Shown here: positions 1 to 12,751 of the stretch, in pieces
Layout of the letters: the number at the start of each line of letters is the position of its first letter
How positions within the stretch are numbered: position 1 is the first letter of the stretch
Source: Candidatus Latescibacterota bacterium
GTDB taxonomy: Bacteria; JAAXHH01; JABIQT01
Reading direction: 5' to 3'
Assembly: GCA_018667995.1 (NCBI GenBank)
Contig: JABIQT010000783.1
Location: 1 to 12,751, forward strand
DNA: 12,751 nucleotides
The notes under the pieces: generated by a model
Database searches by the model: none
The model's input: only the letters and a program-made list of their open reading frames with translations
What the model was told of the DNA's origin: nothing
Position numbers and translations under genes: made by a program

Positions 1-1695
1 CTGTGATGCGACGCCGTACATGTTGATGCTGTCCGATTCAAACTGGGTACTGAAATATGCCAATGACGGCATGGAGAAGAGCCAGACACCAAGGGCCATT
101 TCATGTTCGGTTTCATCTATGAACTGTGCATAGGCCTGCTTATCACCGATCTCTCTTGTAGACATAAAGCCATGGATATATTCCAATAGCTTATTCACAT
201 CGTTCGACTCGGGAGTGTTTGCAGCTCCATCAAGACGGAAGAAGTTGTTGTTGGCCTGCCAGGAGGCGGGGTCGATAGTTTCTGTTTGATCTTCATTTAT
301 CTTGATGCCCACATTGACTTTGTACATGGCGAGATCAGGTTCTCGCATGAAGATGTCATATAGATCAAACAGGAAATTGCTCTTATAACCGGTAAATGCT
401 ACTAGCACCGCATCGTAGTTTCCTTCACGGATCTGTGCACTTTGGATGACCGAGGCATTTATCTTTCCAAAGAACAGACCTTCATCGTTCAAGGCTTCGA
501 TCACTTCATTGTACTCTTCGCGATACCCAAAATTTGAGGAAGCCACGATGCGGATGGTGTCTGGGAGCGCTGAGAGATCTGGTTCGCCCTGTACCCGCTG
601 CGGCATGACGATCTGTTCGTCTACAAAGTAAGAGGAAGAAGGGAAGACGCTGTAATTCAGGTAGTCACCGTAGTTATCGCGATTGCCTTTATAGTCGATG
701 ATATGACGCTGTTGCTCGGTACCGACTTTGTACAGACGATCCATGAGCACCTTATTGCTGATGAACTGCCGGATCGCCTGTCGCTGCTCCCGATTGACAC
801 GCTGCGTGTTAAAAAGTAGAGCGAAGAATGTCGTACTGATATTTGACTTCGTGAAATACTGGGTCGAATCTTCAAGAATAGGCGAGATTGAACCAAATGG
901 TGTGCCTAGAAGAACGTTGAAACGCGCGTTTTGAAGCTCGGTTGTAAACGTACTATTGTCAATAAACGGCTGCAGAAGCACACTATTGATGTTAGCCAGT
1001 CCGGCAGGATTCTTATAGTATTCAATAGTATCCTGCTTTTCTTCGATGGCCGGGGTAACCATATACGAGCCTGTGCCGATGTTGTGCTCAGCTGCGGCGA
1101 TTTCGGAAGACTGTGACAGTATCTTGAAGGAGAGAATTTCCTTTATCTCGTCATCCTGCCAGTCACGGTCTGTTTTAAAGCGAAATCGTATCTGATTGCT
1201 CTCATCAGGGCCCTCGAAATCGAACGACTGAAGCGCTTGGGCGACAATAATATTGTCGCGAGATAAACTCCCCAGACGTTGAATACGCCGTAGCGAAAAA
1301 GCCAGATCCTCGACGACAAAAGGAACCGGGCTGGCATCGGCCACTAAGACTTCCGCGCCGTCAAACGAAATATCGTAGCTGTTGTGCCACTTTACGTCCG
1401 TCCTAAGTTTTACGGTAACGACCTTCCTGTCATCAATGCCTACCAATTCACCTAGGCCGTCTTCATAGGCTATCCCACTTGGGGTAGCAACAAGGTTGAA
1501 GAGACCGTCAAATAAGACCTCGTCCAACTTATCGGATAGATCATCTGCACCCGGTAGGTGTGGATCAAGAATTGGTTTCTGATGAGAAATGTACGGGAAG
1601 ATGATTCTGTTTGATAGGTTTTCGGGCCAAAGAAACATGACCAGTAGCAGTATCAGGACCAGAACCGGTAGGACATAAAGGAGATTTTTCTGCAT
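1..1695 (-). CDS. ABC transporter family 5 solute-binding protein (peptide/nickel type), 3' end off window
   Basis: Likely the extracytoplasmic substrate receptor of an ABC importer. The frame is open for 565 codons from the ATG at 1695 to the left edge, so the C-terminus is missing. A GAGGA ribosome site (1700-1704) supports the start. Residues 5-23 are strongly hydrophobic with no lipobox cysteine, so this is a membrane anchor or uncleaved signal. Family 5 landmarks follow in order: a DPHL and LFDGLF segment (44-66), a VKLRTDVKWH strand ending in VEDLAFSLRRI (95-138), GTGSYMV (207-213; family form GTGPY), LLFNTQ (293-298) and a REQRQAIRQFISNKVLMDRLY helix (302-322). The protein is divergent: the usual ligand-site tryptophan and glycine blocks are hard to place. 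It lies 80 nt downstream of the lipoprotein gene on the same strand, so the two are probably co-transcribed. Permease genes would be expected further left. The substrate is unknown; peptide or sugar oligomer transport are both possible. Confidence 0.8.
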   Translation of the reverse strand, partial: MQKNLLYVLPVLVLILLLVMFLWPENLSNRIIFPYISHQKPILDPHLPGADDLSDKLDEVLFDGLFNLVATPSGIAYEDGLGELVGIDDRKVVTVKLRTDVKWHNSYDISFDGAEVLVADASPVPFVVEDLAFSLRRIQRLGSLSRDNIIVAQALQSFDFEGPDESNQIRFRFKTDRDWQDDEIKEILSFKILSQSSEIAAAEHNIGTGSYMVTPAIEEKQDTIEYYKNPAGLANINSVLLQPFIDNSTFTTELQNARFNVLLGTPFGSISPILEDSTQYFTKSNISTTFFALLFNTQRVNREQRQAIRQFISNKVLMDRLYKVGTEQQRHIIDYKGNRDNYGDYLNYSVFPSSSYFVDEQIVMPQRVQGEPDLSALPDTIRIVASSNFGYREEYNEVIEALNDEGLFFGKINASVIQSAQIREGNYDAVLVAFTGYKSNFLFDLYDIFMREPDLAMYKVNVGIKINEDQTETIDPASWQANNNFFRLDGAANTPESNDVNKLLEYIHGFMSTREIGDKQAYAQFIDETEHEMALGVWLFSMPSLAYFSTQFESDSINMYGVASQ

Positions 1696-1734
1696 GGATT
1701 CCTCGGCAGGTTTTGATGTGATCAGGTAGCGGTC

Positions 1735-1754
1735 TGTAGCTCAATTCAGCTATA
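1735..1754 (-). other. Small hairpin in the lipoprotein-SBP gap
   Basis: TGTAGCT (1735-1741) pairs with AGCTATA (1748-1754) across a 6-nt loop, giving seven pairs with one G-U. It sits in the 80-nt gap between two same-strand genes. There is no T-run on the minus strand, so it is not a convincing terminator. A processing or stability hairpin between co-transcribed genes is possible, as is chance. Confidence 0.3.
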
Positions 1755-1775
1755 CGAAGGCGAGCCGATCACCGA

Positions 1776-4163
1776 TCAGTCTTTCCTCATTATAGGTCGC
1801 TGAGACATGGTGCTTACTTCGAAAACCTGGAAAGAAGGATGGCTGAACTGAAGTTCCAGGATGTTATTCTCGTTGGCCTTCATTTGAACCGGCGTCAGTT
1901 GTGCTTCGTAGTTGTTCGACGCAGTAGGGGCCGTGATCGTAAAGCGTCCCTGTGGTTTCAACTCTTCCTTATTGAGTGTAATATAGTCGTACCACTGTTG
2001 CGTAGTCGCTTCTGAAGCTACACTCTCAGGGAGTCTTAAATTCACATCGAAGACCGGAAACTTTGCTTCCGTGGGAATGCGCACATTCAATCTAAGCAGG
2101 TATTGGTTTTCACCGTTTTGATTTGTTGAGGTGGGCAGTACATAGATCTTTCGGTATTCCGTGGGTTTCGTAATCCACTTCGGAGTATATGGGTCGCACT
2201 CCGCGACCAGGTTCTTGAGACGCCGGTCATTGCCTTTGTAGTGTGCGCCATGGACAATGATCGCTCGTGCTTTCTCAACGCCGCGATTGGATAAATCTCG
2301 GACGAAACTCCTGTATATCTCCGGAATAGCGGCCGCAGGAAACACATCAGTCTTAAGGCTATCCAGATATCCTTGCACATCTTCATTTCTTCGTGCCAGA
2401 CTGGCTGCATCGCCAGACGTAAATGTAAGTTTGTGAACCGGCATAAAAACGGGGTCTACGTACAGATCTTCCACACCATCGATGGACAGTTTATTCTCGT
2501 CTACAAAGGCGTCGACCCGTTGTTTTGAGCCTAACTCTACAGCCGTAGATAATCGTCCTTCCAGCCTCTCAACCGTGGCGCGCTTCGTGCCTGCAATACT
2601 ATTGGGCCGGAGGAAGACATTATCATCGTACAGACCCCTCAACTGAGTCTCGGCATTCTGCCAGGCCTGCTCCTGAAGCGCTACCTCGATGGCCGTCTGC
2701 TGCTGCTCAAGTGACAACTGATCTACCGAACTGTACTGTTGCATCAGGAAGCCCAGCCGGCGATGCGAGGTGAGTAGCTGCACCACGGAGCGATACTCGC
2801 GCCGTGGCCGAAACACGTTCACCTGCCTGACGACGCCCTGAGCCTCGTTGTAGTCACGATTCAAACGCGTTCGCTGGCTGCCTATTCGGCTGAGTTCCTC
2901 ATTGAGGCGTGAGACACATCGAAAGTGATCGTAGCCGTCGAATGAGATACTGTCGGTATTCGGTACCAGGCTGCTGAGTTCAGACAAAATCCCCAGCGCC
3001 TCGCTATAGTGAGTGTTCGATGGCCATGTGTGCTGCGCATTTCCGTAGGTCTCGGCCTGTGCAAGCCGTTCCAATGCTGGCGTCACACGCCCGGCTTCCC
3101 GATTGAAATTACCGATGAAGCCCGCAAGACCGAGGAATCGCGAAGGAGGATTCTGCCCGGAAGCCCGGTAGAGGCCGCTCACCGAGTCCAGATTAAAGCT
3201 GAACTGGATAGGATTGATGTCTTCCCTGGCGGCGATCTGCTGTTCGAGGAAACCTACGGTGCCACCTAGCCTATTCCCGAAAACTGTTTGACCTTCCCGC
3301 ACCACACCTTCCGGCAACTGATCGGCGCGTCCGAGGAAATCCAGAAAATCCGGAGCCAGATTCAAGAATGCCTGCATATTACCCCTGGAACTGGATTCTT
3401 TCTGGAAGGTGGTCAGAACTTCACGATAGTTGCTTTGAAATGCTAGTTCGTCATCAAGCTGGCGTCTTAGTTGTGTATAGTCCTGATAGGCCCTGTCATC
3501 GGAATTGAGAATGGCGGGGGGAAACACGCTGGCCAGATCCCTAAATTCAGAATCGAGGGACTGCAGATTGACGTTTGCGGCATCGATCTGGCCTATCTCG
3601 GAGTTGTAGTCATAGCCTGTGTCAAAATGAAAGTCGCCGCCAAGTGCCAGGTAGTTGTCCCGGCCTATCTGATTCTGCCGGAGTCGGTCATTGAACTCGT
3701 CTCGTTTCGTCTCGAAGGTGTATCGCCATATGGGTACATACCGATAATCGAGAGTCAATGTCAGATCTTGACTTACCGTTTCCGCAACCCAGTAATATGT
3801 GGTCGCCCCGGAAACAGCGAAGGCACTGGCACCAGCAGTATCTTCACTCATGTCGCGCATTCTCGTCCCGGCACCTTTCTTCTTTGGTTTGGTTGCCGTA
3901 AGGTATGTACTCATTAACGCCTGCTGGTCGTTGCGCAGTACGAGATAGGAATTACTCACCGTCGGACCGGGAAACACCACAAAGTACTGTTTCTTCGCTT
4001 TCAGTTGAAACTGCTCGATCTTCTCATCGCTACGAGCTTTAGTCAGCTCTATATAGTCGCCTTCAGCGGACGCGATGGGGGGCTTGGGTTTCAATTCCGA
4101 GTAAGCGCCACAGCCCATCAGTGACATAGAGAGCGTGATGCAAACGAGATATCGGAAGTTCAT
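1776..4163 (-). CDS. Large lipoprotein of unknown function (795 aa)
   Basis: I do not recognise the family. The start is the ATG at 4163: GAGGAG lies a few bases upstream, and the next residues form a lipoprotein signal (hydrophobic 4-16, lipobox L15-M-G-C18, then GAYSE). A longer frame begins at 4217 but adds 18 polar residues ahead of the signal, so I reject it. After Cys18 come a mixed segment with two aromatic-rich stretches (YFVVFPG 60-66; TTYYWVAET 121-129), a Gly/Tyr/Asp-rich part (174-190), and a long, mostly helical middle (200-560) with many Gln, Glu and Arg; 417-545 looks coiled-coil prone. A C-terminal part (665-790) reads as beta strands. No catalytic motif is evident. It is the first gene of a minus-strand pair with an ABC binding protein, suggesting an envelope role linked to uptake or cell-surface structure. 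That link is inferred from position only. Confidence 0.88.
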   Translation of the reverse strand: MNFRYLVCITLSMSLMGCGAYSELKPKPPIASAEGDYIELTKARSDEKIEQFQLKAKKQYFVVFPGPTVSNSYLVLRNDQQALMSTYLTATKPKKKGAGTRMRDMSEDTAGASAFAVSGATTYYWVAETVSQDLTLTLDYRYVPIWRYTFETKRDEFNDRLRQNQIGRDNYLALGGDFHFDTGYDYNSEIGQIDAANVNLQSLDSEFRDLASVFPPAILNSDDRAYQDYTQLRRQLDDELAFQSNYREVLTTFQKESSSRGNMQAFLNLAPDFLDFLGRADQLPEGVVREGQTVFGNRLGGTVGFLEQQIAAREDINPIQFSFNLDSVSGLYRASGQNPPSRFLGLAGFIGNFNREAGRVTPALERLAQAETYGNAQHTWPSNTHYSEALGILSELSSLVPNTDSISFDGYDHFRCVSRLNEELSRIGSQRTRLNRDYNEAQGVVRQVNVFRPRREYRSVVQLLTSHRRLGFLMQQYSSVDQLSLEQQQTAIEVALQEQAWQNAETQLRGLYDDNVFLRPNSIAGTKRATVERLEGRLSTAVELGSKQRVDAFVDENKLSIDGVEDLYVDPVFMPVHKLTFTSGDAASLARRNEDVQGYLDSLKTDVFPAAAIPEIYRSFVRDLSNRGVEKARAIIVHGAHYKGNDRRLKNLVAECDPYTPKWITKPTEYRKIYVLPTSTNQNGENQYLLRLNVRIPTEAKFPVFDVNLRLPESVASEATTQQWYDYITLNKEELKPQGRFTITAPTASNNYEAQLTPVQMKANENNILELQFSHPSFQVFEVSTMSQRPIMRKD

Positions 4164-4477
4164 GCCGTTCTCCTCATTACCGTTTCTGAATGCGGGGCCC
4201 CACGTGGGAGCGCGCACGGATGCTGCCTGAAGATTTGAGCTGTTTTTCGATCAATATGACATAATATCGGAGACACCACATCAATGCAAGATCTTTTCAG
4301 GCAGACGTCGTATATATTATAGAACGATTATTGCCTAACTATAACCATTCGATATCGCTCTGAGTTCCAGAGAATCTCAGACGTACGCCAGGCACCAATT
4401 GTGTGCGAGATCCGACGTGAAGAATATGGGATCCAATGCCATTACACTAGCTCTTCCACCCAGAACGGAGGCCAGTT
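4164..4477. promoter_or_regulatory. Divergent intergenic region between lipoprotein and sulfatase
   Basis: No gene is evident here. It must carry promoters for both directions. On the minus strand TATAAT is perfect at 4321-4316, but the -35 region 17 nt upstream is poor. On the plus strand TATTAT (4315-4320) is a near-match -10 with a TTTTCA (4294-4299) only 15 nt upstream. A stop codon at 4448-4450 closes the sulfatase frame just upstream of its start. An AT-rich core lies at 4311-4325. A TCTGAG/CTCAGA inverted repeat lies at 4359-4364 and 4376-4381. The long inverted repeat is listed separately. Confidence 0.5.
4223..4304 (-). promoter_or_regulatory. Long-range inverted repeat, possible leader structure or operator pair
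   Basis: CTGCCTGAA (4223-4231) and TTCAGGCAG (4296-4304) are perfect reverse complements. Allowing a 2-nt bulge (4294-4295), three more pairs (4232-4234 with 4291-4293) make a 12-bp stem closing a loop of 56 nt. If the TATAAT at 4316-4321 drives the lipoprotein gene, this lies within its 5' leader and ends about 60 nt before the ATG. It could be a folded leader or two operator half-sites. No known riboswitch class is recognised. Confidence 0.4.
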
Positions 4478-5854
4478 TTGCCGACGCGACCTAACCTGCT
4501 ATTCGTATTTCCAGATGAAATGCGCCAACATGCGATCGGATTTGCAGGACAGGATCCGGTTATTACACCGAATCTCGATGCTTTCGCCACAGAGAGTCTG
4601 GCGCTTACCAATACGGTAAGCAATCGTCCCGTCTGCAGTCCATACAGAGCGATGCTGCTGACCGGAATGTATCCGCACTCCAACGGCGTTCTGACAAACT
4701 GCAACTCAAATACGGTATCTCATATGAATTATCTGCGGGAAGACGATCGGTGTTTTACGGACGTGCTTTGTGACAACGAATACAGCCAGGGGTACATTGG
4801 TAAGTGGCATCTGGATCCCCCATCCCTGCAACATGAGTATACCGAAGGACCCCGTGAAGATGGCATTGTTTGGGACTCATTCACAACACCCGAGAGGCGG
4901 CACGGAATCGATTTCTGGTACTCGTATGGCTGCTGCGACAAACACTTCGATCCCCATTACTGGCGCACGGGTGCTACGATAGAAGAGCGCATTGATCCTG
5001 GTGAGTGGTCCGTCAAGCACGAGACCGATGTAGCTATAGACTATATCCGGAATCCAGGCGCCCGCAACAGGGATCCAGACAAACCTTTCTCACTGATCAT
5101 CTCCCATAATCCTCCTCACATGCCCTTTGAACAGGTCCCGAGAAAATATGTGGACCAATATGGACAAGCTTCAAGTGAATCACTTCTGACGCGCCCGAAT
5201 GTGGATCTTGACGGTGAGCATGGTGGCGATGTTGCTCGGGAACATGGCAAGAACTATTTCGGTGCCATTACCGGGGTCGACGACCAGTTTGGTCGATTGC
5301 TGCGATGTTTGGACGAGGAGGGACTCAAGGAGGATACCATCGTGGTTTTCACGTCAGATCACGGAGAGATGATGGGTAGTCATGGACGGTATAGTAAAAC
5401 GATCTGGTACGACGAGTCACTGCTCGTTCCTTTTATTATCCGCTGGCCGGGGCACATCCAAGCTGGTGTCGACGATCTCCTTCTGAGTACCCCTGACCTG
5501 ATGCCTACATTGCTTACTATGATGGGTTGTGCAGATGATATTCCCAATTCCGTGGAGGGGACAGATCTCTCAGGCGCCTTTCTAGGAAGCGAATACACGA
5601 GACCGGAGTCGGCACTCTATCTGAACGTCGACCCCGAGTATCCAGAGGGCGGCCTGCGTGGCGTCCGTACGCGGCGGTACACTTTTGTTATCGATAGAGA
5701 TAGAGGGCGGCCGGACAGGTATGTGCTGCACGACAATCAGAGTGATCCCTATCAGCTTGAGAATGTAGCTGATGAGCGTCCCGAGACCGTCAGGGAATTG
5801 GTGCAGGAGCTCAATGGATGGCTGGCAAAGACGGGGGATCCGTGGTTGAGGTAA
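4478..5854 (+). CDS. Type I (formylglycine) sulfatase, no signal peptide
   Basis: This belongs to the alkaline-phosphatase-superfamily sulfatases, which hydrolyse sulfate esters. The start is TTG with GGAGG at 4467-4471. A stop at 4448-4450 rules out any longer N-terminus, and metal-binding D13 is too close to the start for a later one. Family motifs: PNLLFVFPDE with D13 (metal); C53-S-P-Y-R57 followed by AMLLTG, the signature whose cysteine becomes formylglycine; G-K109-W-H111; PPH214MP; T-S-D294-H295-G (metal) and K307. The length (458 aa) is normal. There is no signal peptide, so it appears cytoplasmic and would act on imported substrate, unlike many polysaccharide sulfatases that are exported. 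The maturation enzyme (FGE or anaerobic SME) is not in the window. It converges on the oxidoreductase gene. The substrate is unknown, and phosphonate monoester hydrolase activity is an alternative within this superfamily. Confidence 0.93.
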   Translation: MPTRPNLLFVFPDEMRQHAIGFAGQDPVITPNLDAFATESLALTNTVSNRPVCSPYRAMLLTGMYPHSNGVLTNCNSNTVSHMNYLREDDRCFTDVLCDNEYSQGYIGKWHLDPPSLQHEYTEGPREDGIVWDSFTTPERRHGIDFWYSYGCCDKHFDPHYWRTGATIEERIDPGEWSVKHETDVAIDYIRNPGARNRDPDKPFSLIISHNPPHMPFEQVPRKYVDQYGQASSESLLTRPNVDLDGEHGGDVAREHGKNYFGAITGVDDQFGRLLRCLDEEGLKEDTIVVFTSDHGEMMGSHGRYSKTIWYDESLLVPFIIRWPGHIQAGVDDLLLSTPDLMPTLLTMMGCADDIPNSVEGTDLSGAFLGSEYTRPESALYLNVDPEYPEGGLRGVRTRRYTFVIDRDRGRPDRYVLHDNQSDPYQLENVADERPETVRELVQELNGWLAKTGDPWLR

Positions 5855-5888
5855 CCTGTGTGCAGGGATTGGCTTGATCTGACACAGG
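5855..5888 (+). other. Hairpin directly after the sulfatase stop codon
   Basis: CCTGTGT (5855-5861) and ACACAGG (5882-5888) pair perfectly, and CAG (5863-5865) pairs with CTG (5879-5881) past one bulged G, giving ten pairs with a 13-nt loop. It begins at the base after TAA. No T-run follows (CGATTCTTC), so it is a weak terminator candidate and may instead protect the 3' end. Confidence 0.4.
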
Positions 5889-5917
5889 CGATTCTTCAGT
5901 CGTTCGAAACCTATTAC

Positions 5918-5963
5918 GACGTCCGAGATGCCTTCCTGAGAGGAAGCCGATTGAGCGGACGTC
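5918..5963. other. Two-tier nested hairpin
   Basis: The outer stem GACGTCCG (5918-5925) with CGGACGTC (5956-5963) is a perfect 8-bp inverted repeat. Inside it, CTTCCT (5932-5937) pairs with AGGAAG (5941-5946) across a 3-nt GAG loop. The internal loop is asymmetric (6 and 9 nt). No poly-T follows on either strand. Confidence 0.4.
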
Positions 5964-5986
5964 AGGATTCGATTGTCAACTGTAGA

Positions 5987-6012
5987 TGTCGTCTTCTCGG
6001 GGAAGGACGATA
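5987..6012. other. Hairpin with one bulge
   Basis: Bases 5987-5996 pair with 6002-6012, with G6005 bulged and one G-U pair: ten pairs closing a 5-nt TCGGG loop. It lies between the nested hairpin and the probable terminator. Confidence 0.35.
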
Positions 6013-6023
6013 CTCTGTGTGCA

Positions 6024-6044
6024 GAATATCGCCCTTTGATATTC
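6024..6044 (+). terminator. Possible weak intrinsic terminator for the sulfatase
   Basis: GAATATC (6024-6030) and GATATTC (6038-6044) form a perfect 7-bp stem with a 7-nt loop, followed by GCTTTTG. The stem is AT-rich and the T-run is only four bases, so it is a poor match to a classical terminator, though it is placed as expected. A second tight hairpin follows: ACTCG, a GCAA tetraloop of the GNRA type, then CGAGT (6054-6067). Confidence 0.35.
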
Positions 6045-6147
6045 GCTTTTGAAACTCGGCAACGAGTCTCCCACCAGCCGCCTACTCTTCTGGCAACTTG
6101 ATTTCGAGCGCGCGGCCGCACCCCATTCTTGAACGATGAAGGGCGCA

Positions 6148-6168
6148 GTCGAGTGATGCGCACTCGGT
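6148..6168 (-). terminator. Hairpin just past the oxidoreductase stop, weak terminator candidate
   Basis: CGAGTG (6150-6155) and CACTCG (6161-6166) form a perfect 6-bp stem with a 5-nt loop; two flanking G-U pairs extend it to 6148-6168. It lies about 50 nt past the oxidoreductase stop on the minus strand. There is no T-run, so termination there would have to be inefficient or factor-dependent. Confidence 0.3.
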
Positions 6169-6219
6169 CCCGCGGGCATGGATGTCAGTTCGCCTCTGAT
6201 GTAGCCCTCGCACACCCGA

Positions 6220-7380
6220 TCAAAAGGTGCCGGTCACGTCCATTGAATTCGATTGACTGGGGTCCTTATTCACGCTCGAGTTCTTTATACGTTCCTGCAG
6301 ATGTTCATAGTACAGATCTTCGTCTACCGGTATGTCGACCCAATCATCAGTCCAGGAAGATAGTAACATGGCATTCGAGAGTTGCACGCCATTTATACCT
6401 TCTATTCCAGGCGCCAGGAGAGCTTTACCAGTGAGAATAGCGTTGACCCAATCCTTTGTAATTCCAATGTGCTCCTCTCCACCTGCCGTAAAAGGTATCT
6501 CACATTTCCAAGTCTCAGGACTTCCGAAGCCGCCCTTCCACTCTCTGCAAAACTGATCGGAAGGCGTCCGATTTTGCCAGAGCGTTAGATTACCATCTTC
6601 CATAACCAGCTTGCCCTTGTCTCCAGAAATCTCGAGACGCGTCGTCCCGGGGGCTTCTCCAGTAGTCGTAATAAACACTCCGGTGGCGCCGTTCTCATAC
6701 TCCACATATGCGGTCACGTCGTCTTCGACCTCGATATTGTGGTATTTTCCGAATCCACAGAATGCCCGTACCCGCGTGGGCATGCCGCAAATCCATTGCC
6801 ATAGGTCAAGGTTGTGAGGGCATTGATTGGCCAACACGCCACCGCCTTCTCCTGCCCATGTGGCGCGCCATCCGCCGGAATCATAGTAGCTCTGTGCACG
6901 AAACCATGATGTGATGAGGTAATTGGTACGTCTGATTTCGCCCAGTTCTCCAGATTGAACCAACTCCTTGAGTTTCTGATGCTGGCCCAATGTTCGCTGG
7001 TTGAACATGAGCCCGAATACGTTGCCACTCCTTCCGGCAGCCTCGTTCATCTCACGAACCTGCCTGGTATATACTCCCGCGGGCTTTTCACTCATCACGT
7101 GCAGATTGTGTTCAAAAGCCTTGATGGCCAACGGAGGATGGAAGTAGTGGGGCGTAGCGATGATCACGGCATCGACCACATTGGCTACGAACAACTCCTC
7201 TGCATCCTCGAAGGACCGCACACCTTCACCGACCGAGGTTCTGGCCTTTGCCAGCTGTTCGGGGCTGGTATCGCAGATTGCCGCCAACTGTGCTCCGGGC
7301 ACCTCGCCACGGGTCAGATAGCCGATATGGTTGCTGCCCATTCCACCAGTGCCGATTAGTCCTATACGAACGACATCCAT
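6220..7380 (-). CDS. Gfo/Idh/MocA family NAD(P)-dependent oxidoreductase
   Basis: Members oxidise or reduce hydroxyls of sugars, cyclitols and related compounds with NAD(P). The start ATG (7380) has AGGAG 5 nt upstream. Features: Rossmann motif G10-T-G-G-M-G15 after beta-1; an acidic residue, D37, at the end of beta-2, favouring NAD(H); ATPHYFH (75-81); E98-K99-P100, whose lysine is the family catalytic residue; a GEGGGVLANQCPH189NLD192 segment with the conserved His and Asp; and a C-terminal beta-sheet domain around 200-300. At 386 aa it is a typical length. It is the second gene of a minus-strand pair behind a PhyH dioxygenase (92-nt gap) and ends convergently with the sulfatase. The substrate is not predictable. 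The tail after about residue 370 is polar and likely disordered. Confidence 0.95.
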   Translation of the reverse strand: MDVVRIGLIGTGGMGSNHIGYLTRGEVPGAQLAAICDTSPEQLAKARTSVGEGVRSFEDAEELFVANVVDAVIIATPHYFHPPLAIKAFEHNLHVMSEKPAGVYTRQVREMNEAAGRSGNVFGLMFNQRTLGQHQKLKELVQSGELGEIRRTNYLITSWFRAQSYYDSGGWRATWAGEGGGVLANQCPHNLDLWQWICGMPTRVRAFCGFGKYHNIEVEDDVTAYVEYENGATGVFITTTGEAPGTTRLEISGDKGKLVMEDGNLTLWQNRTPSDQFCREWKGGFGSPETWKCEIPFTAGGEEHIGITKDWVNAILTGKALLAPGIEGINGVQLSNAMLLSSWTDDWVDIPVDEDLYYEHLQERIKNSSVNKDPSQSNSMDVTGTF

Positions 7381-7472
7381 GGTTACTCCTGAGTTTCCTA
7401 TGTGCTAACTGTAGTGCCAGGGCATGCTAATGCTCCATAAGGTCGTGCACATCCCTGGCCTGCTGAGAGTTA

Positions 7473-8330
7473 CTACACCGATACGGCTTCTCCGTCCTGG
7501 TATACCAGGGGAAAATGCGCACCGGCATTTCGCATCAATTCGTCGTCGTCTATATGAACAAATTCCTGCATCACGTGTTTGCCACTGGCCACATAACGCG
7601 ATTCTCCGGTCATGTAGTGAATGGCAATGGCGCGGCGGGGCATATCAGAGAGATTGTAAGGTGACCCGTGCCACGTAAGAGAATGGTGGAATGAGACCTC
7701 ACCCGCCTTAACCGGCCAGGGCCTGGGCGTCACGGTGGTTACTTCAGCCTTATCTGGTGGCTCAAAGCCTTCAATGCCACCGAACTCACGGACCTCTTTC
7801 AATTCGGATTGGGTTCTGAGGAACTCAATCTGATTACCCCACTTATGACTGCCCGGGACCATCCACATGCAACCGTTCTCTTCGAGTGCGTCATCAAGAG
7901 CTACCCAGGCAGAGACCGGTGTCATGGGCTTGATGATCGGCCAAAGGGGAGCGTCTTGGTGCCACCCCGTTACACCGCCATAGCCAGCGGGTTTATGTTG
8001 AATCTGATCATGCCACACCATGAGTTCTTTGGCCTGCGTCAAACGACTAATGGCATCCACAATGAACGGATGATGGGTAAGTGCCTTGTACGAATCGCAC
8101 ACTTCCCAGATATTCACAATCTGCCAGACGCACTTCTCGGCATCGTGCTCCCGTGTCATATTGTGGAACAGCACGGGGCGTGGATCGTTCTCCGCAAAGC
8201 TATCGGGACCGCGGGCCAGCAGCTCATCGAGTTCGTCCTTCAAAGCCTCAATCTGCTGGTCGTTCAGTATCCTACCACCATTGAGAAAACCGTCGTGATC
8301 GAATTGTGATATCTGTGCATCGGTCAGCAT
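7473..8330 (-). CDS. PhyH-family Fe(II)/2-oxoglutarate dioxygenase (first copy)
   Basis: A phytanoyl-CoA-dioxygenase-like oxygenase: such enzymes hydroxylate small molecules using iron, O2 and 2-oxoglutarate. I chose the ATG at 8330 (285 aa) because GGAG sits 5 nt upstream and the protein then begins as family members do (LTDAQISQFDHDGFL). An extension to 8465 would add 45 polar residues without a good ribosome site. The iron-binding facial triad is visible: W-H124-Q-D126 and W-H221-GS, with R232/R233 (PRRAIAIHYM) as the 2-oxoglutarate anchor. The block WVALDDALEENGC and PGSHK (142-163) is the family core. It is the first gene of a pair with the oxidoreductase and is divergent from the isomerase, so the palindrome at 8514-8568 may control both directions. 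The substrate is unknown. Confidence 0.93.
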   Translation of the reverse strand: MLTDAQISQFDHDGFLNGGRILNDQQIEALKDELDELLARGPDSFAENDPRPVLFHNMTREHDAEKCVWQIVNIWEVCDSYKALTHHPFIVDAISRLTQAKELMVWHDQIQHKPAGYGGVTGWHQDAPLWPIIKPMTPVSAWVALDDALEENGCMWMVPGSHKWGNQIEFLRTQSELKEVREFGGIEGFEPPDKAEVTTVTPRPWPVKAGEVSFHHSLTWHGSPYNLSDMPRRAIAIHYMTGESRYVASGKHVMQEFVHIDDDELMRNAGAHFPLVYQDGEAVSV

Positions 8331-8696
8331 TAGTGCTCCATGTATGTTGTAACGAGCGAGTGGAGTGGTGCGGGTATGTCGAAGGGGTGAATCTGTTCGC
8401 AAATCTATGCCTTCTGAGTCCAAAACCAAGTATTTTTTGCGTACCGCTATGCCGTTGTTGGGCATTCCGCTGCTGATGCGTTCCTGGCCGTTCGAAAAAT
8501 AGGAATCGGGTTAATGGTCGGCTTTTTAATGGTTGATCAGGGGATCAGCCTTGATCAACCCCGACCATGTTATATCTTTACCTACGTACACCGGAACTCT
8601 CCTGTGAACCTTTGCTATGTTAAGGCCACCAGGGAGCCTCTTTCGGGCTTATCATCCAAAACCTCCGTACCAGTCAGAATTTTATCAGGAGATCCT
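8331..8696. promoter_or_regulatory. Divergent intergenic region between dioxygenase and isomerase
   Basis: This 366-nt region should hold promoters for both directions. The isomerase frame is open back to an ATG at 8514 and the dioxygenase frame to an ATG at 8465, but neither extension has a ribosome site or family-like sequence. An extended -10-like TGCTATGTT lies at 8614-8622 without a good -35. A TATATC lies at 8571-8576, just past the palindrome. I see no strong sigma70 pair. The dominant element is the palindrome listed next. Confidence 0.45.
8514..8568. promoter_or_regulatory. Compound 20-bp palindrome, probable operator or structured leader
   Basis: The inner stem runs from 8531-8542 (beginning GGTTGATCA) to 8549-8560 (ending TGATCAACC): twelve pairs with one G-T, closing a 6-nt loop. 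The outer stem ATGGTCGG (8514-8521) pairs perfectly with CCGACCAT (8561-8568). The only interruption is a 9-nt bulge (8522-8530) on the left side. GATCA occurs three times within 25 nt. No T-run follows on either strand, so it is not a standard terminator. It sits 129 nt before the isomerase start and 183 nt before the dioxygenase start. A dimeric regulator site or an RNA leader fold both fit. Confidence 0.6.
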
Positions 8697-9509
8697 GTGC
8701 TGACCAATCCCATTTCTCTCTTCAGCCAGTGTTTGTTTGCACTGCCTTTGACAGAGGCGATACGAGCAACTTCTGATCTGGGTTTCGAAGCCATAGAGCT
8801 GGCCTGTATCGCGCCGCACTTTGATGAGCAGGCGGCAAGGCAGTCACCTGAAACTGTGGCTGAGTCTATCCAGCTTCAGGGCCTTAAGGTATCAGCGCTA
8901 TCCCTTTTTAGCAGCTTTACGGACCCCGATCAACTTAAGGAGCAAATAGCGGCCGCTTCACACTACATCAGATTAGCGCCACTTTTTGAAACGGAAATCG
9001 TGAAGATAACGCCCGGTCAACCCGCTGCGGTACATGCGAACGAGTATCATTGGGACAGCTTCAAACAGGCCCTGGACTGCCTTATCCCCCTGGCGGAAGA
9101 TATGGGAGTCAGGCTGGCCTGCGAGACCCATATGCGTCAACTGACGGATACGCTTGCCGGCACGCTACGTATGCTGGATTCGGTGTCGGGAGAGACGCTC
9201 GGTCTGACAGTTGATTTTTCAAATATGAGCTTTGCCGGCGAGTCTATGGTGGACGTTTTCGATAGGCTGTCCTGTAGAATGTACAATACCCACGTCAAGA
9301 ATGGTACTGTCGGAGAAGACGGATCCTGGCATTTCGAAGCCCTGGATACGGGGTGGACGGACTATGATGAGGTTATGGGACTGGTTAAGGGATCAGGCTA
9401 TACGGGCTATCTTACGGTGGAGTGCCTGGGGACTGACGCCCGGGACAGACCGCTCCAGACGGCGACGCGGGATCTGGTCAGTTTGAATGAGTTCATGGGG
9501 CGTTACTAA
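8697..9509 (+). CDS. Sugar phosphate isomerase/epimerase-like TIM barrel
   Basis: A xylose-isomerase-like/AP-endonuclease-2 superfamily protein: metal-dependent isomerases, epimerases and dehydratases of sugars, ketosugars and cyclitols. I chose the GTG at 8697 (270 aa) because AGGAG lies 5 nt upstream and the fold begins at once (NPISLFSQCLFALPLTEAI). The upstream in-frame 61 codons cross the palindrome and look non-coding. The expected metal ligands are all present at the ends of strands: E143 (ACETH), D173 (TVDFSNM), H199 (NTHVKNG) and E242 (TVECLG). FEAIEL (30-35) and LKVSALS (63-69) are the usual first barrel strands. It is the first gene of a plus-strand run with the aldo/keto reductase (143-nt gap) and the second dioxygenase. 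The exact reaction is unknown; pairing with a Gfo/Idh/MocA oxidoreductase suggests a keto-sugar or inositol-like route. Confidence 0.92.
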   Translation: MLTNPISLFSQCLFALPLTEAIRATSDLGFEAIELACIAPHFDEQAARQSPETVAESIQLQGLKVSALSLFSSFTDPDQLKEQIAAASHYIRLAPLFETEIVKITPGQPAAVHANEYHWDSFKQALDCLIPLAEDMGVRLACETHMRQLTDTLAGTLRMLDSVSGETLGLTVDFSNMSFAGESMVDVFDRLSCRMYNTHVKNGTVGEDGSWHFEALDTGWTDYDEVMGLVKGSGYTGYLTVECLGTDARDRPLQTATRDLVSLNEFMGRY

Positions 9510-9590
9510 TGAGTCCAGGTTGGACTGAGTCACTATCGGAGGCGTTTGAACATTTCGTCTCGTTGCCATAACAATCGAAACTGAAATTCA

Positions 9591-9612
9591 AAGACCGGTG
9601 ATTGACGGTCTT
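9591..9612 (+). other. Hairpin in the isomerase-reductase gap
   Basis: AAGACCG (9591-9597) and CGGTCTT (9606-9612) form a perfect 7-bp stem with an 8-nt loop. It stands 40 nt before the aldo/keto reductase start. The following bases are GCCGCAAATTC, without a T-run, so an intrinsic terminator is unlikely. It may be an attenuating or processing hairpin between co-transcribed genes. Confidence 0.35.
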
Positions 9613-9652
9613 GCCGCAAATTCACCTTCACATTGATTCCACAGGATGAACA

Positions 9653-10624
9653 ATGACGCCCAATTCTATTGCTGGCATTGATAAGCCCGTCTCGCCTCTG
9701 GCGTTGGGTACCGCATTCTACAGGATGGAGACCATATCGGATCATTTTGAAGTGCTTGACGCCTATATGGACTCCGGCGGCACGGTGATCGACAGCGCCC
9801 GAACCTATGGTCAAAGCGAAGACGTTCTGGGTGCCTGGTTGGCCGCTCGTCCTGGTATGCGGGACCGGGTTCTACTCATTACAAAATGCGGCCATGGCCC
9901 GGAATTGAAACTGCCTGAGCGTGACTATGCCGATTCTGTTCGCGCAGAACTAGCCCTCAGCCTCACAACGCTGAATACCGATGTCGTCGATTTGTACATG
10001 CTGCACAGGGACAACCAGGAGATGCCGGTTTCGGACGTGATGGAGCCGCTTCACTGGGCTCTGAATAGTGGATCCATTCGTGCGATCGGGGCTTCGAACT
10101 GGGAATACCGCCGAGTAATCGAGGCAAATGAATGGGCAGATCGGCAGGGCCTGGCTCGATTCGCCATAGTCAGCAATACCTTGAGTCTCGCGCGCCCAGC
10201 TGCCGCGTTCTACACGGGACTGGTACACGTGGACCCCTTAGGAGCACGTTGGCATCAGGAATCGGAAACTCCACTGCTGCCGTGGTCCTCTCAGGCACGG
10301 GGGTTCTTCACGGGCGCATGGACCAAGGCTATGCGCGGGGATCCAGCAGTCGCACATCCAGAGAATCCCACGTTTGATAGTAGAGTGTTGAAGGTTTATG
10401 GTACGGACGATAACTTCGAGCGGCTGCGGCGCGCAGAGCAGATCGGAGCTGAAAGAGGAGCCTACACGGCCATGGAAGTCGGGTTAGCCTGGCTGCTGCA
10501 TCGGCCATTTCCTATTCTACCGGTAGTCGGGCCACGTTCGGTGGCTGAACTCAGTTCCTGCAGGCGAGCTGCAGAATTAACTCTGTCACCTGAAGAGTGC
10601 GCCTGGTTGGACCTCGAGGTATGA
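9653..10624 (+). CDS. Aldo/keto reductase
   Basis: An NADPH-dependent (alpha/beta)8-barrel oxidoreductase interconverting carbonyls and alcohols; likely cytoplasmic. The ATG at 9653 has AGGA 6 nt upstream (9643-9646). The catalytic tetrad is complete: D47 (VIDSARTYG), Y52, K78 (LITKCG) and H118 (YMLHRDN). SGSIRAIGASNW (about 148-159) is the conserved strand-helix after the active site, and the C-terminal VGPRSVAEL is the coenzyme-binding segment. At 323 aa it is a normal length. It lies between the isomerase and the second dioxygenase with 143-nt gaps on each side, long for a tight operon. The carbonyl substrate is unknown; reduction or oxidation of the same sugar-like compound as its neighbours is an inference. 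Confidence 0.95.
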   Translation: MTPNSIAGIDKPVSPLALGTAFYRMETISDHFEVLDAYMDSGGTVIDSARTYGQSEDVLGAWLAARPGMRDRVLLITKCGHGPELKLPERDYADSVRAELALSLTTLNTDVVDLYMLHRDNQEMPVSDVMEPLHWALNSGSIRAIGASNWEYRRVIEANEWADRQGLARFAIVSNTLSLARPAAAFYTGLVHVDPLGARWHQESETPLLPWSSQARGFFTGAWTKAMRGDPAVAHPENPTFDSRVLKVYGTDDNFERLRRAEQIGAERGAYTAMEVGLAWLLHRPFPILPVVGPRSVAELSSCRRAAELTLSPEECAWLDLEV

Positions 10625-10767
10625 TTTCATGCATGTCACTCTCGAATCCTGCAGCGTAACAAGCTGTGCATTCGATCTGTCTGACGCCATCAAATGCAGC
10701 ACGGTATCGCTCCCTTCGGCACATGGGTGTCCCAGGAGTAAGGCTCTGCGACGAAGAACTGAAATTA

Positions 10768-11580
10768 ATGAAGCCATCAGACAAGTTTGACTACGGTGCA
10801 AACGGGTATCATATCAGCCCCGGATTGGTTCCCGATGAGGTCCTTGAGCAACTGATCGTAGAAGCTGAGGCGATCTGCTGTGGCCACAGAGGACCGGTGA
10901 ATGGATTGCCCGATCGGGCGAATTACCCCCAAGAATCCAGTGTATTGAATCGAATTCTCGCTATTCATTTCCCGCACAAAGTATCGCCAAAGTACACCGA
11001 TTTCCTAAGCTATCCACCAGTAGTTGAGATTCTGGAACAGTTCATCGGGCCAAACGTCAAGTGCATGCAGTCTCTACTATTCATAAAACCACCAGGCATG
11101 CCTGGGCAGGCGTGGCATCAGGACGAAATCCCGATTCCGACTCGGGACCGGTCCCTGACGGGTGTCTGGGTGGCGCTCGATGATGCAACGATCGACAATG
11201 GGTGTCTCTGGGTGATTCCCGGATCACATAAGCCGGGCATACTCTATGAACGTCACCCCCACGACGACCCTCGATTTGACAAGACACCCCAGGCGCGCGA
11301 CATACCCTATGATGAGTCCGAGGCCGTGCCCGTGGAGATTACCCGTGGATCGGTCCTTTTTTTCAACGGATATCTCTTGCATCGTTCCCTGAACAATGTC
11401 TCCGCTGATCAAAGCCGCCGCAGTTTGGTCATGCATTACATGAGTGCGGAATCTTACCTTCCCTGGCGCGGCGTGGAGGATTACCGCGACATAGTGATGG
11501 TAAGGGGGCAAGATCCGTACGAACATCGCGGACTCGTTGATGAAAGCAGGGCTTTTGTGCGCGATTCCGGTGTGGCGTAA
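10768..11580 (+). CDS. PhyH-family Fe(II)/2-oxoglutarate dioxygenase (second copy)
   Basis: A second phytanoyl-CoA-dioxygenase-like oxygenase, only moderately similar to the one at 7473-8330. The triad is H117-Q-D119 and H205 (LLHRSLNN), with R217/R218 (SRRSLVMHYM) for 2-oxoglutarate. The core WVALDDATIDNGCLWVIPGSHK (134-155) matches the first copy at WVALDDA, NGC and PGSHK. The start is uncertain. The frame is open from a GTG at 10666, and ATGs at 10723 and 10768 lack a good ribosome site. I prefer 10768 because the protein (270 aa) then has the same short lead before its first conserved aromatic residue (YGANGYHI) as the first copy. The insert between PGSHK and the second His is rich in His, Asp and Pro (HPHDDPRFDK) and differs from the first copy, suggesting another substrate. 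It is followed by htpG after 187 nt. Confidence 0.92.
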   Translation: MKPSDKFDYGANGYHISPGLVPDEVLEQLIVEAEAICCGHRGPVNGLPDRANYPQESSVLNRILAIHFPHKVSPKYTDFLSYPPVVEILEQFIGPNVKCMQSLLFIKPPGMPGQAWHQDEIPIPTRDRSLTGVWVALDDATIDNGCLWVIPGSHKPGILYERHPHDDPRFDKTPQARDIPYDESEAVPVEITRGSVLFFNGYLLHRSLNNVSADQSRRSLVMHYMSAESYLPWRGVEDYRDIVMVRGQDPYEHRGLVDESRAFVRDSGVA

Positions 11581-11767
11581 GTCCACCGTATCTTGCCCGA
11601 TCAGTTACCGGTGCAGGAAGAGACTTTTGCGCACGGGCATCGAGTAGTCGGCCCTTAGATCCGGCAATTGCTTCATTGACTTTCGCCAGTATACCGTGTA
11701 TTTTCTGCTGTCTTTCGAATATCAATATCCGAACGAAAATCAAACGTATAAATGGGAGGAGTTAGTC
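11581..11767 (+). promoter_or_regulatory. htpG upstream region with sigma70-like promoter
   Basis: TTGACT (11676-11681), a 17-bp spacer and TATTTT (11699-11704) make a good vegetative promoter, with a start site expected near 11711 and a leader of about 57 nt. GGAGGA (11755-11760) is the ribosome site. I see no CIRCE-type inverted repeat, the HrcA operator found at some heat-shock genes. A TGCCCG/CGGGCA inverted repeat (11594-11599, 11634-11639) after the dioxygenase has a long loop and no T-run. Confidence 0.55.
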
Positions 11768-12751
11768 TTGTCTGAAACAACCGATGCCCCTGTGGAAACT
11801 ATGGAATTTAAGAGTGAACTGCGTCAAATTCTCCAGATAATCACCCATTCTCTTTACTCTCACAAAGAGATATTTGTCCGGGAACTGATCAGCAATGCCA
11901 GTGATGCCATTAACAAGGTGCGATTCGACTCGCTGAATAACGAGGATCTTCTGGGTGACGATAAGGACTGGAAGATCAAACTGACAGCCGATAAGGAAAA
12001 GGGTACGCTTACCATTTCTGACAACGGTATCGGCATGTCCCGTGACACGGTAATAGACCAACTGGGTACCATTGCCAAATCAGGGACCAAGGAATTTCTG
12101 GAGACCCTGAAGCAAGCGGATGCCGCAAGTAAGCCTGAGATGATAGGTCAGTTCGGTGTTGGGTTTTATTCTGCTTTCATGGTTGCGGACAGGGTGACGG
12201 TTCTTTCGCGTCAGGTTGGCGATGCACCGGATCAGGCGGTTCGGTGGGTATCGGCGGGCGAGGGGGATTATACCCTGAAGAATCAGGAAAAAGAGGGTCG
12301 TGGTACGGACGTAATACTGCACCTTAAAGAAGACGAGAAGGAATTTCTCGATGACTGGCGTCTCCGGCAGGTCGTTAAGCAATTCTCTGACTTCATAGAA
12401 TATCCTGTAGTAATGGATGTCGAAAAGGAAGTAGAAGGGGAAAAGGAGACAGAGGAAGAGACGCTCAATTCGATGAAAGCCATCTGGCTCCGGTCGAAGA
12501 GCGAAGTATCCGATGAGGAGTACGGTGCATTCTACAAACAGATCTCCTCTGATTTCAACGAACCCGGGAAGGTGATCCATTACACAGCTGAGGGGCTCAC
12601 TGAATTCAAAGTTCTTCTTTTTATTCCCTCCAAACGCCCCTTCGATCTAATGTTTGGAGAACCGAAAATTGGTCCGAAGCTATACGTTCAACGTGTTTTG
12701 ATCATGGACAACTGTGAGGAACTTCTTCCTGCCTACCTGCGATTCGTCAAG
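11768..12751 (+). CDS. htpG: Molecular chaperone HtpG (bacterial Hsp90), 3' end off window
   Basis: An ATP-dependent cytoplasmic chaperone acting late in protein folding. The first 328 codons are present, about half of the usual 610-650. The start is TTG with GGAGGA 7 nt upstream; an in-frame ATG at 11801 is a second choice, and the conserved sequence begins just after it (EFKSELRQILQIITHSLYS). GHKL ATPase motifs are complete: E39-LISN43-ASDA, D85-NGIGM90, LGTIAKSGT (99-107), G127-QFGVGFYSAF137 and GRGTDVILHL (177-186). A charged linker (about 218-233) separates the N-terminal domain from the start of the middle domain (NSMKAIW, 234-240). It has its own promoter, so it is probably transcribed separately from the metabolic genes upstream. 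Nothing about it is unusual. Confidence 0.97.
   Translation, partial: MSETTDAPVETMEFKSELRQILQIITHSLYSHKEIFVRELISNASDAINKVRFDSLNNEDLLGDDKDWKIKLTADKEKGTLTISDNGIGMSRDTVIDQLGTIAKSGTKEFLETLKQADAASKPEMIGQFGVGFYSAFMVADRVTVLSRQVGDAPDQAVRWVSAGEGDYTLKNQEKEGRGTDVILHLKEDEKEFLDDWRLRQVVKQFSDFIEYPVVMDVEKEVEGEKETEEETLNSMKAIWLRSKSEVSDEEYGAFYKQISSDFNEPGKVIHYTAEGLTEFKVLLFIPSKRPFDLMFGEPKIGPKLYVQRVLIMDNCEELLPAYLRFVK

Follow-up and report, generated by a model that had tools for sequence, protein, structure and literature searches.

What does a long, nearly perfect palindrome do between two divergently oriented metabolic genes of an uncultured bacterium, if it does anything at all? The window analyzed here (the whole stretch of 12,751 nt) comes from an evidently metagenome-assembled genome of 6.06 Mb in 1165 contigs, 85% complete, whose nearest relatives are uncultured bacteria, several of them placed under Latescibacterota and some under Gemmatimonadetes. 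On its minus strand lies a phytanoyl-CoA dioxygenase family gene (phyH; 7473..8333, start at ~8333; Pfam PF05721, E 6e-34), the best orthologues of which reach 73% identity within the order. On the plus strand, a xylose isomerase-like TIM barrel gene (8697..9509; Pfam PF01261) opens with a GTG start at 8697, preceded by AGGAG. Elsewhere in the window, the minus strand encodes an 813-aa protein (1776-4217) that matches no Pfam family and carries a lipoprotein-like signal (LMGCG). phyH and the isomerase gene are separated by 363 bp, and the palindrome sits in this interval, ~128 nt upstream of the GTG. As the sequence-only reading had proposed, the site is a true intergenic gap between divergent genes.

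The palindrome is a compound inverted repeat at 8514-8568, read on the plus strand as ATGGTCGG - CTTTTTAAT - GGTTGATCAGGG - GATCAG - CCTTGATCAACC - CCGACCAT. The two outer arms (ATGGTCGG, 8514..8521, and CCGACCAT, 8561..8568) are 8 nt each and 100% complementary. The two inner arms (GGTTGATCAGGG, 8531..8542, and CCTTGATCAACC, 8549..8560) are 12 nt each, 92% complementary and 6 nt apart, and they enclose the loop GATCAG (8543..8548) with 11 Watson-Crick pairs and one G-U pair. A 9-nt one-sided bulge (CTTTTTAAT, 8522..8530) separates the outer from the inner arm on the left. The count of 12 inner and 8 outer pairs broken by a single 9-nt bulge, first made by the sequence-only reading, is reproduced arm for arm; on the plus strand, it amounts to 19 Watson-Crick pairs and 1 wobble, 20 in total. 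The sole inner mismatch is a G-T, which can pair as G-U only in plus-strand RNA. RNA folding yields -30.8 kcal/mol (z -6.9) for the plus strand and -25.4 kcal/mol (z -5.0) for the minus strand, the weaker fold of the latter being due mainly to this one G-T position, and shuffled sequences folded as well in 0 of 200 cases.

The rarity of this structure depends on what is counted. Within the window, the inner stem is the sole instance of its class (12 nt, at most one mismatch, loop of 3-10), and by itself it is not rare, since about 0.25-0.29 such stems are expected by chance per 12.7-kb window (one estimate gives 0.285, and simulated sequence totaling 34.8 Mb contained 668). The compound, in which a one-sided bulge of no more than 12 nt links the inner stem to an outer arm of 8 bp, is expected ~9e-5 (analytic) to 4e-4 times per window and appeared once in the same 34.8 Mb. 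The palindrome thus exceeds chance if the window is taken as prespecified, but it was picked out of many windows; the analytic expectation is ~0.04 per genome of ~6 Mb, and some 6-Mb genomes should carry such a compound by chance. Among gapped Watson-Crick stems in ~362 kb of unmasked sequence from its own genome, a sample that includes the window, it ranks second. The best one there is a perfect 22-bp hairpin with convergent genes on either side (L253:11284-11332; G000:C480), probably a bidirectional terminator.

We favor, with a probability of roughly 0.42, the reading that the palindrome is a lineage-specific hairpin or operator, that is, a single-copy inverted repeat acting in cis in the phyH-isomerase divergent promoter region, most likely with a local effect. 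The exact compound stem, its rarity by chance, its place in a non-coding gap between divergent genes and the negative terminator and Rfam results point in this direction, as do the scarcity of comparably strong folds among other divergent gaps of this genome and a plus-strand hairpin, unrelated in sequence and elsewhere in the gap, at the orthologous locus of the related genome G013; the single site, the arms missing from G013 and the lack of clear enrichment of its half-site geometry point away from it. A regulatory role is plausible and could take either of two forms. Transcribed within the isomerase leader, the palindrome would form a long hairpin ~128 nt before the GTG and might alter mRNA stability or expression; alternatively, it might serve as a DNA site for a dimeric regulator acting on both promoters. 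We lean slightly toward the RNA hairpin on the plus strand, because the sole imperfect inner pair is a G-U on that strand. The 5′ UTR stabilizing hairpins are likewise strong plus-strand stem-loops upstream of a start codon; the palindrome, however, lies 128 nt from its start codon, and its placement in a leader is putative. We found no convincing promoter that would set it inside or outside a transcript.

The operator form, which the sequence-only reading had put forward, did not gain from further searches. Operators of dimeric bacterial regulators are similarly inverted repeats in divergent metabolic promoter regions, but this palindrome is unusually long and bulged, with neither a second genomic site nor a regulator gene nearby (none among the seven window proteins scanned). 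BLAST, pattern (at most 3 mismatches) and covariance model searches of its own genome, itself 85% complete, returned no second copy; BLAST against 15 other genomes of the order returned none either. Phages held no similar sequence, and plasmids gave just short, weak matches outside the palindrome. Four viral contigs carried the left-arm pattern; on inspection their right arms were absent, and they were taken as chance matches. A pattern of both inner arms and the right outer arm had no match. The half-site geometry TTGATCA-N12-TGATCAA (at most one mismatch) is found at 17 sites in 16 genomes, where a rough uniform-base estimate gives ~10, a frequency near chance and no clear excess in the order. 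The three matches inspected besides the window's own (C728, G013 C174 and G008 C43) all fall inside open reading frames. An operator would be expected to recur, as related sites, before co-regulated genes of its genome; only chance-level sites were seen, and the palindrome does not pass as an operator on this count.

Most members of the order keep the phyH-gfo pair and have a dioxygenase 58-73% identical, and a divergent isomerase gene lies beside phyH only in this genome and, truncated, in G013; at the other phyH-gfo loci there is neither a divergent isomerase nor a similar palindrome. The only orthologous gap found is that of G013 (G013:C54), and it lacks the arms, so that compensatory changes cannot be counted. 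Since G013 belongs to a different family, the loss of the arms weakens both the operator and the leader hairpin while leaving each of them standing. The palindrome occurs once, between genes, in a single genome, and because it is single-copy and missing from the only comparable relative, it is most likely a control site of the ordinary local sort, or else a hairpin that is neutral, and not an element of a new kind. A search of the literature on this phylum and on palindromes returned nothing relevant.

A neutral palindrome would present the same picture, and we consider it almost as likely as cis-acting function. A chance imperfect inverted repeat in non-coding DNA would in that case have been extended or homogenized through template switching during replication, and would have no function. 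Template switching is known to create hairpins and to maintain them (PMC8794818), and quasipalindrome mutations have been described in E. coli (PMC7202029). Similarly to template-switch quasi-palindromes, this one has near-perfect arms, a local extra segment (the 9 nt in one arm) and a lineage-specific distribution, although here there is no ancestral sequence for comparison. Its single copy in one lineage, its absence from the sole orthologous gap found and the commonness of the inner stem fit this origin, as does the repetition within the locus, with TTAATGGT at both 8511-8518 and 8526-8533 and GATCA present three times. We note that TTAATGGT forms a direct repeat, its copies 15 bp apart (8511-8533), which overlaps the left arms of the palindrome and fits, though not strongly, local slippage or template switching. 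Against neutrality stand the rarity of the compound by chance and its nearly perfect arms, yet a single template switch could yield both. If the palindrome is functional, it would offer a first handle on how dioxygenase and isomerase genes are regulated in this uncultured group; if it is not, it would illustrate that striking single-genome palindromes need evidence of conservation before they are called operators.

It is unlikely that the palindrome arrived as a solitary small insertion, MITE-like or the remnant of an IS end, with ATGGTCGG and CCGACCAT as 8-bp terminal inverted repeats. GTTA abuts both of its outer edges exactly (8510..8513 and 8569..8572), as a 4-bp target-site duplication would, with a chance probability of ~1/256 for one given length and a higher one if other lengths are allowed. 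Judged from the sequence, this GTTA/GTTA pair hints weakly at a tiny insertion. MITEs and IS-derived insertions have terminal inverted repeats and a flanking target duplication; here there are 8-bp inverted ends and the GTTA/GTTA pair, which may be such a duplication although 4 bp is short. They also have other copies or a parent element, and here no further copy, even a diverged one, was found in the genome itself (BLAST, covariance model), in the order or in phages. The plasmid matches do not cover the palindrome, and no empty site could be aligned. REP elements are high-copy elements. Like the palindrome, REP and REPIN elements are short intergenic sequences able to fold (REPs are 20-40 bp; PMC3733652), but the palindrome has no shown tag or RAYT association and is present in one copy in an 85% complete genome, and we rejected membership on that count. 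No repeat family fits it.

A Rho-independent terminator or attenuator, suggested by the strength of the stem-loop, is very improbable. An intrinsic terminator is marked by a GC-rich stem with a run of T immediately behind it; no such run follows the stem on either strand, and a terminator scan found no terminator-like site, in agreement with the initial impression that the palindrome matches no terminator. Moreover, the strongest terminator-like hairpins sampled (L253, L240 and L295) sit between convergent genes, but here the gap is divergent. Rfam covariance models gave no match in the window at gathering score.

Slightly less probable still is a leader hairpin or operator of the phyH/isomerase pair that evolves by replacement, so that the hairpins in this gap would be unrelated in sequence from one relative to the next. 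The orthologous gap of G013 does hold an unrelated, imperfect hairpin in another place, near the phyH start (L054:2389-2438; G013:C54), which folds at -28.7 kcal/mol on the plus strand over 60 nt (z -5.2), and over 75 nt at -30.2 kcal/mol on the plus strand against -17.1 kcal/mol on the minus strand. Of 25 other divergent gaps sampled in this genome, only 1 contained a window folding at -25 kcal/mol or lower; with the limit set at -28 kcal/mol, the counts were 1 of 25 in this genome, the palindrome's own gap not being scored, and 2 of 25 in G013. This sample was judged on folding energies only, as an ungapped Watson-Crick score gives no credit to bulged outer arms. Because strong windows occur at these frequencies, the presence of hairpins in both orthologous gaps is suggestive at most.

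Least probable of all is that the palindrome belongs to the isomerase coding sequence through a start at ATG 8514: the frame is open from 8514 to 9509, but the extension (8514-8696) has a codon log-odds of -0.13 (61-codon windows of the neighboring genes mostly score +0.05 to +0.2, some near or slightly below zero), in the extended frame the AP_endonuc_2 match starts only at residue 84, and the homologous protein of G013 begins at the position matching GTG 8697, with in-frame stops upstream. The suggestion that this extension is not translated is thus upheld by both codon statistics and the relative. The G013 homologue itself (L054:2794-3110; G013:C54) keeps about the first 40-70 residues, then diverges and stops after 104 aa, and may be a truncated gene or reflect an assembly break. 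Elsewhere in the G013 genome, a near-perfect palindrome with ~28-bp arms lies at L275:17603-17671 (G013:C80), flanked by convergent genes.
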